Positions 1 to 64,000 of a DNA stretch of 64,000 bases are shown here, in pieces. How positions within the stretch are numbered: position 1 is the stretch's first letter; each line of letters starts with the position of its first letter. Source of the DNA: Ruficoccus sp. ZRK36 (lineage in GTDB: Bacteria; Verrucomicrobiota; Verrucomicrobiia; Opitutales; Cerasicoccaceae); contig NZ_CP080649.1 in NCBI RefSeq assembly GCF_019603315.1, positions 2,180,176 through 2,244,175 of the forward strand, read 5' to 3'. A model generated the notes under the pieces. That model was not told the DNA's origin, searched no databases, and worked only from the letters and a program-made list of their open reading frames with translations. Made by a program: the position numbers and the translations under genes.

Positions 1-313
1 GGATGCCCTGCCGCGTCCGCTTCAGGGTGAAGCGCAGGCGGGTGCCGTCGAGCCGGTCGTTCTCGGGGTCGGTGATGTGCCAGCCCAGGCTGGTGGGCGG
101 ATCGTAGTCGCTTAGGCGCTGTATGCACCACATCTCCTTACTGCCCATGCGGTAGCAGGCGCGGTAGGTGGCACCTTGCCCGGCTTTGGGGCCCTCGATG
201 TGCTCGCAGTCGAGCAGCTTAGGGTTCCACTCACGCATCAGGTCCGGGTCTTCCAGAAAAACCCAGATAGCCTCCGGGCGGGCGCGGATGGTGATGGATT
301 CCCGTAGCTTCAC
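1..313 (-). CDS. SRPBCC (START/polyketide-cyclase-like) domain protein, partial
   Basis: Reading the minus strand from a GTG at 313 gives about 104 residues before the window edge cuts off the C-terminus. The N-terminus (VKLRESITIRARPEAIWVFL) and the following D-P-x-x-M-x-x-W-N-P stretch have the look of the SRPBCC ligand-binding fold, in which a beta strand is followed by a helix carrying a W-N-P motif. Members bind hydrophobic ligands or act as cyclases or stress proteins; the substrate cannot be read here. An in-frame TAG lies four codons upstream of the GTG, so the start is GTG or a later codon. It faces away from the tRNA and recN and no operon partner is visible. Confidence 0.6.
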   Translation of the reverse strand, partial: MKLRESITIRARPEAIWVFLEDPDLMREWNPKLLDCEHIEGPKAGQGATYRACYRMGSKEMWCIQRLSDYDPPTSLGWHITDPENDRLDGTRLRFTLKRTRQGI

Positions 314-408
314 GGCAGTAGCCTAGACGGGGAGGATTCAGCCATACAAGCGGCAAACGAGGTGCGTTACCGCTTAAGATCCCTTTTCCATTTTAAACCG
401 TAAAAAAA

Positions 409-485
409 TGGTGGGAGTAACAGGGCTCGAACCTGTGACCTCATCCATGTCAAGGATGCGCTCTAGCCAACTGAGCTATACCCCC
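409..485 (-). tRNA. tRNA-Val (anticodon GAC)
   Basis: The minus strand folds into a complete cloverleaf: 7-bp acceptor stem (GGGGGTA with TACTCCC, one G-T pair), D arm GCTC/GAGC, anticodon stem CATCC/GGATG around loop TTGACAT, and T arm with GTTCGAG. Anticodon GAC reads GUC valine codons. The 3' CCA is encoded. It sits alone between the SRPBCC gene and recN. Confidence 0.95.
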
Positions 486-672
486 ACTAAAGGGAAACCA
501 ATGAACGAATAGATTTTATTTCCGCTGGCAAGGGCTTTTTTCAGAAAAATTCAGGCAAGCCTACGGCAGGGGAGGTGACGCAAGTGCCTTTGACAGGCGA
601 AGGTGGGCACATGATGAACTTACAGGCAGAAACGGCTTCCCTCCGGGCGGAATTTTGCGCAACCTCACGGAC

Positions 673-2331
673 ATGCTGGAGGAGCTGCATATCCGCGATT
701 TGGCCTTGATGGACGAGGCGGTGCTGGAGTTTGAGCCCGGCTATACCGCCGTGACGGGTGAGACCGGCGCCGGTAAGAGCGTGCTGCTCGGTGCGCTCTC
801 TCTGCTGGCCGGTAACCGCGCGGACAAGACCGTGATCCGCCAGGGGCAGGAGGCCTGCGAAGTCGCCGCCACCCTGCACTTTGCCGAGCCGGAGCGCATC
901 GACGTCGTCCTGGAGGAGCTGGGGCTGCCCGCCTGCGAGGATGGGGCACTCGTCCTGCGCCGGGTCATCCACCGGCAGCGCGCTGCCAAGATCCAGGTAA
1001 ACGGCGCCATGGCCACGCTCGGGGCGCTTCAGGAGATCGGCGGGCACTGGATCGACTTCCATGGGCCCGGGGAGCCGCAAAAGCTTTTTAAAGGACGCCA
1101 CCAGCTCGCCATGCTCGATGCCTTCGCAGGGCTCGCTGACGAGCTGGAGACCTACCGTGGCGGCTATGACGAGTGGCAGGCCCTGCTCGATCAGGCTGAG
1201 CAACTGCGCACTGCGGACCGGCTGGATGAGGACGAGCAGGAGTTTCTCTCGCGTCAGATTGCCCGCATCGATCAGGTGGAGGCGACGGAGGAGTCCATCG
1301 CCGCACTGGAGCGGGACTTTCAGCGACTGGATCGCGCCCAGGAGCTGGCCGAGCTGGCGGGGCAACTGGAGAGCGGTCTCTGTGGGGACGAGGGGGCTGT
1401 CGGCCTGCTCGGGGCCATGCAGCGGGCTGCCTATGAGCTGGCTCGTCTCGACCCGGAGTCTGCGGGGCTATCTGAGCGGCTGGAGGCGGCGATCATCGAG
1501 CTGCAGGACCTGGGCGGTGAATTTGCTCGACTGGCCGCCGAGGCCGACATCGACCCGGAAAGTGCCGAGGCGCTACAAGTCCGCATGACGGCCTGGCTGG
1601 AGATCAAGCGCAAGTATGGCCCCACCGTCGAGGAGGTGCTGGCCCGTCGCGAGGAGATGGCCGCAAGGCTGGAAGCGCAGTCCGACATCGAGGGCACGCT
1701 GGAAAAGCTCGCCGCCGAGGCTGCCGCGCTGGAGAAAAAACTTCGTACGCAGGCTGCCGGTTTGCTGAAAAAACGCGAAGCCGCGGCCAAGACTCTTGGC
1801 ACCGAAGTGCGCGCCCTGCTCAAGCGCCTGGGCTTCAAAAAGGCGGGCTTCGAAATCGCCGTGCATGGCGGTAAGGCACTGGGGCCGGTGGGCGACTCGG
1901 ACTGCGAGTATCTCTTTTCCGCGAACGCGGGGCAGGAACTGCTGCCGCTCAACCGTATCGCGTCCAGCGGGGAAACCGCCCGCGTCATGCTCGCGCTGAA
2001 GGCTGTGCTGGCCCGCGCCGACCATACGCCGCTGCTGGTCTTTGATGAGGTGGACGCCAACGTGGGCGGCGAGATCGGGGCCGAGGTAGGGCGCGAGCTG
2101 GCTTCGCTGGCCGGGGAGCATCAGGTGCTCTGCGTGACGCACCTGCCACAGGTGGCTGCGCAGGCGCGGCAGCACTACGTCGTCACCAAGGCGCAGGGTG
2201 ACGACTCGACCGCTGTATCCATTTCCCCACTACACGCGGACCGCAAGGCCCGCGAAGAGGAGCTGGCCCGCATGCTCGGGGATCGCAGCTCGGCCTCCGC
2301 CCGCGAGCACGCCCGCTCGCTGCTGGGCTAG
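673..2331 (+). CDS. recN: DNA repair protein RecN
   Basis: RecN is an SMC-like cohesin ATPase acting at double-strand breaks with RecA. The protein (552 aa from ATG 673, within the usual length) begins MLEELHIRDLALMDEAV, the standard RecN N-terminus. Walker A GETGAGKS lies near residue 22-29, the centre is a long charged coiled-coil (about residues 150-375), and the C-terminal half carries the signature region ending in Walker B LLVFDEVDANVGG and the H-loop CVTHLPQVAA. The reading frame stays open upstream to a TTG at 655, but ATG 673 gives the canonical start; no strong Shine-Dalgarno is visible. It is convergent with the small lipoprotein gene that follows. No SOS box was identified upstream. 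Confidence 0.95.
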   Translation: MLEELHIRDLALMDEAVLEFEPGYTAVTGETGAGKSVLLGALSLLAGNRADKTVIRQGQEACEVAATLHFAEPERIDVVLEELGLPACEDGALVLRRVIHRQRAAKIQVNGAMATLGALQEIGGHWIDFHGPGEPQKLFKGRHQLAMLDAFAGLADELETYRGGYDEWQALLDQAEQLRTADRLDEDEQEFLSRQIARIDQVEATEESIAALERDFQRLDRAQELAELAGQLESGLCGDEGAVGLLGAMQRAAYELARLDPESAGLSERLEAAIIELQDLGGEFARLAAEADIDPESAEALQVRMTAWLEIKRKYGPTVEEVLARREEMAARLEAQSDIEGTLEKLAAEAAALEKKLRTQAAGLLKKREAAAKTLGTEVRALLKRLGFKKAGFEIAVHGGKALGPVGDSDCEYLFSANAGQELLPLNRIASSGETARVMLALKAVLARADHTPLLVFDEVDANVGGEIGAEVGRELASLAGEHQVLCVTHLPQVAAQARQHYVVTKAQGDDSTAVSISPLHADRKAREEELARMLGDRSSASAREHARSLLG

Positions 2332-2339
2332 GGGATCGC

Positions 2340-2567
2340 CTACTCCAGGGTAGGCTCGGCGAGATTCGGGTTCTCGTTTATTTCCGCTTCGTCGACAGCC
2401 GGGTTTGTGTAGCCCTCGTCTATGTCCATCTGGTCCTGCTCCTGCTGGTTGTCATAGGCCATCGCGCGCTCATCTGCGGCAGCCTCTTGCGGAGTGGTCG
2501 GCTTACCGGTGCAGCCGATGAGCGTAAAGAGGCCGATGGCCGCGAGAAGAGTGATCAGGTTTTTCAT
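2340..2567 (-). CDS. Small lipoprotein (75 aa)
   Basis: A hydrophobic signal (MKNLITLLAAIGLFTLIGC) ends in lipobox L-I-G-C, so the mature protein should start at Cys19 and be acylated. The remaining 56 residues are acidic and Gln/Asn-rich with no known domain. It is the first of three tiny lipoprotein genes on the same strand (next at 2654-2857 and 2964-3101), each about 45-75 aa, suggesting a small paralogous or functionally linked set. Function is unknown; envelope stress or entericidin-like roles are possible but unsupported. Confidence 0.75.
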   Translation of the reverse strand: MKNLITLLAAIGLFTLIGCTGKPTTPQEAAADERAMAYDNQQEQDQMDIDEGYTNPAVDEAEINENPNLAEPTLE

Positions 2568-2653
2568 AGCGGATGAAGGGAATGCACAGGTTTACCTCCG
2601 GCACACTGGCCGGATACAGGATACGAAAACAAGCTCTGGAAGCCTGGTCCGGC

Positions 2654-2857
2654 TTAGTTGCCGACGTCGTTTTGAATGCCCTGAGGGTTCGCGTCTGCCG
2701 GGGCGTTGACGCTACCGGAGCCTTGGTTCAGGGACTGCTGATAGGCTTCTGTGGATTTTTCCATCTCATGTACACGCTCTTCGGTCTGCGGTGTGTTTTG
2801 GCAGCCTGCGAAGAGGAGAAGGCCGGTGATGGAGAGGACAGAGAGAATGATTTTCAT
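2654..2857 (-). CDS. Small lipoprotein (67 aa)
   Basis: The start is placed at ATG 2857, because from there the protein has a clean lipoprotein signal (MKIILSVLSITGLLLFAGC) with lipobox L-F-A-G-C; an in-frame ATG eight codons upstream would add a non-signal-like extension. The mature part is about 49 residues, polar, rich in Glu, Gln and Asn, and predicted mostly helical (EERVHEMEKSTEAYQQSL). No family was recognised. It lies between two other miniature lipoprotein genes on the same strand. Confidence 0.7.
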   Translation of the reverse strand: MKIILSVLSITGLLLFAGCQNTPQTEERVHEMEKSTEAYQQSLNQGSGSVNAPADANPQGIQNDVGN

Positions 2858-2963
2858 AGCGTATAGTTTATAAAAACTCATGCCGCTGGCAACCTAAATA
2901 CACTGCCGCAGGACGTACCCCAGTGAGGTGCGTACACAGATGTGCGCTGCCTGCCTGGATGGA

Positions 2964-3101
2964 CTATCGTTCGACTTCCTGCTCCATCATCTGATTTGTG
3001 CGGTTGGCCTGACCGGCATCGTAGGAGTCGGTCGAAGCGCTACCGCAGCCGGACAGCAGGAGTACGAACAGGAAGGGAAGGACGGTGAGAGCAATCTTCA
3101 T
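2964..3101 (-). CDS. Miniature lipoprotein (45 aa)
   Basis: A 45-residue reading frame on the minus strand starts MKIALTVLPFLFVLLLSGCG, an almost ideal lipoprotein signal with lipobox L-L-S-G-C. Only 27 residues remain after the cysteine, ending NQMMEQEVER. Its size would make most gene finders skip it, but the signal peptide, its position as third in a row of similar genes and its strand support it. No function can be assigned. It lies 52 bp downstream of the ccsBA stop on the same strand. Confidence 0.65.
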   Translation of the reverse strand: MKIALTVLPFLFVLLLSGCGSASTDSYDAGQANRTNQMMEQEVER

Positions 3102-3153
3102 GAGAATGAGTTTAGAGCCCATTCGCCTCGTGGCAATCTGAAGATGCGGCAGG

Positions 3154-6100
3154 TCAGGACTTGGTGGAGACGGTGGACTTTGCCTTGGGGGTGGGCAGCA
3201 GCATGCCGAGGCCGATCAGGGCGCACTGGCTGAGCCAGAAAATGAGCAGCCAGAAGAAGGCCTTGTCCATGAAGCCGTAGGAGTGCAGGCCGACGCCGAG
3301 CATATTCGTCCCGAACCACGAGGCAGCGGTCACGATATTCCCGAAAATAGCCAGCAGCATAAAGCCGCGCTCGCCGACGATGCGGCCCAGTCGGGCGTGC
3401 AGCATGAGCGCGCACCACAGTACGATGATGAGCGCGCCGTTTTCCTTCGGGTCCCAGCCCCAGAAGCGGCCCCAGCTCTGGTCGGCCCAGATGCCGCCAA
3501 GCATCGTCCCGACAAAGGAGAAGAGCAGCCCGAAGCAGGTGATGCCGTAAACCATCCGGTAGAGCGCTGCCTGGCTGTCTGCGGGGAGTCCCTTGGGCTG
3601 CGAGCGCACGGCGGGCTCCAGGGCGGCCCAGGCGCGCATCAGCACGTAGACGATGCCGAGCACCCCAGCGAGGAACGTGGCTGAGTAGCCGACGGTGATG
3701 ATAACCACGTGCGTGGCCAGCCAGAAGTTCGAGTCGAGCACAGCCTGCATCATTTCCAGCGTATCCCCGCTGAGCGCGAGGTTGTGCGCGATGATGAGCG
3801 TGACAAAGCCGATGATCCCGGCGGCAAAGGTGCCGATACCGTTACGGAAATACCGCCGCAGGAAGACCGCCAGCAGCACCGAGAACCAGCCCACGAAGAT
3901 GGCCGAGGAGTAGAGGTTCGTCACGGGTGGACGCCCCTGGATATACATACGCGCGCCCAGCCCGAAGGTGTGCACGAGAAAGGCCAGGACGAGTACCCAG
4001 TAGGCGCCGCTCTGGAGCGAGCGGGGCATCCACAGCCAGCTCACGGCCACCAGCAGAAAGACGAGCACGTAGAGGATGGTCGCCAGGTAGAAGGGCTCGA
4101 AAGTGTTGAAAAACTCCTCAAAGGCGACGCGCCCGGCGGGCGTATCAGGGGCCAGCTTTTCATGCAGGGCGTCCAGCGCTTCGTTGAAGCCCTCGGGGTT
4201 ACCCTGCCGCCAGAGGACGGCGAGCTTACCGTAGTCCTCGACGATAGGATTTATTTGGCCGGTGCGAATGGTCAGCAGGAGCGCCTCACCGAGATTGAGC
4301 CAGTCGTTCTCCTCCTCACCGGCTTCTGTCATCGGCGGGACGATGCCCATGTCGCCGATACGCGAAAGCTGCAGATAGCGGTTGGTGAGGAAATTAAAGC
4401 GCTCCAGGTCGTCCTCGTTAAAGGACTCGCCGCGCTCACTGCGGGCAAAGGCCTCGCGGCCGGGGCCGACGATGCGCTCCCATGCGCCGTACTCGAGCAG
4501 GATCTGGTCGAGGTTACCGCCGGGCTGGAGCTCGCGCGAGAGCAGGTCGTAGCGGGTGAGCGCGTTGGTGAGCTTGACCAGTTGTTTTTCGTAGACGGTG
4601 CGCTTTTCGGGGTCGGGGTTGATCTGCGCGGACATCTCCTGGATGGTCTGGAAGTGCGGGCGCAACTCGTCGAAGCTGAAGCGCGTGCGGCTCTCCTGCT
4701 GCCAACCGAAAAGGCCGAGCACCTGCGGGTTGTCGATGCGGAAGACGGGCATCTTGTCTGCGGCGACGGGGTTAAAGGACAGCTCCATGAACCACGCGAT
4801 GGCGCTGATCTTGCCGCCCCCATCGGGCAGGTGCACGCTCTGGCGTCCACTGAGGATGCGCAGGCTGTTGCGGGCCACTGAGTCCAGCGGCAGGATGCGC
4901 CCACCGGCTTGCACCGGCAGCTCGGCAAAACTCTGGACGTGGAAATCCGTATCGTAGGCGGGCGGCTTAAAACCACGCGCAACGATGAGCAGGCCGATGG
5001 CCAGACACAGCGCCGGGATGAGGATTGGGCCGCGCGCGCGCGCGCTGGCCGAGAGTTTCGGGCGCTTGAAGTTGGCGAGGCGTATCAGGAACTGGATACA
5101 CATACCCAGTCCGACGAGGGCGACGGCGGCATAAGGGAGCAGCCAGCTCGGGTTGCGGACGACCTGGAGGACGGTGGTCGTGTTGTTGTTCCCGAAGGAG
5201 GCCTGGTAAAAGGTGTAGCCGCCGTGGCGCAGCGGGTGGTTCATGTAGATGAGCGCGGGCTGCGGGGCGATGCCGGGGGAGTGGATGAGCACGTCGCTGG
5301 CAAAGTTCTTGGGGATGTCGGTACCGGGGTACTTGTCGTGCGTGAAGTCGCGCAGCTCCAGCCAGAAGGGCAGGTAGGTCCGCGTGAAGCGCAGGGCGAT
5401 CTCGTAGGTCTTGCCACCGGTCTCGACGGTTTGCACCGGGAAGCGCTCGTCGATGACATTCGAGACGAGCCACGTGCCCAGCGGACCTTCCGGCCCGTCT
5501 ACCTCGACCAGTGCAGTGGCGGTGTTGACGGCGTCAGGGCTGTGGTCCATGGCCTTCTCCACGGCAAAGAGTCCCATGCGGGCGGCGGCTCCGCGGTTGG
5601 CGCGCGGGGTGGGGCCGTTGGGGTTCTGCATCTTGGTGCCCAGCCCGGAGTTGGGCATGAAGTCGATGATCTTCAGGCTAAGGCCGGACTCGGGCAGATC
5701 AATCACCGCCCCGTCCCTGAGCATGCTCTGCGGGATGCTGGTATACTCGTCGTAGTCGGGGTTTGAACGGTCGATCAGGACGAGTTCGTTTGAGAGGGAG
5801 TCGATGGCGTAGTTACTGCGTCCGCCCTCGTCGATGGCCATCTGGCTCTCGTGCTGGAGGTAGCTGACCAGAAAACCGCTCACCAGCAGCAGGACCACCC
5901 CGAGGTGGGTGATGGCTATCCCGGACTTTTTCCAGCTGGGCCGGTAGTAGCGGAAGTGCGCGCAGCACAGATTAATGATGAGCAGTATCCCCAGTGAAAA
6001 ACCGCCCGGCATCGGGAGCTTGAACCAGCCGGACTGCCAGACGGCGAGGAAGCTCTCGAAGTAGCGGCGCTGGGTCTCGTGGATGCCGAAGTGGACCTGA

Positions 6101-6192
6101 TCAAGCGTGCCAAAGATGACCAGAACGATGCTGAGCCCCAGCAGGACAACGGTTAACCAGAGCGAACTAAAAATACGGAACAGGGACTTCAT
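3154..6192 (-). CDS. ccsBA: Fused cytochrome c biogenesis protein CcsB-CcsA (system II)
   Basis: System II cytochrome c maturation moves heme to the periplasmic side and attaches it to apocytochrome c. This 1012-aa protein joins both membrane subunits. The N-terminal half is ResB/CcsB-like, with membrane segments near residues 10-30, 65-85 and 90-115 and a large periplasmic domain. The C-terminal half is CcsA/ResC-like, with multiple membrane segments and the tryptophan-rich heme-handling motif WGWDPKENGALIIVLW near residue 910. About 280 residues of soluble sequence (roughly 420-700) separate the parts, so the protein is on the long side for fused CcsBA proteins. Its ATG overlaps the stop of the upstream lipoprotein gene by 4 nt, implying translational coupling. 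Confidence 0.92.
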   Translation of the reverse strand: MKSLFRIFSSLWLTVVLLGLSIVLVIFGTLDQVHFGIHETQRRYFESFLAVWQSGWFKLPMPGGFSLGILLIINLCCAHFRYYRPSWKKSGIAITHLGVVLLLVSGFLVSYLQHESQMAIDEGGRSNYAIDSLSNELVLIDRSNPDYDEYTSIPQSMLRDGAVIDLPESGLSLKIIDFMPNSGLGTKMQNPNGPTPRANRGAAARMGLFAVEKAMDHSPDAVNTATALVEVDGPEGPLGTWLVSNVIDERFPVQTVETGGKTYEIALRFTRTYLPFWLELRDFTHDKYPGTDIPKNFASDVLIHSPGIAPQPALIYMNHPLRHGGYTFYQASFGNNNTTTVLQVVRNPSWLLPYAAVALVGLGMCIQFLIRLANFKRPKLSASARARGPILIPALCLAIGLLIVARGFKPPAYDTDFHVQSFAELPVQAGGRILPLDSVARNSLRILSGRQSVHLPDGGGKISAIAWFMELSFNPVAADKMPVFRIDNPQVLGLFGWQQESRTRFSFDELRPHFQTIQEMSAQINPDPEKRTVYEKQLVKLTNALTRYDLLSRELQPGGNLDQILLEYGAWERIVGPGREAFARSERGESFNEDDLERFNFLTNRYLQLSRIGDMGIVPPMTEAGEEENDWLNLGEALLLTIRTGQINPIVEDYGKLAVLWRQGNPEGFNEALDALHEKLAPDTPAGRVAFEEFFNTFEPFYLATILYVLVFLLVAVSWLWMPRSLQSGAYWVLVLAFLVHTFGLGARMYIQGRPPVTNLYSSAIFVGWFSVLLAVFLRRYFRNGIGTFAAGIIGFVTLIIAHNLALSGDTLEMMQAVLDSNFWLATHVVIITVGYSATFLAGVLGIVYVLMRAWAALEPAVRSQPKGLPADSQAALYRMVYGITCFGLLFSFVGTMLGGIWADQSWGRFWGWDPKENGALIIVLWCALMLHARLGRIVGERGFMLLAIFGNIVTAASWFGTNMLGVGLHSYGFMDKAFFWLLIFWLSQCALIGLGMLLPTPKAKSTVSTKS

Positions 6193-6872
6193 GAGGCAGG
6201 AAAGCGAACGGAGCGCACGAATGCGAGAAAAGCGGGCGTCTGGGCCTGAACGAGAGCGGTATCGCCCATCATCTTAAAGAACCAGCTCGCACCACCATGG
6301 GTAATAATCGCCCCGGCAATGCTCTGGCCGGTCGGGCCGTCGAGGTGGACGTAAAAGCCCTGCTCACCGCTGGCGGTGGTAAAGGAGTGCTTGGCGCGCT
6401 CTTCATCGAGACGGGCCTGAGGCATGGCGCCGAGGCCGACTTGCCCGGCCCAGCGGTTTACGTTGGCGAGGTCGCCACCGACGTTACCGGGAAAGACCAG
6501 GACGCTGACCTCGGCCGATGTGCCGTTGGGGCCGGGGACTTTCCAGCTGCCTTTGCGCATGGTGCCGAGGGGCTGGGCCTCCCAGTCGGAGGGGGCGTCC
6601 CAGGTCGGCGTATCAAAGGCGGCGGCTTGCTCAGCCATGCCTGGGAGGGCCGTCATGCCCATCGAAGGGCCGGAGCCAGACGGGGAGGAGGCCGCAGGAG
6701 CCGTTGCCGCTGTGCCGCCGGGGGCGGTGCTCTGGGCGGCAGGCATCATGCTGGGCATGGCCGGTCGCTCCTCTTTGGGGATACGAGTGGTGGTGACTTG
6801 TTCGTCCGAACAGCCGCTAAACAGAAGCGCAAGTGAGAGCAGCGCGCCTGCCGTGCAGGGGAAAGGTCGCAT
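6189..6872 (-). CDS. Lipoprotein coupled to ccsBA
   Basis: The 227-aa product begins with a signal ending LALLFSGCSDE, a lipobox that places it on the membrane as a lipoprotein. A Pro/Ala/Ser-rich linker (about residues 35-80) follows, then a compact domain beginning TPTWDAPSDWE and containing a probable beta-rich core (residues 90-225). I do not know a function for this domain, which I associate with Verrucomicrobiota and Planctomycetes lipoproteins. The stop codon overlaps the ccsBA start by 4 nt, so the two are co-translated; a role at the periplasmic site of cytochrome maturation is inferred only from that. Confidence 0.75.
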   Translation of the reverse strand: MRPFPCTAGALLSLALLFSGCSDEQVTTTRIPKEERPAMPSMMPAAQSTAPGGTAATAPAASSPSGSGPSMGMTALPGMAEQAAAFDTPTWDAPSDWEAQPLGTMRKGSWKVPGPNGTSAEVSVLVFPGNVGGDLANVNRWAGQVGLGAMPQARLDEERAKHSFTTASGEQGFYVHLDGPTGQSIAGAIITHGGASWFFKMMGDTALVQAQTPAFLAFVRSVRFPAS

Positions 6873-7045
6873 GGCCGAACGATTTGCATATTGCGCCCCC
6901 GGTCAAGGCTAACCGGAGATAGCCAGTTTTGCTAATGGGGCTTATAAGTTTACATGGGACATTGAAAATAGGCGGGGCCGAGTCGTAGAGCTTGAAAGGC
7001 GGGTGCTCCATCGGTAGTGATGAACGGCGTGAGGAGGAGCTTGAG

Positions 7046-7774
7046 ATGAAAGTACAGGTATTGCAGCACGTGCCGTTCGAGTGGATCGGCAGTATGGAGC
7101 CCTGGCTGCGTGAGCGCGGGGCCGAAATCACGACTGCGCGGCTCTACGAGGCCGTGGAGCTGCCGGACCCGGCTTCACTGGATCTGGTCATCGCCATGGG
7201 TGGGCCGATGAGCGTCAACGACGAGGCCGAGCACCCCTGGCTGGTGCCGGAAAAGGCGTTCCTGCGCGAAGTGATTAAGCGCGGGGTGCCGACGATCGGG
7301 GTATGCCTGGGGGGACAGCTCATCGCCAACGCGCACGGGGCAGCCGTCACCAAGAACCCGCACACAGAAATCGGTTGGTTTCCGGTTGAGGCTATGCCCG
7401 CCCCGAAGGGCACCTTTACCTTTCCCTTTAAGAAGGCAGTCTACCACTGGCACGGTGAGACCTTCGGGCTGCCGGAGGGAGCGAGCCTGCTGGCCTCGTC
7501 GAAGGGCTGCCGCAACCAGGCCTTTCAGATGGGCACAAACGTGATCGGGATGCAGTTCCACCTGGAGACGACACCCGAGACCGCCGCCCTGTTGATCGAA
7601 AACTGCGGTAACGAGATCGTGCCCGGCCCCTATGTGCAGAGCGCCGAGGAAATGCTCGCCGCAACGCCCGAGCAGTACGCCTCTATCAACGCGCTCTCAG
7701 GCAAGATCCTCGACTACGTGCTCGGTAATACCGGGGGCGAGAAAAAGCGCCCCGAGGACGTGCTGTATTTCTAG
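7046..7774 (+). CDS. Class I glutamine amidotransferase-like protein
   Basis: The product (242 aa) has the GATase1 triad of GMP-synthase-like amidotransferases: a nucleophile Cys in GVCLGGQL near residue 91, and a His-x-Glu in MQFHLETT near residue 173-175. An N-terminal Rossmann-like strand (MKVQVLQHVPFEWIGSMEPW) and AMGGPMSV support the assignment. Stand-alone enzymes of this group hydrolyse glutamine or related gamma-glutamyl compounds; the acceptor is not evident. ATG 7046 is chosen over an upstream TTG in the same frame because GGAGGAG lies at proper distance just before it. It is transcribed away from the ccsBA operon and converges on the pyrophosphatase gene. Confidence 0.85.
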   Translation: MKVQVLQHVPFEWIGSMEPWLRERGAEITTARLYEAVELPDPASLDLVIAMGGPMSVNDEAEHPWLVPEKAFLREVIKRGVPTIGVCLGGQLIANAHGAAVTKNPHTEIGWFPVEAMPAPKGTFTFPFKKAVYHWHGETFGLPEGASLLASSKGCRNQAFQMGTNVIGMQFHLETTPETAALLIENCGNEIVPGPYVQSAEEMLAATPEQYASINALSGKILDYVLGNTGGEKKRPEDVLYF

Positions 7775-7809
7775 AGCAGCCTTGTACGACTGATTAAAAC
7801 GAAAATGCC

Positions 7810-9489
7810 CTAGGCTCCGGCGGAGACGCCCATGCCGCTGAGCAGGTTCGAGAAGTAGGGGATGACCTGCTTCTTGCGGCTGACGATGCCCGGCAGCTCA
7901 AAGATGTGATGTGAGCTGCCCACCGGAGAGAAGGAAATCTGCTCGATGCAGGCCTCGTCACCCTCGACCAGCAGGAGCGAGTTCTGGGTGTTGATGTCTG
8001 TCACCAGCAGGCATGAGAAGGTGAGCCCCTCCTGCTGTTGGTATTCGCCCAGCGCCTTCTGGATTTCGGACGACTTATTCCAGAAGTTATTAAAGCCCAG
8101 CTCCTCGACCTGCGAGACCGAGTAGCGGATCTCGCCCTGCTCGTACTGCTTGCAGTCGGAGGTGACGACCTTTCCCGGTGATTCGCTGACTACGATCGAG
8201 CCGGCGGTAAAGATCAGGTTGGCGAGGTCCTCGGTGGAGAAGCCCGCGATCTCGGCCAGCCAGGGCAGCAGGTTGGCGTCGCGCTCGGTCGTGGTCGGGC
8301 TCTGGAGGTTGAGCGTGTCGGAAATAATCCCGCCCATGAGCACACCGGCTATTTCCGGTGAGGGGTCGATCCCGCGCCCGCGGAACAGCTCGGCAACGAT
8401 GCTGCAGGTCGAGCCGATGATCTCGTTGCGGAAAAGGATGGGCTGCGCGGTCGGGGGATTACCGAGGCGGTGGTGGTCCACGATCTCGACGATGTTGACC
8501 TCGCCTGCACCGTTGACGGCCTGACCCAGCTCGTTGTGGTCCACGAGCACGAGGCGCGTGCTGACGGGCTTGAGCAGGTCGGTCTTGGAAAAGATACCCT
8601 CCAGGCGGCCGTTGTCGTCCACCACGCAGTAGAGCGGGGCGTTACTCTGGGCGATACGGCGGCGCACCACGCTGAGCTTTTCCTCGCGGTCAAAGGTGAC
8701 GACGTTCTTGTCCACCAGCGGGCCGAGCTCGGTGGCGGTGCGGATGATCCACGAGGTGGTGGCCGAGTCAAAGCGGCTGACGATCAGGCCGATGCCTTTC
8801 TCCTTGGCCATCTCGATGACGTCCTCATCTACGTCCAGCCCGCCTGTGATGACAAGCAGCCGTACCCCGCTCTGGATGGAGCGCTGCTGGATGTCGTAGC
8901 GGTCCCCGACGATGATGATGCTCTGCTCGGGGTTGATGTCCTCGGTCTTGGTGAACTTGCCAAAGGAGCGCAGGTCCATGGCCGCGATACGCACGAAGAG
9001 ATCCTCCACGCGGTCCGGGTCCACCTGGTTGATGACGTCGGCTTCGAGCGCTTCGATGATGTTCGTGATGCTGGTGTGAACGTGGCGCATCTTGCGCGGC
9101 TCAGCGGGCTTGGGGATAAAGAACTCGCCCAGGTCAAAGACCGAGACCACGCCCATGACATGCTCGTGATCATCGACGACGGGCAGGGCGCGGATGTCGT
9201 AGCGGTCGATCAGGTCGAGCGCCTCGGCACAGGTGGACTCGACATGAGTCTTGCGGATCTCGCGCCGCATGATGTCCTCCACGCGCGGGATGACATCGCC
9301 CACGTAGGTGGGCAGGGGGGTGTTGAATTTATTCAGGATCGCGTCGATGCGGGCATTACTGTTCCCGCAGCGCGCAGCCACGTATCCGGTTTCTCCGACC
9401 GCTTCCTTAAAGGCTGCGTAGGCGATGGCTGAGCAGATCGCATCCGCGTCGGGGTTTTTGTGGCCGATGATATAAGTGGTCGCTGACAT
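7810..9489 (-). CDS. Manganese-dependent inorganic pyrophosphatase with CBS and DRTGG domains
   Basis: Family II pyrophosphatases cleave pyrophosphate to phosphate and pull biosynthesis forward. The 559-aa protein starts MSATTYIIGHKNPDADAICS, the DHH-family metal motif (HKNPDAD). A regulatory insert holds paired CBS modules (about residues 65-130 and 230-310) around a DRTGG-like module (about 130-230), then the catalytic core resumes with the VDHHRLGNPP motif and DHHA2 segment. This layout is that of nucleotide-regulated CBS-PPases, which bind AMP/ADP and diadenosine polyphosphates. The frame extends 22 codons further upstream, but ATG 9489 yields the conserved N-terminus. It is convergent with the amidotransferase gene. 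Confidence 0.92.
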   Translation of the reverse strand: MSATTYIIGHKNPDADAICSAIAYAAFKEAVGETGYVAARCGNSNARIDAILNKFNTPLPTYVGDVIPRVEDIMRREIRKTHVESTCAEALDLIDRYDIRALPVVDDHEHVMGVVSVFDLGEFFIPKPAEPRKMRHVHTSITNIIEALEADVINQVDPDRVEDLFVRIAAMDLRSFGKFTKTEDINPEQSIIIVGDRYDIQQRSIQSGVRLLVITGGLDVDEDVIEMAKEKGIGLIVSRFDSATTSWIIRTATELGPLVDKNVVTFDREEKLSVVRRRIAQSNAPLYCVVDDNGRLEGIFSKTDLLKPVSTRLVLVDHNELGQAVNGAGEVNIVEIVDHHRLGNPPTAQPILFRNEIIGSTCSIVAELFRGRGIDPSPEIAGVLMGGIISDTLNLQSPTTTERDANLLPWLAEIAGFSTEDLANLIFTAGSIVVSESPGKVVTSDCKQYEQGEIRYSVSQVEELGFNNFWNKSSEIQKALGEYQQQEGLTFSCLLVTDINTQNSLLLVEGDEACIEQISFSPVGSSHHIFELPGIVSRKKQVIPYFSNLLSGMGVSAGA

Positions 9490-9555
9490 GTGTATAAGAA
9501 ATAACGATCCTGACAGTTTCCGGTATTTGGACGGTTTCGTCAATGCCCGGCCCAT

Positions 9556-9584
9556 AAAAAGAGGCCCGGTAAAAACCGGGCCTC
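9556..9584 (-). terminator. Rho-independent terminator for the pseudopilin gene
   Basis: A perfect 10-bp stem (GAGGCCCGGT with ACCGGGCCTC, positions 9561-9570 and 9575-9584) with a 4-nt loop is followed on the minus strand by a run of five T residues. It lies 32 bp beyond the stop of the pseudopilin gene on that strand and 67 bp upstream of the pyrophosphatase start. Confidence 0.85.
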
Positions 9585-9615
9585 TGAAAGGGAGATTGTT
9601 TTGCTAAGCGAGTGC

Positions 9616-10365
9616 TTAGGCACCCGGTGAAGGCGGCTTGAGGATTTCCGTCGAGTTAGTGGTTGCGACTGCCTCAGTGATGCTGCTGGTGGAGGCGGTA
9701 CCTTCAGCGGCACTGCCGGGGGTCAGCTTGTAGTCGTCATCGGTGAGGTTCGGGAACCATTCAACGTGGGCGTCCATGAAGGCGATGTGGCCACCGTTAC
9801 CCTGCCAGGGTGAATCGGAGTCCCAGGTACCTGTTGTGGTGTCCAAGCCCTTTGTCCAGAGGAGCGGAGTGGTGGAGGCAGGAGCGTTAGAGCTCATGTT
9901 TACGACCACGGCATAGCCCATGGTGTACTCCGGCAGGGAGCCCCACTCGGTGGTTTCGGTAAAGGTTCCGTTGCGCTTGATACCGATGGCACGGGGAAGG
10001 GTGCCGTTGTAGTTGGAGAGGTATTCGTCCGAATCGATGAACCACAGGGAGGCGTCCGTAAGGTCGGCATGGTAGGCGAGCAGCTCGGCCCATTCCTTGA
10101 CCGTGCTGGCTGTGGCGTAGTCAGCATCTTCGCCTTCAGCGGTTTGGCTGATGGTCTTGGTACGTGAGCCAGAGTTGGCGTAGTTATTGTAGGCCGTGGC
10201 GATCTGGCGCAGATTGCTCTGTGACTTCGTGCGGGCGGCACGGGTCTGCACCGAGCCCACAGTCGGGATAATAATGGCGGCGAGGATACCGATAATCGCG
10301 ATAACGGTAAGCAACTCGATGAGTGTAAAGCCCTTACGGGTCAGGGTATGATTTTTGTAGGTCAT
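9616..10365 (-). CDS. Type II secretion/type IV pilin-like pseudopilin
   Basis: The 249-aa protein carries a prepilin peptidase site and helix, KGFTLIELLTVIAIIGILAA (residues 11-30): cleavage after Gly12 with Phe13 methylated and Glu17 for assembly. The helix is followed by a globular domain ending with GHIAFMDAHVEWFPNL, which resembles the H-x-F-x-DGH-type C-terminal motif of the abundant Verrucomicrobia/Planctomycetes prepilin-like proteins. Such proteins occur in many copies per genome and are thought to form pseudopili or surface structures. It is monocistronic, with its own promoter candidate upstream and a strong terminator downstream. Confidence 0.88.
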   Translation of the reverse strand: MTYKNHTLTRKGFTLIELLTVIAIIGILAAIIIPTVGSVQTRAARTKSQSNLRQIATAYNNYANSGSRTKTISQTAEGEDADYATASTVKEWAELLAYHADLTDASLWFIDSDEYLSNYNGTLPRAIGIKRNGTFTETTEWGSLPEYTMGYAVVVNMSSNAPASTTPLLWTKGLDTTTGTWDSDSPWQGNGGHIAFMDAHVEWFPNLTDDDYKLTPGSAAEGTASTSSITEAVATTNSTEILKPPSPGA

Positions 10366-10448
10366 GATTATTCGGGAGAGGTTTATCGTGGGTTGAGACG
10401 ACGCCCGCAGGGCGGAGCGAGGGATAACGATCTTTGTATAATTAACCT

Positions 10449-10477
10449 ATATCACCTCGGTGTCGCCTCTGGGTCAA
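10449..10477 (-). promoter_or_regulatory. Candidate sigma-70 promoter of the pseudopilin gene
   Basis: On the minus strand TTGACC (10472-10477) and TGATAT (10449-10454) are 17 bp apart, about 85 nt upstream of the pseudopilin ATG. The -10 match is moderate. Confidence 0.4.
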
Positions 10478-10511
10478 TTCTTTCTTGGAATGTGGTTTAA
10501 GCGGGATTTCT

Positions 10512-11789
10512 CTAGCCCTTGTAGGGCAGGGGAAAGCGTTCAGCCAGGGCGAGCACCTTGTCGCGGGCAGCGGTGATCTGGGCCTCGTCCTCCGGGGCAT
10601 TCAGCACCATGGCGATAGCCTCGGCGATGACGGCCATCTCGGCCTCGCCCATGCCACGAGTGGTGACGGCGGGGGAGCCCAGGCGCAGACCCGAGGTGTA
10701 GTAGGGCTTGCGGGTGTCACCGGGCACGGAGCTGCGGGAGGTGGTGATGTTGGCCAGGTCGAGGGCACGCTGGGCCTTGAGGCCGGATAGCTCGGGGTGG
10801 CTCTTGCGGAAGTCCAGCACCATCAGATGGTTGTCGGTGCCGTTACTGCAAAGGTCGAAGCCCTTGTCCATCAGGCCCTTCGCAAGTGCAGCGGCGTTGA
10901 GGACGATCTGGTGCTGGTACTTCTTGAACTCCGGGGTGGCGGCGTCCTTGAAGCACACGGCCTTGGCGGCGATGATGTGCATGAGCGGGCCGCCCTGGTT
11001 CATCGGGAACACGGCCATGTCGATGGCCTTGGCGTGTTCGGCCTTGCACATGATGAGGCCGCCACGGGGGCCGCGCAGGGTCTTGTGCGTGGTCGTGGTG
11101 ACAAAGTCGGCGTGCGGGACGGGGTTCGGGTGCTCACCGGCTGCGACGAGGCCCGCGATGTGGGCGATGTCGGCCATGAGCAGTGCGCCCACGGAGCGGG
11201 CGATTTCGCCCATTTTCTCAAAATCAATCGAGCGCGGGTAGGCCGAGGCACCGACGGTGATCATCTTCGGCTTTTCCTTGGCGGCCATCTCGGCCAGCTC
11301 TTCGTAGTCGATCTGGCCGTTTTCCGGGCTGACGCCGTAGTGGACGACCTCGTAGTTCTTACCCGAGAAGTTAACGGGGCTGCCGTGGGTGAGGTGGCCG
11401 CCGTCGGACAGGCGCATGGTCAGGATCTTGTCGCCATGGTTGAGCATGGCGGTGTAGACGGCGATGTTAGCCTGGCTGCCAGCATGGGGCTGGACATTGG
11501 CGTGGTCCGCGCCAAAGAGGGCCTTGGCCCGCTCGATGGCGAGCGTTTCGACTACGTCCACGTAGTCGCAGCCGCCGTAGTAGCGCTTGCCCGGGTAGCC
11601 CTCGGCATACTTGTTGGTCAGCACGCTGCCAGCGGCTTCCATGACGGCCGGGAGAGTGAAATTCTCCGAGGCGATCAACTCGATATGGGTCTGCTGACGG
11701 TGGCACTCCTGGCTGATGGCGTTGTAGATCTCAGGATCGTAGTCGGCCAGCGAAGCGGCATTGAGGGTCGAGGACTTGTTTTCGCTCAT
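10512..11789 (-). CDS. glyA: Serine hydroxymethyltransferase
   Basis: This PLP enzyme interconverts serine and glycine while loading tetrahydrofolate with a one-carbon unit. The 425-aa length fits bacterial GlyA. Visible landmarks are [15 protein letters not shown] (about 38-52), [18 protein letters not shown] (about 62-79), HAGSQAN (about 102), the PLP-lysine region [14 protein letters not shown] (about 232-245) and the C-terminal substrate-binding [14 protein letters not shown] (about 368-381). It is transcribed alone on the minus strand with a promoter candidate 14-43 bp upstream. One-carbon units made here would feed purine synthesis, consistent with the nearby purD. Confidence 0.97.
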
Positions 11790-11802
11790 GGTAAAAGGTC
11801 AC

Positions 11803-11832
11803 ATCTAAGCGACAGACCGGGCCAGGAGTCAA
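11803..11832 (-). promoter_or_regulatory. Candidate sigma-70 promoter of glyA
   Basis: On the minus strand TTGACT (11827-11832) and TTAGAT (11803-11808) are separated by 18 bp and lie immediately upstream of the glyA ATG, giving a short leader. I see no glycine-riboswitch-like sequence in the 200-bp gap. Confidence 0.4.
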
Positions 11833-11989
11833 GCGGGCAGGTGCTCACCGGGTGTTTTTTCCGGTCACGCGGACAGGGGCGTTGACCCTGTTATCAGGGC
11901 ACAGCATCGCGAGGTCCGGTTGGACCTGCGTTAGTGGGGCAGAGGCCTATCCCGGGGGCGGAAGCACCGGGTGTAAAGGGCAAGCCGCT

Positions 11990-12439
11990 TTAGCGGCCGT
12001 TTTCCTGCTCGATGGCGGAGATTTTATCCAGGCGGACCTGGTGGCGGCCACCGTCATACGGCGTTTCCAGGAAGATCCGGGTAAACTTGGCGGCCTCGTA
12101 GGCGGTCTGGTACTTCTGCCCGAAGCAGATGATGTTGGCGTTGTTGTGGCGGCGGGAGAATTCGGCCCCGTCCTCATTCGAGACGACGGCGGCGCGGATG
12201 CCGCGTACCTTGTTGGCACTGATGGAGATACCGATGCCGGTCGTGCACACAAGCACGCCAAAGTCGGCCCGTCCGCCCGCGACATCCTCGGCCACGGCCT
12301 TACCGTAGTCGGGATAGTCCACGCGCTGGTGGTCGTAGGCGCCACGGTCAATGGCCTCGTGGCCCATGTCCTTAAGCACTTGCAGGACGGCGTTTTTCAA
12401 GTCAACGCCGCCATGGTCTGAACCGAGAGAGATTTTCAT
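11990..12439 (-). CDS. rpiB: Ribose 5-phosphate isomerase B
   Basis: RpiB interconverts ribose 5-phosphate and ribulose 5-phosphate in the pentose phosphate pathway. The 149-aa protein begins MKISLGSDHGGVDLKNAV, the family N-terminus with the conserved SDHGG substrate loop, and has the catalytic-Cys region GVLVCTTGIGISISANKVRGIRAA (about residues 62-85) and a C-terminal NIICFGQKYQT segment. It lies 1 bp downstream of the phosphatase gene on the same strand (stop 12441, start 12439), forming a tight pair, with purD about 80 bp further upstream. Confidence 0.93.
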   Translation of the reverse strand: MKISLGSDHGGVDLKNAVLQVLKDMGHEAIDRGAYDHQRVDYPDYGKAVAEDVAGGRADFGVLVCTTGIGISISANKVRGIRAAVVSNEDGAEFSRRHNNANIICFGQKYQTAYEAAKFTRIFLETPYDGGRHQVRLDKISAIEQENGR

Positions 12440-12440
12440 G

Positions 12441-12944
12441 TTAAGCTGGAGTCGGGTTTTTCAGCTCGTCGTAATGCTCTTTGAGAAAGGCCACGATAGA
12501 CGGCACGGCCTCAACCATGCTGTCCCGGGCTGCCTCATAGGCGGGCAAGCTGCTGCCGAAAGGGTCGGGGATTTCCACCGCGGCGCCGCCGCCCATCAGC
12601 TCCCGAAACAGGTAGATGTGGGGGGTGGTCCTTTGGAACTGCATATCGATCAGGGAGCGGTGGGATTCGGTCATGCAAAAGATGGCCAGTGAGCGATCGA
12701 TAATGGACTGAGTCATGCCCTGGCTTTGGTGAGAGGAAGCATCCAGGCCGACTTTTTTCAGAGCACGCACGGAGTTGACCGAGGCCGGTTCCCCCGAAAA
12801 GGCGGAAACCCCGGCAGAATCTACCACGATAGCGTTGAGAGGAGCTGCTTCGGCCTGAAGGGCGTGCGCGAGAAGCTTCTCGCCCATGGGGCTGCGGCAG
12901 ATATTCGCCGTGCAGACGACGGTCACGTGGTTTCGGTCAGCCAT
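12441..12944 (-). CDS. Low-molecular-weight protein-tyrosine phosphatase family
   Basis: The 167-aa product carries the active-site loop C-x5-R-S as VCTANICRSPMGEKLL (nucleophile Cys11, Arg17) and the general-acid Asp in EIPDPFG near residue 130. Members dephosphorylate tyrosine kinases of polysaccharide export or act on arsenate or phosphoarginine. No kinase or capsule gene is nearby, so the substrate is open. Some bacteria encode an RpiB-phosphatase pair; here the two genes are separated by one base, suggesting co-translation. Confidence 0.88.
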   Translation of the reverse strand: MADRNHVTVVCTANICRSPMGEKLLAHALQAEAAPLNAIVVDSAGVSAFSGEPASVNSVRALKKVGLDASSHQSQGMTQSIIDRSLAIFCMTESHRSLIDMQFQRTTPHIYLFRELMGGGAAVEIPDPFGSSLPAYEAARDSMVEAVPSIVAFLKEHYDELKNPTPA

Positions 12945-13026
12945 GCGTGTTCAGAAAAGTGGCAGCAGACCCACCGCTTGTAAAGCGACAAACGTATCAG
13001 GGGCCTTCCGCTGCAGGAAAGAAGAC

Positions 13027-14298
13027 TTACTCGCGGGCGAGCTGACGGTAGCCGATGTCGCGGCGCAGTTGCGCCCCCTCAAAGCTGACCTGATCGCACA
13101 GGGCGTAGGTGCGCTCAGCGGCCTCCTTGAGGGTCTTGCCGGTGCCGGTGATCCCGAGCACGCGCCCGCCACTGGTCACGATGGTGCCGTCGTCAAGCTG
13201 CTTGGTGCCGGCGTGGATGATCGCCGTGCCGGGCTCCACCTCAGACGGGAAGCTGATCGGCTTGCCCTTTTCATAGCCGCTGGGATAGCCCGCAGCCGCC
13301 ATGACGACGACCATGGCGTAGCCGTCGCTGATCTTGACCTCAGCAGGCTTCAGGGTGCCCTTGGCGCAGTCGAGCATGATCTTGACCGGGTCATCCTGAA
13401 GCAGGGGCAGGAGCACCTGCGTCTCGGGGTCTCCGAAGCGCACGTTGAACTCGACCACCTTGGGCTGGCCCTTGACGATCATGATCCCGATGTAAAGGGT
13501 GCCCCGGAAGGTGATGCCGTCGGCGACAAGTCCGGCCAGTGTCGGCTCGATGATCTCCTTGACCACTTTTTCGTTGATCTCGGGGGTGACGACGGCGGCC
13601 GGGGCGTAGGCACCCATCCCGCCGGTGTTGAGGCCGGTGTCCCCCTCGCCGATGCGCTTGTGGTCCTGGCTGGGGGGCAGCATGACATAGTCCTGCCCGC
13701 TGACCATCAGCATGATGGAGGCCTCTTCGCCGTCCATAAACTCCTCGATCAGGATCTCGTGGCCGCTCTCGCCGAAGGTGTTGCGGATGAGCATGTCGTG
13801 TGCGGTGCGCTCGGCGTCTTCGAAATTCGCGGCGATGATCACGCCCTTACCTGCCGCCAGGCCGTCGGCCTTGATCACGATGGGGTAGGACTGGCCCTTG
13901 AGGTAGTCGAGGGCTTCGTTCAGGTCGGTGCAGCGCTTACCCATGGCGGTGGGGATATTGTGGCGCAGCAGAAAGTCCTTGGTGAAGGTCTTGCTAGCCT
14001 CCAGGCGGGCAGCGGCCTTGTTCGGGCCATAGGCGGGGATGCCGACCTCGGCCAGCGCGTCAACCGCACCCAGGCTCAGCGGGACCTCCGGGCCGACGAT
14101 GACGAAGTCCACCTTTTCGTCCTGCGCCATCTTGACGGTGGCGGGGATATCCTCCACATCGAGGGGCAGGCAGCGGGCCTCGGCCTGCATGCCGCCGTTA
14201 CCGGGGGCGGCGAAAACCTCGTCCACCAGCGGGCTGGCGAGACAGGACTTGAGCAGGGTGTGTTCACGCCCGCCGGAACCGATGATCATCACTTTCAT
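13027..14298 (-). CDS. purD: Phosphoribosylamine-glycine ligase
   Basis: PurD catalyses the second step of purine biosynthesis, joining glycine to phosphoribosylamine with ATP. The 423-aa protein starts MKVMIIGSGGREHTLLKSC, the characteristic N-terminus, and has the ATP-grasp core: PIVIKADGLAAGKGVI (about 131-146), EEFMDGEEASIMLM (about 184-197), the glycine loop SQDHKRIGEGDTGLNTGGMG (about 210-229), and the Mg-binding EFNVRFGDPETQV (about 281-293). It is on the minus strand upstream of the phosphatase-rpiB pair (82-bp gap) and divergent from mpl across a region with a long inverted repeat. Confidence 0.96.
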   Translation of the reverse strand: MKVMIIGSGGREHTLLKSCLASPLVDEVFAAPGNGGMQAEARCLPLDVEDIPATVKMAQDEKVDFVIVGPEVPLSLGAVDALAEVGIPAYGPNKAAARLEASKTFTKDFLLRHNIPTAMGKRCTDLNEALDYLKGQSYPIVIKADGLAAGKGVIIAANFEDAERTAHDMLIRNTFGESGHEILIEEFMDGEEASIMLMVSGQDYVMLPPSQDHKRIGEGDTGLNTGGMGAYAPAAVVTPEINEKVVKEIIEPTLAGLVADGITFRGTLYIGIMIVKGQPKVVEFNVRFGDPETQVLLPLLQDDPVKIMLDCAKGTLKPAEVKISDGYAMVVVMAAAGYPSGYEKGKPISFPSEVEPGTAIIHAGTKQLDDGTIVTSGGRVLGITGTGKTLKEAAERTYALCDQVSFEGAQLRRDIGYRQLARE

Positions 14299-14416
14299 AT
14301 CAACAAAATAGCTGTGGGGTTATTTATGCTTCCCGCCATCGTGGTTATCGGCTTATCCCTTGTCTAGGCCGTTTCTCGAAAAACTCGGGTGAGCGGCGGA
14401 ATGCTATTTTTTATAA

Positions 14417-14509
14417 CTCACACGGAGGCACAGAGGCACGGAGATAATTATGTAAGCGTCATCCATGGAATACTTTTTCATCCTCCGTGCCCCCGTGCCT
14501 CTGTGTGAG
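14417..14509 (+). repeat. Long imperfect inverted repeat between purD and mpl
   Basis: Two 27-bp arms (14417-14443 and 14483-14509) are inverted copies with about 24 of 27 positions matching; each holds the repeated element GAGGCAC-AGAGGCACGGAG or its complement. The 39-bp loop is AT-rich. The element sits in the divergent intergenic region, 119 bp from the purD start and 37 bp from the mpl start. The internally repetitive motif resembles interspersed inverted repeats in some environmental genomes; function unknown. Confidence 0.7.
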
Positions 14510-14545
14510 CTAATCCCTTAAAAAACTAAAAACTCTCCAATCACT

Positions 14546-15961
14546 TTGAAAATCTACTTCATGGGAATCTGTGGCACCGCGATGGGTAACGTCGCGGTCC
14601 TGATGAAACGCCAGGGGCACGACGTGAGCGGCTCCGACACCGGCATCTATCCGCCGATGTCCGACCTGCTGGCCGGGGCGGAAATCGACGTGATGGAGGG
14701 CTTCGACCCGCAGCGGCTGGAGGAACTGGCCCCGGATACCGTTGTGATCGGTAACGCCATGAGCCGCGGCAACCCCGAGGTCGAGTGGCTGCTGGAGACG
14801 CGGAAGTTTCCCTTTGTCTCGCTGCCCGAGCTGGTTAGCCGCGAGATTCTCTCGGCGCGCCGGAACATCGTTATCTCCGGTACGCACGGCAAGACCACCA
14901 CCACGAGCCTCGCTGCCTATTTACTGGAGAAGAACGCCGCCCGGCCCGGCTGGATGATCGGCGGAGTGCCGCGCGATTTGCCCAGCGGCTGCGAGCTGGG
15001 CGAGGCAGGCGGCCCCTTTGCTATTGAGGGCGACGAGTACGACTCAGCCTTTTTCGACAAACGCAGCAAGTTCATCCACTACCAGCCGCGTGTGCTCGTG
15101 ATGAATAACCTTGAGTTCGACCACGGGGACATCTTCCGCGATCTGGAGGACATCGTGCGCAGCTTCCGGCACCTCACGCGCCTCGTGCCGCAGGGTGGGG
15201 CCATCCTCTACAACGCCGATGAGCCCACGCTGAGCAGTCTCATGCCCGTGCCGTGGACGCGCTGTATCTCGGTCGGGGTAGGGGAAAACGCCGACTGCCG
15301 GATCGCCGACTTTGAGGAGAGCCCGGAAGGCTCACGCTTCACCCTGTGCTGGCCCGGCGGGGCACGCACAGAGATCGCCTGGAGCCTGCCCGGTCTCTTT
15401 AATGCCCGCAACGCGGCCATGGCAGCCGTGTCCGCGGGGCTTATACTCGATCCGCTCAAGCCCGAGTCGATCGACCTTTCCGCGCTCAAGGATTTTCAGG
15501 GCGTTAAGCGGCGGCAAGAGGTGCGCCTCGACCGACCCGGCCTGACCGTGCTGGAAGACTTTGGACACCACCCGACGGCGATTGCGCAGACGCTTGTTTC
15601 CCTGCGGGCACGCTACCCGGAGTGGCGGCTGACCGCCTGCTTCGAGCCGCGCAGCAACACCGCCTGCACCTCACGCTTTCAGCAAGCCTTTACCGACGCT
15701 CTTGCCGGGGCCGACGAGGTGTTTCTCGCGCCCGTCCACCGGGCTGATCGCTATGCCGAGGAGGACCGGCTCGACACCGTCCGCATGGCTCGCGCGCTGG
15801 CCACCGGCGGCATCGCCGCCCATGCCTGTGATTCCTTTGACGCGCTGCTGGATTCACTCACCGCTGCCACCGTCAACGAAACCGCTCAGCCGCGCTGCGT
15901 GGTCATTTTCTCCAACGGTGCCTTTGGCGGTAAACTCCCGCTCTACCTGGCGCAGGTGTGA
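14546..15961 (+). CDS. mpl: UDP-N-acetylmuramate:L-Ala-gamma-D-Glu-meso-DAP ligase
   Basis: Mpl recycles peptidoglycan by attaching the murein tripeptide to UDP-MurNAc. The 471-aa protein begins MKIYFMGICGTAMGNVAVLM, the Mur-ligase UDP-binding loop, with the ATP P-loop SGTHGKTTTTSLAAYLL near residues 111-127 and EGDEYDSAFFDKRSKF near residues 162-177, diagnostic of Mpl rather than MurC. The C-terminal domain runs from about residue 310 (VLEDFGHHPTAIAQTL). The start is TTG 14546; no upstream ATG is in frame. No other cell-wall gene is adjacent. Confidence 0.93.
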   Translation: MKIYFMGICGTAMGNVAVLMKRQGHDVSGSDTGIYPPMSDLLAGAEIDVMEGFDPQRLEELAPDTVVIGNAMSRGNPEVEWLLETRKFPFVSLPELVSREILSARRNIVISGTHGKTTTTSLAAYLLEKNAARPGWMIGGVPRDLPSGCELGEAGGPFAIEGDEYDSAFFDKRSKFIHYQPRVLVMNNLEFDHGDIFRDLEDIVRSFRHLTRLVPQGGAILYNADEPTLSSLMPVPWTRCISVGVGENADCRIADFEESPEGSRFTLCWPGGARTEIAWSLPGLFNARNAAMAAVSAGLILDPLKPESIDLSALKDFQGVKRRQEVRLDRPGLTVLEDFGHHPTAIAQTLVSLRARYPEWRLTACFEPRSNTACTSRFQQAFTDALAGADEVFLAPVHRADRYAEEDRLDTVRMARALATGGIAAHACDSFDALLDSLTAATVNETAQPRCVVIFSNGAFGGKLPLYLAQV

Positions 15962-16178
15962 GTGCGTGACCGCATCGGACACTCCGACTGGAGCAGCATT
16001 TATGGGGCTCTGCCCCTGCGCTCACTGACAATGGCAATCCGCCTAAGCGTTTCGCGCCCTACCGGCGTGGGATAAGCGCAAGTGATGCCAAACGAAGTTC
16101 GTTTGAGCTGGGGTCAACCGCCGCAGCCCATGGCTCCAATCCTTGTGGAGCCATCAGTGATCCTGCCGCTCCGCGCGT

Positions 16179-17270
16179 TTAGAACAGGACGCTGATGTCG
16201 ACAGCACCGAACCACTGGCCGCCGCTCTCACCGTCAAATTCGTTGGAGCGCCAGTTCATGGTAAAGGTGGTTAGGACGGGGCCGAGGCTCATGCCGACGC
16301 CACCGTTAAAGTCGCCCACCCAGTTCTTCATGCCGATGCTGGCACTGTTTGCGAAGGTGTTGCCCTGGAGGAAAATGTTGCGGCCCATGATGTACTGCTG
16401 GGTGCCGACGAAGCCATAAATACTCAGGTCCATCCCGTCACTCAGACGGGGGTCGCCGTCGTCCACCGGGTTGGCGTAGGTGCCAGCGGAGCGGATCAGC
16501 GAGGTGCCGTAGTCGTGGGGGATGTTGTAGCCGGCGCGCAGCATAAAGCCAGCGTTACCGTAGACGTACACGTTACCGGCGGTGAACCCGGCATTACCGA
16601 CGAAGTCCGCGCCAAAGGTCCGCTTGGTTTCCTCTGTCAGCACAAAGCGCCAGTAGCGCTGCCAGGACAGATTGAAGGCAAATTCGTTGGCGAGCTGGTT
16701 GCTCCAGCCCATCGGCTCATGTCCGCCAAGGATGTCCTTGTGGATGAACTTCTGGGCAGCCTCGGCGCCGGAGTAAGAACCCACCACGCCGAAGGAAAGC
16801 TCGAACACGTCCATGCGGTTCTCGCCCTGTACGATAAAGGACGGGGCCAGGTAGAGCCAGCCCGCCCATGGGCGCTGCGTCGGCTGCGGGGTGGCGATGT
16901 CGATATTCTCGGGCGCGTACATGTTTTGCCCGATGTTGAAGCTCACCCGGTACAGATTATTTTCGTAATCCTCGGAAAAGGGAAGGGTGCTGACCAGGAA
17001 CTGTGCCCAGCTGGGGAGCTTGGAGGAGAAGCGGTCCTGCGCCCAGTCTTCGCTGCTCAGGGGCGTATCCCACGTACGCACGTCAGCCAGCGTCCAAGCG
17101 ACCTGCATGCCGTTGGTGTACCATTTATCGGTCCCGGCAAAGACGTCATTCTCCCACTTAAGGGTGAGGGTGTCACTTGAGGCAGCCTTGCCGTTCTTTA
17201 TCAAGCTATCCTGAGCATTGGCAGTTACGGCCAGGCACAGGAATACAAAAGCAGCATACAGTTTTTTCAT
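16179..17270 (-). CDS. LpxR-family lipid A deacylase-like outer membrane protein
   Basis: The 363-aa product has a Sec signal (MKKLYAAFVFLCLAVTANAQ) and then the opening motif of the LpxR/DUF2219 family: TLKWENDVFAGTDKWYTNG (about residues 37-55), where the Asn-Asp and Tyr-Thr-Asn-Gly residues are conserved. The remainder alternates short beta strands, as in a 12-stranded barrel, and ends in Phe. LpxR removes the 3' acyloxyacyl chain of lipid A in the outer membrane, a calcium-dependent reaction; I infer the same class of activity without proof of substrate. The downstream 217 bp carries a small hairpin GGCTCCA...TGGAGCC near 16132-16152 but no T-run. Confidence 0.78.
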   Translation of the reverse strand: MKKLYAAFVFLCLAVTANAQDSLIKNGKAASSDTLTLKWENDVFAGTDKWYTNGMQVAWTLADVRTWDTPLSSEDWAQDRFSSKLPSWAQFLVSTLPFSEDYENNLYRVSFNIGQNMYAPENIDIATPQPTQRPWAGWLYLAPSFIVQGENRMDVFELSFGVVGSYSGAEAAQKFIHKDILGGHEPMGWSNQLANEFAFNLSWQRYWRFVLTEETKRTFGADFVGNAGFTAGNVYVYGNAGFMLRAGYNIPHDYGTSLIRSAGTYANPVDDGDPRLSDGMDLSIYGFVGTQQYIMGRNIFLQGNTFANSASIGMKNWVGDFNGGVGMSLGPVLTTFTMNWRSNEFDGESGGQWFGAVDISVLF

Positions 17271-17668
17271 GGGAGTCAGACCAATCTAGCGAATTGTAAC
17301 AATTTAGGTAACTTTATAGATGCCAAGCGGCTACAGGGATGGCAAACGTTTTTTGCAGTGCGTATAGCGGCAAAAAAACCTGTTATTTCTGTGTAAAATA
17401 TTAAGCGCTTGGAACTCGAGACCAGCTTTATTCAGTCGATAAAACGTCGGATGTCAGAATGTCATTATTCAAATTTTTATTTTATTAATATACCGGACTG
17501 TCAAGCAATTGCTTTGGGTTGGCCTAAAAAAAGCGATCAGTTGGAGACCTCTGTTGGGCTCCATACGTGCGGGAAACTTAGGGTGGCATACGTGACAAAA
17601 ACGACCCTTTCTGTGGATTTATGAGTTGAATCCCTTCATTATGCCCCTATTACGTTACTGCTTTGCGT
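17271..17668. other. Non-coding gap upstream of the LpxR-like gene
   Basis: About 400 bp holding the promoter region of the LpxR-like gene on the minus strand and the upstream region of tRNA-Ser on the plus strand. A 71-codon open frame (17409-17624) has no ribosome-binding site, no recognisable motif and biased composition, so I do not call it. I see no clear terminator or repeat. Confidence 0.5.
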
Positions 17669-17756
<88 letters not shown>

Positions 17757-17849
17757 CTGTTGTGGACATGGTGATATTTAAAGGCTAGGCCTAAGGTATT
17801 TAATACCGTTCCCATCACTTCAGCCCCCACAACAGCGACTAACGCTCCC

Positions 17850-18260
17850 ATGATTGAGCAGGATATCTATTCGAACCTGTCAGTGATCCCGATTGGAATC
17901 GACGGGCATCAATGGCACTCGGCCGAGCAATACTATCAGGCCGAGAAATTCACTGATGCGGCAATCATCGACAAAATCAAGGCGTGCGAGAACCCCTACC
18001 TGTGCGCAGCCCTCGGCCAAACCCGCAACTACCCCCTACGCGCAGACTGGGAGCAGGTGAAAGTCGCCACCATGGAACGCGCGATCCGGGCACGCTTCAA
18101 GCAGCACCCTGAGATGGCCGAACGCCTGAAGAGCAGCACTGGTCGGCTCTACGACCATATGGCTGCCGACGACTTCTGGGGCATCGGTGCTGATGGCCGA
18201 GGCGAAAACACCACCGGTAGCATCTTGATGCGGATTCGTGACGAGCTGAACCAGGGCTGA
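17850..18260 (+). CDS. NADAR-family protein
   Basis: The 136-aa protein shows the NADAR (DUF1768/YbiA-like) pattern in order: NLSVIPIGIDGHQWHSAEQYYQAEKF (residues 9-34), a G-x-T-R-N-Y-P-L-R-DW stretch (about 57-69), KQHPEMAERLKSSTGR (about 88-103) and DDFWGIGADGRGENTTGSIL (about 112-131). Characterised members are N-glycosidases that act on reactive riboflavin-pathway intermediates or on ADP-ribose conjugates. The N-terminus appears a few residues short compared with the usual F-S-N-F opening. It is alone between tRNA-Ser and an AT-rich region and may be the first cargo gene of the tRNA-linked island. Confidence 0.82.
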   Translation: MIEQDIYSNLSVIPIGIDGHQWHSAEQYYQAEKFTDAAIIDKIKACENPYLCAALGQTRNYPLRADWEQVKVATMERAIRARFKQHPEMAERLKSSTGRLYDHMAADDFWGIGADGRGENTTGSILMRIRDELNQG

Positions 18261-18315
18261 TCAAAAGCACTCGCTCTGATCAGCTATCGGTCAGCCCCCT
18301 GCTACATCTGCAAGT

Positions 18316-18336
18316 TGATCTATATAATATAGATCA
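18316..18336. repeat. 21-bp perfect AT-rich palindrome
   Basis: Arms TGATCTATAT and ATATAGATCA flank a single A, 55 bp past the NADAR stop. There is no T-run, so it looks more like a protein-binding or recombination site than a terminator. Confidence 0.5.
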
Positions 18337-18483
18337 GCAAGGTCGGCCGCTACACCGTAAAAGAGCATAAAAAGAGCACAGCCGTTGGCGTGGCATTCTA
18401 GCGTGACGTGCAAACTCTCCCTGCGAGATAGAGGCCACATCAGCCAGGTTCGCAGTCCCGTAGGGGCAACGGCCTCATTCGGA

Positions 18484-18740
18484 TCAAACGCCGAGCGCTT
18501 GTGGCTGGACGCATGGTAAGGAAATACGAACAGCTTTGGAGCGATTTATCCCTTCAGAGCAGGATGTAAATCCAAGAAAGCCCTTCGACAGGCTCAGGGC
18601 ATTGCTTCGCCATCTACACTTCGTTCCGTTGACGCGTTTGATCCCTTCGGGCAGTTCCATGCAAGTGTTGCAAACTTCACGTTGTGGGCCTGCCATGAGC
18701 AAGCGCAGCGCGTCGAATGGCGGAGAGGGAGGGACTCGGA
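18484..18740 (-). repeat. Interspersed repeat containing a tRNA-Ser 3'-end fragment
   Basis: Read on the minus strand, this segment begins with TCCCTCCCTCTCCGCCA, identical to the last 17 nt of the tRNA-Ser at 17740-17756 but inverted, and continues with a GC-rich tract including the REP-like CCCTTCGACAGGCTCAGGGC at 18581-18600 (plus strand). An open frame of 92 codons crosses it but reads as low-complexity, not protein-like. From memory, similar tRNA-Ser-linked tracts recur in Verrucomicrobia and Bacteroidetes genomes, which suggests a non-autonomous mobile or repair-derived element. Confidence 0.55.
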
Positions 18741-18880
18741 TAATAATCCCTAACTCATTCATAGTTAATATACTTAGACTTTGATGGCCCCGGAGTCAAG
18801 GTATAATTAAGGTCTTTGAGTTGAGGCGAGTTGTACCCAGTGGCATGAGGGGTATGCTTATAATCTCGTCGATGCTCTGG

Positions 18881-19303
18881 CTAAGTCGTCAATTGGCCTA
18901 GCTTTCCGAGTCGAACGTTGCAGAACTTGCCAACAGCAACGGAGTTGTTGATCTCTAGAATCCATCCTATCATGGCTCTCTTAACCTCCCGATGCACGAT
19001 GGTCGCGACCTTGGTCCCGTTTGTGAAATGAATAGTGACTTTTCTCGAATGCTCCTTTGTTTGCAGCCAATAGACGGATTCAGGCTGATTTATCGCCTTC
19101 TCAATGTAATAATGCTGTCGGCCTGCTTTATAGAAACGCATCCCTACCAGCGCCAGGAGAACCAACGACGCAGGTATCCAAATTCGCCCTTCGGGAAGAA
19201 CGCATAGAAATGCGCTCAGCGTTACACTGGTTAAGAACGTACACAAATAAGCCCGGTTTTCTGCTCTAAACCTCCGCGTCATTGTCTGGAAAATATTATC
19301 CAT
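18881..19303 (-). CDS. Hypothetical membrane protein (140 aa)
   Basis: The 140-aa product has two membrane segments close together (about residues 18-37 and 40-58) followed by a soluble domain of about 80 residues with alternating strands (SRKVTIHFTNGTKVATIVHR). I do not recognise the family. It is AT-rich compared with the chromosomal genes to the left, runs in the same direction as the next three small genes and the RHS gene, and may belong to the variable region downstream of that RHS locus, where immunity genes are often found. Confidence 0.55.
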   Translation of the reverse strand: MDNIFQTMTRRFRAENRAYLCTFLTSVTLSAFLCVLPEGRIWIPASLVLLALVGMRFYKAGRQHYYIEKAINQPESVYWLQTKEHSRKVTIHFTNGTKVATIVHREVKRAMIGWILEINNSVAVGKFCNVRLGKLGQLTT

Positions 19304-19375
19304 TGTGAACTCACATTCTTACTCCCATGAGATGGTTTTCAACGTTTTTTGGCTGATGAGTGAGTCAGCTAAACC

Positions 19376-19597
19376 CTAGATGAAGGACAAAAGAGGAACC
19401 AGCGAACTAATGTAGCACCGATTAAAGACGGTAAATGTCATTTGGGTCCCAATGAAATAGCCTATCGTGATATTGAGGAAATTCCTCAGAATTATATCCG
19501 ACGTTGCTTGATCCATCTGCATAATGCTCAGGAGCAAGAGAAGAATCAACAATCCGCCCACATAACATGCTACCCCTTTAAGCTTTCTGATTTCCAT
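19376..19597 (-). CDS. Hypothetical small membrane protein (73 aa)
   Basis: The protein has a membrane helix at about residues 10-28 (CYVGGLLILLLLLSIMQM) and a second hydrophobic stretch near the C-terminus. No domain is recognised. It starts 3 bp after the stop of the 306-aa gene on the same strand, so the two are likely co-transcribed. Confidence 0.45.
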   Translation of the reverse strand: MEIRKLKGVACYVGGLLILLLLLSIMQMDQATSDIILRNFLNITIGYFIGTQMTFTVFNRCYISSLVPLLSFI

Positions 19598-19600
19598 GTA

Positions 19601-20521
19601 CTATCTGCTCTTTCGCTTGATGATCTGGACATATGAATAAACGTCGTCGGCCTCTTTCCATTCTTTTAGACCAATCGCTATCCTGACTTGGTTTCTAGTG
19701 GGCCATTCTTCATAAATTTCACCGGTCTTTCCTGCGTTTTTCCCACGGATGATCTGTACTATATCCCCCTTGTGAAATGGCCCCCCATTGCACTTTGCGC
19801 AAATACGGAAAAGGATATGTAACAACAGGCAGGTAACCATCGTTCCACCGCCCGCAGAAACAGGAATCAAGACAATGAGATGCCCCCATTGGGGATAGGC
19901 TGGATAGGCAAGGAGTATTGCAATTAGCAGAGCAGTACAAAGGAACAGCGCCGTCCACGCTACTTCAATGGCAAAGAATTTTTGGATAAGATTGGGCTTC
20001 CTGAGAGAAATGCCGGTCGTCTCAACACGTGAAAAGTTCGGCGGACGTGGTGGTTCCACCTTTTTGAATATGGCGATGTGCCTGCCTATTTTTTTGTCGC
20101 TCCACCAATCCTGCACTTCTGGAAACAGGCTCATGAGTTCATCCACCGTAGAATCCTCGTTGTTTTTTTGGGGAATAATTCGCCTTAGCAGGCTACCGCC
20201 TCTACCAAAGTAGGCCAACATTGCTCCGCTCAGGAGCCTTCCCCTTGATAGGACAAAGTGGTCCGGTAATATTGTGTCGGCAGAAAAGTGCTTACTGCCC
20301 CAATCCACTCCCGCTTGGGGGACTTCCGCGAATTCCAAGGTGAATCTTTTGTTTTTGTGGACGTTTCCAAATATGGCAAAAATATGTGTTTTATCTAAAA
20401 CGCTTCTCCTGAAGGAGATTACATTTTTACAAGATGAAGAATCTCGCACAAATCCCAGGCTTTGCACGTAGGGATAAAAGCGTTCTTCCAAGCACGCTAA
20501 CAAGCTCTTTTGGCTATTCAC
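19601..20521 (-). CDS. Hypothetical membrane protein with C-terminal KOW-like segment
   Basis: The 306-aa product starts at GTG 20521. Residues 1-150 form a soluble domain (LEERFYPYVQSLGFVRDSSS) that loosely recalls DUF4304-type proteins of toxin-immunity loci; residues 185-240 contain two membrane segments; residues 245-300 contain GDIVQIIRGKNAGKTGEIYE, the pattern of a KOW motif as found in NusG and ribosomal L24/L26. A KOW motif after membrane helices is unusual. It lies downstream of the RHS gene on the same strand, so an immunity role is possible but unproven. Composition is AT-rich. Confidence 0.55.
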   Translation of the reverse strand: MNSQKSLLACLEERFYPYVQSLGFVRDSSSCKNVISFRRSVLDKTHIFAIFGNVHKNKRFTLEFAEVPQAGVDWGSKHFSADTILPDHFVLSRGRLLSGAMLAYFGRGGSLLRRIIPQKNNEDSTVDELMSLFPEVQDWWSDKKIGRHIAIFKKVEPPRPPNFSRVETTGISLRKPNLIQKFFAIEVAWTALFLCTALLIAILLAYPAYPQWGHLIVLIPVSAGGGTMVTCLLLHILFRICAKCNGGPFHKGDIVQIIRGKNAGKTGEIYEEWPTRNQVRIAIGLKEWKEADDVYSYVQIIKRKSR

Positions 20522-20628
20522 GGGGGACTACATATGCGTTTCTCAGAATCGTATGCATCAATGGTTTTTTTTGTGAAAACATAAATCCATTGGTTGGTAT
20601 TTAACCGATTGGACTTCCACTGATATAT

Positions 20629-20817
20629 CTATTTGCCGTTCTTTTTACCTATTTCTATTATTGCAAGAAAAAGGATTACGACAATCGAGATTCCAAATAC
20701 TCCTAGAAAAATACTCCCAATCAGGTTTAATGTCTCACTGTGCGTGAAGTAGCTAACGACTAAAAGAAGTATGGATATTCCAAGGAGTGATCCAAGAATT
20801 TTTGGAACTAGACCCAT
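20629..20817 (-). CDS. Small two-helix membrane protein (62 aa)
   Basis: Two membrane helices (about residues 7-24 and 31-53) with a short lysine-rich tail (EIGKKNGK). It begins 14 bp after the RHS stop on the same strand, the usual position for an immunity gene guarding against the RHS C-terminal toxin. The size and topology fit a membrane immunity protein, but no homology was recognised. Confidence 0.55.
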   Translation of the reverse strand: MGLVPKILGSLLGISILLLVVSYFTHSETLNLIGSIFLGVFGISIVVILFLAIIEIGKKNGK

Positions 20818-20831
20818 TATAAGTTACCTTT

Positions 20832-23800
20832 TTATTTGAAAGATTCAATAAACCTTGAGCCTGTAAACATTGCGTCAAGCCCATAAAAAACAGACTGTCC
20901 ATAGTTTAAACCAGTTCTTGCAAGATTTCCCGTAGCAAGATTAAGGGAACCGGCTGCGGTGTAAGCTTGACCTGTTATTGATTGCCAAGTTGTAAATGGT
21001 CCAACCGCTCTGACGGCTGTAAACGAATCGGCGGCAGTTGCGGGTATCTGCACGGCAGAATAATTGCCAGGATTCAAGCCCGTTCGAAGAGTGACCCCGA
21101 TTCCACTGGCTGAAGCGTTAGCAACTGGTCCCGCATAATTCCCTGAACTACTTACAAGTCGCTGGGTCTGATTAATTGTTAAAGCCGTTGCATCATCCGT
21201 CAGGTGAACCAACCCTTGTGTGCGGGAAAGCGAACTTGCCATCGACCCCGCTCCAAAAGTTCCGACGACACTAATGCCGGTATCCAGAAGGTTAGCACTA
21301 TTACGACTTAACCCGGCAGCCTGTAAACTCGTTGAGGTTAGCGTATCGGTTTGTTCTCCGCTGATAGCCTGACGAATGCCCGCCTGAAAAGTATCTAGTC
21401 CGTGCACTGCAACTGCTCCACCTGCAATAGCGCCAACGCCAGTCCAACTTGTAGCTGCCCCTAATGCTACACCAGCAGCCACCTCTACGGCGCCTCCAAT
21501 AGCTTTCAGAACACCGAAGGTTTGATTCCAACTCCACAGGCCAAAGGGGTCCGTATTGGAAATCGGATTCCCGTCCGCATAGGCATACCAGTTCATGCCT
21601 CCCGAGAACCCAATCGGGTCGGGATTAATGAAGCGGCGCAGATGCGGGTTGTAATAGCGCGAGCGCATGAAAAGCAGGCCGGTATCATCAGTCATCACAC
21701 CGAACTTGCCATTGTAGAGGAACGGGGTGTCGGTGGTACCCTCCCGCTTGGTCGTGATGCCATAAGGCGAGTATTCCACCCGGTCCGTTATCTCCAGTCC
21801 GTCATCGGCGACGATGGCAACAGTGCTGCCCCGGTTGTCGAAATGGTAGGTCTTGATTTCCTCGGCCTCGGATACTTCGTAAAGCAGGCCGGAGCCATAA
21901 ACGTAGTAGGTGGTTCCTTCCGGTGTAGTCCGCATGAGCGTGCGGGAAAGCGCGGCATTGGCATCGACGACATAGGTTGTCGTTTCCCCCTGATAGGTAC
22001 TGGCGATCCGGTTGCCTTCGGCGTCATACGTGTACACGTGACCATCGACTTCGGTCAGCCTGTTGCGGGCGTCGAAGGAATAGCTGACCAAGGTGTCATC
22101 CATGAGCGGCCCGCTGGTCATATTGCCATCGAGGTCGTAGGCCAGCGTGAGCCCGTTGAAAACTGAAATCCGGTTGTCCTGGTCGTAAGTGGCGCTGGCG
22201 GTCGGCAGATTGAGCGTTTCCGAGATGGGAGCCTTGAACTCGCCCGTGACTTGGCCCGCATCGTCATATTGCAGTATCGTCAGGGCAAACAGGTGGTCAT
22301 TGGCCTTGCGTTCCTCCATTCGCGTAACGCGGTCGGCATCGTCATAGACGATATGGCGACTGGTCCCATTTGGAAGATCGACCTGCGCCAGGCGTCCGGT
22401 CAGGTCATAGGTGTACGTGGTGAGGCGGTTCTGCCAGTCTGTTACCGTCTTTAGCTGATTCCTTTCATTATAGGTATAGGTCACCGTTTTGTTGCCCGGA
22501 TAGGTCAATGAAGTCAGGTTGCCGTTATCGTCATATCCGTAGCCAATGGTGTTGTCTTCGCTGTCGGTATAGCTGGTGATACGGTTCAGATCATCGAAAA
22601 CACGTGTGATGGATGCTCCATTTTCAGTAACCGTTTCAACGTTCCCCTCACTATCCAGCGTGTAGCTGGTTGTAGCAACGGGGTCGGTCTTGGTATCCAC
22701 GCGCCCGCGTTCGTCGTAGGAAAAGGTCGTGGTCTGGCCGGAAGGCTCCTCAATGCTCGCCAGCAATCCCCGGTCATTCCAGATTTGCGTGGTTGTCCGA
22801 TTGGTCGGGGTCGCAGTCGTCAACAAGCGGTTGTTCGGATCGTAAGTGAACGAGAACGTCGCGTTGCGCCGATTGAGAATGCTGGTTTGATTGCCGTTTT
22901 CATCATACCCATAAGTAATAACCTTGTCGTTGGCATCTGTCAGCGTGGTGCGGTTGCCCCTGGCATCATACCCGTAGCCGGTGTCGTATTCCAGCGGGTT
23001 GATGCTGGCGGACACACGCCCGTTTGCGTCGAACTGTGTCTGCGCGGTTTCATCGAGTGGATTGGTCGCGGCAATGACCCGTCCGGCAGCATCATAGGTG
23101 AAGGTAGTGGTACGGTCCAGCGAATCGGTGGTCGTTTCCAGCCAGTCCCGCGAGTCATACGTGTTGGTAATGATGGCGGCTCCGGCGTCTGTAGTCGGGA
23201 GCGTCGTGGTCAACAGTTTTCCGCTGGCACTGTAGGTGTAGCTGGTGACGTTGCCGTTGGAGTCCTGTTCAGAGGCCAAGTTTCCACACCCGTCGTAGGT
23301 ATTGACTGACGTTGTCGTGTCGGAATAGGTCGTGACAAGCATCTGGCGGCGATTGTTGTAAGTAAAGGTCGTCGTGAAGTTACGAGAGTTGGTATGAGAC
23401 AGCAGATCGCCTCGGGCATTGTAGATGAAGGTTTCGAAATCATCATTGGGATAGTCGATCCGATTGATGTTTCCGTAAGCATCGTAGGAATACGTCGTGG
23501 TGTTGTCGTCAGCGTCCGTAACGGTTTCCAGGTTCCCGTTGGCATCGTAGGTATTGGTCTGGACGACGATGTTTTTGGCATCTGTCACGGTGAGCACCTG
23601 ATCCTTGTCGTTGTAGGTGTAACTCATCGTGTTGCCCCGGAAATCCGTCGCGCTCTGGAGCCGAAACTCGCCGTCATAGATGTTGGAAGCAACGTTGGTT
23701 AAAGGATCAGTGGTTTCGGTCAAGTTGTTGTCCGCGTCGTAAAGGTAAGTCGTCGTTTCCTCCAGCGGGGAGGTACGTTCGACGATATGATCCTGCCCGT

Positions 23801-26800
23801 CATAGGTGCGCCAATCGGCTTGCCCGAGTGCGTTCTCAACGGACACGGCACGGCCCCGATCATCGTAATGATAGGCGATGTAGCCGCCTTGAGGGTCCAC
23901 CTCCCAGTTCACGTAGCCGCTGTAGTAGAAATTCCAGGCCATGCTGGGATCGCCCTTATTCTTCTGGATGGAAACACGACTGCGGGCGTCATACTCGTTC
24001 TGAGCGATCACCCGGCTCAAGGGGTCACGCAACTCCGTCATCCGGTGCTCGGTATCATAGACATACACCCAATCGTGGGCATCGGCATCCGTGACCGTGA
24101 CCAAGTCGTCATCCGTATAGGCGTAGTTCACTTCCCGGCCTGTGCTGTCAGAGACACGGGTAATCTTATCCCCGCTCCAAGTCAGCGAGAGTGTGCGGTT
24201 GTAGGCATCCGTGACGGTGGTGAGACGGTCATCGGCGTAGGTGAAGCTCAGGGTCTTGCCATACTGATCGCTGATGGTGGAAAGGCGGTTGTCAGCGTTG
24301 AACGTATAGGTATTGCCGTTGCGTTCAGTCAGGACGAACGGGTTTTCCCCATCCTTGGTCAGCGAAAGGGTGATCCCTGCGGGCGGAAGGTATTCGCCAT
24401 CGGGCATCCGCACAAACTCGATGCTCTGTCCACCCATCGTGACAGAGGCGCTGTTGTAGGAAAGCTGATCCACGGCCCATTTGGCGGCAAGGCTGGCGGT
24501 CAGCCATTCTTTCGGCGTGGTATGGTCGGTGTATAAATCGACAACGGCGACCACAGCCGCCAGATACGGGGCGGCCTGGTAATGTGTGGTGCTGCCGAGG
24601 GAAGCTCGCGGAGCGCTGCGCTCGGTAATGTAGGCGTCGAGATTGTGGGTCCAGCCGTACCCCAGTCCCGCCGACATATCGTAGCGACGGTTGGAATTGT
24701 AGCTGCGGGAGAAAACAAGTCCCCGAGGCGCGGACTGCCCCAACTGCAAATCCACTTTGTCCAGCATATAGGCCCCGCTCGCCATATCCACGGGCTCGCG
24801 ACTGCTATTCTGAGGCGTGGTGACAGGATCACTCACGTAGAAAATATCGGAGGAACCCGTGTCCAGGTAGCCAGACTCGTAGTAGAAATTATCGTAGTAC
24901 AGGTCGTAGTCGAAATCCATGTCAATGGTGTTATAGCCACCATTGAGGCTGTTGATTTTCATGACGTTTCCGTCAGCCTTCATGATGGCGTAAGCGTAGC
25001 CGGTCCATTGGTTCAGCGTGATGGAAGCATCGGCGGGGATCAGGACAATTCCATCCGCACTGGTGACAGCCGTATTGATTTCCGAGGTAACGGAGGCCGG
25101 ATAGCCCGCGCTTTGAAGCGTGCTCTGCAAGGAGCCGTTCCAATTGCTGCTGTCGATGCGGTAGATCGGAATATTCTGCTCGTTGGCGAGGTGAAGCACC
25201 TTGATGGTGGAAACGGCCTCATCGCCGGGAGTCTGCGATTGCTCCAAAATGCCATGCTCAAGGGCGCTGTCAAAAAGCGCAGTCACATGGTTGGAAGTGA
25301 GCCGGTCTGCCTCGTTGGTCTTAAAGGACTCGGGACCTGCGGCTTGGAGGAACATATCCACATAATAGCTCTCCTCCTGGGCGACCCTGCCAAAACGGTG
25401 AAACGCCATTGGGATAACCCCGAACTGGCTGTTCACGAATTCGTCGCTCATCCGTGTTTGTTCCATGAACGAGGCACCGGTGATATTGAGCAGTTCTGTC
25501 CGCACGCGCCAATCGGTCGCGTCAGCCCCGCCCTGAATATACCCCTGCAAGATGTCCTGCCGTTTACGGATCAGGCGCGGCCCGGCCCGGAAGCTGTAGG
25601 GAAAGGCATAGGCGTTGGTGTCGTCCTTGGCGTAGCGCGTGACCACGGGCGTACCCGTATCGTTCAAGCCGGTGTCGATAAAATTGCCCACCGCGTCGAA
25701 TTCGCCGTGGGGTTGATTCACACTCAGGGCAATATCCACCGTTGCGCCAGAAACGCTGACACTGGCAAGGCTGGCTTCATCCAGGCAAAAGTTCGCCTGA
25801 TTGCCATCGAACCACAGGGAGAGCTTCTGCCCCTGCAAGGAGTTAAGCCGGATGTCACTGTTGGTATAGCCTACGCTCGTGAACTGGCCGGTCGAGTAAT
25901 TGTACTGGCCGATGGTCACAATCAGCTTGGGCGTCCATTGTGCCGGAATGGTGGTCCATGTCGTCGTCGTCAGCCACGGAAGGCTGGTCAGGTAATCAAC
26001 ACCTTGAGTGAGTGAATAATAGTCCAGAGACGGAACAGTCAGGGGGATGTTGCGCGAGCGGCCCATGATCTCCTCGAAGGACTTGCCGGGATGATTGGTT
26101 TTCAGCCATTGAAGCAGGTTCGAGGTATAGCCGGTGAGCTCCTGCCCGATGTTGGTTTCACTCAGTCCGGTAATGGTGCTTCCCGACGCCGTTCCACCCG
26201 CCGCTGTCAGCAGTGCGGCGCGGTTGTATTGCGTGGCGGCTTTCAGGTCAATCGCTGTGCCCACTGCCTCTTGAGGCTTAAAGCACGGGTCCAATTCGTA
26301 GGGAGTCCCGTCCACGGTGACTTCGACCCAGACGTGAGGCATATCCCAGTACAGCCCATAGCCGAAGGCACTCTCAAAGGCCGGATAACCCCGGAAGATG
26401 GAGAAATTGATGCGGTTGAGAATAAACCGCCAATCATAGACATCGGTGGGGTTATTGGGGTCCCAACCTGCCGGGATGCCATACTCCGCAACGAGTTGCG
26501 CATTTGTATATTGGTCGAAAGGAAGATCCGGCCCGCCATAAAGGGCCAGTCCCTGCCAGGCTTCAAGATCCCCGTCATACACCCTTCTCACGCCGTAGCG
26601 GTAGTTGGCGGTGTAGCCTGATTCGCGCAATAGCGCAATCATCAGCGAGGAAGTATCAAAGCAGTTCCCGCTGCCCTCCAGCAGTGTCAATGTCGCTCCT
26701 TTATACGAGCCCCAATAGTGCTCATACTCGATGCGGTTCAGGCAATAATCGTAAATTTTCAGGGCGTCATACTGCAACCCCTTGGCCAATTCCTGAATCT

Positions 26801-27056
26801 CGGGCGTGATCGCCTCGGGAGCAAAGCCGATTCCGTTCGAGGCCGGAGTGACCGATGCAAGCTGCATCTGCGGGCTGGCAAGAGCCGCCATCGCCTGAAC
26901 TTCTTCCGGGGAAGGCGGGTTGATGAAGTGCCGTTCGACAAAATCTTTCAGACGGCCCTCCTTGTCGGTGATGGCCCAGGCCGGAGTTTCTGAGGCGTGA
27001 CTGATGGCCTGGCCGCACAGGAGCAAACCAGCGGTAACGAATAGCTTGAAATTCAT
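20832..27056 (-). CDS. Giant RHS/YD-repeat protein with N-terminal transglutaminase-like domain
   Basis: The 2074-aa product has a signal-like N-terminus, then a transglutaminase-like domain with Cys near residue 131 (GSGNCFDTSSLM), His near 240 (MPHVWVEV) and Asp near 255 (YELDPCF). A DUF6531-like region follows (near 770-800, SREPVDMASGAYMLDKVDLQ), then some 35 YD repeats (YDxxGRLxxxTxxxG pattern, about 930-1760), and the RHS core ending DPIGFSGGMNWYAYADGNP...DPFGLW near 1837. The last roughly 237 residues differ from the rest: Gly/Ala-rich helices, then a segment VHLTDDATALTINQTQRLVS whose pattern distantly recalls ADP-ribosyltransferase-type toxin tips. RHS shells encapsulate and deliver such tips. 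Two secreted partner genes lie upstream on the same strand. Confidence 0.88.
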   Translation of the reverse strand: MNFKLFVTAGLLLCGQAISHASETPAWAITDKEGRLKDFVERHFINPPSPEEVQAMAALASPQMQLASVTPASNGIGFAPEAITPEIQELAKGLQYDALKIYDYCLNRIEYEHYWGSYKGATLTLLEGSGNCFDTSSLMIALLRESGYTANYRYGVRRVYDGDLEAWQGLALYGGPDLPFDQYTNAQLVAEYGIPAGWDPNNPTDVYDWRFILNRINFSIFRGYPAFESAFGYGLYWDMPHVWVEVTVDGTPYELDPCFKPQEAVGTAIDLKAATQYNRAALLTAAGGTASGSTITGLSETNIGQELTGYTSNLLQWLKTNHPGKSFEEIMGRSRNIPLTVPSLDYYSLTQGVDYLTSLPWLTTTTWTTIPAQWTPKLIVTIGQYNYSTGQFTSVGYTNSDIRLNSLQGQKLSLWFDGNQANFCLDEASLASVSVSGATVDIALSVNQPHGEFDAVGNFIDTGLNDTGTPVVTRYAKDDTNAYAFPYSFRAGPRLIRKRQDILQGYIQGGADATDWRVRTELLNITGASFMEQTRMSDEFVNSQFGVIPMAFHRFGRVAQEESYYVDMFLQAAGPESFKTNEADRLTSNHVTALFDSALEHGILEQSQTPGDEAVSTIKVLHLANEQNIPIYRIDSSNWNGSLQSTLQSAGYPASVTSEINTAVTSADGIVLIPADASITLNQWTGYAYAIMKADGNVMKINSLNGGYNTIDMDFDYDLYYDNFYYESGYLDTGSSDIFYVSDPVTTPQNSSREPVDMASGAYMLDKVDLQLGQSAPRGLVFSRSYNSNRRYDMSAGLGYGWTHNLDAYITERSAPRASLGSTTHYQAAPYLAAVVAVVDLYTDHTTPKEWLTASLAAKWAVDQLSYNSASVTMGGQSIEFVRMPDGEYLPPAGITLSLTKDGENPFVLTERNGNTYTFNADNRLSTISDQYGKTLSFTYADDRLTTVTDAYNRTLSLTWSGDKITRVSDSTGREVNYAYTDDDLVTVTDADAHDWVYVYDTEHRMTELRDPLSRVIAQNEYDARSRVSIQKNKGDPSMAWNFYYSGYVNWEVDPQGGYIAYHYDDRGRAVSVENALGQADWRTYDGQDHIVERTSPLEETTTYLYDADNNLTETTDPLTNVASNIYDGEFRLQSATDFRGNTMSYTYNDKDQVLTVTDAKNIVVQTNTYDANGNLETVTDADDNTTTYSYDAYGNINRIDYPNDDFETFIYNARGDLLSHTNSRNFTTTFTYNNRRQMLVTTYSDTTTSVNTYDGCGNLASEQDSNGNVTSYTYSASGKLLTTTLPTTDAGAAIITNTYDSRDWLETTTDSLDRTTTFTYDAAGRVIAATNPLDETAQTQFDANGRVSASINPLEYDTGYGYDARGNRTTLTDANDKVITYGYDENGNQTSILNRRNATFSFTYDPNNRLLTTATPTNRTTTQIWNDRGLLASIEEPSGQTTTFSYDERGRVDTKTDPVATTSYTLDSEGNVETVTENGASITRVFDDLNRITSYTDSEDNTIGYGYDDNGNLTSLTYPGNKTVTYTYNERNQLKTVTDWQNRLTTYTYDLTGRLAQVDLPNGTSRHIVYDDADRVTRMEERKANDHLFALTILQYDDAGQVTGEFKAPISETLNLPTASATYDQDNRISVFNGLTLAYDLDGNMTSGPLMDDTLVSYSFDARNRLTEVDGHVYTYDAEGNRIASTYQGETTTYVVDANAALSRTLMRTTPEGTTYYVYGSGLLYEVSEAEEIKTYHFDNRGSTVAIVADDGLEITDRVEYSPYGITTKREGTTDTPFLYNGKFGVMTDDTGLLFMRSRYYNPHLRRFINPDPIGFSGGMNWYAYADGNPISNTDPFGLWSWNQTFGVLKAIGGAVEVAAGVALGAATSWTGVGAIAGGAVAVHGLDTFQAGIRQAISGEQTDTLTSTSLQAAGLSRNSANLLDTGISVVGTFGAGSMASSLSRTQGLVHLTDDATALTINQTQRLVSSSGNYAGPVANASASGIGVTLRTGLNPGNYSAVQIPATAADSFTAVRAVGPFTTWQSITGQAYTAAGSLNLATGNLARTGLNYGQSVFYGLDAMFTGSRFIESFK

Positions 27057-27076
27057 CTTGGCTCAATTTGAGGAGT

Positions 27077-27742
27077 TCAATCAACGAGGGTGATATTGCC
27101 TTCCTCATCCAAGGTGTAGGCGATGGCGTTCTGGTTGCCCGAGACGTTGGTCAAACGTCCGAGGGCGTCATACGTGTAAATGAGGGTCGCGTCGCTTTCG
27201 TCCTCGTTGGGATCGAGGCCCAGTTGTGACTCTTCAAGATTGTCGGTCAAGTCGCCATCCCCGTTGCCCTCCGGGTCCACTCCCAGATGGCCAAAAAAGT
27301 GCATCTGCCACGGGTCAGACAAACCGCTGCCGTCGGTATCCACGCGAATGAAGGGGTTAAAGCCCAAGTCCATCTGAATCCAGTTGGGGACGCCCGACTC
27401 TGAAAAGTCCGCAGACAGCAACTCGGATTCAATATCGTCCTCCATTTCGAGGCGGTAAAAAATCATCTGATTTACGTTGTTTTCAATGTCCACACCTTCG
27501 AGGCCGTCCTGCCCCTTGACCCCATACGGGAAGCGGGTCCAACTGCCGCTGGTCAGCGATTCACGCATTTGGACAAAATAATAGAGGTTTGGCTTTCCGT
27601 ACCATTTCAGGGAGAAGGGGTACGTTGGGTTGGCCACGGCGTCGTAGGTCAGGCGCAGCCCCTCGTTGGGGTCGGTGGCGGTCTGGGCGCAGAGGGCGGC
27701 TCCGCTCAGCAGGGCCGCCAAACAGGAGAGACGAATCTTCAT
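27077..27742 (-). CDS. Secreted RHS-associated protein with calcium-binding-like repeats
   Basis: The 221-aa protein has a signal peptide (MKIRLSCLAALLSGAALCAQ). Residues 130-180 contain D-x-D-G-x-G-x-x-D-type acidic repeats (VDTDGSGLSDPWQ, GNGDGDLTDNLEESQLGLDP) like thrombospondin type 3/dockerin calcium loops, and the C-terminus (YTYDALGRLTNVSGNQNAIAY) is a single YD repeat. It ends 20 bp upstream of the RHS start on the same strand. The shared YD repeat suggests it docks on, or derives from, the RHS shell. Confidence 0.7.
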   Translation of the reverse strand: MKIRLSCLAALLSGAALCAQTATDPNEGLRLTYDAVANPTYPFSLKWYGKPNLYYFVQMRESLTSGSWTRFPYGVKGQDGLEGVDIENNVNQMIFYRLEMEDDIESELLSADFSESGVPNWIQMDLGFNPFIRVDTDGSGLSDPWQMHFFGHLGVDPEGNGDGDLTDNLEESQLGLDPNEDESDATLIYTYDALGRLTNVSGNQNAIAYTLDEEGNITLVD

Positions 27743-27754
27743 GGTTGGTAGAGA

Positions 27755-28600
27755 TTAGCGGTTCTGGAGCGATTTACTCTCGGGCGACGGACTGAAATTG
27801 ATGATCGTGTCCTGCGGTTGGGGAGGATTGGCCGCATCATAGCGGGCCTGTGCTTCTCTGATGGCTTCCGCCCGTTGATAGGCGACAATCATTTCCGGTT
27901 CATGCTGGGCATAATAGCTCAACATGGTGTCGATGAGCCCATAAGCGGAATCGTCCCCGGACATCTGATCTTCCAAGACGAGGTATTCGATGCCTTCACC
28001 GGAAAAGCTTTCTGCCCCTGGCACCCAAGGACCGGAATCCGTGCGCGTGCCCGCACCGGCAGACAGAAAAACCGAGTAATGGGCACTGTCGGTGACAAAT
28101 TCGGCCAAGCCTTGGAAATACCGGAAATCCACGTTAGCATAGGCCACGTACTCCTTGCCCTCATATTGCCAGCGCAGTTCGCTGACCGGGCTCGGCCCCT
28201 CAAACACTGTGGCTGACAAAAAGGTCGAAAAACTCTCCTTGGCGTCTGCCGGTTGATGCAGTTGGGTGATTTCTGCTTCGGATAGCGCGGGAGAGGCTTT
28301 GGCTGTACTCGCTGCGGTAGTCCTTGCAGTCAGTGCAACTTGGCCGGAGCCAGGCACAACCCGGTTGAAAATCACCTTTCGGTCGCCCAAATCGGCCTCA
28401 AAGGACTCGATCACGGTGGCCGATTCCAGCGCGGACACTTTGGCCTGCCGCTGCTGCTCCTTTTCAGCCATTTGCTGGCGGACGATGGCGTCGGCCTCGG
28501 TGGGGGTGAGCGGGTTGGCAACGGTCTGTTCCTGCCCTGTGCAGGGAAGTGCTGCCATCGCGCATAAGAGAATAAGTAGAGATGTATAATTATTACTCAT
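27755..28600 (-). CDS. Secreted protein of the RHS operon (281 aa)
   Basis: The product carries a signal peptide (SLLILLCAMAALPCTGQEQ) followed by a charged helical stretch (residues 40-70) and a domain of unknown fold. Residues 160-200 contain WQYEGKEYVAYANVDFRYF, suggesting beta strands. No family is recognised. It precedes the calcium-repeat protein by 12 bp and the RHS gene, so the three likely form an operon, with this being the promoter-proximal gene. Export to the periplasm or surface is inferred from the signal. Confidence 0.65.
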   Translation of the reverse strand: MSNNYTSLLILLCAMAALPCTGQEQTVANPLTPTEADAIVRQQMAEKEQQRQAKVSALESATVIESFEADLGDRKVIFNRVVPGSGQVALTARTTAASTAKASPALSEAEITQLHQPADAKESFSTFLSATVFEGPSPVSELRWQYEGKEYVAYANVDFRYFQGLAEFVTDSAHYSVFLSAGAGTRTDSGPWVPGAESFSGEGIEYLVLEDQMSGDDSAYGLIDTMLSYYAQHEPEMIVAYQRAEAIREAQARYDAANPPQPQDTIINFSPSPESKSLQNR

Positions 28601-28803
28601 ACACGTAAATAGCTAACACTTGATACGTCACACAAAGAAAGGAGTCTAGAGAATTCTTGGTAAATAATTTGTCACGATTGAGCAGTCGCAACACGACGGA
28701 TTAACACCGTCTCGGGGTATCTGTCTCCGAAAATAAAAAGTCAACGATAAACCACACCGGTAGGGTCGCTCGTTTACGCCAATTTTGTTATCATCACTGG
28801 CTT

Positions 28804-29055
28804 ATGCCCGGACGGCGCACACCACGTGGAGTAAGAAGCCCTTTTGCCATTGCACTTGGAAAGGTTGTCCGCGATTGCCGGGTCGAACGTGGCATTTCCT
28901 CGCAGGAACACCTGGCCGAGTTAAGCGGGCTCAGCAAAAACAACATCGGGTGTATTGAGCGCGGCGAAGTTGATACGACCTTGGATTCGTTGCGGCGCAT
29001 TGCCAAGGCTTTCGGGGTGAATGCCTCAGATTTGTTGCGGATGGCAGGCTCATAA
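28804..29055 (+). CDS. XRE-family transcriptional regulator (83 aa)
   Basis: A single helix-turn-helix domain fills the protein: LGKVVRDCRVERGISSQEHL then AELSGLSKNNIGCIERGEVD (about residues 18-58), with the usual C-terminal helix TLDSLRRIAKAFGVNASDLL. It binds DNA, and its position on the plus strand facing the RHS operon start suggests it could regulate that divergent operon or the ABC-3C cluster to its right; the target is inference. Confidence 0.85.
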   Translation: MPGRRTPRGVRSPFAIALGKVVRDCRVERGISSQEHLAELSGLSKNNIGCIERGEVDTTLDSLRRIAKAFGVNASDLLRMAGS

Positions 29056-29123
29056 GTGGAAACTCAACGGCCACGCCTTATCCTAACGATTCTTCCACTC
29101 CCCCGAGACATCCAACAATCTCA

Positions 29124-29149
29124 GGGTATTCCTGCCGGCAGGAATACCC
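29124..29149. repeat. 26-bp perfect palindrome between two XRE genes
   Basis: Arms GGGTATTCCTGCC and GGCAGGAATACCC are fully complementary with no spacer, followed by TTTGGGGG. It could be a terminator for the first XRE gene, though the T-run is short, or a dyad operator. Confidence 0.65.
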
Positions 29150-29166
29150 TTTGGGGGAAAGTAATT

Positions 29167-29203
29167 GGGCAAGGATGCACTACTCCCAGTGACATCCTTG
29201 CCC
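29167..29203. repeat. Inverted repeat between two XRE genes
   Basis: Arms GGGCAAGGATG (29167-29177) and CATCCTTGCCC (29193-29203) are perfectly complementary with a 15-nt loop. With the palindrome 17 bp to the left it gives two consecutive stem-loops in the 280-bp gap between the XRE genes. Confidence 0.6.
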
Positions 29204-29335
29204 ACCGCACGCGTAGCGGAGAAACGGGCGTCAACCGTTTCAAGGTCAGCAATGCCTAATTACTGTCGGGGCTGGACGTAATCACCTTCTGAAGGCGGTG
29301 TCTAGGAAATTCGTTCACGGGTATGATAGACGACC

Positions 29336-29623
29336 TTGCAAGACCATCACCAAGCACTCATCAAACGGCTGCGCGAACTGCGTGAGGACGCCGCCTTGAC
29401 CCAAGAAACCGTCGCGGAACTGGCTGGAATCAGTTACAAGCACTACCAATCGCTGGAGGCAGGAAGAAAGCCGGATGTGCGCTTGACCACCCTGTGCATG
29501 ATTGCCGCCGCCTACGGGCTGGAGCCTTGGGAATTGCTCTACTCGCAAAAGCCCGTCCTGTCTCCGAAATTCCAGCGGGGAACCCGGCATCTGAAGCGCA
29601 AACGCGCCAAGTCCGGCTCGTAG
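29336..29623 (+). CDS. XRE-family regulator, second copy (95 aa)
   Basis: A helix-turn-helix protein with the core IKRLRELREDAALTQETVAE then LAGISYKHYQSLEAGRKPDV (about residues 9-48) and a basic C-terminal tail (HLKRKRAKSGS). The start is uncertain: TTG 29336 is the first in-frame initiator; an ATG at 29323 is out of frame. It precedes the convergent ABC-3C operon by about 90 bp. It differs clearly from the XRE protein at 28804, so the pair is not a recent duplication. Confidence 0.78.
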   Translation: MQDHHQALIKRLRELREDAALTQETVAELAGISYKHYQSLEAGRKPDVRLTTLCMIAAAYGLEPWELLYSQKPVLSPKFQRGTRHLKRKRAKSGS

Positions 29624-29714
29624 GCTGCGTGGGGCTTGGCCCCGTCCCTACTCCCGGCCCGGAAGCATATCTTTTTATTTGGTTCAGATTCCCCCTTAAC
29701 GCTTCAAGCGGTAA

Positions 29715-31655
29715 TTATAATGCCGTAGGCCAATTATCTGGAACAAGCTTCAAGCCGCCACGCCATCTCTCTCTGACTTCATTTTGGTACCAGTCCTCGT
29801 TTATGTCAGCATGCTCGGTTATTATTATTTGAAAATCAGGCGAGAGGTCTTGGACAGCTTTAAAGACCATTTCGAACATGCGCCGGAGTTCCTGCCGATC
29901 ATCATCTTTCAGATCGTCTATTGAGCCGTCCCCGGTCGGTTCTGGTGGGAAATAAACCTGCGAAGGTTGATCTAAAAACAGGAATCTTGGTACTGGGCGA
30001 GACTGCCGTGAGAACCACTTGTGTAAAGCTAAATGACCAATCAAATGGTAACCTACCCAATTTTCACCGCTCCCCATCCTGCTCATGGGGATTAACCCAC
30101 TGGGAGTTGCGGCCACGATGGTGAGTTTCTTCAACTGAAAGCGTAAGGGGTATTTGGAATGCTCTAAGTCTAGATGTTTGGCCCACTCGGACATTTCAAT
30201 GCTCAACAAGGCTACGATTGAGTCTAGCTTATCCTGAATAACCTCAGCAGATAGCTCTTCTTCCAACTTAGATATTTGGTCGGATAATTGCTTTAACCTA
30301 TCTTCTAATTCTTGTGTCCCTGGAAACTCAGGTACGCTTTCCAAAAATAAACTAATTCTTCCAATTACGTGGGATTTTTTTGCTGCATCATCCTTCAATA
30401 GCTGAAGCCTTTCATCGGCTTCCCTGACAGCATTCATTGCATCCCGATTCTCTTGTAGTTTTTGTTGAATAGAGATTAACTTTTCTTTGAGTTCCGATAT
30501 GGCTTTCTCAACGTGGGGTGCGGTTCTGGACACCTGCTCAAGTTGAGCATTTATGCTCTCAAGCGAAGTCTGAATATCCTTTGCATCGAGTAATTCGCCT
30601 TCACTTTCTAAATTGTGAGAGCATAGCGGGCATTTGTGTATATGGCTGTCATCAAATATACCTATGCTTATAAGTCGTGCCTTATGCTCTTTTGCCTCTA
30701 CTTTAAATCCGGCTTCGGCACTTTCCAATGACCGAGCTGCCGAAATCTGGTTTTGAATGTGTCTTTGCTCTGTGAGCAGTTGCTCACGCATCTCAGATAA
30801 CCTATCGTATTCTTCAGATCCAGAATCTGGTTCTTCGATTTGCGCTATGGGTGTGGAAGCTATCTCTTTTAGCTTCTGAACTATCGATTCCCATTCGTCG
30901 CCTGTACTGGCATAGCTAAGGCCTACATCCCTGGCTTGAGACAATAGGCTGCCCGCTTTTCCTGTCCCAGTACCACGTATGGAGAGTATTTCGTTAACTT
31001 TCCTCTCTGCGGCTCTATGCTCAGCTCGCAATTCTCTGAGTTTTTCTTGTTTCCTGATGTAATCGTCCTCTACGGCTCCTAGAAAATAAGGTAGCGTATC
31101 CACTAAGCTTTGAGCTTTCCAATTGTCATCGCTCATATGGAACAGTTGATTCCTGCGTATGATTTCATCTTGAGGTTGAAAACATAGCATTAAACCGTGC
31201 CGAATATTGGCTGCCAGGGGTAAACGGGTCTGGCCTTCGGGAGGAATGTGCAGGTTCTCGGATATTCCAGTCCAGCCAGATGCAGTGGCAACCAGTCCTT
31301 TTGAATTAGTATTTTGTTTGAGAGAATCCAGGCGTGGGAATTCAACTTCGTGTCCCAAAGAAATATAACATTCTTCTGAAGAATCTGAACCTCGATTTGG
31401 ACACTTCCGAGCAACAAAGGCTTGGCCCTCCGACAATTTCAACTTGATTCCAAACCACGCCACTGAATTGCGGATTATTCCATCGGGAACACGACATGTG
31501 CCACTTCCTAGGCAATAATCGACAATGTCTATTAGCGCCGATTTTCCTGTCTTCGACGCACCGGTAATCACGTTCACCCTGCCGGGTTCAAACGTTAAGA
31601 CACGCGTTCTTCCATCGTGCGAATATAAGATGATGTTCAGTATTTGAATACTCAT
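29715..31655 (-). CDS. ABC-3C system ATPase (DUF3732, SMC-like)
   Basis: The 646-aa product begins MSIQILNIILYSHDGRTRVL and carries Walker A GASKTGKSALIDIVDY (about residues 31-46). The centre is a long coiled-coil (about 200-520) interrupted by CPLCSHNLE near residue 342, a zinc-hook-like CxxC motif, and the C-terminus has the DUF3732 hallmark FLFLDQPSQVYFPP near residue 560. DUF3732 ATPases are the ABC component of predicted three-component (ABC-3C) conflict systems. Its start overlaps the stop of the next upstream gene by 4 nt, so all three genes are translationally coupled. Confidence 0.9.
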   Translation of the reverse strand: MSIQILNIILYSHDGRTRVLTFEPGRVNVITGASKTGKSALIDIVDYCLGSGTCRVPDGIIRNSVAWFGIKLKLSEGQAFVARKCPNRGSDSSEECYISLGHEVEFPRLDSLKQNTNSKGLVATASGWTGISENLHIPPEGQTRLPLAANIRHGLMLCFQPQDEIIRRNQLFHMSDDNWKAQSLVDTLPYFLGAVEDDYIRKQEKLRELRAEHRAAERKVNEILSIRGTGTGKAGSLLSQARDVGLSYASTGDEWESIVQKLKEIASTPIAQIEEPDSGSEEYDRLSEMREQLLTEQRHIQNQISAARSLESAEAGFKVEAKEHKARLISIGIFDDSHIHKCPLCSHNLESEGELLDAKDIQTSLESINAQLEQVSRTAPHVEKAISELKEKLISIQQKLQENRDAMNAVREADERLQLLKDDAAKKSHVIGRISLFLESVPEFPGTQELEDRLKQLSDQISKLEEELSAEVIQDKLDSIVALLSIEMSEWAKHLDLEHSKYPLRFQLKKLTIVAATPSGLIPMSRMGSGENWVGYHLIGHLALHKWFSRQSRPVPRFLFLDQPSQVYFPPEPTGDGSIDDLKDDDRQELRRMFEMVFKAVQDLSPDFQIIITEHADINEDWYQNEVRERWRGGLKLVPDNWPTAL

Positions 31656-32158
31656 GGCCTAACTCCAAGCAAAGTAAATATAGTTTCTGGGTTGCCAGTG
31701 TGAGCGAACCAGCGACCAATAAATTCAGCTTTTTTTGCGCATTCCCTTACTTCATCGGATGTCTCTCTGAGGAACTTGTTGATGTTAGATTTTAGTGCTT
31801 CAATGATAATAATTTCGTTGTTCTCAATCGAGAATAGATTCTTTTGACCGCCAAACGATATGGCCTCTTTTGTGTGCGGGACAAGGGACCTACAACGAGA
31901 AGGGAAGCTGGCAACTATTAGCGGTTCTGAGTCAATCCATATAGGCATAGATGTTGTAATTACCTTTGGAATCGAAATCCTCGTTTTTTCGTGCAGCACC
32001 AGCGGAAGAATCAAAAATGCTTCTATCAGAGAAAGTGAATTTCTTGGACTGGATGCCTTGCTTGCAGCACCCCGAGCAGCATGCCATAACAAGACAGAGC
32101 AAAATGCGGGATTGAGCAGGTTCCGCTCTTCGTAGGGTCGATGAGTCCAAGAGTTCAT
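31652..32158 (-). CDS. ABC-3C system middle component
   Basis: The 168-aa product (EERNLLNPAFCSVLLWHAAR at residues 10-29, then EAFLILPLVLHEKTR) matches what I know of the middle-component proteins that sit between the effector and the DUF3732 ATPase. These small helical proteins are thought to link the two. It overlaps both neighbours by 4 nt (ATGA junctions at 32155-32158 and 31652-31655), an arrangement that fixes stoichiometry. No catalytic residues are visible. Confidence 0.8.
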   Translation of the reverse strand: MNSWTHRPYEERNLLNPAFCSVLLWHAARGAASKASSPRNSLSLIEAFLILPLVLHEKTRISIPKVITTSMPIWIDSEPLIVASFPSRCRSLVPHTKEAISFGGQKNLFSIENNEIIIIEALKSNINKFLRETSDEVRECAKKAEFIGRWFAHTGNPETIFTLLGVRP

Positions 32159-33372
32159 CTCGCACCTCCTTCCAGCAAGTGGGCGAGGCGCTGTCTAAAG
32201 TCAGGATGCCAGCCTATTTTTAGTTCATTCGAAAGTATATGCAGGGAACCGCGCGTAATGAATGGTTCCGTTACATTGGGGCGTATCCGCGCATTCACAT
32301 TTGCAATTTCAACCCAATCTAGCACCTCTTTTGCAGCCGTTTGTTTGTCTTCATCCGTTGCTTCGTGTCCAATTCGGTCCTCAATGCGTGAAAAGACGAG
32401 CTCCCATTCTTCGGTTAATGACTTCTCATATTGGCTTAAGTCACCCACAAACAATAGGTCTTGACGTTGCCATCGTGACCTTTGTTCAAAGGCTCGATAA
32501 TAGTCACGGATTGCAGCAGCTATGCGCTTCTTATGGGTTGTTGCTAAATGTATCTGCTGAACAAATGGAAGAGATTGATGTGCTTCAGCAGTTTTTCCAT
32601 CCAACTCATAATTTAGTAGGTCATCCGATATAGGAAGAGAGTCTTGCTTGAATTGGTCACGAAGATCAGACATCTGGGCTTCAATCTCTTCAGATAAAAT
32701 ACGGTCTTGAGAATTAATATTTTGCAGTTGGTGTAGAGCGCGTCGATACCACCAGCCTTCAAGATACTCCAAGAAAGTAGTTTGATGTTCTCTGGACGCA
32801 GCATGAAAAATCTCTTTTTTCAGCAGTGCATCTAGATCGTTAATCCCAGGTGAGTTATCTATTATTATGATACGATCGACTAGTTTTTTCCGGTCTTCGT
32901 AGGAGATTCCCAGATATGCTTTGTAAGCTTCAGCGTTGCTACTGCTCGTAGATGTTTGCGCAACATTATTCAACTTTGTAACTGCGGCATCTATGTCACG
33001 ATCTTCTTGTTTTTGTTTCAAGTAAGCAGCGATGCTCCCGGAAGATGCCTGCTCAGTGGTTACTAAATAAAGGAAGGTGCTTTCCTGAACGACATTAGAA
33101 TTTGATGCTGTAAGCCATACCCGAATGGTCTTCCACAGGTCAGGAGAGGCATCTGTTAGGTTGGCGCTCCGGTTCTTGTGCAGTTTAGTTTGCAGGAGTT
33201 CGGAAGCTGTGCCCTCTTTTTCAAACGCAACATCATCGAGTGCTTCAAGGGACACTGAAAAATCGCTTTCATTTCGAAGTCTTTGCAAGCTCCATAGTAA
33301 CGCACATCTGACTTGGTATAAAAAACCAAGCGCTGAATCCGGCGCAGTAAAACTGGCTAAGCTATCTGACAT
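32155..33372 (-). CDS. ABC-3C system effector with nuclease-like N-terminus
   Basis: The first gene of the operon encodes 405 aa. Residues 14-65 read PDSALGFLYQVRCALLWSL then SLEALDDVAFEKEG and SELLQTKLHKN: the G-F-x-Y-Q, D-D-V and Q-T-K pattern fits restriction-fold (PD-(D/E)xK) domains of the DUF4297/Cap4 type. The rest is helical and would be the ABC-3C C-terminal region. By analogy the ATPase senses infection and unleashes the nuclease; that is inference. An AGAGGAAC ribosome-binding site precedes ATG 33372. The operon reads away from the neighbouring integrase. Confidence 0.78.
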   Translation of the reverse strand: MSDSLASFTAPDSALGFLYQVRCALLWSLQRLRNESDFSVSLEALDDVAFEKEGTASELLQTKLHKNRSANLTDASPDLWKTIRVWLTASNSNVVQESTFLYLVTTEQASSGSIAAYLKQKQEDRDIDAAVTKLNNVAQTSTSSSNAEAYKAYLGISYEDRKKLVDRIIIIDNSPGINDLDALLKKEIFHAASREHQTTFLEYLEGWWYRRALHQLQNINSQDRILSEEIEAQMSDLRDQFKQDSLPISDDLLNYELDGKTAEAHQSLPFVQQIHLATTHKKRIAAAIRDYYRAFEQRSRWQRQDLLFVGDLSQYEKSLTEEWELVFSRIEDRIGHEATDEDKQTAAKEVLDWVEIANVNARIRPNVTEPFITRGSLHILSNELKIGWHPDFRQRLAHLLEGGAR

Positions 33373-33500
33373 TCGCAGTTCCTCTGAGAACCTTTAGGGG
33401 TTGATACCGTTTGCTGGAAGACTTTACTGCTGAACGCTAGTGTCGCTTCCATTTGGCTGATTAGCAGCACGTTGCCGAATGGAGAAAGTTAAGTCAACGA

Positions 33501-33509
33501 TGATATAAT
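33501..33509 (+). promoter_or_regulatory. Extended -10 promoter candidate for the integrase
   Basis: TGATATAAT (TG-n-TATAAT, TATAAT at 33504-33509) lies about 70 bp upstream of the integrase ATG; there is no good -35 hexamer 17 bp upstream, as expected for an extended -10 promoter. Confidence 0.4.
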
Positions 33510-33556
33510 ACAATCGGAGTGAATAGACCTTTATTGCTATCGGTGCGGGTGAACAT

Positions 33557-33562
33557 TTGACA
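33557..33562 (+). promoter_or_regulatory. TTGACA start-proximal box, integrase
   Basis: TTGACA ends 16 nt before ATG 33579, with GGCAT directly at the start codon and no Shine-Dalgarno. This is one of nine similarly placed boxes in the prophage. Confidence 0.45.
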
Positions 33563-33578
33563 CGGCCTGTTCCGGCAT

Positions 33579-34718
33579 ATGCAGGTAAAGGCGCATTATC
33601 AGGCGAAGCGCAAAAGCCCGTGGGAAGCCCGCTGGTGGATCAATGGCAGGATGAAGACGCGGTTTTTCGGCTCAGAAAGGGAGCGGGACCGCTTCATTCG
33701 TGAGTTTACCCGGCAACTGACCGAACATGGGACCGATGTCTTTTCCATCGACAAGGCGCGGGTCCGGCGTTGGCAGGAAGCCGACGAACTGACCGACAGA
33801 GCCGACCCGGTGGAAATGGCCCGCCTATGGCTGCGTGTGCAGGGGGGAGGTCCCAAGCACACGCTCGATGAAGCCATTTCGGAATACCTGGAACACCTGC
33901 GCATGGCTGGCCGGACGCAGGCATACATCGGCCATGTGAAAACCCCCCTGCTCCGGTTCGCCGCCGAGCATGGCGCCCGGAGTGTGGACGAAATCAGTAC
34001 CGTCCATATCAAGGGGTATCTGGGGCAACTGCCTTTCCAGCCCATTACCGTCCGGCACGAACGCACCCACCTCGCATCGGCCTTCAAATGGTTTTACCGG
34101 CAGGAATGGATTTCTCGCAATCCGGTGGACTCTGTGGCGGTGCCTACCGTCGTCCGTGAGGAGCCGGGCATCCTGACCGTGGAGGAAACCGAACGCCTTC
34201 TGAGGGCCAGTGAAGGCGTCGATCCGGCCATCTGCGGCCTGCTGGCCCTCGGGGCCTTCGCCGGGCTGCGTTCCTCGGCCATTGAACGCGTGCGCTGGGA
34301 GGAAATCAACTTTGCCAACCGGGGCATCCTCATCCCCGCCGACAAGGCCAAGAAGCGCCGCCGCCATTACATCGAGGGCTTGCCGGAGAACCTGTGGGCC
34401 TGGCTGGAGCGTACCCCGAAGGCGGCTTTCAGGATGACGCCCCGGCAGATCGCCAAGGCGCGGGAGCGGGCTTACGTGCGGGCCGGACTCCTTGTCACCA
34501 AAGCCGCCGCCCGCAAAAAGGGCATCCCGGCGAAGTTTCCCCCGAAGAACTGTCTGCGGCACAGTTTCGTCAGCTATCATGTGGCGCTCCACCGGGACCC
34601 CGGCAAAACCGCCCTGCTGGTCAGCCACCGCAACCAGAATATCCTCTGGCAGCATTACCTGGGGTTGGCCCACCAGCACGACGCCGAACGGTATTTTTCG
34701 ATTCAGCCGGTTTCATAA
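33579..34718 (+). CDS. int: Prophage tyrosine recombinase (integrase)
   Basis: The 379-aa protein has an N-terminal arm-binding part (residues 1-110), a SAM-like core-binding domain (about 110-190) and a catalytic domain with Arg in FAGLRSSAIERVRW (near 229), the Lys region AKKRRRHY, the C-terminal H-x-x-R-equivalent LRHSFVSY (near 327) and VSHRNQNILWQHYLG, where His near 347 and the nucleophile Tyr near 357 are expected. Tyrosine integrases join phage and host attachment sites. It is the leftmost phage gene, so attL probably lies just to its left, but no core repeat could be identified because the other end is outside the window. Confidence 0.9.
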   Translation: MQVKAHYQAKRKSPWEARWWINGRMKTRFFGSERERDRFIREFTRQLTEHGTDVFSIDKARVRRWQEADELTDRADPVEMARLWLRVQGGGPKHTLDEAISEYLEHLRMAGRTQAYIGHVKTPLLRFAAEHGARSVDEISTVHIKGYLGQLPFQPITVRHERTHLASAFKWFYRQEWISRNPVDSVAVPTVVREEPGILTVEETERLLRASEGVDPAICGLLALGAFAGLRSSAIERVRWEEINFANRGILIPADKAKKRRRHYIEGLPENLWAWLERTPKAAFRMTPRQIAKARERAYVRAGLLVTKAAARKKGIPAKFPPKNCLRHSFVSYHVALHRDPGKTALLVSHRNQNILWQHYLGLAHQHDAERYFSIQPVS

Positions 34719-34736
34719 AGGTGTTTTCCCCACTCT

Positions 34737-34771
34737 CAAAAGCCCTTCCGCAGGTGCGGAGGGGCTTTTTT
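34737..34771 (+). terminator. Rho-independent terminator after the integrase
   Basis: Stem AGCCCTTCCGCA (34741-34752) and TGCGGAGGGGCT (34755-34766) with a 2-nt gap is flanked by A-run and T-run on either side, so it may act in both directions. It ends the integrase transcript. Confidence 0.85.
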
Positions 34772-34925
34772 GTGCCCCGGTGGAGACGGCCCGAAGGACA
34801 AATGGGTTCTGTCCTTCGGACTTTTTAAAGGTTTTTTTGAATGCCTGAATCCAGTGTTTATGCGGGTTTCGGGGATTTGGCGAAGGACAGAACGAAGGAC
34901 AAAAGGACATTTCGCCAAGGGGGGC

Positions 34926-35240
34926 GTGAGTAACGACGACACGCAAACCCGAATTGAAGCCAAGCTCGATACCCTGAGCCGACAGGTGGCCACCCTGAGC
35001 GAGCTTGTCTCTTCCCAAAGCACTCCGGCAGCCAAATGCACCCTTACGGTGGAGGAACTGGCGCACCGCTGGAGCCTGTGCCCGGAGGCCGTCCGCCGCC
35101 TGGTGCGCGACAAGCAGTTGCGCCCGCTGCGGGATTTCCGGCCTTTCCGTTTCACCCTGAAGGAGATTCTCGATTTCGAGAACAATGACGCGCCCCGGAT
35201 GCGGGGGCTCGGCTCAAAGCGGAAAGGGGGCCGTAAGTGA
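34926..35240 (+). CDS. Excisionase-like helix-turn-helix protein
   Basis: From GTG 34926, preceded by AAGGGGGG, the protein has 104 residues: a coiled stretch with regular Leu spacing (AKLDTLSRQVATLSELV) then a winged-helix/MerR-excisionase-type DNA-binding segment LTVEELAHRWSLCPEAVRRL ... RPFRFTLKEILDFE. Such proteins bend DNA for excision or act as repressors. It is the first gene after the integrase and overlaps the next start by 4 nt. A longer frame extends upstream through the terminator region and is rejected. Confidence 0.7.
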   Translation: MSNDDTQTRIEAKLDTLSRQVATLSELVSSQSTPAAKCTLTVEELAHRWSLCPEAVRRLVRDKQLRPLRDFRPFRFTLKEILDFENNDAPRMRGLGSKRKGGRK

Positions 35241-35632
35241 ACCGCCGCAATGAAGAACACCGTCTCCAGGTGGCTCTGTTCAAGTGGGCGAAGTACGCCA
35301 GCGCCCGGCATCCGGGCCTGAAACTGATGTTCGCCATCCCCAACGGCGGTGCCCGCGACGCCATCACCGGGGCCATGCTGAAGGCCGAGGGCGTGAAGGC
35401 GGGCGTCCCGGACATCTTCCTGCCCCTGTCGGCGGGTGGCTTCCACGGCCTGTTCATCGAATTGAAGACGGATCGGGGCCACCCCACGCCCGAACAGCGC
35501 GAATGGCTGATGCGCCTGCGTCATCGCGGTTACGCCGCCGTCCTGTGCCGGGGCCTCGATGAGGCACTTGACACCATCACCCGGTATCTGGGCGGCCAGT
35601 TGTCGCCCGAGGACACCGGACACGACCGGTAA
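35237..35632 (+). CDS. VRR-NUC domain nuclease
   Basis: A compact 131-aa protein matching the VRR-NUC fold of the restriction-enzyme superfamily: FAIPNGGARDAITGAMLKAEG (about 33-53), catalytic GVPDIFLP (Asp near 59) and IELKTDRG (Glu/Lys near 74-76). Phage and plasmid members act as structure-specific nucleases, probably Holliday-junction resolvases. It follows the HTH gene with a 4-nt overlap and precedes the recombination ATPase, so it is part of a replication/recombination operon. Confidence 0.88.
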   Translation: MNRRNEEHRLQVALFKWAKYASARHPGLKLMFAIPNGGARDAITGAMLKAEGVKAGVPDIFLPLSAGGFHGLFIELKTDRGHPTPEQREWLMRLRHRGYAAVLCRGLDEALDTITRYLGGQLSPEDTGHDR

Positions 35633-35649
35633 TTCAACCACCAGTAACC

Positions 35650-36675
35650 ATGCAAGAGAACACTGCAACGGGCCTGCCGCTCATTTCCGGCAAGGTCTCA
35701 AAACCCCAGCGGGTCGTGATCTACGGCCCCGAAGGCATCGGCAAGAGCACGCTCGCCGCCGCCTTCCCCGAACCGGTCTTCCTCGACACCGAGGGCGGCA
35801 CCATCCACCTGAACGTCACCCGCTTCTCCCAGCCCGAGAATTGGGAGGACATTTTGGGCCTCATTACCCAACTTGGCCAGCGTGGGCACAACTTCCAGAC
35901 ACTGGTCATCGACACGGTGGACTGGCTGGAACGCCTGCTCATCGAGCACATCTGCCGCAAGGCCCACAAGGACGGGATCGAAGACTTCGGGTACGGCAAG
36001 GGGTACACTTATCTCTCGGAGGAGTTCTCTCGCTTTTTGCAGTCACTCGAAGGGCTCCGGGGCCAGGGGATGCACCTGGTCATGGTGGCGCACTCCACCA
36101 TTCGGAAGTTTGAGCAGCCCGACGCTGGCGGGGCCTACGACCGCTACGAGTTGAAGCTCTCCAAGCAGTGCGCTCCCCTGCTCAAGGAATGGTGCGACCT
36201 ACTCCTGTTTGTGAACTACTTCACGAAGGTCACGGAAACCGATGGGCGAAAGAAGGCGGTCGGCGGCAAGGAACGCCGGATCTACACCGCTCATTGCGCG
36301 GCCTTCGACGCGAAGAACCGACACGGCCTCGACGATGTGCTCCCGATGGAGTTCGCGTCCATCGCCCATGTCTTTTCGGCCACGGACACGCAACCCGCTG
36401 CCCAGTCGCCCACATCGTCGCCTGCGAAATCTGCGGAATCTGCGAAATCGACGCCTGCCGACACCGACAAGCCCGCCACCGGTCAGCAGATCAAGAACAT
36501 CCAGGCCCTTTGGAAGACGCTTGATTACGGGCAGGAGCAGATGGCCAAGCTGTTTCAGTGGCTCGACGCCGAAGCGCTGGCCGGGGCGGAAAACTGGGAT
36601 GATCTCACGATGGAGCAGGCTGCCCGCGCCATCGGCTTTCTCTCGAAAAAGGCTTCGGAAGGGGGTGCGTCGTGA
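35650..36675 (+). CDS. RecA-like AAA ATPase of the phage recombination module
   Basis: The 341-aa protein has P-loop IYGPEGIGKSTLAAAFP (near residues 24-40) and Walker B TLVIDTVDWLERL (near 88-100), the layout of phage nucleotide-binding AAA_24-type proteins that appear with Gp157, DUF669 and single-strand annealing genes. Residues 247-280 are a Ser/Pro/Ala/Thr-rich linker and the C-terminal 55 residues form a separate helical segment. It probably loads or powers recombination during replication. It overlaps the Gp157-like gene by 4 nt. Confidence 0.8.
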   Translation: MQENTATGLPLISGKVSKPQRVVIYGPEGIGKSTLAAAFPEPVFLDTEGGTIHLNVTRFSQPENWEDILGLITQLGQRGHNFQTLVIDTVDWLERLLIEHICRKAHKDGIEDFGYGKGYTYLSEEFSRFLQSLEGLRGQGMHLVMVAHSTIRKFEQPDAGGAYDRYELKLSKQCAPLLKEWCDLLLFVNYFTKVTETDGRKKAVGGKERRIYTAHCAAFDAKNRHGLDDVLPMEFASIAHVFSATDTQPAAQSPTSSPAKSAESAKSTPADTDKPATGQQIKNIQALWKTLDYGQEQMAKLFQWLDAEALAGAENWDDLTMEQAARAIGFLSKKASEGGAS

Positions 36676-37196
36676 AGCTCTACGAAACCCTTCCCGCCAT
36701 CGAAGAACTGTGGTCGCAGGTAGAGGACATCCTTACCGGTGATCGCACTGAAGGCACTGATGGCCTGCCCGTCAATGCGGACACCGCGCTGGACTGGATC
36801 GAGGAAGCCCTCTCCCGGATCGAAGACGAACGCGACCGCAAGGCCCTCAACATCGCCGCTCTCATCAAGAATTTCCGGGCACAGGCCGAGGCACTGAAAA
36901 CGGAGAAGATGCGTCTGCAACGCCGCCAGCAGGCGGCGGAAAAGACCGTTGAGCGCCTGACCCAGTACCTCGGGGATTTCCTGCCGGACGGCCTCAAGCT
37001 CTCCGACGCCCGTAGCGTCATCGGCTGGCGCAAATCCGAGTCGATCAACTGCTGGAGCGATCCGGGCCTGCTCCCGGTTGAGTTCCAGCGGATGAAGGTC
37101 GAGGCCGACCTCACCGCCATCAAAACCGCCCTCAAGGCCGGGCAGGAAGTGGCCGGGGCAGAACTTCAAATCAAACAGAACATTCAAATTCGCTGA
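36672..37196 (+). CDS. Gp157-like siphovirus recombination/resistance protein
   Basis: The 174-aa protein has the Gp157 layout: an N-terminal LYETLPAIEELWSQVEDI, a helical coiled centre with ALNIAALIKNFRAQAEALKT (about 58-77), and the C-terminal V-I-G-W-R-K-S-E-S-I segment (about 116-125). Streptococcal phage Gp157 proteins were first linked to phage resistance and accompany recombination ATPases. The coupled position after the AAA ATPase and before an SSB-tailed protein supports that role. Confidence 0.82.
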   Translation: MKLYETLPAIEELWSQVEDILTGDRTEGTDGLPVNADTALDWIEEALSRIEDERDRKALNIAALIKNFRAQAEALKTEKMRLQRRQQAAEKTVERLTQYLGDFLPDGLKLSDARSVIGWRKSESINCWSDPGLLPVEFQRMKVEADLTAIKTALKAGQEVAGAELQIKQNIQIR

Positions 37197-37198
37197 CG

Positions 37199-37633
37199 AT
37201 GAAATACACTTCTCAAAACGCAGACAATCTGCCCCGCTTCGTGCCCAACGGCGATTATCTTGTCACTGTGGTCGAGGCTTCGGAGACCCTCTCGAAAGCC
37301 GGTGACGACATGATCAAGTTGAAGCTCGAAGTCGAGGGTCACGGCGTCCACCTCTACGACTACCTCGTTGCTGCCGAATCGAGCTTTTGGAAGATCGACA
37401 CCTTCCGCAAAGCCATTGGGGACCGGGTGGTCGAGGGCGAGGAAGTCGAACTCACCGCTGCCGCTCTCGAAGGGCGTCAGGGCCATGCCCGGCTCCGCAT
37501 CGAGGAGTACCAGGGCAAAAGGAGCAACAAGGTGGAACTGTGGATCACGGACCGTGTGCCGACTGCCACCCCCAAGGCAACCCAGCCCGCTCCAGCGCAG
37601 GCACAACCGGAGGACGACGATGTCCCGTTTTGA
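37199..37633 (+). CDS. DUF669-like phage protein with SSB-type acidic tail
   Basis: The 144-aa product is mostly beta (residues 15-115), consistent with an OB-like or DUF669 fold: GDYLVTVVEASETLSKAGDD then MIKLKLEVEGHGVHLYDYLV. A Pro/Ala/Gln-rich linker leads to the C-terminal QPEDDDVPF, nearly the DDDIPF tip with which bacterial SSB recruits repair and replication enzymes. So it is probably a phage single-strand-binding protein. The last codons overlap the helicase start at 37620. Confidence 0.7.
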   Translation: MKYTSQNADNLPRFVPNGDYLVTVVEASETLSKAGDDMIKLKLEVEGHGVHLYDYLVAAESSFWKIDTFRKAIGDRVVEGEEVELTAAALEGRQGHARLRIEEYQGKRSNKVELWITDRVPTATPKATQPAPAQAQPEDDDVPF

Positions 37634-39128
37634 CCTTCGCCCCTACCAGCAGGAGTTCCTGTCGGCGGTGCGCCGGGACTTCCGGGAGCATGACCACATC
37701 CTCGGGGTCGCGGCCACCGGGTCCGGCAAGACGATCCTGGCCTCGGATCTGATGCGTGATTGGAGCGGCAATTGCCTGTTCCTGGCCGACGCGCAGGAAC
37801 TGGTCCGCCAGAACGCCGACAAGTATTTCGGGTACGCCGGGGAATTCGCCGGTATCGAAATGGCCGACTCCAAAGCCATCCTTGGGGACCGGGTTGTTGT
37901 AGCCACCACGCAGAGCATCTGCCGTCGCCTGGACAAATGGCCACGGGATTACTTCGGCCTGGTTATTGTCGATGAAGCCCACCGCAACACACTTGGGGCG
38001 ATGGCGGCGCAGGTTCTCCTACACTTCGAGTCGGCCAAGGTGCTCGGGGTGACGGCCACGCCGTTTCGCTCTGACCGCCGCCAGTTGGGCAGCTTTTATG
38101 AGAAGATTTCCGTCGAGATCGGGCTGGCCCGCCTCATCAAGGAGGGCTGGCTCTCGCGCATCGTCATCAAGAGTGTGCCCCTGCCGGTGGACTTGTCGCA
38201 GGTGCGCACCACGGCGGGCGATTATAACGAGGGCGATCTGGGCGATGTTATTCAGCCGCACTTGCGTCAGGCAGCGCGGCTCATTGCCGAGCACGCTGCT
38301 GGCCGTCGCACGGTGGCCTTCCTGCCCCTGATTGCTAGCAGCCAAGCCTTCGTGAAGGCTTGCCGTGAGGAGGGCATCCGTGCCGTCCACGTGGACGGGA
38401 ACGACCGCGAGGGGCTGCGGGCTTACGAGCGCGGGGAGTATGACCTTGTGTCCAACGCCTCCCTCCTGACGACCGGCTGGGATCATCCGCAGACCGATTG
38501 TGTCTTCATCCTGCGCCCGACGAAAAGCCTGTCCCTGTTTCAGCAGATGGTGGGACGCGGCACACGCATTGCCGAGGGGAAGGAAAACCTACTCCTGTTG
38601 GACCCCTTGTTCCTGAGCGACGACCATTCATTGATCCGCCCGGCCCGTTTGATTGCCCGTTCCGAATCCGAGTCGGATGAATTGAGCGAACGCCTCTCGG
38701 GTGGTGGCGAGGTCGATCTGCTGGAGGCAGAGGAAGAGGTGGAGGAAGTGCGCCAGTCTCGGTTGGAGGAACGCCTCGCACGGGCTTCCCGCCGCAAAGC
38801 CCGCACGGTGGACGCCATCGAGTTCTGCCTCAGCCTGCACGCGGTGGAACTGGCCGACTACGAGCCGGAGTTGCCTTGGGAAGGCAAGCCGCCGAGTGAC
38901 CGTCAGTTGATGACACTGGCCAAGGCCGGGTTCGATACCGACTGCGTGAGCTGTCGGGGGCACGCCTCGAAGATCCTCGACCTTTTGTTCATGCGGCGCG
39001 AGCACGGCCTGGCCACCCCCAAGCAATTGAACTGGCTGCGGAAGTTTAACTATCCCGAGCCGGAACTGGCCACCTTCGAAGAGGCGCAGGTTTTCCTCGA
39101 TGGGCAGTTCAACCGAAAGGCGATGTAA
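37620..39128 (+). CDS. DEAD/DEAH-box superfamily II helicase
   Basis: From ATG 37620 the protein has 502 residues. Helicase motifs are clear: Q-motif-like LRPYQQEFL, motif I AATGSGKTILASDL (about 32-45), motif II VDEAH (near 118), motif III TATPFRSD (near 142), and motif VI QMVGRGTRIAEGK (near 306). The C-terminal 150 residues contain an acidic hinge (LLEAEEEVEEVRQSRLEERL). The ATG lies inside the previous gene, the stop TAA overlaps the next ATG by one base. It likely unwinds DNA during phage replication. Confidence 0.9.
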   Translation: MSRFDLRPYQQEFLSAVRRDFREHDHILGVAATGSGKTILASDLMRDWSGNCLFLADAQELVRQNADKYFGYAGEFAGIEMADSKAILGDRVVVATTQSICRRLDKWPRDYFGLVIVDEAHRNTLGAMAAQVLLHFESAKVLGVTATPFRSDRRQLGSFYEKISVEIGLARLIKEGWLSRIVIKSVPLPVDLSQVRTTAGDYNEGDLGDVIQPHLRQAARLIAEHAAGRRTVAFLPLIASSQAFVKACREEGIRAVHVDGNDREGLRAYERGEYDLVSNASLLTTGWDHPQTDCVFILRPTKSLSLFQQMVGRGTRIAEGKENLLLLDPLFLSDDHSLIRPARLIARSESESDELSERLSGGGEVDLLEAEEEVEEVRQSRLEERLARASRRKARTVDAIEFCLSLHAVELADYEPELPWEGKPPSDRQLMTLAKAGFDTDCVSCRGHASKILDLLFMRREHGLATPKQLNWLRKFNYPEPELATFEEAQVFLDGQFNRKAM

Positions 39129-41116
39129 TGGCATTTCGCTACACATCGAAGGGTATTCCCGAGGTGCCGGACGATTTCCGGCAGGTGGCCGAGGATGTGG
39201 TGGGACCGGTGGACTGGACCGATGAGCACTCGGGCTATTGCCAGTGCCCTGGTGCCCATAAGCATACGACGCCGAGCCGCGAACGCGACTGCCGGGTCTA
39301 TCTCGATGCCGAGAACGGCTACGCCCCGACGATCCACTGTTTCCACGACAGTTGTAAGGAGGAAATCGCCGCTGCCAATTTCGCCCTGCGCTCCACTATT
39401 GGTAAAGCCGCGTTTCGGGCGGGCGATCATCATGACTTCTCCCGTCGTCAAAACGGTTTTGACAGCGGGAAAGACCCCTTCGAATCTTTCCTCAAGGCGT
39501 GTTTTAAGGCGGATGACATCCTTTCGCTTGCGCCGGGAACGTTGCCTGATGGGGAGACCCGCGCCATCCCCGAGCATGGCGGGATCAACGTCTTCACCCG
39601 TGATGAGTGGCTGGAACGGGCGGCGGCCAAGGGCGGCATCGAGCGCCTGTTCTCGACCCGCCACGGCCTCTACATCCGGATCAATCCCGTCTCCCCGAAA
39701 TCCAATGGCACGGACAAGGATGTGACGGCGTTCCGGCATACCCTGATCGAGAGTGACCGCATTCCCAAGGCGGAACAGGAGCGTATCCTGCGCAACAGCG
39801 GCCTCCCCATTGCCGCCCTCATCGATTCAGGCGGCCACAGCATCCATGCCTGGGTGCGGGTGGAAGCGAAGACCCGCGACGAATACCACGCCCGGCGCGA
39901 GCGCCTGTGGCAGTCGCTCCCCGAGGGCTTTGTCATCGACAGCCAGAACCGGAACCCCTCGCGCTTTTCCCGCTGCCCCGGCGGGCGTCGCGGGGATGCC
40001 GTCCAGCGCTTGCTCGCCGTCAACCTCGGCCCGTCGTCCTTCGAGGCGTGGGAGAGTGAGGGTGACGGGCTGGGTCTGGCGGAACCCCTACGGGTGTCCC
40101 AACTCGGGGACTACGACACCGGCAACGATCCGAACAACGTGCTGGGCAATCGCTGGCTGTGCCGGGGCGGGAGCCTCATCATCGTCGGCCAGTCCGGCAT
40201 CGGCAAGTCGTCCTTCTCCATGCAGCTTGCAGTCATGTGGGCGCTGGGCCTGCCGGTGTTTAACATCCGCCCCGTGCGTCCGCTCAAAAGCCTCATCATC
40301 CAGGCCGAGAACGACATTGGCGACTTGGCGGAGATGTACCAGGGGGTGCGTATCGGCATGGGCTTAAACGATGACCATCGTCCCTTGCTGGAGGAGAACA
40401 TCATCTTTTACCGCGATACCATCCACAGCGGTGCGGACTTCGCCAAGACCGCCGATGTGCTCATCCAGCGCCACAAGCCGGATCTTGTCTGGGGCGACCC
40501 GCTGCTCAACTACATCGGGGACGATGCCAGCCAGCAGAAGGTGATTTCCGAATTCTGCGGGCGGCAACTCAACCCCATCTCAGAGCGCACCGGCATCATC
40601 TGGTGCTTCATGCACCATACGGGCAAGCCCCCGTCCGACTCGAAGGCCCGCAGCCATTGGACCGGCTCGGACTACGCTTACAGCGGCCTGGGCTCGTCGG
40701 CGCTGACGAACTGGGCGCGGGAAGTGGCCGTGCTCATGCGGGCCAAGACGCCCGATGGCCAGCCGCCGACCTTCCGCTTCGAGCTGTGCAAGCGCCGTCG
40801 CCGCGCCGGGATGACCGACACGCAGGGCAACTCCACCGAAGCCATCTTCGTTCGTCACGGGCAGACCGGTATCTGCTGGCGGCAGTGCCCGGAGCCGCAG
40901 CAAAACGAATCCGGCAGCAAGTATTCCATCGGCAAGCAATCGCCGCGAGGGGGCCGTCCCAAGGCCATCGAAAACACCCTCGTCGAGTTTGAGCGCCTGC
41001 GCGAACTCACCCGCGAATGGGAGGCGGAACTGTCGGCCAAGTATGAGATTTCCGCCTCCACCGTGCGCCGTCGCTGGCGCGAATATCAACAGGCCCAAGG
41101 GAAAGGACAGGGATGA
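39128..41116 (+). CDS. Primase-helicase-like replication protein
   Basis: The 662-aa protein starts with a probable zinc-binding primase region: CQCPGAHKHTTPS, then HCFHDSCKEEI (residues about 38-80), followed by a primase/PriCT-like part with GGHSIHAWVRVEA and RFSRCPGGRRGD (about 237-300). The C-terminal half is a RecA-like AAA_25/RepA-type helicase with P-loop IIVGQSGIGKSSFSMQLA (near 352-369) and DLVWGDPLLNYIGD (near 454). The final residues carry ISASTVRRRWREYQ, a DNA-binding helix pair. It would prime and unwind phage DNA. A 17-bp sequence in it (39456-39472) recurs at 41480. Confidence 0.82.
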   Translation: MAFRYTSKGIPEVPDDFRQVAEDVVGPVDWTDEHSGYCQCPGAHKHTTPSRERDCRVYLDAENGYAPTIHCFHDSCKEEIAAANFALRSTIGKAAFRAGDHHDFSRRQNGFDSGKDPFESFLKACFKADDILSLAPGTLPDGETRAIPEHGGINVFTRDEWLERAAAKGGIERLFSTRHGLYIRINPVSPKSNGTDKDVTAFRHTLIESDRIPKAEQERILRNSGLPIAALIDSGGHSIHAWVRVEAKTRDEYHARRERLWQSLPEGFVIDSQNRNPSRFSRCPGGRRGDAVQRLLAVNLGPSSFEAWESEGDGLGLAEPLRVSQLGDYDTGNDPNNVLGNRWLCRGGSLIIVGQSGIGKSSFSMQLAVMWALGLPVFNIRPVRPLKSLIIQAENDIGDLAEMYQGVRIGMGLNDDHRPLLEENIIFYRDTIHSGADFAKTADVLIQRHKPDLVWGDPLLNYIGDDASQQKVISEFCGRQLNPISERTGIIWCFMHHTGKPPSDSKARSHWTGSDYAYSGLGSSALTNWAREVAVLMRAKTPDGQPPTFRFELCKRRRRAGMTDTQGNSTEAIFVRHGQTGICWRQCPEPQQNESGSKYSIGKQSPRGGRPKAIENTLVEFERLRELTREWEAELSAKYEISASTVRRRWREYQQAQGKGQG

Positions 41117-41532
41117 AAGCCGAAACCCTCAGACAATATTTTGGCGATATGCCGCCATTAGACCATTACCCCCTGCGCGATTACCGCGAGTTTCGCTGGG
41201 AGGATTCGGAGGTCGTCGAGTACATCACCAGCCATCCGCAGTTCATGAAGAACCTCTTTTACCAGCTTCGCCAATCGGGCGCTCTCGTGTTCGATCAGGA
41301 CAGCAAAACGTGGCACGGATTCCGGTATCAGAAAGGCTGCTGTCAAAACTCGTCGTCAAAACCTGACTCCATTTCTCCACCGCCGCCGTCAAAACCCAAT
41401 ACTCCCCCTAGGGGGGAGAGTATTGGGGGTGTTTCTGACGGCAGGCAAACCCCTAACCCCCTTTTGACAGCAGAGGAAGGTTTTGACAGCGGGAAAAAAT
41501 CGAAAGCGGAGGTGCGCGATGAGCCGTGGTGA
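41113..41532 (+). CDS. Hypothetical phage protein (139 aa)
   Basis: Residues 1-75 form a small folded part (LRQYFGDMPPLDHYPLRDYR, then FYQLRQSGALVFDQDSKTWH); the rest is a disordered Ser/Pro/Lys-rich tail. No family is recognised. It overlaps the primase-helicase stop by 4 nt and the next start by 14 nt. The DNA encoding the tail carries repeated GTCAAAAC boxes and a strong inverted repeat, so this part may serve as a DNA site as much as a protein. Confidence 0.6.
   Translation: MKAETLRQYFGDMPPLDHYPLRDYREFRWEDSEVVEYITSHPQFMKNLFYQLRQSGALVFDQDSKTWHGFRYQKGCCQNSSSKPDSISPPPPSKPNTPPRGESIGGVSDGRQTPNPLLTAEEGFDSGKKSKAEVRDEPW
41342..41496. repeat. Cluster of GTCAAAAC/GTTTTGAC boxes (possible iterons)
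   Basis: GTCAAAAC occurs at 41342-41349, 41354-41361 and 41388-41395, and its complement GTTTTGAC at 41480-41487 with a one-base variant at 41461. The box also occurs in both orientations at 39447-39463 inside the primase-helicase gene, as GTCAAAAC-G-GTTTTGAC. Clustering next to the primase-helicase suggests an origin or regulatory array. Confidence 0.45.
41395..41427. repeat. Inverted repeat inside the hypothetical gene
   Basis: Arms CCCAATACTC (41395-41404) and GAGTATTGGG (41418-41427) are perfect, and the C-run and G-run between them extend the stem with a small bulge. No T-run follows. Confidence 0.6.
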
Positions 41533-42091
41533 TTACGCCGACCGTCAGCGCGAGCACAACGCTCAGTACAGCCAGGCATACGCCGAGTGGGTGGCCGGGC
41601 TCAGTCCGAAGCAGCGACGCCAGTTGCAAAAGCAGGGCTTGCTCCGGCCCGAGGTGGACAGCTTCGAGACCGGGAAAGCCAGCGACGTGTCGGAACTGCC
41701 CATTGCCGCCCCTGATCCCGAGCCGCAGCCGGAGCCGGAGACAGCCCTGCCCGTTTGCGAGGCCGATGCCGAGGAAGTCTGGGCCGCCCTCCGTCGCCTG
41801 ATCGCGGAACTGTTGGCCGACCACAACCCCGCGCTCGCCGTCGAATGCCTGGCCCTGGTCAGCGGCGTCGGTTTCATGGGCGAGTCCATGACCGGGATTG
41901 CCAGACGCCACAGGGTCACGCGGGCGGCGGTCTCCAAGCGCTGCATCCAATTGACCGAACAACTGGACCTGTTGCCGTCACGAGCCATGAAGTCGTTGAC
42001 AGCACGCCAATCGTATCGAACCGCACAACACAAAAATCATGACCATCGAGAACGCTTTGATCATGGACGGCGCGCCCGTCCGAGTGACTGA
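41519..42091 (+). CDS. Phage HTH protein (190 aa)
   Basis: From ATG 41519 with upstream GCGGAGG the protein has an N-terminal helical part (REHNAQYSQAYAEWVAGLSP), a Pro/Glu-rich linker (residues 55-80) and a helix-turn-helix GIARRHRVTRAAVSKRCIQLTEQL near residues 126-149 that resembles sigma-70 region 4. It may regulate late genes or assist replication. The C-terminal tail overlaps the next gene by 53 nt and becomes basic and unstructured, so the tail is less certain. Confidence 0.68.
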   Translation: MSRGDYADRQREHNAQYSQAYAEWVAGLSPKQRRQLQKQGLLRPEVDSFETGKASDVSELPIAAPDPEPQPEPETALPVCEADAEEVWAALRRLIAELLADHNPALAVECLALVSGVGFMGESMTGIARRHRVTRAAVSKRCIQLTEQLDLLPSRAMKSLTARQSYRTAQHKNHDHRERFDHGRRARPSD

Positions 42092-42746
42092 AACCGGGCT
42101 GTGCATCGACAGCGAACTGACCTTTGAGCAGTGGTGCGATGTGGGCCGCAAGGTGGGCCGTGTCGCCCGCACCTCGCTTTTCCTCGTGGGCGACTGGCTG
42201 ATCTACGGGCAGAACCGCTGGAACAACGGCGAGCGTTTCGAGAAAATGCCCGAGGAGCAGCGCCAGCGTTACGTCGAGGCCATGCAGGAGACCGGCCTCG
42301 AACTTAAAACGTTGCTGGACGCCGCCTACGTCGCCCGGAATGTGCCCTACGAACAGCGCCGCGCCCATCTCACCTTCGAGCACCACAAAACCGTGGCCAA
42401 GGTCAAGGATGCCCACGAGCGCGAGGAATGGCTCAAGAAGGCGGACAAGCAGGGACTGAGCACCCGACGCCTGCGCAAGTCCATCATGATCGGCCATGTC
42501 GCCCGCGACCACGAGATGCGCAGCCAGGGCGCGTTCCAGCCCCGCGAAACGCACCTGCTGTGGATTCAGCGCATGGTGCAGTGGTGGGCCAAGGTGAAGG
42601 ACGATCCGGCCCACGACGAAATGGGCCGGGAAGAACTGGAGGCCGTGCTCAAGGATTTTGAACCGGTCCTCGACATCATCGCCCAGATTCGCGAGCGGTC
42701 CCGAAACGCCGTCTCCTACCTCGAACCGGACGATAATGCGATTTGA
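42039..42746 (+). CDS. ParB-C-terminus-like phage/plasmid regulatory protein (235 aa)
   Basis: The protein contains LTFEHHKTVAKVKDAHEREE and WLKKADKQGLSTRRLRKSI (about residues 109-148), a pattern found in phage and plasmid proteins related to ParB/Noc helix-turn-helix regions, preceded by a helical N-terminus with YVARNVPYEQRRAH. No nuclease domain is present. It closes the rightward early operon. Its stop codon lies inside the left arm of the nested palindrome starting at 42739. Confidence 0.6.
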   Translation: MTIENALIMDGAPVRVTETGLCIDSELTFEQWCDVGRKVGRVARTSLFLVGDWLIYGQNRWNNGERFEKMPEEQRQRYVEAMQETGLELKTLLDAAYVARNVPYEQRRAHLTFEHHKTVAKVKDAHEREEWLKKADKQGLSTRRLRKSIMIGHVARDHEMRSQGAFQPRETHLLWIQRMVQWWAKVKDDPAHDEMGREELEAVLKDFEPVLDIIAQIRERSRNAVSYLEPDDNAI

Positions 42747-42825
42747 GTAGCACGCAGTAGCATCCAGTCGATTCGTGGCGCCACGAATCGACCAGACACG
42801 ACTCAATGCTACTCAAATCGTTTTT
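42739..42825 (+). terminator. Nested palindrome with terminal T-run
   Basis: A perfect 26-bp palindrome (GTCGATTCGTGGC and its complement, 42767-42792) sits inside a second perfect 14-bp inverted repeat (CGATTTGAGTAGCA at 42739-42752 and complement at 42807-42820). TTTTT follows directly. It overlaps the last codons of the preceding gene, so a terminator is the simplest reading; cruciform or origin function is possible. Confidence 0.65.
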
Positions 42826-43113
42826 CAGGCCAATTCATGCCCGCAACATTGACACGCGATCCCCGGTACGCAGAGGGATCAACACCGATCAGGCCGGGGC
42901 TGGCCAAAGGAATCTTTTAGGGGCGAACACGGACGGCTGGGTCCCTCAGCAGACTGGTCCGTTTGAGAGACACCTCGATTTTTTCATTTCCCACAAATTT
43001 TCGCTCTCAATGACTTGCCCGTCCGCATGACGATTGGGGGATGGTTGAAAAACAGGTGGGAAATCAGGATGGGAAATTCCCAGGCATTATTCGTCAATTC
43101 CCCCTGTAGGGCG
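42826..43113. other. Non-coding gap between early operon and divergent region
   Basis: About 290 bp without a convincing gene. It has GGGAAA/TTTCCC repeats: TTTCCCAC near 42987, GTGGGAAA near 43056 and the palindrome GGGAAATTCCC at 43071-43081. These may be protein-binding sites for control or replication. Confidence 0.4.
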
Positions 43114-43359
43114 TTATGACTTCTCCGGTTCCGGGATGATGAGACCGCTGGCGATCATATCCTCAACGAGGGCTTCGGGCGGGCTGTCGCGGTGGGGTTT
43201 TCCGGTCTGCATCTTGCAGGCTCGGGCCGTGGCGACACAGTAGGCTTCCTCGCTGTCCTCCGGGTTCCAGCTATCTAGTCTCAGTTGGCGCATCAGGTCG
43301 GCGGCATCGGTGGCGGTGAAGCTCGCCCCATCGACGGTTTGGTAGGTGGTGGTTTTCAT
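43114..43359 (-). CDS. Hypothetical protein downstream of the amidoligase (81 aa)
   Basis: Starting at ATG 43359 the protein begins MKTTTYQTVDGASFTATDAAD and ends with a Pro/Glu-rich tail (ASGLIIPEPEKS). Helical segments are DAADLMRQLRLDSW and EEAYCVATARACKM. No family recognised. It follows the amidoligase by 25 bp on the same strand, so the two are probably co-transcribed; it may be a substrate or partner, which is inference. Confidence 0.6.
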   Translation of the reverse strand: MKTTTYQTVDGASFTATDAADLMRQLRLDSWNPEDSEEAYCVATARACKMQTGKPHRDSPPEALVEDMIASGLIIPEPEKS

Positions 43360-43384
43360 GGTTGTCTTGGTTGGGATTAAAAGT

Positions 43385-44209
43385 TCAGGCGGCCTCACGG
43401 GCGAGATGTTTCGCCCGCTTGGTATAGAAGCGTCTCAGGGCGACGGGGTTGGTCCGTTGGAAGAACCACTTGTGGCGGACCATTCCGACCTCTGCGTTGC
43501 TGGGGCGGACCCGGATGGTCTTTACGGTCTTGGCCGTCTCGTAGAACTCCATCAGGAGCCTGACCCAGTTGACGGCCTTCTCGGCGTTGAGGGTTCCGCT
43601 GTGGTGGCGGACTTCGATGGTGCGGTGGCGGAAATAGGCTTGGATGTTCAGCTTCATGAAACGGCTCGGGTAGAGTCTGCCGAGGTCTTCCATCGTGTCG
43701 CAGCGGTCGATGGCCTCGAAGGCTTGCTGGCAGCATTGGGCCTGCGTGCGTCCGTTGGCGAGATCCCCGAAGTGTCCGAGATTGGACTGGCAGTAGCAGT
43801 TTGTGCTTTTGCGGCGGCTTTGAGGCTGGAAGGTGTCGAAGACATCTTCGAACTTCACCCAGAGCTTCACCAGTTTGCGGGCGTGGTGGATGGTGAAGTC
43901 GTCCACGTTCATGTGGACATGGAAACCGGTCTGCTTGTTGACCTGTGCGCCTGCGGCGTCGAGAGCGTCGCAGACCTTGGCGATTTGCCGGAGCCCTTCC
44001 TCGCCCTGAAGGATGGGGCTGACGGCTTCCAGCCCGCAGGAGGAGTCGGTGACGACTTTCCACATGGGGCAGGTCCGGTGGTTGTAAGACTGGCGTTCGG
44101 TGCTGATCCCGGCGGCGTTCATGGCATCGACAGCGGCTTGCTGGCTGATTCCGGTGAATTCGAGTTCGACCCCGTATTGGCGTTGGCTGGCGGTAGATGT
44201 GTTAGTCAT
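43385..44209 (-). CDS. Amidoligase-family enzyme
   Basis: The 274-aa product matches the amidoligase (COOH-NH2 ligase) fold, a relative of glutamine synthetase and glutamate-cysteine ligase: YGVELEFTGIS (near 12-22) with the metal-binding Glu pair, VVTDSSCGLEAVSPIL (about 52-67), GFHVHMNVDDF (about 94-104) and RTIEVRHHSGTLNAEKAVNW (about 198-217). These enzymes use ATP to form amide bonds, predicted to act on peptides or cell-wall amines, and are frequent on phages and plasmids. Its promoter region carries a dyad operator (44233-44247) shared with the next minus-strand gene. Confidence 0.82.
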   Translation of the reverse strand: MTNTSTASQRQYGVELEFTGISQQAAVDAMNAAGISTERQSYNHRTCPMWKVVTDSSCGLEAVSPILQGEEGLRQIAKVCDALDAAGAQVNKQTGFHVHMNVDDFTIHHARKLVKLWVKFEDVFDTFQPQSRRKSTNCYCQSNLGHFGDLANGRTQAQCCQQAFEAIDRCDTMEDLGRLYPSRFMKLNIQAYFRHRTIEVRHHSGTLNAEKAVNWVRLLMEFYETAKTVKTIRVRPSNAEVGMVRHKWFFQRTNPVALRRFYTKRAKHLAREAA

Positions 44210-44230
44210 TACGTGTCAGTTGGTTATGTT

Positions 44231-44305
44231 TACACTCTACCAGAGTGAGCACGCAATTATAGGGTAATGTCCAACTTTCGGTCGTTCTGAGCGAACGCCT
44301 TACGG
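44231..44305 (-). promoter_or_regulatory. Regulatory repeat A (copy 1), amidoligase promoter/operator
   Basis: Shares about 62 of 75 bases with 44766-44840. On the minus strand it holds AACGACCGAAAG, then TATAAT as a -10 candidate, then the dyad CACTCTGGTAGAGTG (44233-44247) just downstream, where a repressor would block transcription. It starts 22 bp upstream of the amidoligase ATG. Confidence 0.65.
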
Positions 44306-44397
44306 GACCGGGACAGATTTTTATGAAAATCCGCGACAGATTGCCGTGGGTGGCGGATATTATGAGCAGTGCATAACCGTTTAAGACATGCTCACAA

Positions 44398-44436
44398 TAG
44401 TTTCATGCCACTTCGCAATTGGCACGTATATTGACT
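44398..44436. promoter_or_regulatory. Regulatory repeat B (copy 1)
   Basis: A 39-bp element, identical at 33 of 39 positions to 44909-44947, built around TGCCA-n9-TGGCA. It lies about 92 bp on the upstream side of repeat A for the minus-strand amidoligase gene. Confidence 0.6.
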
Positions 44437-44467
44437 CATGGCATTGGCAATAGGCGTCCTTTCGTTG

Positions 44468-44746
44468 TCAGTATTCGGAGGGTAACAGCGCGGTGGTCAC
44501 GGAACGGTCGGCTTCCGTGATGATCCAGATGGTGTTCCCCTCCACCGTGTAGGCGGACATCACGCGCCAACCTTCCTTCAAGGCTTCGTTGTTGGCCGTT
44601 TTGTCCTCCCGGCAGAGTTCTCCCCAATCGCCGTGCGCATGGCGTAGCAGGAGCGGAATCAGGTTCAGTTCCAGTTCCGCGACACCGGGAGTCATTAATA
44701 ACGTCCCGAGCCGGAACTTTGGGTTTAGCGGTTCATCATTCGTCAT
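44468..44746 (-). CDS. Plasmid/phage accessory protein (92 aa)
   Basis: The product reads FRLGTLLMTPGVAELELNL, then LLLRHAHGDWGELCREDKTA, then IWIITEADRSVTTALLPSEY, a pattern I associate with small conserved proteins on plasmids and phages of unknown biochemical function. Length and motif order are complete. It has its own copy of regulatory repeat A directly upstream (44766-44840), so it responds to the same regulator as the amidoligase. Confidence 0.75.
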   Translation of the reverse strand: MTNDEPLNPKFRLGTLLMTPGVAELELNLIPLLLRHAHGDWGELCREDKTANNEALKEGWRVMSAYTVEGNTIWIITEADRSVTTALLPSEY

Positions 44747-44765
44747 CGTGTGTGTGGGTTAGGCT

Positions 44766-44840
44766 ATCACTCTACCAGAGTGAGCACACGATCATAGGGT
44801 GATGTTCAACTATCGGTCGTTCACTCGGAACGCCTTGCGA
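44766..44840 (-). promoter_or_regulatory. Regulatory repeat A (copy 2)
   Basis: Same arrangement as copy 1: on the minus strand AACGACCGATAG, -10 candidate TATGAT and dyad CACTCTGGTAGAGTG (44768-44782) immediately upstream of the 92-aa gene. The dyad is fully conserved between the copies while flanks differ. Confidence 0.65.
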
Positions 44841-44908
44841 AAGCGGCGAATATTCACGTCAGCGGTCTTCGTCATACGGGGTCTGAAACAGCACGGCCTC
44901 CCTCGCAG

Positions 44909-44947
44909 TAGTTTCGTGCCAGTTCACGATTGGCACGCATTTTGACT
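44909..44947. promoter_or_regulatory. Regulatory repeat B (copy 2)
   Basis: Second copy of the 39-bp element, with arms GTGCCA and TGGCAC. It is 68 bp from repeat A copy 2, so order and orientation match copy 1. Confidence 0.6.
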
Positions 44948-45043
44948 TCGCGCCGAAGGCATCTGTATCCGTGTTTCCAATACAAACAGGGAGACCGTTT
45001 TCTTCTAAAAAATTTGGCCTTATCGGGTAAGTCCTTCGATCAG

Positions 45044-45069
45044 AACGACCGAAAGATCATGAATACCCT
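45044..45069 (+). promoter_or_regulatory. Third, divergent match to the repeat A core
   Basis: AACGACCGAAAG followed by ATACCCT repeats the promoter core of repeat A, but on the plus strand, facing the genes from 45127. The CACTCT dyad is absent. Confidence 0.45.
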
Positions 45070-45126
45070 GGACGTGATTTGTCACCATGTCAGAGTCTTT
45101 ATAGAATCAGAAACCACTGGCATACA

Positions 45127-45378
45127 ATGGATAGCAAACCAAACACTCCTGGCAGAGAGGCCATGCGTCAACAGATGAAGACTGCGTTGGACGCCATACA
45201 CACGATTGCGGAAACCATCCGAGAGTTGGGGGAAGTTCCCTCGGGCGAACTCTACGCCCGCCTGATGGGGAAGATCGAACTGGGCGACTACGACCTGATT
45301 ATCGACACCCTCAAACGCGCCGGTCTGGTGACGGAAAGCCCCGCCCATCTTTTGAAATGGAACCGCATCGAACGATAA
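45127..45378 (+). CDS. Small winged-helix-like phage/plasmid protein (83 aa)
   Basis: From ATG 45127 the protein contains MKTALDAIHTIAETIRELGE and then VPSGELYARLMGKIELGDYD leading into LIIDTLKRAGLVTES, which looks like a winged-helix DNA-binding domain. No family name can be given with certainty. It is the first plus-strand gene facing away from the amidoligase side and precedes three other small genes. Confidence 0.62.
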   Translation: MDSKPNTPGREAMRQQMKTALDAIHTIAETIRELGEVPSGELYARLMGKIELGDYDLIIDTLKRAGLVTESPAHLLKWNRIER

Positions 45379-45382
45379 CCCT

Positions 45383-45700
45383 ATGAAAACCAATATGAGC
45401 GATACAGCCGCCACATCCCAACCCCAAGATTCACGTCGCATTTTCATGCCCCTTTGCACGCGCAAGCCTTCGACATGGGCCGAGTGCCCGCGCCACCGTC
45501 ACGACGAGTTGTCCCCCTTGCAGCGGGACTTGATCCGCACGCTACCGGTGAAAGGCACTGACGCCGCCAGCCCGATGGATGAGTTCTTGGAGGAAAATCC
45601 GCCTCTGGAATGCGTCGTCCTGATCACGGGCGGGCATGTTTTCTACGTCAACACCGAAGGCTACCGCTACGCCCGCTATGCCTTCCACATCCTCGCTTGA
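45383..45700 (+). CDS. Hypothetical phage protein (105 aa)
   Basis: The product has one recognisable feature, a hydrophobic strand pair ECVVLITGGHVFYVNTEGYR near residues 75-94; the N-terminal third is polar. It has Cys and His residues (MPLCTRKPS, AECPRHRHDE) but no clear metal motif. It follows the previous gene by 4 bp and probably belongs to one operon with 45127 and 45705. Function unknown. Confidence 0.58.
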   Translation: MKTNMSDTAATSQPQDSRRIFMPLCTRKPSTWAECPRHRHDELSPLQRDLIRTLPVKGTDAASPMDEFLEENPPLECVVLITGGHVFYVNTEGYRYARYAFHILA

Positions 45701-45704
45701 AGCC

Positions 45705-45872
45705 ATGAGCATCGACCTGTCCCAAGTTCCCGAACCGATCATGGAAACCGTCCGGCTCTTCGCCGCCGTCGAAGGCGTCACACTCACCAAGCCGGAGGAC
45801 TACGCACGCTATATTCTGGAAGACGAGGACGCGCTGGAAATCGTTCTGCCCTACATCGACCACGACTTTTGA
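45705..45872 (+). CDS. Hypothetical phage protein (55 aa)
   Basis: Starts at ATG 45705, four bases after the previous stop. Short, acidic and mostly helical (EPIMETVRLFAAVEGVTLTK, then a stretch ending IVLPYIDHDF). No family. Retained because of its tight operon spacing. Confidence 0.5.
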   Translation: MSIDLSQVPEPIMETVRLFAAVEGVTLTKPEDYARYILEDEDALEIVLPYIDHDF

Positions 45873-45909
45873 ATCACACGACTCATAACCAAACAACCCA
45901 TATAAAACC

Positions 45910-46371
45910 ATGAATAAACTATACTGGATCGTCTGCGAAGAAAACGACAACACCCTGTATGAAGGCCGCTTTCTCGGGCGTACGCGAGGAGCCGCCCTCA
46001 AGCACTTGAAGGAACAGCTTGGCCGGTCGAACCTGACCGGCCTTGTTTTTGCCATCACTGAGATCCCCGTCACGCTGATCCGCGAGATCGTCACGGAGAT
46101 CATGGCGGGCAATACCGCCCCGGCTCACGTGAACGGGACCCGTTCAACGGCTCCTGCCGAACCGGAAAGCGATGACACCGAAGATGCTGCCCCGCTGCCG
46201 TCCGAGACGGTTACGGACACACCTTCCGGCCATGACTGGGCGGCGATCAAAGCCTGCTACATGGAAGGGCGCGGCCCCAAGGATGTCGCGGAACTGATGA
46301 ACGTGCCGCTGAACACCTTAAAAGGACGCATCACCCGCGAAGGATGGGCGCGGGAACGCCGAGAGGCATGA
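45910..46371 (+). CDS. HTH protein, terminase-small-subunit-like C-terminus (153 aa)
   Basis: Residues 1-70 form a small alpha/beta domain (MNKLYWIVCEENDNTLYEGR); a Pro/Ser/Glu linker follows; the C-terminus WAAIKACYMEGRGPKDVAEL then MNVPLNTLKGRITREGW is a helix-turn-helix of the kind seen at the N-terminus of phage terminase small subunits and in GcrA-like regulators. It precedes the DNA-modification island and may regulate it. Confidence 0.62.
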   Translation: MNKLYWIVCEENDNTLYEGRFLGRTRGAALKHLKEQLGRSNLTGLVFAITEIPVTLIREIVTEIMAGNTAPAHVNGTRSTAPAEPESDDTEDAAPLPSETVTDTPSGHDWAAIKACYMEGRGPKDVAELMNVPLNTLKGRITREGWARERREA

Positions 46372-46446
46372 AAGGACGGGGAACCGTCCCCATGCCCTCC
46401 CGCCGCCGAGGGCAGCCGGAGCCATTTCCGGCAAGTCCTGCGACGG

Positions 46447-47277
46447 ATGATCGAAACCGCCTCTGACTGGCCGAGGAAACCGGACCGCCAGTTGGAGATC
46501 ACGCCGCCCGGTCACGGCTGGCTCCTGCCGATCCTCTTGGAGGTGGAGAGCCGCTGTTGGGGCCGGTGGGAGCACTGGACGCGAACGATGGAAGCCGGAC
46601 GCATCTTGGATGAACCGATCCCGCCCATTGCCTTTGAACCACTGTCCCCGCTACCGCGCAAGATGCACGAGAAGTCTCTCGACAGTATTTCACCAAGCGG
46701 CGGGTGGCAGGGCTGGGACAGTTGGCGATTGTTCGATTACTATCTGGACTGGTTGCTCTACGCTTTCGGGGACAGTCGCCAGAAAGAGCCGCCACCCGAG
46801 CCCGCGCCGGGAGCGTTCAGCCGACTCTATCAGGTATTCTGCCTCGAAGCCATGATTGCCTGGCCCTGCGACACCTTCGGAAAACTGATGGCCGAGAATC
46901 GCCACGGGCGCGGGGCCGGGTTCTTCCCCACGCCCGAGCATGTGGTTGGAATGATGGTGCAAATGATGTTCCCTGATGGCGAGGACTACCGCCTCAAAAC
47001 CGTCTGCGACCCCTGCGTCGGCACCGGGCGCATGATCCTTCACGCCAGTAACTACTCCTACCGACTCTACGCTCAGGACATCAACCCGACCGTCATCAAA
47101 GCCTGCCTTGTGAACGGCTACTGCTTCGCCCCGTGGCTCGTCAGGCCGTTTCCCTTTCTTCGGGAGTTGCCCGCCGAGGACGTGAGCCAGCCGCTAACGG
47201 TCCCGGAAACTGCGCAGATTTCCCGCCCTGCACGGGTGGAAAAGCCAACTCAAATGATACTGCTTGACGGGATTTGA
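46447..47277 (+). CDS. N6-adenine-methylase-like protein without visible motif IV
   Basis: The 276-aa protein shows the N6_Mtase type region GFFPTPEHVVGMMVQMMF (about residues 157-174), the SAM-binding motif I CDPCVGTGRMILHAS (about 189-203) and motif II-like LYAQDINPTVIKACLVNGY. The expected catalytic motif IV (NPPF/NPPY) does not appear before the C-terminus, which ends LLDGI. Either it is a SAM-binding pseudo-enzyme, or its catalytic part has been lost. The stop codon TGA is part of the TTGACA box preceding the next gene. Confidence 0.7.
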   Translation: MIETASDWPRKPDRQLEITPPGHGWLLPILLEVESRCWGRWEHWTRTMEAGRILDEPIPPIAFEPLSPLPRKMHEKSLDSISPSGGWQGWDSWRLFDYYLDWLLYAFGDSRQKEPPPEPAPGAFSRLYQVFCLEAMIAWPCDTFGKLMAENRHGRGAGFFPTPEHVVGMMVQMMFPDGEDYRLKTVCDPCVGTGRMILHASNYSYRLYAQDINPTVIKACLVNGYCFAPWLVRPFPFLRELPAEDVSQPLTVPETAQISRPARVEKPTQMILLDGI

Positions 47278-47279
47278 CA
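47274..47279 (+). promoter_or_regulatory. TTGACA start-proximal box, ParB gene
   Basis: TTGACA overlaps the stop of the methylase-like gene and ends 14 nt before ATG 47294; the start codon is preceded by GGC, with no Shine-Dalgarno. Confidence 0.45.
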
Positions 47280-47293
47280 CCGTTGCCGCAGGC

Positions 47294-47944
47294 ATGAGCA
47301 AAGCGGCAACGCCCAAGGCAAAGGGACTGGCGGACGGGATTGAAGTGTGGTGCAGCTTCGACAAGCTGGTTCCGATTGAGGATTTGAAACCCAACCCGCG
47401 CAATCCCAATACGCACCCGGCGCGGCAGGTTGAGCTTCTGGCGAAGAACGTCCGCTACTTCGGCTGGCGTCATCCCATCACGGTTTCGAATCGCTCCGGG
47501 TTCATCGTGGCGGGACATGGCCGGTTGGAGGCGGCCCGCGAGCTTGGCGTCCAACTGGTGCCGGTGGATTACCAGGACTTTGCCTCGGACAATGACGAGA
47601 TGGCCGTGCTGGTGGCGGACAACCGCCTGGCGGAACTGGCCAGCCTCGATCTGAATTCGCTCGAAGGCATTATTGACGAATTGCGGGTGGCCGACTTCGA
47701 CACCCTCCTGACCGGCTTTGACGAGACCGACCTGGCCAGCCTTTTGCAGGGAGATGACGCCGCGCCGGGCGACGATGATGACGATGACGAACTGGACAAA
47801 GGCGACGTGACGATTGTGCTCGGTCTGTACCGCTTCAAGTTGACGCAGGAAGACTACCTGGCGTGGATCGACCGCGTCAAGCAGGACGTGGGCTTCGACA
47901 AGCAGGCCGTCACCAAGGAACTGCGCCGGAGGCTCGGGGTTTGA
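47294..47944 (+). CDS. Stand-alone ParB/Srx-fold protein
   Basis: Starting at ATG 47294 the 216-aa protein has a ParB N-terminal domain: PIEDLKPNPRNPNTHPARQ, then FGWRHPITVSNRSGFIVAGH, then GRLEAARELGVQLVPV and ADNRLAELASLD (about residues 20-120). In many phage proteins this domain is followed by an N4/N6 DNA methylase; here the methylase is missing and the chain ends with an acidic run (DDDDDDEL) and a short helix. ParB domains of this class may act as nucleases or nucleotide hydrolases. It lies between a methylase-like gene and a C5-methylase gene. Confidence 0.82.
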   Translation: MSKAATPKAKGLADGIEVWCSFDKLVPIEDLKPNPRNPNTHPARQVELLAKNVRYFGWRHPITVSNRSGFIVAGHGRLEAARELGVQLVPVDYQDFASDNDEMAVLVADNRLAELASLDLNSLEGIIDELRVADFDTLLTGFDETDLASLLQGDDAAPGDDDDDDELDKGDVTIVLGLYRFKLTQEDYLAWIDRVKQDVGFDKQAVTKELRRRLGV

Positions 47945-47968
47945 ACGCGCCGCGTTCTGGGACCAGGC

Positions 47969-49021
47969 ATGATGAGCGCCTATTACAACGAGTATGATTC
48001 GGGGGCGGCGGCATGGCTAGGAGAGCTGATCAAGGACGGGCTGATTCCGCCCGGCGATGTGGACCAACGCAGTATCGAGTATGTATCGGCAGACGACCTT
48101 GAACCTTACCGCCAGTGCCACTTCTTTGCCGGAATCGGCGGATGGCCCCATGCGCTCAAACTCGCCGGATGGCCGGACGACAAACCCGTCTGGACCGGCA
48201 GTTGCCCGTGCCCCCCGTTCTCGTCGGCAAGCAAAGGACAGACGTGCCCTGGATGCGGTGGCAAATACTGTCTGTCGCATCCACTCGTCACAGCCGGATG
48301 GATATGTCTCGATTGCGGGGACCAATGGCGGGGTGATGATCGCCATTTACTCCCCGAGTTTCAGCGCCTCATCGGCCAGTGCGGCCCTTCAGTCGTATTT
48401 GGAGAGCAGGTTGCGAGCGCGGATGGTCGGCACTGGCTCTACTCTCTACGCGCTACGCTGGAAAAAATGGGATATGCCGTCGGGGCCGCCGATTTGTGCG
48501 CTGCGGGCGTCGGCGCTCCGCACATCCGCCAGCGGCTCTACTGGTGCGCTCACCATCTGCGATCTTCCCCTGTCGCCCTGGGCAACGCCATCGAGCCGGG
48601 ACTGGAAGGATTCGGCGGGCATGGCGACGGAAGCCATCAACCCGGACGGGAGCAGGCGGACCCGGCTCGATCAGTTGCCCAGACTGGTGCAACTGGCGGG
48701 ATGGTCGACACCGCGCTCGACGGACGACAGATGCGGGAAGCACTACACTCCGGGGTGCAATGGCAGGGATTTGTCGAAAGACACCATGCTGACAGCCTGC
48801 GACCGGCCTGTCCGACTGACGGATTCTGGAGAAATGTTGATTGGCTCTTGTGCCGGGATGCCAGGTGGCGGGCAGTTGAGCCCGGCTCATTCCCGCTGGC
48901 TCATGGGCTATCCGCCCGAGTGGGACGCCTGCGCGGTTACGGCAATGCCATCGTCCCGCAAGTCGCCTCGGCGTTCATTCAGGCATACGCGGAAGCCTTG
49001 AAAAGCTTGGATGGTTTTTGA
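47969..49021 (+). CDS. Phage C5-cytosine DNA methyltransferase
   Basis: The 350-aa protein has motif [14 protein letters not shown] (about residues 51-63), catalytic motif [14 protein letters not shown] (Cys81 expected; the usual PCQ is PCP), a four-Cys insertion TCPGCGGKY...CLDCGDQW (about 92-125) that looks like a zinc ribbon, motif VI variant VFGEQVAS, motif [12 protein letters not shown] and motif [16 protein letters not shown]. It would methylate cytosine in a specific sequence, probably protecting phage DNA. A second reading frame in the same DNA is also open (see 48336-49001). Confidence 0.85.
48336..49001 (+). CDS. Possible overlapping gene inside the C5-methylase
   Basis: In the +1 frame relative to the methylase, ATG 48336 opens a 221-aa frame reading [20 protein letters not shown], then [11 protein letters not shown], then [12 protein letters not shown] and [21 protein letters not shown] recall annotated phage proteins with W-x-T-P repeats and the R-W-L-M-G-x-P-x-x-W-D ending, many next to or overlapping C5-methylases. 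It may be a real dual-coded gene or an often annotated shadow frame; the sequence alone cannot settle it. Confidence 0.3.
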
Positions 49022-49023
49022 CA
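49018..49023 (+). promoter_or_regulatory. TTGACA start-proximal box, ParB-methyltransferase gene
   Basis: TTTTTGACA overlaps the methylase stop and ends 20 nt before ATG 49044, the longest spacing in the set. Confidence 0.4.
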
Positions 49024-49043
49024 GCACGGTGAGGGACGAAAAC

Positions 49044-50558
49044 ATGAGCACCCAACTGGAATCCATCGACGCGGTTCAGCCCAGCACCTACAATCCGCGC
49101 AGTGCCGACGCGGAGCGTCTGGACCTGATCGAGTTATCCCTCCGCAAGCTCGGCTTTCTCGCGCCCATCTTTGCCGACAGCAACGGGGAAATCCTCTCCG
49201 GGCACCAGCGCCATCTGGTGGCCTCGCGCATGGGGGCGACGCAGATCCCGGTTTTCCGCACCAAGCCGATGCCGATTGCCCAGCGCAAGGCGCTCAACAT
49301 CGTCTTCAACCGGGCCACAAACGATTTCGACTGGCACACCACGCCGGAGAAGGCCACCCGCGAACTGGCCGCGCTCGATGTTCATAAGCTCGCGGAGTCC
49401 ATCCCGGACAAGGCGGTGGACTCCCCGGAGTTCATCCGTTGCCTGCGCCCGAGTCAGGTCAGCGTGAAGGAACTGTGCCGGGCCAACGCGAACCGCTGGC
49501 TCCAGTATGCCCGCAACCTTGCCCGCACCATGCATCGCCAGGGCATCCTCATGCCGCTGGTCTGCCGACGTGACGGCACCGTGGTCAACGGCATCGGACG
49601 GCTGGAAATGCTCGCGGAAAAGAAGTTTGAGACCGCGCCGGTAGTCTATGTCACTGATGAAGAGGCGGGGTTCGCCCACTCCATGATGAACCTGCTCTCG
49701 ATGGACTTCGATGTGCGTACCCGTTACGCCGATTTGCTGCGCTACAATTCCTTCCGGCGCGCCCGTCGCGTGCGGGAGGAATTGGGCAACGGGTTTATCT
49801 TTACGGTCCACGGCTCGAAGCCCTGCCACAGCTTCGACATTTTTAATCCGAAGCAGCGGGCCGCCTGGGTGCGTGAGCACGGCACGAGCATCCTCGACTT
49901 TGGGGCCGGCCACTTGACCGAAACGAAAATGCTGCGTCGGGCGGGGCTGTCCGTCACTCCCTTCGAGCCCTACCACATCACCCGGTTGGAAATCGACAAG
50001 GCCCGCAGTCTCGAACTGGTGCGGGAGTTCTTGCAGGCTGTGGCCGATGGAACTGAGTGGACTTCGATCTTCCTGGCCAGCGTGCTCAACTCCGTGCCGT
50101 TCCAGTCCGACCGCGAGCACATCGCCGTTCTGTTAGCCGCCCTCTGCAAACCTTTCACCAAAGTGTACGCCTGCGCTTCCAGCGTGGGCGAAACCGGGTG
50201 GCGGCAGGTCAACGGCAAAGCCTTTCTCAACAAGTCGAACTCGGGCAACATCTCTTTTCGGCTCGACTACGAACCGGGCGTTCGCATCGGGGATTTTCAG
50301 GAAAAACCGAAGGTCCAGAAGTACCACACACAAAAAGAATTTTATCAGCTATGGACTCCCTTCTTCCGCTCCGTTAGTATCCGGGAGTTGAGCAACAATA
50401 TCACCGCCAAATGCGAACACGCCCTCCCGGTCGATACCGACCGGCTCCGGGAAGCGGTTGAGTTCGAGTTCGATCTTCCCTATCCTGACGGCTCCCGCAT
50501 GGGCCTGGTGGACGAAGCCAAAGAAGCCTTTTTCCGACGACTGAAAGTATCCCTATGA
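49044..50558 (+). CDS. Tandem ParB domains fused to a SAM-dependent methyltransferase domain
   Basis: This 504-aa protein starts with a ParB-type domain (VQPSTYNPRSADAERLDLIE then LSGHQRHLVASRMGATQIPV, about residues 10-85), continues with a second ParB-like unit (ARTMHRQGILMPLVCRRDGT then VNGIGRLEMLAEKKFETAPV, about 160-210), and ends in a domain with class I methyltransferase motif I SILDFGAGHLTETKMLRRAG (about 286-305). I do not recognise this whole architecture as a named family. The start overlaps nothing but follows the TTGACA box; its end overlaps the HAD gene by 4 nt, so those two act together. Base modification or DNA tagging is the likely theme. Confidence 0.72.
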   Translation: MSTQLESIDAVQPSTYNPRSADAERLDLIELSLRKLGFLAPIFADSNGEILSGHQRHLVASRMGATQIPVFRTKPMPIAQRKALNIVFNRATNDFDWHTTPEKATRELAALDVHKLAESIPDKAVDSPEFIRCLRPSQVSVKELCRANANRWLQYARNLARTMHRQGILMPLVCRRDGTVVNGIGRLEMLAEKKFETAPVVYVTDEEAGFAHSMMNLLSMDFDVRTRYADLLRYNSFRRARRVREELGNGFIFTVHGSKPCHSFDIFNPKQRAAWVREHGTSILDFGAGHLTETKMLRRAGLSVTPFEPYHITRLEIDKARSLELVREFLQAVADGTEWTSIFLASVLNSVPFQSDREHIAVLLAALCKPFTKVYACASSVGETGWRQVNGKAFLNKSNSGNISFRLDYEPGVRIGDFQEKPKVQKYHTQKEFYQLWTPFFRSVSIRELSNNITAKCEHALPVDTDRLREAVEFEFDLPYPDGSRMGLVDEAKEAFFRRLKVSL

Positions 50559-50980
50559 TTTATTTACTGGACTTGAACTACACGCTGGTGGCGAATTCTC
50601 CCGAGCGGGGCACGCCGCCCGTGCGCCCTTTTACCCGCCAACTTGAGCAGGAGGAATACCGCCAATGGCTGGTGGACTTCCTCCGGCCTCACCGGGTCAT
50701 CCTCATCACCGCCCGTCCGAATCGCTACCGCGAGGCGACGCTGGCCCGGATCAAGGAAAAGTGCCAGTGGGAACCGATGGACGCCTACTATGCGGAAATC
50801 TCCTCCTATCCGCACCTGATTAAGGAACACCTCTTGAAGACTCATATCTTCCCAAAGTACGGCAGCGAGGGTTCCGGTTACTTCGGGCTGGAAAGCAACC
50901 CCCGCACCCGCACCATGTACGCCCGCTATGGGATTGAGGCCATCCGGGTCTCCGATCACGAGTTGCTGGAGGACGCTTGA
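50555..50980 (+). CDS. HAD-superfamily hydrolase-like protein (141 aa)
   Basis: A small HAD protein: motif I LLDLNYTLVANSP (Asp6 nucleophile in D-x-N-x-T), motif II VILITARPNRYREATLARI (Thr near residue 51), no clear cap domain and a C-terminal G-x-E-S-N-P-R-T-R-T-M stretch. HAD enzymes of this type remove phosphate from nucleotides or nucleic-acid ends. It is coupled to the ParB-methyltransferase gene by a 4-nt overlap and followed by a terminator. Confidence 0.7.
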   Translation: MIYLLDLNYTLVANSPERGTPPVRPFTRQLEQEEYRQWLVDFLRPHRVILITARPNRYREATLARIKEKCQWEPMDAYYAEISSYPHLIKEHLLKTHIFPKYGSEGSGYFGLESNPRTRTMYARYGIEAIRVSDHELLEDA

Positions 50981-51061
50981 CCTTGCCGATGGTGCAGGTT
51001 GTAATACATGGGAACTTCAGACCGTTGTCCAACGACTGAAACTATAAGCACGCGAGAATAC

Positions 51062-51094
51062 ATGGGGCGGCCACAGTGGCCGCCCCATTGTTTT
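51062..51094 (+). terminator. Rho-independent terminator after the HAD gene
   Basis: A perfect 12-bp GC-rich stem ATGGGGCGGCCA / TGGCCGCCCCAT (51062-51073, 51077-51088) with a 3-nt loop is followed by TGTTTT. It closes the modification operon and separates it from the next gene. Confidence 0.85.
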
Positions 51095-51104
51095 CCCGGT
51101 AGGA

Positions 51105-51110
51105 TTGACA
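51105..51110 (+). promoter_or_regulatory. TTGACA start-proximal box, methyltransferase gene
   Basis: TTGACA ends 13 nt before ATG 51124, directly after the terminator, with GGC adjoining the start codon. No Shine-Dalgarno is present. Confidence 0.45.
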
Positions 51111-51123
51111 CCGGCCTGTCGGC

Positions 51124-51828
51124 ATGAACGCCGACATCGAAGCCGACAACGGGATTACCACCGAAGCAAGCAACTGGGTCTTTGACGAGCACGTCGCCCC
51201 GCACTTCGACGAGCATGTCCGCAAGAGCGTCCCGGAATACGACCGGGTGCAGGAACTCGCCGCCACCTTCTCGGACTGGTTTACGCATCCCGATTGCACC
51301 GTGCTGGATTTTGGAGCGGCCACCGGCGAAACCCTGCGCCTTATCCGTGAGCGCCACCGCAAAGCTCTTACGCTGATCGGCTACGATAACTCGCAAGCCA
51401 TGATCGCTCAGGCGGCCAACAAGGGCATTGAGGTCACGTTCACCGACCTTGAACGCCTTTCGGATATTCCGCCCTTCGCCTATGGCGTCGCGCTGTACAC
51501 CCTGCAATTCCTGCGTCCGCAGGCCCGCCAGCAACTTGTGTATCAAATCGCCAATACGATTGAGCGCGGCGGCGGCCTGTTCGTGGTGGAAAAAGTGCTC
51601 GGGAGTTACCCCACCACGCAGGACATCATTCAGCAGCTTTATTGGGACATGAAGATAAGTAACGGACTGACCCCCGCCCAGGTCATCAACAAGGCCCACG
51701 CCCTGCGCGGGTGCATGTTCCCGAAGACGATTGCCGAAAACGAAGCCGAGTTTCGCGCCGCCGGTTTCTCGCAAATCGAACTTGTTTTCAAGGACCTCCA
51801 GTTCTGCGGCTGGCTCCTGATCCGCTGA
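51124..51828 (+). CDS. Class I SAM-dependent methyltransferase (234 aa)
   Basis: Motif I VLDFGAATGETLRLIRERH lies near residues 60-78, followed by GYDNSQAMIAQAANKGIEVT (motif II and beta strand) and a conserved EKVLGSYPTT. Layout is like carboxyl- or small-molecule methyltransferases of the CmoA/CmoB-related group (mixed-type motif with ALYTLQFLRPQARQQL). Whether it methylates DNA, tRNA or a small molecule is unclear. It lies between the modification operon and the terminase genes and may be part of either. Confidence 0.75.
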   Translation: MNADIEADNGITTEASNWVFDEHVAPHFDEHVRKSVPEYDRVQELAATFSDWFTHPDCTVLDFGAATGETLRLIRERHRKALTLIGYDNSQAMIAQAANKGIEVTFTDLERLSDIPPFAYGVALYTLQFLRPQARQQLVYQIANTIERGGGLFVVEKVLGSYPTTQDIIQQLYWDMKISNGLTPAQVINKAHALRGCMFPKTIAENEAEFRAAGFSQIELVFKDLQFCGWLLIR

Positions 51829-51834
51829 TCCCCG

Positions 51835-52443
51835 ATGAGCATTAACAGCGAGGCGGCGGAAAAGGTTCTCCAGAAGGATTTGGAGAACGTCATCAAAAAG
51901 GTCGCCGGGGGCAAGACGCTGACCTCAGCGGAGCGGGCACGGGTCGAGGCATTGGCCGCTGGCTCCCAGGACTCGACGACTTACGCCAAGAACCTTGTCC
52001 AGCTTGCGGAAATCCTCGGGGTTACGCGCCGGACCCTGAGTTCCTGGCGGAAGATGGAAGGCGCGCCCGCCCCCCTGCCCAACGGCGAACACGAAGTGGC
52101 CCGCTGGCGCGAGTTCATACGCATCCGGGGCTTGAAGGGCTCGAACGACGTTGGCCACCCGACCGAGGCCCTGAAAGCCCGCCGACTGCTAGTGGACATC
52201 GAGGAACGCGAGCTTCGTCTGTCGATCAAGCGGGGCGATTACCTGCACCGCGAGGATGTGCGCCGTGCGGTGCTTGAAGGGTTGGCCCGTTTGTTCGCCA
52301 TTTTGCACAAGCGTCTGGAGGACGAGTTGCCGCCGCTGTCCTGCGGCAAGGATGCGGTGGGCATCCGCGAGGAAAACGCCAGAGCCATCGATGAGGCCCG
52401 GCGTGAAGCCTATGAATTCTTTCAGGGCTGGACCGGCTCATGA
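51835..52443 (+). CDS. Terminase small subunit-like protein
   Basis: The 202-aa protein has an HTH region NLVQLAEILGVTRRTLSSWR (about residues 52-71) and the following DIEERELRLSIKRGDYLHRE (about 121-140), the arrangement of lambda Nu1-type small terminase subunits that recognise packaging sites, followed by a helical C-terminus. Its stop overlaps the large-subunit start by 4 nt, the standard pairing. Homology could not be confirmed, so the assignment rests on position plus motif. Confidence 0.75.
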   Translation: MSINSEAAEKVLQKDLENVIKKVAGGKTLTSAERARVEALAAGSQDSTTYAKNLVQLAEILGVTRRTLSSWRKMEGAPAPLPNGEHEVARWREFIRIRGLKGSNDVGHPTEALKARRLLVDIEERELRLSIKRGDYLHREDVRRAVLEGLARLFAILHKRLEDELPPLSCGKDAVGIREENARAIDEARREAYEFFQGWTGS

Positions 52444-54248
52444 ACGCGGACATCGCCAGCATGTTCGCCGAGGGCGTGCGTCCCCCGGACCGCCGCCCCC
52501 CGTGGCAGTGGTGTGAGGACCACATCCCCGCGATTCCGTATTCGCCCATGCCGGGGCGGTTCCGCTCGGATAACTCTCCGTGGGTGCGAGAGGTGATGGA
52601 AGTCATCGTCGATCCCCGCGTGAAGCTGGTTTCGATTCTGGCCAGCGTCCAGTCCTCGAAAACCACTATCCCCGAACTGACCCTGTGCTATATCGTCAAG
52701 AACCTGCCGGGGCCGTGCCTGTGGCTGGACCAGACCGACGAAGACGCCAAAGACCAGTCCGAGTCACGCTTGCAGAAACTCTTTGAAGAGTGCGAACCGG
52801 TGAGGGATCTCTTTCCCCGCGACCGTCACAAGCGGCGCAACCACACGGTTCATTTCTCCAACGGCATGACGTTGTGGATATTAGGGGCGCACAACAAGAC
52901 GAACCTTCAGCGTCGTTCCATCCGTTGGCTCTTCGGAGATGAAACCTGGCGTTGGCCTGCCGGGAACATGGCCGAAGCCGAGGCCCGTGTGACCGCATTC
53001 GGCTGGCTGGGTAAGTGCGTGTTCATGAGCCAAGGCGGCGAGGAAAACGACGACACCCACCGCAAGTTTGAGACGACCGACATGCGCGAGTGGACCTTTG
53101 CTTGCCCCCACTGCGGCAAGCGTCAGCCCTTCGCCTGGGAGAATGTCGAGTGGTCAAAGTCGGCTCGTGACGCGGAGGGGAACTGGGATTTTTCCGCCGT
53201 GCGCGATTCGACTATCCTGCGCTGCACGCACTGCAACCATTACTTCACCGACTCGGATGCCACCCGCCGTCAGTTGAACGCCACCGGCAAATACATCTGC
53301 ACCAACACCAACGCCTCCCCGGAGAATGTCGGCTTTCATTGGAACGCGCTGTGCGCCATGAGTTGGGGGAAGCTGGCCGAACTCTACCTGCGGGCGAAAG
53401 CCGCCGCCCGGCAGGGCGACACCTCCTTGCTCCAGCAGTTTTACCAGAAGCGTCTCGCGCTTCCTTGGCGCGAATACGTCGAAGACTACAAGATGGAGAT
53501 TGCCACCTGCGGCTACCGAAAAGGTGAGTCCTGGGAAGAAGAAGGCGGCATCACCCGGCAGGGGAAGGTGGTCGCGCCCCCGTTCGAGGGGGCGGTCATT
53601 CCGCTACGCATCCTTACGGTGGATTGCCAGATGGACCACCTGTTCGCTGTCGTGCGTTCGTGGAGCCCGAACGGTTCCTCCCGATTGGTCTGGAATGAAC
53701 GTCTCTTGACCTTCGACGACATCGAACTCTTGCAGGAGCGGTATGAGATTCATCCGAACCTAGTGTTCGTCGATGCCGGGCACGCTACCTACGACGTGTA
53801 CCGGCAGTGTTCGAAAAAAGGTTGGGTGGCGCTGATCGGGGACCGGCGTTTGACCTTTCCGCACAAAAGCAAAGAGAAGGGCGGCGTGCAGCGCTTTTAC
53901 TCGCCCCGGCGCAAAGTCGTGCTCGGCACGCGGCAGTCTTGCTACGTCCATTACTGGTCGAACCTCAACATCAAGGACACGCTGGCCCGACTCCGGCGCA
54001 ATCAGGACCCGGCCAAAGGCCCGACATGGGAAGTCCCCGACGACATCGACGAGGATTATCTTTCGCAGATGGAATCCGAGCACCGGGCCAAGGAAAAGAA
54101 TACCTGGATGTGGAAACAAATCGGCAAACGCCCTAACCACTACTGGGACTGCGAATCCATGCAGGCTGCCGCCGCCACCATGCTCAAGATCATCGGGCGG
54201 GAGAGCGTTGTTGACACGCCTGCCAGCGGTAATGGCGGACGTGATTGA
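52440..54248 (+). CDS. Terminase large subunit (lambda gpA family)
   Basis: The 602-aa protein is a GpA-type packaging ATPase/nuclease: a P-loop-like LASVQSSKTTIPELTLCY (about residues 64-81), Walker B-like RSIRWLFGDETWRW near residue 165, a probable zinc ribbon ACPHCGKRQPF then LRCTHCNHYF (about 220-265), and the nuclease part with LTVDCQMDHLFAVV (near 396). It cuts and pumps DNA into capsids. Its 3' end overlaps the next gene by 17 nt. Confidence 0.92.
   Translation: MNADIASMFAEGVRPPDRRPPWQWCEDHIPAIPYSPMPGRFRSDNSPWVREVMEVIVDPRVKLVSILASVQSSKTTIPELTLCYIVKNLPGPCLWLDQTDEDAKDQSESRLQKLFEECEPVRDLFPRDRHKRRNHTVHFSNGMTLWILGAHNKTNLQRRSIRWLFGDETWRWPAGNMAEAEARVTAFGWLGKCVFMSQGGEENDDTHRKFETTDMREWTFACPHCGKRQPFAWENVEWSKSARDAEGNWDFSAVRDSTILRCTHCNHYFTDSDATRRQLNATGKYICTNTNASPENVGFHWNALCAMSWGKLAELYLRAKAAARQGDTSLLQQFYQKRLALPWREYVEDYKMEIATCGYRKGESWEEEGGITRQGKVVAPPFEGAVIPLRILTVDCQMDHLFAVVRSWSPNGSSRLVWNERLLTFDDIELLQERYEIHPNLVFVDAGHATYDVYRQCSKKGWVALIGDRRLTFPHKSKEKGGVQRFYSPRRKVVLGTRQSCYVHYWSNLNIKDTLARLRRNQDPAKGPTWEVPDDIDEDYLSQMESEHRAKEKNTWMWKQIGKRPNHYWDCESMQAAAATMLKIIGRESVVDTPASGNGGRD
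54211..54216 (+). promoter_or_regulatory. TTGACA start-proximal box, head-joining gene
   Basis: TTGACA lies inside the terminase gene and ends 15 nt before ATG 54232. It shows the box is kept even where it must also encode protein. Confidence 0.45.
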
Positions 54249-54492
54249 TTACAGCATTGGCTTCACCGTGCCGGAAATCGAGGAGATTCTGGCGGTGCAG
54301 AAAGCGGAACTGAAAAAGACGCAGGCGGCCTACGCCAACGACGGTTCCAGCGTGAGCAAGCGCCGTCTGGATGAAATCCATGCCATCATCCGGGCCTGTC
54401 AGGACGCTCTCGTGAAGTTGGCCCCTGAGACCCATGCCCGTCCCAAACGTACCGCCATGCAATCTGGCGTCATCGGCCATTTGCCCAAGTAA
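54232..54492 (+). CDS. gpW-like head-tail joining protein (86 aa)
   Basis: From ATG 54232 the protein is a small helical polypeptide (SIGFTVPEIEEILAVQKAEL then VSKRRLDEIHAIIRACQDAL) of the size and position (between terminase and portal) of lambda gpW, which completes the head and joins it to the tail. Sequence similarity is weak, and the role is inferred from location. It overlaps the end of the terminase gene. Confidence 0.68.
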   Translation: MADVIDYSIGFTVPEIEEILAVQKAELKKTQAAYANDGSSVSKRRLDEIHAIIRACQDALVKLAPETHARPKRTAMQSGVIGHLPK

Positions 54493-54534
54493 GCAGGGCT
54501 GCCCTGCACCCCGGGATGCTTGTCGCATCTCACT

Positions 54535-54540
54535 TTGACA
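54535..54540 (+). promoter_or_regulatory. TTGACA start-proximal box, portal gene
   Basis: TTGACA is 7 nt from GTG 54548 and 13 nt from the in-frame GTG 54554; the second spacing matches the other boxes and suggests the later start is the true one. Confidence 0.45.
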
Positions 54541-54547
54541 ATACCTC

Positions 54548-55975
54548 GTGGCTGTGAATCTCTTTCAACGCATTACCCGGTTCTTTTCCTTCTCTCCCTA
54601 TGAAGGGGCCAACACGTCACTGCGGCGCGGACGTGTGCCCGGCGCGGCTCCCGCTGACGCGAAAAAAGAACTGACTTCGGCTGTTCGACGCGAGCTGGTC
54701 CGGAAAAGCCGCTATTTGCACAAGAACTCCGGCTTCGTGCGGGAGATGGTCAGTGATATGGCCATTTACTCGGTGAGCGACGGGATCAAGCCGCAGGCGC
54801 AGACCGCAGACACGGCCTGGAACAAAGCAGCCGAAGAGCTTTTCGCCCGTTGGGCACAGCGGGCCGACATCACGGGCCGGTTCAGCTTTGAGCAGTGCCA
54901 GAGTTTGATTTGCCGGGGTGTCGATGTGGACGGCGAATATTTCGTCGTCAAGGTACGGGACCGTTTTGGGCGTCCGCGCATCCAACTCGTGGAATCCCAC
55001 CGGATCGGGGATGCCACCCTGGGAACGGAAACCATTGATGGCATCGGCTTTGACCGCTTCGGGGCACCCGCCTTTTACCGTGTCCGACAGGATGACGACA
55101 GCACACGGGATGTTCCTGCGAGCGCGGTCATGCACGTCTTTGAGCCGGAGTCAGCCAGCGGTGCCCGCAGTGCCCCCACGCTCCAGCACTCGATCAACCA
55201 TTTGCTCGATGAAATCGAACTGCTGGCGCTGGAAAAGCACGCGGTCAAAGACAACGCCGATATTTCCCGCGTGCTCAAAAGCGAAAGCGGCGAAATCGAC
55301 GAGTCGGGTGATTTCATCGTCCAGGCCGATGCCGAGGCCGAAGACGGCAGCGATCCGCAACAGGTGCAGCGCATTGTCGGCGGCAAGGTCGTCTCCCTCA
55401 AACCCAACGAATCGCTGGAAAGCTATCAGTCGGATCGGCCCAGTCCGGTTTTTACCGGTTTCCTCGAACACTTGAAGCGCGATTCCGCTGCCGGGATGCT
55501 GCCCTACGAATTCGTGCTGGACTCGGCAAAAATCGGGGGGGCGGGGGTGCGCCTGGTCGTGGCCAAGGCCGACCGGCGTTTTTCATTCCGGCAGATGATC
55601 CTGATCCAGCGCTTCCTCAAACCGACGTGGGGCTACGTGATCGGGGACGCCATCGACCGGGGCGAACTGGAGCCGGTCAAGGGCTGGCACCGGGTGCGCT
55701 TCGTCACGCCCCGGCGCATCACCGTCGATGCCGGACGCGAGGCCCAGCAGAACCGGGCCGACGTGGAAACCGGCTTGAAAACGCTGGCGGAGCACTACGC
55801 CGAACTCGGACAGGACTTCGATGAGCAGTTGGAAATTCGTGCCCAGAACGCCCGGCGTATCCTCGATGCGTCTGAGAAGTACGGCGTGCCCGTCGAAATG
55901 CTTTACCGCCCGCAGGGCACACAGCTTACAGCGCTGGTTGACATGAGCGCACAGGCGTCACGCGAGGGTGAATGA
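54548..55975 (+). CDS. Portal protein (lambda gpB family)
   Basis: The 475-aa product (starting at GTG 54548 or 54554) has the lambda-type portal features: RELVRKSRYLHKNSGFVREM (about residues 49-68), a beta-rich wing with GVDVDGEYFVVKVRDRFGRP, SASGARSAPTLQHSINHLLD (about 201-220) and the C-terminal clip region AGREAQQNRADVETGLKTLA. The portal is the dodecameric channel for DNA entry. Its stop lies inside the tRNA-like element at 55962-56034. Confidence 0.9.
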   Translation: MAVNLFQRITRFFSFSPYEGANTSLRRGRVPGAAPADAKKELTSAVRRELVRKSRYLHKNSGFVREMVSDMAIYSVSDGIKPQAQTADTAWNKAAEELFARWAQRADITGRFSFEQCQSLICRGVDVDGEYFVVKVRDRFGRPRIQLVESHRIGDATLGTETIDGIGFDRFGAPAFYRVRQDDDSTRDVPASAVMHVFEPESASGARSAPTLQHSINHLLDEIELLALEKHAVKDNADISRVLKSESGEIDESGDFIVQADAEAEDGSDPQQVQRIVGGKVVSLKPNESLESYQSDRPSPVFTGFLEHLKRDSAAGMLPYEFVLDSAKIGGAGVRLVVAKADRRFSFRQMILIQRFLKPTWGYVIGDAIDRGELEPVKGWHRVRFVTPRRITVDAGREAQQNRADVETGLKTLAEHYAELGQDFDEQLEIRAQNARRILDASEKYGVPVEMLYRPQGTQLTALVDMSAQASREGE

Positions 55976-56034
55976 GGCAGTCAGCCGGACTCATCCCCCG
56001 GAATGTGCAGGTTCGACTCCTGCCCCTCGCTCCC
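55962..56034 (+). tRNA. tRNA-like element with CAU anticodon
   Basis: Acceptor GCGAGGG (55962-55968) pairs perfectly with CCCTCGC (56024-56030); T arm GCAGG/CCTGC around TTCGACT is perfect; anticodon stem CCGGA/CCCGG has four of five pairs around CTCATCC, giving anticodon CAT. The D arm is weak, about 3 bp, and the linker after the acceptor is short. TCCCA follows the acceptor stem, so the CCA is not cleanly encoded. It overlaps the portal gene 3' end and precedes the S49 protease. It could be a degenerate phage tRNA-Met/Ile2 or a tRNA mimic. Confidence 0.45.
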
Positions 56035-56044
56035 ATTTTCCGTC

Positions 56045-56860
56045 ATGCGCTTCGCCCATATCCTTCATGCCGTTTACCGCGAGCCTTGGAACATCACCAC
56101 TTCCGGCTGGCTGAGTATTCACGAAATCCTCCAAGGCCACCTGTCGGGTGAGGTGCAGAACCTCGACCTGTCGGCCTTCGTCAACCCCCGGCCCGACCTC
56201 GAAATCGACTCTCAGGGTATCGGCCATGTCCACGTCACTGGCGTCCTCGGCAAAAACTTGAGCCAGATTGAACGCGCCTGCGGCAACACCGGCTACGAAC
56301 AGATTAAAGCCGAGATTGCCGATGCGGTGGAATCCGGCGCGCGCGGGATTATGCTGCATGTGAACTCTCCCGGCGGCGCGGCCAGTGGCAACGTCGAGAC
56401 CTCCCGCTTCGTGGCCGACTGCGGTGTGCCCACCGTGGCCTGGGTGGATGAACTGGCCGCATCCGCCGCCTATGCTATCGCTGCCGGAGCCAGTCGCATT
56501 GTCGCCGCGCCCTCCGCGCAGGTGGGCAGCATCGGCACGATCCTGCCGCTGGTGGATACGTCCGGCCAGTGGGAACAGCGCGGTTGGAAACCGGCCTACA
56601 TCACGCACACGGGTGGCGATTTGAAAGACGCTACCTGGCCTCCGAATTTTTCCGAAGCGCACCGGGCACACCTTCAGGAAATGGTGGACGATTACTTCGG
56701 GCAGTTCCGAGAGCATGTCCTCGCCCACCGCGCTGTGCAGCAGTCGGCCATGCGCGGGCAAACCTTTTTGAGCGAACGGGCGAAAGCCGCCAACCTCATT
56801 GACCGCATCGGCTCCTACGCCGACGCCTATGAGGAAATCAATCAACGGGTGAATGCCTGA
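56045..56860 (+). CDS. S49-family head maturation protease
   Basis: The 271-aa protein has the ClpP/S49 layout of lambda gpC: GIGHVHVTGVLGK, then GIMLHVNSPGGAASGNVETS (about residues 101-120), then DELAASAAYAIAAGASRIVA with the likely nucleophile Ser near 141, and the Lys region GDLKDATWPPNFSEAHR. It cleaves the scaffold and capsid during head assembly. Start ATG 56045 is selected because the upstream part of the frame overlaps the tRNA-like element. Its C-terminus overlaps the convergent glycosylase gene by 23 nt. Confidence 0.88.
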   Translation: MRFAHILHAVYREPWNITTSGWLSIHEILQGHLSGEVQNLDLSAFVNPRPDLEIDSQGIGHVHVTGVLGKNLSQIERACGNTGYEQIKAEIADAVESGARGIMLHVNSPGGAASGNVETSRFVADCGVPTVAWVDELAASAAYAIAAGASRIVAAPSAQVGSIGTILPLVDTSGQWEQRGWKPAYITHTGGDLKDATWPPNFSEAHRAHLQEMVDDYFGQFREHVLAHRAVQQSAMRGQTFLSERAKAANLIDRIGSYADAYEEINQRVNA

Positions 56861-57461
56861 TTCTCGCCATGCCTTCGATATACATGGCTTTTTTGCCATA
56901 TGATGGATGCGGAACGGTCTCAACGTTGATTCCCAAAATACGTTTGCTACACCCTTGTTGAGCACGTTTCCCAACACAGACGATTCGCTGTGGTTGTAGA
57001 ATATCGAGCACATCGAGTAGATATTGAAGCCCGGTCGTAATCTCGCCGTCATTGGGAGCACGGTTGCTGCGCGGGGTTCCTTTCTTGTGCGGATGAAAGG
57101 GGAAAATATTCCAAAACGCATCAAGTACGCCACTGTCGGCCTGCTCATTCCAAATGATTGTAGCAGTAGCTTCTGCCGTATCCCCAGCGGTGGAAATACG
57201 AGGGCGAAGTTTTAGCAAAAAGGGATGGTTGGATTGATTGATGATCCGTTCACTCGTGAAAGGAATACCTGTCTTTAGGCAGCCGAGGTACCCTGGAGCC
57301 TCCCCCACTAGAAGGTTTCCCGAGTACTTGTGATCAATCAACGCACGAAGGTAGTGCTCAAGGTTATTTTTTTGAAACGTAGATGTGTAGGGGTTATGTG
57401 CCCAGCCTCTTATGTGGGCTTGTGAAAGCTTATTCACGAAAGCGGCAATTATCTTACTCAT
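56838..57461 (-). CDS. Uracil-DNA-glycosylase-superfamily protein (cargo gene)
   Basis: The 207-aa protein has the three UDG family signatures: LLVGEAPGYLGCLKTGIPF (about residues 50-68), the core FWNIFPFHPH (about 116-125), and the C-terminal CVGKRAQQG then VETVPHPSYG (about 163-186). UDG enzymes remove uracil or altered bases. It is AT-richer than its neighbours, on the opposite strand, and inserted between protease and scaffold genes: a typical late-acquired cargo (moron) gene. It may repair phage DNA, or counter host uracil-based defence. Confidence 0.8.
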   Translation of the reverse strand: MSKIIAAFVNKLSQAHIRGWAHNPYTSTFQKNNLEHYLRALIDHKYSGNLLVGEAPGYLGCLKTGIPFTSERIINQSNHPFLLKLRPRISTAGDTAEATATIIWNEQADSGVLDAFWNIFPFHPHKKGTPRSNRAPNDGEITTGLQYLLDVLDILQPQRIVCVGKRAQQGCSKRILGINVETVPHPSYGKKAMYIEGMARIRHSPVD

Positions 57462-57510
57462 TTTAGCATAGTCTCTATCTTCCTGAGTCTCGTAGTCAAC
57501 TTTCTCACAG

Positions 57511-57516
57511 TTGACA
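57511..57516 (+). promoter_or_regulatory. TTGACA start-proximal box, scaffold gene
   Basis: TTGACA ends 15 nt before ATG 57532, following the divergent glycosylase gene, so it re-establishes the late operon after the insertion. GTGGGGAAATG is the only Shine-Dalgarno-like sequence. Confidence 0.45.
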
Positions 57517-57531
57517 TCGGACCGTGGGGAA

Positions 57532-58026
57532 ATGAACGACTTCCCCGCACCGGAAACCCTCGGAACGCTCGCGCTCGCCCGCGAGACCTACGGCAAACTC
57601 CTGGCCGCTTTCCACGAGAAGGACGGCCAGACCTCGCAACTGGAGGCCGACCTGGGAGCGGCCAACGAACTGGTGGACGAGAGCGCAACCGCTCTCGCTC
57701 AGGCGCAAACCGACCTGAAAGCGAAAGCCACCGAAACGGACCAGGCCAAGCGTGACCTCGCCACGGCCAAACAGACCATCCAGTCGCTGGAGACTCAGGT
57801 CGGCTCGCTCGAAACGACCGTCAGCGACCTGAAGACCGCCGCCAAGTCGGCGGAAGAAGAGGCCGCCGAAATCTGCGCCAGCGTCGGCGTCGATCCCCTC
57901 CAGATCAAGCCTGACGATACGCCTGAGCAGCCGGACCTGATGGCGCAGTACCGGGCCATCGAAGATCCCGGCCAGCGCACCGCTTTTTTCCGCAAACACA
58001 AAGATCAACTCCTTTCCCGCCGCTAA
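57532..58026 (+). CDS. Coiled-coil scaffold-like protein (164 aa)
   Basis: Starting at ATG 57532, residues 20-120 form an uninterrupted alanine- and glutamate-rich coiled coil with heptad spacing (FHEKDGQTSQLEADLGAANE and QTIQSLETQVGSLETTVSDL), and the C-terminus is basic and compact. A coiled-coil protein between the protease and the major capsid protein is usually the scaffold. No signature sequence is present, so the role is by position. Confidence 0.68.
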   Translation: MNDFPAPETLGTLALARETYGKLLAAFHEKDGQTSQLEADLGAANELVDESATALAQAQTDLKAKATETDQAKRDLATAKQTIQSLETQVGSLETTVSDLKTAAKSAEEEAAEICASVGVDPLQIKPDDTPEQPDLMAQYRAIEDPGQRTAFFRKHKDQLLSRR

Positions 58027-58029
58027 GCC

Positions 58030-58929
58030 ATGCCCAACCAACTCAATAACATTCAGGACATCCGTATCGCGGATGTGTTTCTCGAAGCCTTTGTGGCGGC
58101 GCTCATGCCGCTGCGTGCTTTCTCCACCGACTTTTCCGCCGAGTTCACCGAACGGGGGAAGACGGTGCATGTGCCGCTTATCGGCGCTGCCGGTAAGTCC
58201 TACGACTTCAAGGGCAGCTACTCGCAGAACGCCGACAGTTCCGTGGATACCGTGCCCGTGCAACTGACTCAGCACAAGGTCCAATCGCTCCACCTTACCG
58301 ACAAAGAATACTCCGAGGCGAGCGTCATCAGCCTCGAACGGCTGGCCAAGAGCAAGGCCCGCCAGCTCGCCCAGGACGTGTTGCAGGACATCTGGGGTGC
58401 GATCACGGAGGAAAACTACGGCGCTGCCGCTATCCCTGCGGTGACCGCGACCGCCTTCGATGCGGCCAAGGTTCTGAAGATGCGCGAAGCTTGCGCGGGC
58501 GTGAACATGCCCGTGACGGAACGTTCGCTCGTGCTGGACGACTCCTATTACTCCGCGCTGTTGGGCGACTCGAAAATCTCTCAGAGCTACCTCATTCAGG
58601 TCAGCCAGCCCGCCTTTCAGGAGGCTCGCATCCCGCGCGTCTACGGTTTCGACATCTTTGAAACGACCATCTTGCCCGAGAATGAAGAAAAGCTGGTCGG
58701 CTTCGCCGCTCACCCGCGTGGGCTGGCTATTGCCAACCGCTACCTGATGCCGCTCCGCCCCGAGTCCTACCTGGAGGCCGGTCCCGTCACCGATCCCGCC
58801 ACTGGGATCACGCTGGGCTACCGTCGCTACTACGACAACGACTCGGGCAAGGAAATCGCCGCCTTCGAGTGCGTGTACGGCTTCACCCGCGCCATCAAGG
58901 AAGGCATCCTCCGCATCGTTAAACCCTAA
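58030..58929 (+). CDS. Major capsid protein
   Basis: The 299-aa protein starts 3 bp after the scaffold-like gene. It has the features expected of an HK97/P22-type coat: an N-terminal helix with LEAFVAALMPLRAFSTDFSA, then FTERGKTVHVPLIGAAGKSY, the spine-like helix RLAKSKARQLAQDVLQDIWG (about residues 109-128) and the C-terminal A-domain strands YRRYYDNDSGKEIAAFECVY. It is the most strongly expressed type of late gene and ends with a terminator 300 bp downstream. Confidence 0.82.
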   Translation: MPNQLNNIQDIRIADVFLEAFVAALMPLRAFSTDFSAEFTERGKTVHVPLIGAAGKSYDFKGSYSQNADSSVDTVPVQLTQHKVQSLHLTDKEYSEASVISLERLAKSKARQLAQDVLQDIWGAITEENYGAAAIPAVTATAFDAAKVLKMREACAGVNMPVTERSLVLDDSYYSALLGDSKISQSYLIQVSQPAFQEARIPRVYGFDIFETTILPENEEKLVGFAAHPRGLAIANRYLMPLRPESYLEAGPVTDPATGITLGYRRYYDNDSGKEIAAFECVYGFTRAIKEGILRIVKP

Positions 58930-58943
58930 CCCTGCTAATTCTC

Positions 58944-59216
58944 ATGACTGACGAAGAACTTCAATCGCTCGGGGCCAAGGCTGCCGCCATGCCCGATGGT
59001 CGTAACGAGCTTTCGCCCAAACCGCTGTGTGCGGTGACGGCGCAGGCCGTCGTCGATCCAGAGGGCCGCATCCGTGTTTATAATTCGGAGACAGGGGAGG
59101 TGGTCACGATCCGGCAGGTTGACGGAGCGGCCATCGCTGCCGCCAACGACATCGCTGGACTCAAGGCTGCCTTGCAGACCGTCCTCTCGGAGGCGGGTAT
59201 CGCAGCTTTCGACTAA
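58944..59216 (+). CDS. Hypothetical phage head protein (90 aa)
   Basis: The product begins MTDEELQSLGAKAAAMPDGR and has a central beta section (PEGRIRVYNSETGEVVTIRQ) ending in a helix (AAANDIAGLKAALQTVLSEA). It lies between the major capsid protein and the operon terminator. The size and place suggest a head decoration or connector protein; no family is recognised. Confidence 0.6.
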   Translation: MTDEELQSLGAKAAAMPDGRNELSPKPLCAVTAQAVVDPEGRIRVYNSETGEVVTIRQVDGAAIAAANDIAGLKAALQTVLSEAGIAAFD

Positions 59217-59245
59217 AACCTTGGTTTTGTTTACGGTTATCGCAC

Positions 59246-59276
59246 AGGCCCCGGCGCCATGTCGGGGCTTGTTTTT
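59246..59276 (+). terminator. Rho-independent terminator of the capsid operon
   Basis: A 10-bp stem (AGGCCCCGGC with GTCGGGGCTT, two G-T pairs) around GCCAT is followed by GTTTTTATC. It lies 30 bp after the 90-aa gene and marks a break in the late operon. Confidence 0.75.
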
Positions 59277-59622
59277 ATCCCATAAAACAGCCGTAGGCAT
59301 CTTCGCAAAGAAGGCGTATCCACGCCTCCAGTGTTGGAACCGTCTTGCAGGGGTCGTAACGCTCCCACTGCCCGCTGGCACGCTTCCAATACACGCTCCA
59401 CGTGCCCGTGCTTTTCACGAACGTGACCTTGGCGAATTCGCGCTCCGTGAATTCCTTGGGATCCCTCCAGTAGGGGCGTTTTTCGATCAGGACAATGCTC
59501 TGCCCCTTTATCCGGTAGATAACATCCACCTGGTCGCGCATCTCGACCGGGGGACGAACCGTTTCCAGTAAGCTTACGAGTTCTTGCTCTACCTTGGCGT
59601 GCTCAAATTCAGACAGGGCCAT
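59275..59622 (-). CDS. DUF3024-family protein (cargo gene)
   Basis: From ATG 59622, preceded on the minus strand by AAGGA at suitable spacing (an upstream ATG at 59640 lacks one), the 115-aa protein matches the DUF3024 pattern: VRPPVEMRDQVDVIYRIKGQ, then IVLIEKRPYWRDP, then FAKVTFVKSTGTWSVYWKRA and GCFMG at the C-terminus. The function of DUF3024 is unknown. It is on the opposite strand to the late operon, a moron-like insertion. Confidence 0.8.
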   Translation of the reverse strand: MALSEFEHAKVEQELVSLLETVRPPVEMRDQVDVIYRIKGQSIVLIEKRPYWRDPKEFTEREFAKVTFVKSTGTWSVYWKRASGQWERYDPCKTVPTLEAWIRLLCEDAYGCFMG

Positions 59623-59718
59623 TCCCGTATCCTTGAGCATCGACAGCCCTTGACAAGCTCATGCTTCCATCACGCGCATCATAGGCCAGCGGAGTAATGT
59701 GGTATAACCGCCCGTCGT

Positions 59719-60513
59719 TCATGACTCGGAGTCTCCATCGGAAGCGGTGGAGCTATCATTGCATGAAGCTACTAGTGCAGTGACGAACTCTAGGGCAAAA
59801 CTCCAAAACTGCATGGCATCGCGTTCAGTGCAATCGCGAAGCTTGTATATCTCCATATGGTTCGACTGGCTCACAACTATCAAAGGAATGTATTTTCCTA
59901 TCGAACTCCGCTCTCTGAGTTTATTCATATAGAGATCAGGGCTTTGGGCGTAGTCGATTTGAGATAACTGGTTATTTGCATCCATCCATTTCTTTTGGTC
60001 CGTGTCGGGAACGACGCTTGGAGGACTGTAAATTGGAATTTGGTGTGCTATCGGATTTCTGAAGTCACAGATTTCCTTTAACCACGGATCAAACTTATCC
60101 AAGATTTCGACATACTTTGGATTGCGGCCCTTTAGGTTCTTCCGAAAGTCATTGTCTGATTTGGCGGGGAATAGATTGACGCAGCTCTGCTTGCGAGATT
60201 CTGAGGCATCTGGGACAACGTTATGGATATGCTGAGCAACCCATGCCATATTATCTATCGCCCCTCGAATACAAATATAAAAGTAATGGAGATAGATATT
60301 GATGTGGCAGTTTGCGATCCGATCCTTCGGCGAGTGGTCATGCGGTGAGTGAGCTCCTCTGATGTATATGAGGCACTCTTGAATATAAAGGAATCGTGGA
60401 CGAAGTCCTTGCCTGATATGGCGCGACGCCATTTCACTCCGACAGGCCGTTTCTAACGATCCCAAAGCTCCATGCGCGCGCTGCTTAAGTTGGTCGACAT
60501 CTGACTCGTTCAT
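59719..60513 (-). CDS. HEPN-like hypothetical protein (cargo gene)
   Basis: Starting at ATG 60513 the protein has 264 residues, mostly helical, with a motif RNPIAHQIPIY near residue 158-168. R-x4-H is the HEPN ribonuclease motif typical of toxins and abortive-infection proteins. Low GC content and the opposite strand set it apart from the tail operon, so it is probably an acquired defence or superinfection-exclusion gene. An alternative upstream start (60594) exists but lacks support. HEPN identity is suggestive only. Confidence 0.6.
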   Translation of the reverse strand: MNESDVDQLKQRAHGALGSLETACRSEMASRHIRQGLRPRFLYIQECLIYIRGAHSPHDHSPKDRIANCHINIYLHYFYICIRGAIDNMAWVAQHIHNVVPDASESRKQSCVNLFPAKSDNDFRKNLKGRNPKYVEILDKFDPWLKEICDFRNPIAHQIPIYSPPSVVPDTDQKKWMDANNQLSQIDYAQSPDLYMNKLRERSSIGKYIPLIVVSQSNHMEIYKLRDCTERDAMQFWSFALEFVTALVASCNDSSTASDGDSES

Positions 60514-60560
60514 GGTGTGTGGTTCTTGATATTTCACCAGAATGCGAGGGTACTGTTGTT

Positions 60561-60566
60561 TTGACA
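60561..60566 (+). promoter_or_regulatory. TTGACA start-proximal box, head-tail gene
   Basis: TTTTGACA ends 13 nt before ATG 60580 and follows the divergent HEPN-like gene, again where the operon restarts. Confidence 0.45.
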
Positions 60567-60579
60567 AGCCCACTTGGGG

Positions 60580-60897
60580 ATGACTCCCAAGCAATCCGAC
60601 CAGTCCGAGGGCTTTGCCGAACTACTCGAAATCGCCGGTACCTATCTGAGTTGGAACGGGCACCCCTTCATGGCTCTGATCCGTACGCTTCAGCCGAAAG
60701 CGGAGGGCTTTGATCTCACCCCTGGTGACGACAACGCCGTGGGCGTCCGGGGTTTCGTCTCATCTTTTCCTGATAGACTGCCCGTGGTCGGAGATGGCTT
60801 CGAGGATGAGCAGGACACCCGTTACCGGGTGACACGCATCGTCCGCACGCCGGGCGATCTCACCATATACTTCGAATGCGAGGTGTCCTACGCATGA
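60580..60897 (+). CDS. Phage head-tail or tail attachment protein (105 aa)
   Basis: The 105-aa product from ATG 60580 begins MTPKQSDQSEGFAELLEIAG and ends in beta strands (YRVTRIVRTPGDLTIYFECE). Size and location (after capsid, before tail completion genes) fit a head-tail attachment protein. No sequence motif defines a family. Its stop overlaps the next start by 4 nt. Confidence 0.6.
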   Translation: MTPKQSDQSEGFAELLEIAGTYLSWNGHPFMALIRTLQPKAEGFDLTPGDDNAVGVRGFVSSFPDRLPVVGDGFEDEQDTRYRVTRIVRTPGDLTIYFECEVSYA

Positions 60898-61121
60898 ACG
60901 AGCACGAAGAAATCTTCGCCCGCCTTCGGGAGATCGAAAAGCGCCTGACCGTGCTTGAGGTGACGCTGTGGGGGCAGACCGGCGAGAACGGCCTGCGCTC
61001 GGACATCCGCGATCTCAAGGGAAAAATGGATACGCTTCTGCGTTTCTTCTGGGTGACGACGGCCATCCCGCCGCTGGTGGTGGCCGTGCTCGGGGTGCTG
61101 CGGTTCCTGGGCAAGCTGTAG
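60894..61121 (+). CDS. Small membrane protein, holin- or hemolysin-XhlA-like (75 aa)
   Basis: Residues 1-50 form a charged helix (IFARLREIEKRLTVLEVTLW), and residues 51-74 a single membrane segment (VTTAIPPLVVAVLGVLRFLG). This helix-plus-TM layout is that of XhlA-type or spanin-partner proteins that act with lysis proteins. No endolysin is adjacent in the window. The next gene encodes a lipoprotein-like protein, so the two may form a lysis pair. Confidence 0.62.
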   Translation: MNEHEEIFARLREIEKRLTVLEVTLWGQTGENGLRSDIRDLKGKMDTLLRFFWVTTAIPPLVVAVLGVLRFLGKL

Positions 61122-61128
61122 GCGCGTT

Positions 61129-61134
61129 TTGACA
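61129..61134 (+). promoter_or_regulatory. TTGACA start-proximal box, lipoprotein gene
   Basis: TTTTGACA ends 13 nt before ATG 61148, with GGC adjoining the start codon and no Shine-Dalgarno. Confidence 0.45.
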
Positions 61135-61147
61135 TTGCGCCAGCGGC

Positions 61148-61363
61148 ATGAACAAAACGCTCCTTCTTGTCATTGTCGGCCTCTGCGCTCTGTGCGTGGG
61201 GGCCTGTGTTCACTCCCGTGCCTCCGGGCACGTAACTCGTGACGAGTTGCACGCCTTTGTCGAAGATGCCAAGGCTCACTACGGCGACAACGAACGCGAC
61301 TGGCCTATCGAGGTCCGGGCCGAGTTCGTGAGTCTGTCCACCCGTTACTTCGAGGGGCGCTGA
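61148..61363 (+). CDS. Phage lipoprotein, possible o-spanin (71 aa)
   Basis: A signal with lipobox (LLVIVGLCALCVGACVHS; Cys20 most likely lipidated) is followed by a 50-residue soluble helix (RDELHAFVEDAKAHYGDNER). Size and lipidation are those of Rz1-like outer-membrane spanins, and the upstream membrane protein would be a candidate inner partner. It overlaps the next start by one base. Alternatively it is an exclusion lipoprotein. Confidence 0.58.
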   Translation: MNKTLLLVIVGLCALCVGACVHSRASGHVTRDELHAFVEDAKAHYGDNERDWPIEVRAEFVSLSTRYFEGR

Positions 61364-61941
61364 TGGCCGAGGCGGCATCCAGTCGGTCCCTGCGTCAGTT
61401 CGACCAGGCCATGCGCGAATACCTGCGGTACAATCAGCGCGAGGCCGGTCCGCTGATCGAGAACCGGGCCAAGAAGGTGCAGTGGGAACTGTACCGGCAG
61501 TTCAAGTCCATTGCTCCGACCCGGGACAAGATCGAGCAGGAAGCCGCCGCCCGGGGCTACGCCATTCGTCGCCGTAAGGGCGCGGACGGCAAGTCCCTCT
61601 CCGTGAAACAGGAACTTGCTCTGCGCAAGCGCTCCATCCGATACCTGTCCGTGAGCTACCTGTTCCGCGCTTGGCGATCCAACCGCGACGGCCAGAACGC
61701 CCGGCACAATGCCACCTCACGGCGTAACCGCAAGATCGGTGAGGCGCTCATCCGCACGGCCAAGGGCCAGCGCCATCCCTCCGTGCGCATCAGCAGCTTC
61801 CTCGAAGGGGTGATGGTCCAGAACCGCCAGCGCGGCCTCGTGGACAAGGCGCTACGAGCCCAGTCCACCGACATGAAAACCTACATCCGGCGCAAACAGC
61901 AGGAAGCCCTCAAGCGGACGGTTGGCCGCATCTTCGTATGA
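61363..61941 (+). CDS. Basic tail-completion-like protein (192 aa)
   Basis: A very basic protein with Arg/Lys-rich helices (LRQFDQAMREYLRYNQREAG then ALRKRSIRYLSVSYLFRAWR), no signal peptide and no known domain. HK97 gp10-type tail completion proteins have comparable length and position. Four-nucleotide overlap with the following gene points to one assembly operon. Confidence 0.6.
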   Translation: MAEAASSRSLRQFDQAMREYLRYNQREAGPLIENRAKKVQWELYRQFKSIAPTRDKIEQEAAARGYAIRRRKGADGKSLSVKQELALRKRSIRYLSVSYLFRAWRSNRDGQNARHNATSRRNRKIGEALIRTAKGQRHPSVRISSFLEGVMVQNRQRGLVDKALRAQSTDMKTYIRRKQQEALKRTVGRIFV

Positions 61942-62372
61942 AGCTCTCTGAAGTCATCCCTGCCGTCACGGCCCAGTTGCGCACCGATGCGTTCCTGAAC
62001 GCACTGGAAATCATCGCCAACATTTCCGCCGACCACAACCGGCGTCTGGAGTCGGCCTTGAAGGAAAAGGGACTCTGCCTCATGCTGGTGCAATCTTCCG
62101 GTTCCACGCCGAAGGCCGACAGCCCCCGGCTTCTCCTGCATAACGAGGTGGTGGTGTCCGCCTTGGAAAATCCCACCCAGAACAAGACGGGCGAGAACGC
62201 CCTGCAAGTGGCCGAACGTGTGTTGAACGTACTCCATCAGGCCAGTTGGGCAACCGAGCACGGCCTGCGCCACGTCCTTCAGGTTGACACGCCCGCGTAT
62301 GAAGCCGGTCCGCTCGACAGCGGACTCATCATTTACTTCTGCAATTTCCAGGTAAAAACCCTCCAGCCCTAA
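61938..62372 (+). CDS. Tail terminator-like protein (144 aa)
   Basis: The product (MKLSEVIPAVTAQLRTDAFL, then LCLMLVQSSGSTPKADSPRL, then VLNVLHQASWATEHGLRHVL) has the alternating helix/strand make-up and position of lambda gpU-like tail terminators or minor tail proteins, directly before the tail tube gene. No exact family could be named. Confidence 0.6.
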   Translation: MKLSEVIPAVTAQLRTDAFLNALEIIANISADHNRRLESALKEKGLCLMLVQSSGSTPKADSPRLLLHNEVVVSALENPTQNKTGENALQVAERVLNVLHQASWATEHGLRHVLQVDTPAYEAGPLDSGLIIYFCNFQVKTLQP

Positions 62373-62376
62373 GACC

Positions 62377-62919
62377 ATGCCCAATCCGAATCTTCTCCTC
62401 ATCGGCAGCGGTGATTTCTCGATTATCACCGGCATCACGGCGGCCCCGGCCAATGAGGCCGAGTATGACGATGCCAATGCCATGTTCGGAAACCTGAAAG
62501 CGTTCTCGTTCCAGAATCAGGCCGAGACGAAAGAGCACTTCGGCAGCTACCGGAGCGTGAAAATCCTCGACCGGGTGTTCACCACGCAACTGCGGCTGGG
62601 CTACTTGCTCCAGTTGGAGGAAGTCGATGACCGGGCGGTGGAATCCCTCTTTTATGGCGCATCCGGCGAATTGACCGGCTCTAATCCCGACTACCGTGAG
62701 ATCAACCCGTTCCAGCGACCGCAAAGCCTGACCGGCTTCGCCCGGTTGCGCGTCTGGGATGACAAGAACTCTCAGAGCCCGCGCCTGATGCACAAGGATT
62801 TTTGGTGCAATGTGCGCCTGAACAACCAGCCCGAAGTGGGCGACGAATGGTTCGGCTACGAAATGAAGGTGGATGTGCTCTCGCCGGTGGGGACAGTCTT
62901 TCTACGGCAGGACGCCTGA
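62377..62919 (+). CDS. Major tail tube-like protein (180 aa)
   Basis: A mostly beta protein starting MPNPNLLLIGSGDFSIITGI with repeated strand segments (SYRSVKILDRVFTTQLRLGY; EWFGYEMKVDVLSPVGTVFL). Position between terminator-like and later tail genes, plus the start spacing of 4 bp, supports the tail tube subunit. The assignment is by composition and order, not by a unique motif. Confidence 0.62.
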   Translation: MPNPNLLLIGSGDFSIITGITAAPANEAEYDDANAMFGNLKAFSFQNQAETKEHFGSYRSVKILDRVFTTQLRLGYLLQLEEVDDRAVESLFYGASGELTGSNPDYREINPFQRPQSLTGFARLRVWDDKNSQSPRLMHKDFWCNVRLNNQPEVGDEWFGYEMKVDVLSPVGTVFLRQDA

Positions 62920-62922
62920 GCC

Positions 62923-63930
62923 ATGAGTGAACTTAACGAACTGTTTGGCCCGTCCACGGTGCTTCCCCCCAGCGCTCCGCTCCATCTCGTGGAGCTGGCA
63001 GACAGCATCGCTTCGTTCCCCGAGGGTGAGCGTGTGCCCAGTATGCGTATCTGGTGCAATCCGGCCATGACAGGTATCTATCTGAACGGATTGGACGCCC
63101 GTGAACTGCAACTGCAAAACCTCGTACATCTGCGCTCCATTACCCTTTATGGCTGTCCACTGGAACGGTTCCCGGCTCTCACGCGCATGACCGAACTGAC
63201 CTCAATCGAATGTCTCTATGGGGGCCGTTTTCGTTATATTTCCGACCTGAGTGCGCTGGTAAATCTTACGACGCTGCGCGTGGAGGAAGGTCTGCTCGAA
63301 GATGCCTATGGCATCAAACATTTGTCCGCCCTTCAAGACCTGAGTCTTGCCTACAATCATCTCGTTCGGATGCCGCCCTTGGATAACCTCGTGGCCTTGA
63401 AAAACCTGTCGGTCTCCGACAACCTGTTGACGGACTTACCCGAGCTGGGGGCGCAGCTCTTGCTGGAACAACTCGACTGTGACGGCAATCGGTTGACCGT
63501 CTTGCCCCCGTTGAACCACCTCTCTGCCCTGAGTGGTTTGTATTGCAGGAATAATCAACTGACCGAATTGCCCGAACTGAATGGGCTGGTTGCCCTGAAA
63601 TACCTGTATTGCAATACGAACCAGTTGGCCTCGTTACCGTCTCTGGACGGCTTGAGCGAACTGTTTTACCTGCACTGCTACGAGAACGAATTGACGGTCC
63701 TGCCGGACTTAACCGGCTTGAGCAAGCTGCGTTACGTCCGGGCAGAGGACAACCAGTTGAGCGCCGAAGCCATCGACAATGCCCTCATTCAGTTGGCGGG
63801 GGCTGGCATGGCAACCAACGGCAGTTTTAATTACTCCGGCAATCCGGGCGCGCCCAACGAGCAGCGTTCCACGGACGCCACCACCGCTAAAACCATCCTG
63901 ACCAGCCGTGGCTGGGCCATCACCATTTGA
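62923..63930 (+). CDS. Leucine-rich-repeat protein in the tail operon
   Basis: The 335-aa protein carries about ten LRR units of 21-22 residues between residues 60 and 285, with the consensus L-x-x-L-x-x-L-x-C-x-x-N-x-L-T-x-L-P (for example LYCRNNQLTELPELNGLVAL and YLYCNTNQLASLPSLDGLSE), and a C-terminal cap ending AKTILTSRGWAITI. LRR domains bind proteins or glycans and are rare in phage structural operons. It begins 3 bp after the tail tube gene, so it is a genuine operon member. Receptor or accessory tail adhesion is the leading idea, but a bacterial protein captured by the phage is possible. Confidence 0.85.
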   Translation: MSELNELFGPSTVLPPSAPLHLVELADSIASFPEGERVPSMRIWCNPAMTGIYLNGLDARELQLQNLVHLRSITLYGCPLERFPALTRMTELTSIECLYGGRFRYISDLSALVNLTTLRVEEGLLEDAYGIKHLSALQDLSLAYNHLVRMPPLDNLVALKNLSVSDNLLTDLPELGAQLLLEQLDCDGNRLTVLPPLNHLSALSGLYCRNNQLTELPELNGLVALKYLYCNTNQLASLPSLDGLSELFYLHCYENELTVLPDLTGLSKLRYVRAEDNQLSAEAIDNALIQLAGAGMATNGSFNYSGNPGAPNEQRSTDATTAKTILTSRGWAITI

Positions 63931-63932
63931 CC

Positions 63933-64000
63933 ATGACCGAAGAAATCCAGGAAGGAAACCTCCGCTTCAACCGGGCCAGTCGCCCCGAGAGCGGGAAATA
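63933..64000 (+). CDS. Start of a downstream tail gene, truncated by the window
   Basis: ATG 63933, 2 bp past the LRR stop, opens a frame MTEEIQEGNLRFNRASRPES continuing off the edge. Operon spacing suggests another tail gene; nothing more can be said. Confidence 0.5.
   Translation, partial: MTEEIQEGNLRFNRASRPESGK

Follow-up and report, generated by a model that had tools for sequence, protein, structure and literature searches.

Carboxymethylcytosine was described as a natural DNA base in December 2025 (Yang et al., PMC12783734). Synechococcus phage S-B43 combines the carboxy-SAM (Cx-SAM) synthase CmoA with a C5-type transferase, CmoX, and a ligase, CmoY, generating 5-carboxymethylcytosine and its glycine amide (PMC12783734). 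The portions of that report drawn on here describe a single transferase type, state that a preliminary search yielded no CmoA-linked N6-adenine or N4-cytosine carboxymethyltransferase candidates, and mention ParBc proteins encoded near CmoX whose function in that context is unknown. Additionally, ParB-Methyltransf_23 fusions were reported in 2025 and are listed as more frequent in phages in the part of PMC12704722 used here; the term CmoA is absent from the main text of that paper. Phage CmoA with CmoX, the ParB-Methyltransf_23 fusions and PHROG 5475 as a cluster without function are thus already known, and no paper linking a ParB-ParB-methyltransferase fusion to CmoA was found among the matches listed for the openly licensed PMC literature.

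The window analysed here is a stretch of 64,000 nucleotides from Ruficoccus sp. ZRK36, whose assembly comprises 3.76 Mb in two contigs. Genes for an integrase, recombination and replication, a terminase small subunit and head proteins surround the module, a setting consistent with a prophage. Its central gene (49044..50558, + strand) starts with an ATG at 49044, ends with the last stop base at 50558 and encodes a protein of 504 aa that we propose, from its sequence context, as a DNA carboxymethyltransferase; an alternative in-frame ATG at 49011 would extend the product to 515 aa. The original prediction of a 504-aa protein with two ParB-like units and a C-terminal methyltransferase holds, since this reading frame comprises a first ParB_N unit (residues 1-105; 49044..49358, + strand), a second, diverged ParB-like unit (residues 130-222; 49431..49709, + strand) and a class I SAM-methyltransferase domain (residues ~228-465; 49725..50438, + strand). 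The ParB_N model (PF02195) matches residues 7-71 with 29 bits, above the Pfam cut-off of 26.3; Pfam did not detect the second unit and gave a sub-threshold match for the methyltransferase part. Profile comparison of residues 1-105 with residues 130-222 returned a probability of 96.6 and a score of 54.7, the top score among 30 column-shuffled controls being 15.5. Furthermore, residues 6-501 match PHROG 5475 (E 2.8e-106), which, like the cluster of the downstream HAD protein (phrog_32036), is listed in PHROG without an assigned function. The architecture had not been recognised as that of a described family; its function is indeed unassigned, but the cluster exists and phage ParB-Methyltransf_23 fusions are in print (PMC12704722, consulted in part). 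This match, together with relatives in contigs of several phyla, argues that the architecture did not arise by chance.

An AlphaFold2 model of the fusion, built on the alignment of 26 sequences that also underlies the invariance counts given below, reached a mean pLDDT of 90.3 and a pTM of 0.84. The top Foldseek matches of this model were class I SAM methyltransferases (E 2.5e-5), and the ParB-type Noc protein was matched as well (E 1.7e-4). The first VIA-align match was METTL6, a tRNA m3C methyltransferase (Z 13.9, 198 residues, rmsd 3.9), with the next rows tied, and the matches covered mostly model residues from about 222 to 465. Several of the nearest solved folds are methyltransferases with SAM or SAH bound. 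According to the model, the C-terminal domain folds as a class I SAM methyltransferase, displaying the Rossmann-like fold, the glycine-rich motif I and the acidic residue past beta strand 2; AlphaFold2, Foldseek and VIA-align thus agree with the SAM-binding domain that had been anticipated. Residues R233, R239, D285, G287, G289, E308, N349, S350, P352, F353, D356, R357, P422, K423, Q425 and K426 are invariant (26/26), as are N182, G183 and R186 of the second ParB-like unit and the G53-H54-Q55-R56 box of the first. Judged from this G-H-Q-R motif, R56 is the Box-II arginine, so that the fusion carries both the PF02195 match and the arginine that define a ParB-CTPase fold.

DNA N6-adenine and N4-cytosine methyltransferases carry the motif IV (D/N/S)PP(Y/F/W), and C5 methylases a PC motif. 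Past beta strand 4, the fusion reads L-N-S-V-P-F instead, including the invariant N349, S350, P352 and F353, and so lacks the motif IV of a DNA N6-adenine or N4-cytosine methyltransferase. Nor does it belong with the C5 methylases such as CmoX by PF00145, for which no match appeared among those listed at E up to 1. For CmoB, hhalign against the E. coli protein aligned motif I alone (19 columns, probability 20.7), and comparisons of the fusion with E. coli CmoA (EcCmoA) and with the CmoA-like protein of the window also aligned nothing beyond motif I. CmoB-type chains were missing from the 50 matches listed in either fold search, an observation that rules out nothing. CmoB contacts the carboxymethyl group through K91, Y200 and R315, according to the part of PMC4482062 consulted. 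Placed by motif position and without a computed alignment, N349 of the fusion would stand where CmoB has Y200, and K423/K426 would lie in the stretch ahead of the last helix, where CmoA carries its arginine. Against a defence library, the fusion gave just one kind of match, 'MTase_II', located in its ParB part, and the stand-alone ParB protein matched 'MTase_II' too.

The original prediction had also coupled the fusion to a DxNxT HAD protein and placed the pair between a C5 methylase, a stand-alone ParB and another methyltransferase. The HAD gene (50555..50980, + strand, ATG at 50555) does overlap the fusion gene by 4 nt (ATGA), and its product carries the motif D6-L-N8-Y-T10, in which D6 is invariant in 21/21 rows and N8 is kept in at least 90% of them. 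The model of this protein (pLDDT 94.0) most resembles the 3'-phosphatase domain of T4 polynucleotide kinase (5uj0_B, Z 15.6, rmsd 2.4, 123 residues), and its search for PDB sequence relatives gave a single match up to E 1, at E 0.45. T4 Pnkp-type HAD phosphatases employ a catalytic DxD. The window protein shares their fold but not this motif, which is replaced by DxN. Among the neighbours, the C5 methylase (47969..49021, + strand) and the stand-alone ParB-like protein (47264..47944, + strand) are present as claimed, but the downstream 'methyltransferase' (51124..51828, + strand) turned out to be CmoA-like and is proposed here as a carboxy-SAM synthase.

This CmoA-like protein scores 116.9 bits (E 1.1e-33) against the CmoA model TIGR00740, whose cut-off of 193.3 bits it does not reach. 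The verified phage enzyme SpCmoA also falls below this value, with 115.6 bits; missing the cut-off therefore does not count against the window protein, which in addition matches E. coli CmoA in the PDB (4gek, E 7e-22). R199 of E. coli CmoA binds the carboxylate, as stated in the parts of PMC3663124 and PMC4482062 consulted. Positions 199/203 read R/E in EcCmoA, E/R in SpCmoA and A/R (A191/R195) in the window protein, so that SpCmoA and the window protein have in common an arginine shifted to position 203, which may take over the role of R199. Among 197 aligned CmoA rows, a redundant set that includes the E. coli, window and SpCmoA proteins, 153 are R/E and 23, SpCmoA among them, combine another residue with Arg at 203; the remainder are E/S (11 rows), other combinations (7, including SM1 and HJ05) or gapped (3). 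An arginine at either position is therefore kept in 176/197 rows, redundant rows counted. The 11 rows that have lost both positions come from Alphaproteobacteria, Vibrio, Photobacterium and Desulfovibrionaceae, and the SM1 and HJ05 rows have neither arginine as well; CmoA-like proteins of this kind may be plain methyltransferases or may use another residue. For the CmoA-like protein, the defence library gave only a weak mad2 match.

Relatives of the fusion were collected from viral contigs, using as queries the fusion, its alignment (best 80 of 243 kept) and three divergent members, and by one further scan of genome contigs. They occur in contigs titled Verrucomicrobia, Alphaproteobacteria, Vibrio, Photobacterium, Clostridiaceae, Lachnospiraceae, Desulfovibrionaceae, Chloroflexi, Paracoccus and others, and the isolated phages SM1, HJ05 and Evaa (a Gordonia phage), all complete genomes, carry both the fusion and CmoA. 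A search of 88 genomes gave matches in 5, including the source genome and one match to ParB only. Distinct fusions were defined as proteins of at least 480 aa scoring >400 bits, with identical proteins removed and the window locus excluded (n=133). Of these fusions, 107 have 3 kb or more of downstream sequence, and 104 of the 107 are accompanied by a CmoA-like gene at a distance of no more than 4 kb; 94 of these CmoA matches reach at least 150 bits against our profile and 10 are weak (53-103 bits). The weak ones, too, may be plain methyltransferases or rely on another residue. Clustering the 107 fusions at 60% identity gave 14 clusters, the two largest with 76 and 12 members, and CmoA was found within 4 kb in 13/14 (9 with strong matches, 4 with weak matches only); since 76/107 fusions fall into one cluster, the independence of this linkage is limited. 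Of the three misses, L177 has its CmoA at a distance of about 4.7 kb, and no CmoA was found in the 8 kb downstream of the fusion in either L152 or L154. By eye, L152 and L154 look like element edges. A looser set including truncated proteins showed CmoA beside 109/112 fusions.

Other genes are linked to the fusion too. Among 108 distinct loci with 1.5 kb or more of upstream sequence, 106 have a match to the stand-alone ParB within 4 kb, and the HAD gene lies within 4 kb in 97/107; SM1, HJ05, Vibrio and Desulfovibrionaceae lineages are among the 10 loci where HAD is missing at this distance, and we accordingly regard it as accessory. A minus-strand Amidoligase_2 gene (PF12224, 43385..44209), which could encode a partner amidating a carboxylate handle, lies opposite to the module in the window and has counterparts in 55/96 non-deduplicated loci with at least 6.5 kb upstream; to consider it an analogue of CmoY is speculation. 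The C5 methylase (phrog_363), in turn, does not belong to the conserved module: tblastn matched it in its own copy only among 87 loci, and another search gave matches of 28% identity in two other loci.

This C5 methylase was also rejected as a CmoX. CmoX was recognised by an Arg in place of the motif X Asn (SpCmoX R350, HhaI N304), with C-termini compared by eye. The CmoX proteins of S-B43, PaBG and TurkishDelight read G-R-x-V-P-P at motif X, whereas the window enzyme keeps the Asn (GNAIVP) and its gene is not conserved. The C5 methylases beside CmoA in L221 and L224 (Staphylococcus phages) match SpCmoX weakly, show neither GNAIVP nor G-R-x-V-P-P and lack the CmoX arginine. No match to SpCmoX or SpCmoY was obtained by tblastn (E 1e-3) in the complete phages Evaa, HJ05 and SM1. 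A PF00145 search of these three phages gave no match either, but it also missed the C5 methylase of the window itself, and the absence of a diverged C5 enzyme elsewhere is thus weaker than it appears. In L173, a fragment resembling CmoX was detected at the edge of the locus, some 8 kb from the fusion.

Scans started from CmoA pointed to mutually exclusive partners. Loci with CmoA of the window type contained the fusion in 11/17 cases, 8 of these 11 contigs having also come through the fusion scan, and CmoX in none (E 1e-6); in the six loci without the fusion, the record reaches <1.5 kb upstream of CmoA or, for L244, holds the end of the fusion only. Conversely, in the best 80 of 280 loci with CmoA of the SpCmoA type, CmoX scored >100 bits in 66 and the fusion was found in 0. 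Two phage CmoA loci, L220 and L223, have neither CmoX nor the fusion within 6 kb. In a control at the level of names, Streptococcus, Microbacterium, Lactobacillus and Ruminococcus were the commonest among phage records matching the ParB part only, and these four are absent from the named CmoA tallies. SpCmoX was matched by 48 Erwinia records; Y3 itself is not among the matches listed.

Partner changes were counted on a tree of 40 CmoA proteins. The tree has some long branches, its bootstrap had not converged, and a warning was given for long branches meeting around L222 and L170. The state 'not beside the fusion' covers CmoX-type, partnerless and bacterial rows, the CmoX-type label being assigned to L221 and L224 through an adjacent C5 methylase without the arginine and to L225 and L226 through an adjacent CmoY. 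Well-supported branches require at least four changes between the states 'beside the fusion' and not. The CmoA of Streptomyces phage TurkishDelight, whose partner is CmoX, is sister to those of Evaa and L147, whose partner is the fusion (100/99). Moreover, the CmoA group of the window joins SpCmoA (98/94), whereas the CmoA proteins of L003 and L101 fall in a separate supported group (98/97), although their fusions are 72-75% identical to that of the window and share its supported fusion clade (100/100). CmoA types were thus exchanged beside fusions with 70-75% identity to that of the window. Because CmoA pairs with two transferase types and has been swapped for a distant version beside one of them, it most likely supplies one product, Cx-SAM, to both.

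From the observed gene order, linkage, folds, arginine position shared with SpCmoA and partner exclusivity, we propose, with somewhat better than even confidence, that the prophage module is a second, non-CmoX route to carboxymethylated phage DNA with the fusion as transferase. The CmoA-like enzyme would, by homology, convert SAM and prephenate into Cx-SAM. The fusion would then move the carboxymethyl group from Cx-SAM onto a base of phage DNA, replacing CmoX with a methyltransferase domain devoid of C5-methylase machinery, and its ParB units, together with the separate ParB protein, would guide the transfer. More speculatively, nucleic acid or a nucleotide might be the substrate of the HAD accessory, and the carboxylate might be decorated by a ligase, for example the amidoligase. 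NTP-gated loading of the fusion on DNA is plausible by analogy, because ParB-CTPase folds bind CTP, ATP or GTP via the Box-II arginine and one bacterial ParB-SAM-methyltransferase fusion bound ATP (PMC12704722, in the part consulted). The likely benefit of the modification would be protection from host nucleases; a literature search for reports of restriction resistance in SM1-like phages gave nothing useful among the matches listed. DNA hypermodification, which the original prediction had proposed from the ParB and methyltransferase genes, is well supported on another ground, the adjacent CmoA-like gene and its conserved linkage, and no support was found for nucleotide salvage. A further idea is more tentative, and we hold it at slightly under even odds: the fusion would be the founding member of an independent second family of natural DNA carboxymethyltransferases, whose activity is gated by ParB, possibly depends on NTP and is directed at a position other than cytosine C5 (an exocyclic or ring nitrogen).

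The same genes could be read without Cx-SAM. In that case, one DNA-modification locus would combine a fusion that methylates DNA in the usual SAM-dependent manner with a CmoA-like protein that is a second plain methyltransferase or a SAM-consuming anti-defence protein. ParB-methyltransferase fusions are frequent in phages, as indicated by PMC12704722 in the part used and by partial ParB matches in this work, the nearest solved folds of the fusion are methyltransferases, several with SAM or SAH, and the E/S-type CmoA-like proteins lack the carboxylate arginine. We nevertheless judge this reading unlikely, as the window protein matches the CmoA model no worse than the verified SpCmoA does, most CmoA rows, redundancy included, keep an arginine at 199 or 203, and a shared product best explains why CmoA accompanies CmoX in some phages and the fusion in others. 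It is less easy still to credit that Cx-SAM is used by another gene, such as the stand-alone ParB neighbour or an unrecognised enzyme, with the fusion acting downstream, for example by methylating a carboxylate. The fusion fold does resemble small-molecule methyltransferases, and CmoM methylates a carboxylate on tRNA (PMC12783734, in the portion consulted), but SM1 and HJ05 have the order ParB, fusion, CmoA with no intervening gene.

A role of the phage CmoA in tRNA U34 modification (cmo5U), beside unrelated DNA methylation by the fusion, seems very improbable. This is the classical role of CmoA, and PHROG labels phrog_4752 'tRNA methyltransferase', a label that is probably misleading here. 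Across the whole assembly, no CmoB was found over the cut-off (top score 43.9 versus 275 bits), and one weaker match to the CmoA model (68.6 bits) exists besides the prophage gene, which makes a tRNA role unlikely and led us to reject it. Moreover, contigs assigned to several phyla have the CmoA-like gene together with those for ParB and the fusion, and one phage CmoA is already known to act in DNA modification, according to the consulted part of PMC12783734.

Carboxymethyl transfer by the fusion, if true, would mean that phages either have a further DNA modification or reach a known one by convergence, and PHROG 5475, as well as one class of phage ParB fusions, would gain a role. The module provides a concrete candidate for a non-C5 carboxymethyltransferase with strong CmoA linkage in contigs from several phyla and in phages SM1, HJ05 and Evaa, and there is a moderate chance that the transferase family and the modified base are both new. 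If the second family is real, phage hypermodification would have a different carboxylate handle, found in viral contigs and in genome contigs of Verrucomicrobiota, Bacillota, Pseudomonadota and others.

Among described systems, the module resembles CmoA-CmoX-CmoY of S-B43, which makes 5cxmC and 5-glycylcarboxymethyl-C: both have a phage CmoA whose arginine is shifted to the same place, with a transferase gene close by and, often, ParB-domain genes in the vicinity. Unlike that system, the window transferase is not a C5 methylase by PF00145, and phages Evaa, HJ05 and SM1 show no CmoY by tblastn; the module has conserved ParB and HAD genes instead. Other phage ParB-methyltransferase fusions (phrog_498; ParB-Methyltransf_23, PMC12704722 in part) share the N-terminal ParB fold, the SAM-dependent methyltransferase and the prophage setting, whereas the window fusion has two ParB-like units, a distinct methyltransferase domain and strong CmoA linkage. 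PHROG 5475, phrog_32036 and phrog_4752 are matched by the fusion, the HAD protein and the CmoA-like protein, respectively. As in the CmoA/CmoB pathway of tRNA cmo5U, a CmoA-type cofactor synthase would feed a class I transferase, but the fusion lacks detectable homology to E. coli CmoB past motif I, and the ParB units that it carries suggest that its substrate is DNA rather than tRNA.

Two further methylase genes lie on the forward strand of the window. The protein encoded at positions 46447-47277 resembles N6-methylases (PF02384, E = 9e-6); no NPPY-type motif was seen in it by eye, and its tblastn matches were restricted to 4 of 87 related loci carrying the ParB-ParB-methyltransferase fusion, the proposed DNA carboxymethyltransferase. 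This gene is possibly degenerate. A C5 methylase (47969-49021) lies between the stand-alone ParB gene and the fusion gene, and among the 87 loci no copy was found besides that of the window itself. Its cysteine pairs resemble a zinc ribbon. Besides the downstream HAD gene, four related loci (L167, L168, L241 and L242) carry a second HAD paralogue on the upstream side of the fusion.

On the opposite strand, positions 43385-44209 encode an Amidoligase_2 protein (E = 2.4e-38), homologues of which were detected in 55 of the 96 fusion loci, counted without deduplication, whose upstream sequence extends over 6.5 kb or more. The amidoligase could decorate a carboxylate handle.

The comparison of CmoA-like proteins, related to the carboxy-SAM synthase CmoA, revealed 11 weak matches of an E/S type (L170, L172, L174-L176, L179, L181, L187, L196, L198 and L207), in which a KELSLSGVQRP-type sequence replaces the R199 or R203 (E. 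coli CmoA numbering) of the others. A further CmoA, from a 'Salmonella phage' fragment (L228; OR851014.1), shares 94.5% identity with E. coli CmoA across the residues compared, and this short, unverified record is therefore probably host DNA.

In Staphylococcus phages F1 and SPbeta-like (L221 and L224), a C5 methylase adjoins CmoA, and its C-terminal motif, VVGGVINQ, carries neither the ordinary Asn nor the Arg of CmoX, the C5-type carboxymethyltransferase of other phages. In Alcaligenes phage Afa-NA1 (L223), neither CmoX nor the fusion was found within 6 kb of CmoA (6001-6753), whose vicinity contains genes annotated as NUDIX hydrolase, dTMP kinase and DNA adenine methylase. A third type of CmoA partner may exist alongside CmoX and the fusion.
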